Below are positions 1 through 7,836 of a DNA stretch of 7,836 nucleotides, piece after piece. The notes beneath the pieces were generated by a model that saw only the letters and a program-made list of their open reading frames with translations, searched no databases and was not told the DNA's origin. Positions within the stretch are counted from its first letter, which is position 1. The number at the start of each line of letters is the position of its first letter. The stretch comes from Anaerolineae bacterium (GTDB lineage Bacteria; Chloroflexota; Anaerolineae; B4-G1). The DNA lies in NCBI GenBank assembly GCA_030620125.1, contig JAUXFI010000086.1, positions 1 to 7,836 of the forward strand, given 5' to 3'. The position numbers and the translations under genes were made by a program.

Positions 1-1062
1 CAGCGCCGCTCCGTTATCCCACACGATGCAGTTGACCAGCGTGGCGGTGCCTCCGCCCTGACCCGCGTGTCCTTCGTATAGGTAGATACCGTGTCTGGTG
101 TCGGACACTGTGTTGTTCATGATATGCGAGACCGCACCGTCTTTGACCGCAATGCCGGTGCCGCTGTAGGGGTCCGCATCACTGCCCAGGCAGGTATAGA
201 CCAGGTTATTCACCAGCGTTGTGGAGGAGGGGTGCCCGATGGAGATGCCCTTGTCGCCGCAATGGTGCAACTCGTTGCGCTCAATGATCGCCGATGAGTG
301 GTTCAGGTCCAGGCAGTCGTCGGAGATGTTGTGGATGTGGTTGTCCAGCAGCACTGCGGGGGTGGTCATGTCGCTGACTTCGATGCCTTCCAGTGCATCC
401 TCGCCATGTTCGACGTCATAGATGTGGTTGCCCTGGATGAAGGCGTAGCCACTGGTGACGTGCACGGCGTCGCGCTGAATGTCGTAAATCTCGTTGCGCA
501 GCAGGTAGATTGTCGGGGTGTAGCCGAACCAGGAATAGGTCTGGACAGCGTCGCTAGTGTCAGTGTGGCGCAGGATGCTATCGGCGATTGTTACCCGCGC
601 ACCGTAGGCCGAGACGCCGTGGGTGCGTGGGTTGCCGATCACCTCGCGGGTGTACTCGATCACCGCGTGGCTGATGCGGTTGTCCGCTTGGGTGCGGTCG
701 AGCAGGATGCCGCCCCAGTAGCCGCTCCCCTGTCGCGTGAAGACGATGGGCTGTTCGGCGCTGCCTTCCGCCAGCAACCGCCCCCCTTCATCCACGCGCA
801 GCCAGCGGTCCGCCTGGAAATGGAGCGTCACGCCTGGCTCAATGGTCAGCGTGATGCCCGATGGGACAACGATGTTGTCGGTGATGGCATAGGGGTAGCT
901 GCTGGTCGCGACCGTGGTGTCTTCCGTCAGCGTGCCGCCGTGGAAGGCGTCCCAGTAGACGGTGATCGTGAGGCTGTCCAGCCCGTCGGTGATGACGAAG
1001 ACGTTGTCCCGCGTCCAGAGCGTGCTGGTGTAATGCCAGGTCGTCGCCGTTGGGTACTGCAC
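1..1062 (-). CDS. Right-handed beta-helix C-terminal part of the CotH protein (partial, in a shifted frame)
   Basis: The minus strand is open from about 1080 to the left edge with no stop, about 350 codons, and has no end inside the window. The translation has the short repeating beta-strand pattern of right-handed parallel beta-helix (pectate-lyase-like/NosD-like) proteins, with rungs such as NHIHNISDDCLDLN, IIERNELHHCGDKGIS and TTLVNNLVYTC. It starts with an Ig-like strand region (VQYPTATTWHYTST) and a WDAFHGG segment. The frame is shifted by one base from the CotH reading frame upstream, and the change falls in the poly-G tract at 1062-1079. I read it as the C-terminal half of the same secreted protein, not a separate gene. 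A GTG at 1062 is the first possible start in this frame, but it has no separate ribosome-binding site beyond the G-run and no signal peptide. The likely role is extracellular polysaccharide or surface binding; enzyme activity cannot be judged. Confidence 0.72.
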   Translation of the reverse strand, partial: MQYPTATTWHYTSTLWTRDNVFVITDGLDSLTITVYWDAFHGGTLTEDTTVATSSYPYAITDNIVVPSGITLTIEPGVTLHFQADRWLRVDEGGRLLAEGSAEQPIVFTRQGSGYWGGILLDRTQADNRISHAVIEYTREVIGNPRTHGVSAYGARVTIADSILRHTDTSDAVQTYSWFGYTPTIYLLRNEIYDIQRDAVHVTSGYAFIQGNHIYDVEHGEDALEGIEVSDMTTPAVLLDNHIHNISDDCLDLNHSSAIIERNELHHCGDKGISIGHPSSTTLVNNLVYTCLGSDADPYSGTGIAVKDGAVSHIMNNTVSDTRHGIYLYEGHAGQGGGTATLVNCIVWDNGAAL

Positions 1063-3218
1063 CCCCCCCCACCCCCCCCTCCAGGGGGGGGAGAAAGAGG
1101 GGGGCTCCCGTTGGCGTAGACGTCGCGCAGGGGGGAGCACTCCCCTTCCAGTGTCACCTCCGGCTGTGTCGTGGCAAAGTTCTCCCCGCCGTTGGTGGTG
1201 ATGGAGAGTGTATCGTTGGGTATCTGGTTGTTCAGTTCCGGGATGCGGGCAGAGACGTACCACTTGAGCCTGTCCCGATCCTCGCTGCCCACCACGTCGG
1301 GCAGCGCGTCAATGCGCGGGTGCATCTCCGCCACCGCGAATTCATTCGCCGCGATGCTGGCAATGTCCTGATAGTACCAACGGGTAAAGTCCGGGTAGTT
1401 CAGGATGCGTTCCACAATGTCGCTGGCCAACCAGTTGGGCTCCCAGATGGAGTGGTCTGGGTACATAAAGGTGGCGTCGTGGTCCCAGGAGATGAGGATG
1501 AAACGGTCGTCGGAGGGGCGGTGGTAGAGAAAGTAGTCGTCGCCCTGCCCGACCCACAGCGCCCCCTCGTGGTTGTCCAGCACTGCCTGGACTGCGAACC
1601 AGCGCAGCCACTGGCGCATGTCGGCCAGCGCCTCCGTCTGGGTACGAAAGGTCTCGTCGGGGCTGTTGGTGAGGGCGTCGGTGAGGGCGATGACGTCGGA
1701 GTAGTCGTCCGCGTCCTCGTTGTTCTTCTTGAGGTAGTAAGGGCGGTAACTGTCGGGGTCAGGGCCGCGATAGCTCAGGTCGGCTCCGTCAAAGCCCCGG
1801 TAGAGGTTGCCGTTGTCGTCGTCCAGGAAGTGTGCTTCCAGAAAGTCGTTGTCCACCTGCTCGATGTCCAGGTAGTCGCCTTGCCCGTTCTCGTTGATGT
1901 AGAGCGTCACGAAGCGGGTATCGGAGGACGGCAGCCCGACGCGCTGGAACAAGTCGTGGGCCATCGCCTCCCGCCCCAGTTCGTCGCTCACCAGGTTGAT
2001 GCGCTCCCGGTCCTCGAACTCGTGCTCGTCGCGGAACTTGATGCGGTAGGGGCGGGGCCAGGAGTTGCGGGAGCTCTCGCCTCGGTAGCGCACACCGACG
2101 TTGTAGAACACTTCCCCCCCGTAGACGAAGGTCGCATCCAACAGGACGTTGGAAAAAAGGTCGCGGGTGGTCAACTCGGCCCAGTTCTCCTGCGTCATGA
2201 TGAGCCGGTAGATGGGCAGGTCACTCGTGGGTGGGGTGTCTTCCACCTGGTAGAGGTAGCTGACGGTGATTGGGAGTCCCGTCTCGCTGGAGCTAGTGCC
2301 CGGCGCACTGTCCGGCACGAGCCGTTCGGCATCCTCGTCGTCGGTGGCGGTGACGTAGAACTCGACGTACAGTCCATCCTCCTGGGCAGGGATGATGGCA
2401 GTGTAGACCCCCCCTGTCCCCTCCCCCAGGGGGGGGGAAGAAAGGGACATCGGTAGCATCAGGTAGTCGGGCGTCCCTTCGGGGCGATAGTGCAATGTTA
2501 CTGTCATGACGGCGCTGTTGTCGTCCACCAGTGCCGTGACTGTAACCGGCTGGCCGGAGGTGGGAATGGCGGGCGTGTGCGTCAGGTCGGTGATGCAGGG
2601 GGGGATGTTGTCGGTCGAGTAGATGCTGTTCTGCGCCCCGGGGGTGCCCAGGTTGGTCTCGACCGGCTGGCTGGCTCCCCAGGAGCAGGGGCGGTCGTTG
2701 TCGAAGGCCGGGCTGATCAGTTCCAGCGAGGGGCCGTGGCCGTCGGGCGCTTCGGGCCAGGGAAGGTGGTCGTCGTAGGTGACCTCGTCTACCAGAGTGC
2801 TTCCGTCGTCCTCAAGTGCCAGGCGCTCGCCGCCGTTGGAGAGGCGACCATCCTCAAAGGGGCCTAACACGCCGCTGATGCCGTAGACAGCTTCGACCGT
2901 AGCCGGGTCGTGGCCGATGACGACGTAGCCGCCGGGTGGGATGGAGACGCCGCCAGGGAAGGTGTATTCGATGCCGTCGCTGAACGCCCAGTTGGAGAGG
3001 TCAACAGAAGTGGTTCCGGCGTTGTAGAGTTCGATGTACTCCTCGCCGTGGTCGTCGGAGAGGGGGTGATATTGGATCTCGTTAATGACGATTTGTGAGC
3101 CGGACTGGGCCACGACAAATGACAAATGACAAATGACAAATGACAAATAAACAACAATGAACGCAATCAGCCATTTGGAGATTGGAATTTGGGATTTGGG
3201 ATTCGGGATATTGCTCAT
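927..3218 (-). CDS. Secreted lamin-tail / CotH kinase-domain protein (frame broken near its C-terminus)
   Basis: I start this gene at the ATG at 3218, which has GGAG (3226-3229) 7 bases upstream; a GTG at 3233 in the same frame is less likely. Residues 1-39 look like a signal peptide: two Lys, then the hydrophobic stretch LIAFIVVYLSFVICHLSFVV, then AQS. About residues 42-150 form a lamin-tail domain (INEIQYHP, EEYIELYNAG, WAFSDGIEYTFPGG, PPGGYVVIG). An Ig-like region follows at about 205-310. From about 334 to 600 there is a CotH-like domain with RGESSRNSWPRPYRIKF, EQVDNDFLEAHF, NLYRG, YYLKKN and, near 576, SWDHDATF. CotH proteins are secreted or spore-coat kinases, and lamin-tail/CotH fusions are common in exported bacterial proteins. 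The frame runs on to a stop at 927, but residues after about position 1062 are low-complexity and Arg-rich, whereas another frame gives a good beta-helix. The true product probably continues in that frame. Kinase activity is inferred from the family only. Confidence 0.85.
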   Translation of the reverse strand: MSNIPNPKSQIPISKWLIAFIVVYLSFVICHLSFVVAQSGSQIVINEIQYHPLSDDHGEEYIELYNAGTTSVDLSNWAFSDGIEYTFPGGVSIPPGGYVVIGHDPATVEAVYGISGVLGPFEDGRLSNGGERLALEDDGSTLVDEVTYDDHLPWPEAPDGHGPSLELISPAFDNDRPCSWGASQPVETNLGTPGAQNSIYSTDNIPPCITDLTHTPAIPTSGQPVTVTALVDDNSAVMTVTLHYRPEGTPDYLMLPMSLSSPPLGEGTGGVYTAIIPAQEDGLYVEFYVTATDDEDAERLVPDSAPGTSSSETGLPITVSYLYQVEDTPPTSDLPIYRLIMTQENWAELTTRDLFSNVLLDATFVYGGEVFYNVGVRYRGESSRNSWPRPYRIKFRDEHEFEDRERINLVSDELGREAMAHDLFQRVGLPSSDTRFVTLYINENGQGDYLDIEQVDNDFLEAHFLDDDNGNLYRGFDGADLSYRGPDPDSYRPYYLKKNNEDADDYSDVIALTDALTNSPDETFRTQTEALADMRQWLRWFAVQAVLDNHEGALWVGQGDDYFLYHRPSDDRFILISWDHDATFMYPDHSIWEPNWLASDIVERILNYPDFTRWYYQDIASIAANEFAVAEMHPRIDALPDVVGSEDRDRLKWYVSARIPELNNQIPNDTLSITTNGGENFATTQPEVTLEGECSPLRDVYANGSPPLSPPPGGGGGGGCSTQRRRPGITPARSGRGTTSSSSPTGWTASRSPSTGTPSTAAR
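1060..1108. repeat. C/G-rich palindromic repeat, copy 1 (inside the CotH gene, at the frame change)
   Basis: On the plus strand this is a run of 9 C, an A, 8 C, TCCA, 8 G, AGAAAGA and 6 G: an imperfect inverted repeat of C-tracts against G-tracts. It resembles the copy at 2407-2448 in the same gene and orientation; both have C-run, CCCCTCC, an A, a G-run and then a GAAAG-containing A/G tail. On the coding strand it translates to SPPLSPPPGGGGGGG, which does not fit the domain around it. The frame changes by one base here: one extra G in the 9-G tract, or two fewer, restores one continuous frame. The G-tracts could also form a quadruplex. Confidence 0.75.
2407..2448. repeat. C/G-rich palindromic repeat, copy 2 (in-frame insertion in the CotH gene)
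   Basis: On the plus strand, 7 C, TG, TCCCCTCCCCC, an A, 9 G and AAGAAAGGGA form an imperfect palindrome like copy 1. On the coding strand it reads SLSSPPLGEGTGG without disturbing the frame, between two strands of the Ig-like region (DYLMLPM before and VYTAII after). Peptides of the PPLGEG type are a known mark of dispersed palindromic repeats that have landed inside genes in several bacterial groups; that link is from memory, not a search. Confidence 0.7.
3114..3148. repeat. Five exact tandem copies of heptamer GACAAAT
   Basis: GACAAAT occurs five times in a row with no mismatch. Read on the minus strand it encodes YLSFVICHLSFVV, the main hydrophobic part of the CotH protein's signal peptide. 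Three turns of a 7-base unit make 21 bases, so the reading frame returns every seven codons, which gives the visible LSFV repeat. Tandem heptamers of this kind are known as short tandemly repeated repetitive sequences in cyanobacteria and similar genomes. Confidence 0.9.
3173..3208. repeat. Degenerate tandem repeat of an ATTTGGG-like heptamer
   Basis: The plus strand shows ATTTGGAG, ATTGGA, ATTTGGG, ATTTGGG and ATTCGGG in succession, so the units are 6 to 8 bases long. On the minus strand it encodes IPNPKSQIPISKW, the positively charged start of the signal peptide. The unit differs from the GACAAAT repeat 25 bases away, so two separate heptamer families meet in the first 40 codons of this gene. 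Confidence 0.75.
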
Positions 3219-3259
3219 CGCCCATCTCCACACTATCCACTTGCCATTCTACAATCGTT

Positions 3260-3288
3260 AGTATACCACAGATGGGGTTATTTTAGAA
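3260..3288 (-). promoter_or_regulatory. Probable promoter of the CotH gene (extended -10 type)
   Basis: On the minus strand, TATACT (3260-3265) is preceded by TGG, so an extended -10 is present within TGTGGTATACT. The hexamer 17 bases further up is TTCTAA (3283-3288), a weak -35. Transcription would begin near 3253, giving a leader of about 35 bases before the ATG at 3218, which carries the GGAG site. The same TGTGGTA core occurs at 3561-3567 and 7676-7682. Confidence 0.55.
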
Positions 3289-3480
3289 AGGGCACACTGC
3301 TGGCGCGGGTGCTAGAGAGACGGCTTTCTTCCTAGTTGTCGGGTCGAGGAGATGGTGCCAGGGCAGAAACGGATTTGTGAGGGGAGAGAATGTGCTGTGG
3401 CCGATTTGACGTTGGCTGGGAATTCGGACGTTCTGGTGGCCCTCCGTCGTACAGCGAACAGTGAAGGGCCCTAAACGTAC

Positions 3481-3512
3481 TGAGAGCCAGGGTTGCCGCA
3501 CCCTGGCTCTCA
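3481..3512. other. Perfect 13-bp hairpin, possible terminator, attenuator or small-RNA stem
   Basis: TGAGAGCCAGGGT (3481-3493) pairs without mismatch with ACCCTGGCTCTCA (3500-3512) across the loop TGCCGC. It lies about 120 bases past the kinase stop and about 40 to 70 bases past the start point predicted from the extended -10 at 3557-3562. No run of T follows it on either strand (CCAAAAGG on plus, GTACGTTTAG on minus), so it is not a classical intrinsic terminator. It could stabilise the kinase mRNA end, attenuate read-through, or be the body of a short RNA. Confidence 0.7.
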
Positions 3513-3556
3513 CCAAAAGGAGGAGAAGAAGAGAAACCGCCTCTAACTCTGCTTGT

Positions 3557-3567
3557 ATGATACCACA
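3557..3567 (-). promoter_or_regulatory. Extended -10 promoter element downstream of the kinase gene
   Basis: On the minus strand the sequence reads TGTGGTATCAT, with TATCAT at 3557-3562 as the -10 and TGG before it. No good -35 stands 16 to 18 bases above. The repeat array at 3592-3622 begins 29 bases upstream, where an activator would sit. A transcript would start near 3550 and run into the hairpin at 3512-3481 without meeting a gene before the CotH start at 3218. Confidence 0.4.
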
Positions 3568-3591
3568 TCTCGCCCCGCAAGACTTGACGTC

Positions 3592-3622
3592 AACCCTACG
3601 CCAACCCTACGAAAACCCTACG
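3592..3622. promoter_or_regulatory. Three direct repeats at 11-bp period, candidate response-regulator binding array
   Basis: AACCCTACG occurs at 3592-3600, 3603-3611 and 3614-3622, with starts exactly 11 bases apart. Written as heptamers this is AACCCTA with 4-base spacers, TAGGGTT on the other strand. A 7+4 direct-repeat layout on one face of the helix is how OmpR/PhoB-family regulators bind (for example Pho boxes). A 10-bp palindrome, TTGACGTCAA, overlaps its left edge (3584-3593). The array lies 11 bases past the kinase stop and upstream of the extended -10 at 3557-3562. The regulator is not identified. Confidence 0.5.
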
Positions 3623-3633
3623 CTGCTCGCAGA

Positions 3634-5565
3634 TCAGTTCTTTAGTACAGGCAGCACGAAACTGAAGACGCTGCCCTCCCCCGGCCTGCTCTCTACCCAT
3701 ACCCGCCCATTGTGTTTCTCGATCACCGCCTTGACGATCGCCAAACCCAGCCCCGTGCCCTCAATGTCCTCTGTCTCGTCCGACTCCACGCGGTAGAATC
3801 TATCAAAGACATACGGCTGTTGGACGTGAGGGATGCCGATGCCATTGTCGGCCACGCATACTGTGACGTATCCTTCTTCCTCGGCTGCGCTCACGGCGAT
3901 CCAGCCGCCTGCTTGCGTATACTTGACCGCATTGCCCAGCAGATTGTCCATCACCTGGCGCAGACGAAGGGAGTTGCCCTGCACCGGCGGCAGTGACTCT
4001 GACGGCTGCCAGCGTAGGTGCTGTTCCTTCTCCTTGGCCCGCGGTCTCAAGTCCTGGATTGTTTCCTCTATCACCTGCGCCAGGTCGCAGGGCGCCATTT
4101 CCAGGTCAAATCCTGCCTCGACGCGGCCGATGTCGAGGAGATCGCCAATTAGCTCGGTGATAGCCCCCATGCTCCCGCGGACACGCTGGATGAATTCCTC
4201 TTGTTGCGCGTTCAGTGGCCCTACTCGCGGCAGCAATTCGACGTAGCCCAGGATGGAGGTCAACGGCGTGCGCAGATCGTGAGAGACAGTGGCGACGAAC
4301 TCGGACTTGATGCGGTCTAATTCCTTCAGGTGAGTGATATCCTGCATCACCAGCACCCGGCCGACCCCTTCGATGGGCGTGAGTTGCGCGTTGAACGTCC
4401 GCCCGCTCTCCATTACCATCTCACCGTGTGCTACTCGTCTTGTCTCGTGTACCTGGGCGAACATCTCACACAGGGCTTGGTGCGGGACAACTTCGCTGAC
4501 AGGCCGGTTCAACAGGCTCACCTCGACCAGGCCAAGCGCGACACGGGCTGCCGCGCTGCACAGCAAGATACCGTTTTCCTCGTCAACGACGATGATTGCC
4601 TCCTGGGCCTCCCGCAGTACAGCCTCCAGCCTGGCTCGTTCGGTTTCGACAGCGTCGAAGAGGCGCGCATTTTCGATGGCGATGGCCGCGTAATCCGCCA
4701 GGGCCGAAAGCAGGAAAATGTGTCGTTCGGAGAAAGAAGACTCCGACTCGCGATTGACCACCCCCATCACGCCTATCACCCCGCGCTCAGGAACCCGCAA
4801 CGGCAGGTAGAGCAGTGCCTTGACCAGGTAGCCGGTGGCGGCCTTGGTGCGTTCGCCGGACAGAAGCACAGGCCGATCCGTTCGGATCGCCCTGCCAGCG
4901 ATGCTATCGTCTACGCGCATGCGCAGACTCCGCGCTGTCTTTTCGTCCACATCCTTGGCTGCCCGCAAGTAGAGTTCGTCCCCTTCCTCATTCAGCAGCA
5001 GGAGCAAGCCTTCTTCGGCTTCCGCCATGTACACCGCTGCCTCAACCACACGGTTGAGCACGCGATCCAGGTCCAGCAACGACGTGACCGACCGCCCAAT
5101 TGCGTAAACGGCGTTCAGTTCCTGGAGTTGGTCCTGAAGTTGCCGGGTGGTCTCCGTTTGCTGCTGCGCGAGTTGATCCCGTTCCTCGCGCAATCTGGTA
5201 CCGGCGAGGACGCGCCCAATCGCTTCCTGCATCTCCTGGTGCTCGAAAGGCTTGATCAGGTAGTCGCGCGCCCCCAGCCTAAAGGCCTGGACAGCCAATT
5301 CGGCGGATTCGCTGGTGGTGGTAAAGATGACCGGGATGGTCACGTTCTCTTCTCGCAGTGCTTGCAGCACTTTGAGCCCGTCCATCTTTGGCAACTGCGT
5401 GGCCAGGATGATGAGATCGGGGTGCTCCTGCAAGGCCAGCCGAAGCCCCTCTTCTCCATCCAGGGCTGCGATGGGCCGATAGCCGCTGGGTTCAAGCACC
5501 AGCTCGGCCAACAGTTGCCGAGTTTCAGCGCTATTGTCTATGACCAGGATGCATTCTTGTGCCAC
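3634..5565 (-). CDS. Hybrid sensor histidine kinase: pseudo-receiver, GAF, PAS, HisKA, HATPase
   Basis: This 643-residue protein has no membrane segment, so it is probably a cytoplasmic sensor kinase. It starts with GTG, with AGGAGG (5571-5576) 5 bases upstream. Residues 5-120 form a receiver domain with the conserved Lys (K105, DYLIKPFE) and Thr (within FTTTS, 81-85). The acceptor Asp is replaced by Ala55 in DLIILATQLPKMDG, and the acidic pair is Asp10-Asn11. About 121-150 is a Gln/Glu-rich coiled coil, 151-300 a GAF domain, and 305-415 a PAS domain ending in VLVMQDITHLKELDRIKSEF. HisKA has the phospho-accepting H429 in VSHDLRTPL. The ATPase core is complete: N box DNLLGNAVKYT (540-550), G1 DNGIGIP (573-579), F box FDRFYR, G2 GTGLGLAI. 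The kinase should be active, with the receiver acting as a phosphorylation-independent input or dimer module. No partner response regulator is in the window. It has its own promoter. Confidence 0.95.
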   Translation of the reverse strand: MAQECILVIDNSAETRQLLAELVLEPSGYRPIAALDGEEGLRLALQEHPDLIILATQLPKMDGLKVLQALREENVTIPVIFTTTSESAELAVQAFRLGARDYLIKPFEHQEMQEAIGRVLAGTRLREERDQLAQQQTETTRQLQDQLQELNAVYAIGRSVTSLLDLDRVLNRVVEAAVYMAEAEEGLLLLLNEEGDELYLRAAKDVDEKTARSLRMRVDDSIAGRAIRTDRPVLLSGERTKAATGYLVKALLYLPLRVPERGVIGVMGVVNRESESSFSERHIFLLSALADYAAIAIENARLFDAVETERARLEAVLREAQEAIIVVDEENGILLCSAAARVALGLVEVSLLNRPVSEVVPHQALCEMFAQVHETRRVAHGEMVMESGRTFNAQLTPIEGVGRVLVMQDITHLKELDRIKSEFVATVSHDLRTPLTSILGYVELLPRVGPLNAQQEEFIQRVRGSMGAITELIGDLLDIGRVEAGFDLEMAPCDLAQVIEETIQDLRPRAKEKEQHLRWQPSESLPPVQGNSLRLRQVMDNLLGNAVKYTQAGGWIAVSAAEEEGYVTVCVADNGIGIPHVQQPYVFDRFYRVESDETEDIEGTGLGLAIVKAVIEKHNGRVWVESRPGEGSVFSFVLPVLKN

Positions 5566-5588
5566 ACTTTCCTCCTGCTCCGCGCCTA

Positions 5589-5617
5589 AATATACACGGA
5601 TTCGCGGTGCAGGTCAA
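5589..5617 (-). promoter_or_regulatory. Sigma70-type promoter of the histidine kinase gene
   Basis: On the minus strand, TTGACC (5612-5617) and TATATT (5589-5594) stand exactly 17 bases apart, each with a single mismatch to the consensus hexamers. Transcription would start near 5582, leaving a leader of about 17 bases that contains AGGAGG. This is the strongest promoter in the window. It makes the kinase a separate transcription unit from the thioredoxin-like gene, whose stop is only 25 bases above the -35. Confidence 0.75.
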
Positions 5618-5642
5618 CCGGCGTCTCTACCATACCCGCCGA

Positions 5643-5888
5643 CTACAGACCTTGCGCCGCTTGGATCCACTCTGCGATCTCTTCTTTGCGCGGAATGTGG
5701 CCCGACGACTTGACCTCCTCGTCAATCACCAGGGCCGGCGTACTCATGACATCGTAGGCCATGATCGCATCCATCTTCTTGACCTTGATGAACGTCGCTT
5801 CGACGCCCACCTCGCCGGTTGCCTCACGGGCCAGCCTCTCCAACCGCTCACACTTGGAGCACCCACCACCCAGAACCTTGATTTCCAC
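5643..5888 (-). CDS. Small thioredoxin-like (redox-active disulfide) protein
   Basis: I place the start at the GTG at 5888, because AGGAGG (5895-5900) lies 6 bases above it. The longer frame to a GTG at 5912 would add MKRRRRCS and translate the ribosome-binding site itself. The product has 81 residues. It has a beta strand (EIKVLGGG), the active-site pair C10-S-K-C13, a Val/Lys-rich second strand, and MSTPALVIDEEV with the cis-Pro loop typical of thioredoxin folds. Length and GGGCxxC motif match the small archaeal/bacterial redox-active disulfide proteins. In many genomes these are encoded beside COG0701 permeases and ArsR-type repressors, as here with the permease. It is probably a cytoplasmic disulfide reductant or a metal/thiol handler for that transporter; the substrate is unknown. 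Confidence 0.88.
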   Translation of the reverse strand: MEIKVLGGGCSKCERLERLAREATGEVGVEATFIKVKKMDAIMAYDVMSTPALVIDEEVKSSGHIPRKEEIAEWIQAAQGL

Positions 5889-5903
5889 TGAACACCTCCT
5901 TCG

Positions 5904-5946
5904 ACGTTTCACGTCTTTACGTTTTACGTTTCACGTTTCGCGCTTC
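5904..5946. repeat. Tandem ACGTTTC heptamer repeat
   Basis: Reading the plus strand: ACGTTTC, ACGTCTTT, ACGTTTT, ACGTTTC, ACGTTTC and GCGCTTC follow one another. The tract fills most of the gap between the permease stop (5945-5947) and the thioredoxin-like gene, and its last bases touch the permease stop codon. It is a third heptamer family, different from GACAAAT and ATTTGGG. It lies in the transcribed spacer of what should be one operon. Confidence 0.8.
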
Positions 5947-6379
5947 ACTGTATGAACCAACCAAAGATCAGCCCTGACAGGGTGCTAAAGACCGTCACCA
6001 GAACCACGTACATCGCCGTTTTTCTCTTGCCGATGACCGAGTTGGTGATGAGGATGGACTGCAAACTCAACTCCGGGTCGGCCAGCAGATATGCCAGCAG
6101 CGGACCACGGTGCATGCCCAGCGAGAGGAACGTCTGCGCGATGGGTACCTCGACCAGCGTGGGAAAGTACATAAACACGCCAAACAGCACGCCGACCAGG
6201 TTGGGCCACACCGTGTTGTGCCCGGCGATGGCCTCGATCCACGTCGCGGGGATGATCGTGCGTGCCATCCCGGCCAGGAATACACCTACCAGAAGCAAGG
6301 GGATGATCTGTCTGACGAAGCGCCACATCTCCCACAGCCACTCCTGGACTTTGTATTCGTCGAACTTTTTGGCGGCCAC
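5945..6379 (-). CDS. C-terminal half of a COG0701/ArsP-type permease (N-terminal half absent)
   Basis: The 144-residue product is hydrophobic, with about four membrane segments: QIIPLLLVGVFLAGMARTII near 24-43, NLVGVLFGVFMYFPTLVEVP near 60-80, a re-entrant GPLLAYLLADPELSLQSILI, and MYVVLVTVFSTLSGLIFGWF at the end. MYFPTLVEVPIA and LLADPELSLQSILI are characteristic of the second half of predicted permeases of this family. Full-length members, as I recall them, have 300 or more residues in two related halves, and the first half is missing here. The frame is open further up to the stop of the preceding gene at 6461, so about 27 extra codons (including LIAAVWW) could be translated. The GTG at 6379 has no clear ribosome-binding site. 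Either a deletion removed the front half, or this is a split half-transporter. The neighbouring thioredoxin-like gene is its usual companion. Substrate unknown; some relatives export organoarsenicals. Confidence 0.8.
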   Translation of the reverse strand: MAAKKFDEYKVQEWLWEMWRFVRQIIPLLLVGVFLAGMARTIIPATWIEAIAGHNTVWPNLVGVLFGVFMYFPTLVEVPIAQTFLSLGMHRGPLLAYLLADPELSLQSILITNSVIGKRKTAMYVVLVTVFSTLSGLIFGWFIQ

Positions 6380-6460
6380 CCACCAGACGGCGGCGATCAG
6401 CTGGCTGGGGGCCTCTCTACCGGTTGCCTCGGGGTGGATTAAGGGATGGGCTGGCGGGTC

Positions 6461-6664
6461 TTATGTTTCTTCTGGCATCAAGCGGCAGGTAACGTGCAGA
6501 TAGGCAAAGTCCCCACGCGGTGGGATCAAGTCGGTGACTTGAGTGACTCTGAGCGTTTCATCGCCCAGTTGAATCCGGTCGCCTACGCGCGGCGGGGCGT
6601 CCAGATTAACGATCGCGCCCAGATGTGGCTTGCCTACGACGACGTAACTCACTTTGTAGATCAC
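6461..6664 (-). CDS. 67-residue protein of unknown function, coupled to the cNMP-binding gene
   Basis: The GTG start overlaps the stop of the preceding gene by four bases (GTGA). GGGAGG (6671-6676) lies 6 bases above it, inside that gene, which indicates translational coupling. The product has no membrane segment, no Cys pair and no recognised domain. It is predicted to be mostly beta: MIYKVSYVVVG, GAIVNLDAPPRVGDRIQLG, RVTQVTDLIPPRGDFAYLHVTC. The PxxGDxIxLG turn followed by short strands recalls small barrel folds, but that is only a resemblance. It has one Cys near the C-terminus and ends in MPEET. I infer a partnership with the cyclic-nucleotide-binding protein or carbonic anhydrase from the tight gene order alone. 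Confidence 0.75.
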   Translation of the reverse strand: MIYKVSYVVVGKPHLGAIVNLDAPPRVGDRIQLGDETLRVTQVTDLIPPRGDFAYLHVTCRLMPEET

Positions 6665-7146
6665 GGCGCACCTCCCGCTCCTGCTAGCCTTGCCTGGAGG
6701 TTGCGGTGACGGAGCTTGAACGACAGGTCGGCGGCGATGTTGCGCATCACGACGTAGCCAATGTCATGGTTGCCATCGCAGAGGTCCCAGAAGGCCTGGC
6801 GGGGGATGATGTAGAGCGTGCTACCGTCCTTCAAGCAGCGCACCGTCGCCGAGCGGACTCCGCGATCCACCAGCGCCATCTCGCCGCATAACTGTCCGTG
6901 ACCTAGACGGACGATGGGGGTCAGTTGGGGTGGCCCTGGCACGTCGGGGATTGCGCCCCTGGAGACCAATACCTCGACCATGCCACTGCGGACGATGTAC
7001 ATCTCATCGGAGGGATCGCCCTCGTGAATGATGACGTCGTCAGCGTCGTAGATAACTTTTTTGCACAGGGCGGCAATCCGCTCAATCTGTTCAGGCGTGA
7101 GCCCGGAAAACAACTCGCAGTGTCGTAACAAATCGGCGACCGACAT
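6661..7146 (-). CDS. Stand-alone cyclic-nucleotide-binding domain protein (no DNA-binding domain)
   Basis: The 161-residue product is a single CRP/cNMP-binding beta-barrel. It has LLRHCELFSGLTPEQIERIA at the start, IIHEGDPSDEMYIVRSGMVEV at about 39-59, and the phosphate-binding cassette GEMALVDRGVRSATV at 88-102, with Glu89 and Arg98 at the ligand positions. The usual Pro before that Arg is Val. It ends in helices (AFWDLCDGNHDIGYVVMRNIA) with no room for the helix-turn-helix of CRP/FNR regulators. It is therefore a small-molecule sensor or adaptor that would act through a partner protein. The ATG start has AGGAGG (7153-7158) 6 bases upstream, overlapping the end of the carbonic anhydrase gene. 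An insertion with Pro-rich VPGPPQLTP interrupts the barrel before the cassette, as in some kinase-regulatory relatives. Ligand not known. Confidence 0.9.
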   Translation of the reverse strand: MSVADLLRHCELFSGLTPEQIERIAALCKKVIYDADDVIIHEGDPSDEMYIVRSGMVEVLVSRGAIPDVPGPPQLTPIVRLGHGQLCGEMALVDRGVRSATVRCLKDGSTLYIIPRQAFWDLCDGNHDIGYVVMRNIAADLSFKLRHRNLQARLAGAGGAP

Positions 7147-7148
7147 AA

Positions 7149-7661
7149 CTATCCTCCTTTGCTGGCAGCCAGGAACGCCTGCGCTCGCGCGACATAGTGT
7201 GCAGCAAAGGTGCGCAGGCGCTCAATCTCCTCGTCTGTCAGTTCCCGCACCACCCGCGCCGGCACGCCCAGAGCCAGTCGCCGGGGTGGGATGATCATAC
7301 GTTCAGGCACCAACGCGCCAGCCCCGACCAGCGCCTCCCGGCCCACGACCGCGCCGTTAAGCACGATGGCCCCGATGCCGACCAACGCGCCATCTTCGAC
7401 AGTCGCGCCGTGCAGCACCGCCCGGTGACCGACGGTCACGTCCTCACCCAGCGTGCAGGGCTGCCCTACGTCTGCATGGATAACGGTGAGGTCCTGGACG
7501 TTGGTGCGTGCCCCGATGGTGATGGCTGCATTGTCGCCCCGCAGCACGCAACCAAACCAGACGCTCGCTCCGTCGGCGACACGCACATCGCCGACGATGG
7601 TCGCGTTCGGCGCGACGTAGGCAGTCGGGTGGACGAGTTCGGGGTGGTGGGTGATGTTCAT
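7149..7661 (-). CDS. Gamma-class carbonic anhydrase-like left-handed beta-helix protein
   Basis: The 170-residue product has the hexapeptide repeats of a left-handed beta-helix ([LIV]GxxxxI-type turns: ATIVGDVRVADGASVWFGC, ALVGIGAIVLNGAVVGREAL) and a C-terminal helix (DEEIERLRTFAAHYVARAQA). The three histidines that bind the metal in gamma carbonic anhydrases are present: H62 (VIHAD), H79 (VGH) and H84 (VLHG). The nearby Arg41, Asp43, Gln56 and Asp57 also match (LRGDNAAITIG, TNVQDLTVIHAD). The length fits the short YrdA/PaaY/CaiE-like branch. Proteins of this branch hydrate CO2 in some species and have other or unproven roles in others. It sits first in the cluster, two bases from the cNMP-binding gene. 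The ATG start lies about 4 bases from the predicted transcription start and has no Shine-Dalgarno sequence. Confidence 0.92.
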   Translation of the reverse strand: MNITHHPELVHPTAYVAPNATIVGDVRVADGASVWFGCVLRGDNAAITIGARTNVQDLTVIHADVGQPCTLGEDVTVGHRAVLHGATVEDGALVGIGAIVLNGAVVGREALVGAGALVPERMIIPPRRLALGVPARVVRELTDEEIERLRTFAAHYVARAQAFLAASKGG

Positions 7662-7671
7662 GGATGTTACT

Positions 7672-7682
7672 ATTGTACCACA
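7672..7682 (-). promoter_or_regulatory. Extended -10 promoter of the carbonic anhydrase cluster, giving a near-leaderless mRNA
   Basis: The minus strand reads TGTGGTACAAT, with TACAAT at 7672-7677. The hexamer 17 bases above is a poor -35 (TACAAA), so the TGG extension may matter. Transcription would start near 7665, about 4 bases before the ATG at 7661, with no room for a ribosome-binding site. A small inverted repeat, AAAAGC/GCTTTT (7683-7688 and 7692-7697), lies in the spacer and -35 area and could be an operator or a terminator for transcripts arriving from the left. Confidence 0.6.
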
Positions 7683-7714
7683 AAAAGCGCGGCTTTTGTA
7701 GTTTTCGGGTAACG

Positions 7715-7834
7715 ACTCAGGCGAGAGAACCCTTGCGAAGGTTTGGTGAGAACTTGCGGGCCAAAAGCGTCTTTGCCTACCAAAAGTTGCCCCGGCGACA
7801 AGGCCATTCGCAACCTTCGCAAGAGTAGCTGAGT
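7715..7834. repeat. Inverted-repeat pair bounding about 100 bases, possible miniature mobile element
   Basis: CTTGCGAAGGTT (7732-7743) has an exact inverted match, AACCTTCGCAAG (7812-7823). Outside these, ACTCAG (7715-7720) and CTGAGT (7829-7834) are also inverted, although 11 bases separate the parts on the left and 5 on the right. The inside holds two CCAAAAG copies (7761-7767 and 7780-7786) and no coding frame. It resembles a small non-autonomous element or palindromic repeat near the upstream end of the cluster; the right end is close to the window edge. Confidence 0.5.
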
Positions 7835-7836
7835 AG

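Follow-up and report, generated by a model that had tools for sequence, protein, structure and literature searches.

A break between CotH and beta-helix reading frames lies inside a dispersed, GC-rich palindromic repeat whose copies in genes of Chloroflexota-type genomes nearly always keep the frame

Rickettsia palindromic elements and the Wolbachia protein-coding palindromes are dispersed repeats that, as far as the cited sources describe them, occur between genes and also, with the frame preserved, within genes that encode conserved proteins (PMC10969869, PMC2229807, PMC3733652). REP elements are described as short palindromes that are often paired between genes, with some located within genes (PMC3733652). 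In Helicobacter canadensis, a G-run late in a gene is described as setting the C-terminal sequence by phase variation (PMC2823697). The window analysed here, i.e., the whole stretch of 7,836 nucleotides, contains two copies of a palindromic repeat, one of which lies where the reading frames of a CotH part and a beta-helix part meet.

Both parts are located on the minus strand. The CotH N-terminal part (1104..3233) encodes a signal peptide, a lamin-tail domain (PF00932) and CotH (PF08757), and the beta-helix part (1..1062; PF13229, NosD PF05048) lies in another frame that is open up to the window edge. The CotH and lamin-tail domains were found in the minus frame 927-3233 and the right-handed beta-helix in the minus frame 1-1263, with open spans of 3248-930 and 1308-1, respectively, the latter reaching the window edge. 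These recomputed open frames and domain matches agreed with the frames and coordinates given in the first-pass annotation. Past the element, the CotH frame would add an out-of-frame tail (927..1062, minus strand) that ends at a stop codon at 929-927. The two frames are offset by one base and their open frames overlap over 379 nt, so that on frame openness alone the switch point could be anywhere in 930-1308; the relatives narrowed this range.

A search of ∼5.8 billion proteins gave 533 matches, the best 120 of which were inspected. Among the best 70 of the 533, CotH and beta-helix occurred together in one protein in 68, and no ortholog besides the window ended at the junction. The corresponding DNA from six genomes (G001-G005, G010) had a single frame open across the junction without an internal stop in all six cases. 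The earlier reading of both halves as one protein, against which relatives with separate genes would have spoken, thus holds, and the two halves descend from a single gene. That CotH and the beta-helix are two separate genes has a negligible probability: the only argument for it is the two frames themselves, and ribosome-binding or start evidence for the second frame was not found. The stretch between the matching codons AGC (1106-1104) and GTG (1062-1060) measures 41 nt in the window (1063..1103, minus strand), as against 9 nt in five of the six related genes and 27 nt in the remaining one (L004), which locates the frame change inside the insert. The six single-frame orthologs also bear on a programmed frameshift, in which ribosomal or transcriptional slippage would yield both forms from one fixed sequence. 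The overlap of the open frames would allow for it, but relatives without a frame change exclude a conserved programmed frameshift, as nothing conserved is there to be programmed. Slippage giving two protein forms, as had been proposed before, is excluded in this conserved form, and we consider a programmed frameshift very improbable. A same-species ortholog was not found; the best ortholog in the 396 genomes of the class was 80% identical to P0001, the nearest database protein.

The element at the junction (copy 1, 1062..1104) is a GC-rich palindrome that reads C6-TCTTTCT-C8-TGGA-G8-T-G9 on the minus strand, inside which the two frames meet; its plus-strand runs are C9 (1062-1070), C8 (1072-1079), G8 (1084-1091) and G6 (1099-1104). 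The first-pass annotation had placed the meeting point in the 9-G tract of an inserted repeat. The comparison with relatives supported the inserted repeat but not the 9-base run specifically, since there are four runs and none of them is singled out. Three G/C runs of at least 8 bases inside 45 bp occurred in none of 1,000 dinucleotide shuffles of the window. The hairpins were stable, but with z-scores of -1.08 and -0.59 they were no better than composition predicts; given these weak scores and an Rfam scan of the window without a match, a reading as structured RNA was set aside. A search of plasmid records for the element gave no match.

Orthologs with the element at the same sites were also observed. 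An in-frame element at the copy 1 site was present in one of 62 parseable junctions, which were obtained from 87 proteins with P0052, P0064 and P0074 left out as they matched elsewhere. This ortholog (P0123), known as a protein alone, carries DGNPSLSPPPGGGGGGEVQYP at the site and continues in frame into the beta-helix. Its AlphaFold model had a mean pLDDT of 87, and residues 176-187 were below 50; as the element corresponds to residues 176-189, it is predicted to form a disordered loop. The second copy in the window (2408..2446, minus strand) is in frame and lies in a loop that, in the relatives, holds either other sequence or an element-like peptide. Of the 47 orthologs parsed here, seen as proteins only, 5 had such a peptide in a single frame at this site, and P0059 was judged by eye to have one as well.

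The architecture of the element is C-run, spacer, C-run, loop, G-run, spacer, G-run. A plain DNA search for it in 99 relatives gave weak matches in eight genomes and a stricter pattern was found in 3 of the 99, after which a looser core pattern (C6 N2-8 G6 N2-7 G6) was adopted and searched in the 396 genomes that belong to the same class as G001. Some genomes had hundreds of matches. Compared with a reversed control, the counts were 214+186 vs. 3+5 in G105 and 65+52 vs. 0 in G007, numbers that are inflated by overlapping matches; in some genomes (G019, G244, G368) the control equalled or exceeded the pattern and the count is unspecific. We call these genomes Chloroflexota-type on the basis of named contigs such as L001 and of their belonging to the same class as the genome of L001.

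For a closer survey, 103 copies in 80 regions of eight genomes were classed by the codon usage of their flanks; the sample is non-random, as the regions were those that came first in the lists of the pattern searches and are mostly from G007 and G105. Forty-three copies were in frame within a gene, 34 had no coding flank, 14 had one coding flank, 11 were within ∼170 bases of a contig end, and one lay between coding flanks of the same strand but different frames. The frame was therefore kept in 43 of the 44 copies with same-strand coding sequence on both sides. Region 1062-1104 of the window belongs to a family of dispersed, GC-rich palindromes found in coding genes, a property of the inserted homopolymer-rich repeat that had gone unnoticed in the earlier annotation.

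The 43 in-frame copies were distributed over 37 open frames. A Pfam scan covered 42 of them (L314 was left out) and placed the element inside one domain match in 19. By Pfam, the host genes encode a class I tRNA synthetase (I/L/M/V type), which we take to be of the valyl type, alanyl- and prolyl-tRNA synthetases, topoisomerase I, an FGGY kinase, E1 dehydrogenase, ETF alpha, ZnuA, ATP synthase alpha/beta and gamma-type subunits, amine oxidase and an ABC transporter. In the class I tRNA synthetase the 24-residue insert was missing from all 14 aligned relatives, and in topoisomerase I a two-element insert was missing from all 16; these empty sites identify clean in-frame insertions. Both outer arms were present in 24 of the in-frame copies, which were 35-47 nt long. 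This four-arm form was more frequent in genes (24/43) than outside (2/34; p 2.3e-6), and as the genomes differ in this respect the comparison was also made within G007 alone (7/14 in genes vs. 1/12 outside, p 0.036). A single reading phase common to the copies was not observed, the codon positions being 24/10/10 of 44 with a mild bias only (chi-square p 0.012). The PP..GG peptide common to the in-frame copies follows from the C- and G-runs, which give it in any frame. In proteins, the element normally appears as a short loop-forming insert rich in Pro and Gly, with the frame preserved.

When these properties were compared with the known systems, the Rickettsia palindromic elements were, by description, the closest in behaviour. 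Like these and the Wolbachia protein-coding palindromes, the present element is a dispersed palindromic repeat, with its core pattern in 134 of the 396 class genomes, and it likewise sits in genes that encode conserved proteins without loss of their frame. The Rickettsia and Wolbachia palindromes are, however, ∼100-150 bp long and have a conserved peptide of their own, whereas the present element has roughly one third of that length, has homopolymer arms that yield a trivial peptide, and varies in reading phase. The hosts also differ, those palindromes being found in obligate intracellular alphaproteobacteria and the present element in free-living Chloroflexota-type genomes. With REP elements it shares the short palindromic form and the location of some copies within genes. 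Only 17 of 130 arms carried the TAG of the REP GTAG foot behind their outer G-run, and these clustered in three genomes (by genome, the foot was consistent in G202, common in G343 and absent in G105); in general, the present element does not belong to the GTAG-tagged REPs. RAYT-like genes, a label that is our own reading of weak PF01797 matches of ∼200 aa, had an element copy within 200 bp in 1 of 19 cases in element-rich genomes and in none of 7 in element-free genomes, and IS200-type genes in none of 13. Of 20 element-rich genomes, 12 had weak PF01797 matches by this reading, compared with 5 of 20 genomes free of the element. Mobilisation by RAYT was rejected, as the PF01797 genes lack flanking copies of the element, and no mobilising enzyme was found among the RAYT-like and IS200-type genes examined.

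One further frame break was found in a TatD DNase gene of G007, where profile positions 1-144 and 149-253 lie in different frames on either side of the element. The first piece of this gene was searched in 26 genomes; 25 gave a match, and only that in G018 had an internal stop. The TatD break is an independent counterpart of the frame break in the window.

The first-pass annotation had also raised a phase-variable switch. Under such a switch, frequent and reversible slippage in the runs would produce CotH with or without its beta-helix. The coding sequence does hold the long homopolymers (C9, C8, G8) expected of a contingency locus, and G/C runs of 8-9 bases in a surface-protein gene recall such loci, e.g., that of H. 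canadensis, where likewise a late G-run is tied to the C-terminal sequence (PMC2823697). The out-of-frame copy in TatD points in the same direction. P0121 starts inside the element at the copy 1 site as well, but the edge of its 2050-bp contig explains this start equally well and it was not counted as a second broken ortholog. The C-terminal switch tracts described for H. canadensis are G10 or longer (PMC2823697), and the runs in the window are shorter. ON and OFF states that are both common among relatives, as in contingency loci, were not observed, neither in the comparable copies nor in the 68 two-domain proteins among the best 70 orthologs. Free back-and-forth slippage would be expected to leave many host genes out of frame, and few are: 43 of 44 in frame has a probability of 2.6e-12 even at a chance of 1/2, a figure inflated by selection on essential genes, which are selected to stay in frame and make the argument weaker for a surface protein. 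Runs of 9-10 bases were present with the frame kept in 8 of the 43 in-frame copies. Further, all 13 relatives tested had the mismatch-repair protein MutL, so that lower slippage is expected. Together with the lack of junction ends among the best orthologs, these observations leave a routine phase switch unsupported, and we consider it unlikely. A still broader scenario is improbable too: it would have class-wide mobile palindromes, with a symmetric four-arm form suited to genes, entering essential enzymes as tolerated loops, their arms acting as slippage on/off sites and the window and TatD copies representing the OFF state.

A one-off change in length, whether real or an error of the consensus, is the most likely cause of the break. 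In the case of an error, the real gene would be in a single frame and a run would have been misjudged by the assembler or sequencer in the GC hairpin. This fits the packing of four G/C runs of 6-9 bases into 43 bases, the frame being kept in nearly all comparable copies, and the intact beta-helix half. The identity of this half to its orthologs, relative to that of the CotH half, ranked 28th of 46 and shows no decay; such identity ratios are blind to very recent loss. A beta-helix half that is normally conserved implies that the break either happened recently or does not exist. The 11 of 103 copies near contig ends indicate that assemblers do fail at these repeats. On the other hand, the 9-10 base runs that are in frame in similar assemblies show that runs of this length are for the most part called correctly in them, and we regard a consensus error as quite possible but somewhat doubtful.

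To a real one-off change in the element that broke the CotH/beta-helix frame we assign about an even chance. The run lengths of copy 1 would then sum to one base off a single frame, and the two halves of the ancestral CotH/beta-helix gene would thereby have lost their common frame, probably through a single recent event of replication slippage in one of the runs. The resulting product would be a CotH protein that lacks the beta-helix and ends in a short foreign tail. A consensus error would give an identical sequence, and the rarity of breaks argues as much for error as for mutation. As had been anticipated, mutation and error are inseparable from the sequence alone.

No earlier report of such in-frame inserts in Chloroflexota was found in the open-licence literature searched. 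For annotators, a frame break inside such an element calls for a check of the reads before a pseudogene or a switch is named. In-frame palindromic inserts were known from intracellular alphaproteobacteria, and a shorter kind is now seen in synthetases, topoisomerase and ATP synthase subunits of Chloroflexota-type genomes, where the copies in host genes and the empty sites in relatives make the effect of the element on proteins and its spread testable.

A second frame break was found in the TatD DNase gene of the related genome G007, in which the frame is broken inside a copy of the palindromic element (L299, 2003-2022); this resembles the situation in the window, as the frame is lost within the element in both cases. 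The element was also present in an FGGY kinase gene at the same place in two genomes, G007 and G105 (L207, 976-995, and L289, 1381-1403), and this shared position would reflect either an old insertion or a transfer. In eight sampled genomes, both outer arms, the outermost C-run and G-run, were present in 24 of the 43 element copies inside genes versus 2 of the 34 outside, an excess of the four-arm form that is partly a between-genome difference.

A large part of the signal peptide in the window's CotH protein is encoded by two heptamer tandem repeats, GACAAAT (5 copies, 3114-3148) and ATTTGGG (5.3 copies, 3173-3209). Because seven is not a multiple of three, a change in heptamer copy number would shift the frame in this leader too. 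Resembling leaders were observed in orthologs such as P0001, P0005 and P0028. A third heptamer array (ACGTTTC, 6.3 copies, 5904-5948) is located at the start of the Thioredoxin_3 gene (5643-5912). This gene adjoins a truncated ArsP_1 permease ORF of 144 aa (5945-6379), identified by a profile match that covers only positions 164-293 of 294, with the N-terminal half absent.

At the ortholog position matching the second element copy of the window (2408-2446), the CotH orthologs P0050, P0066 and L005 carry quite different repeat-like inserts in the same surface loop. This loop seems to accept foreign repeats.
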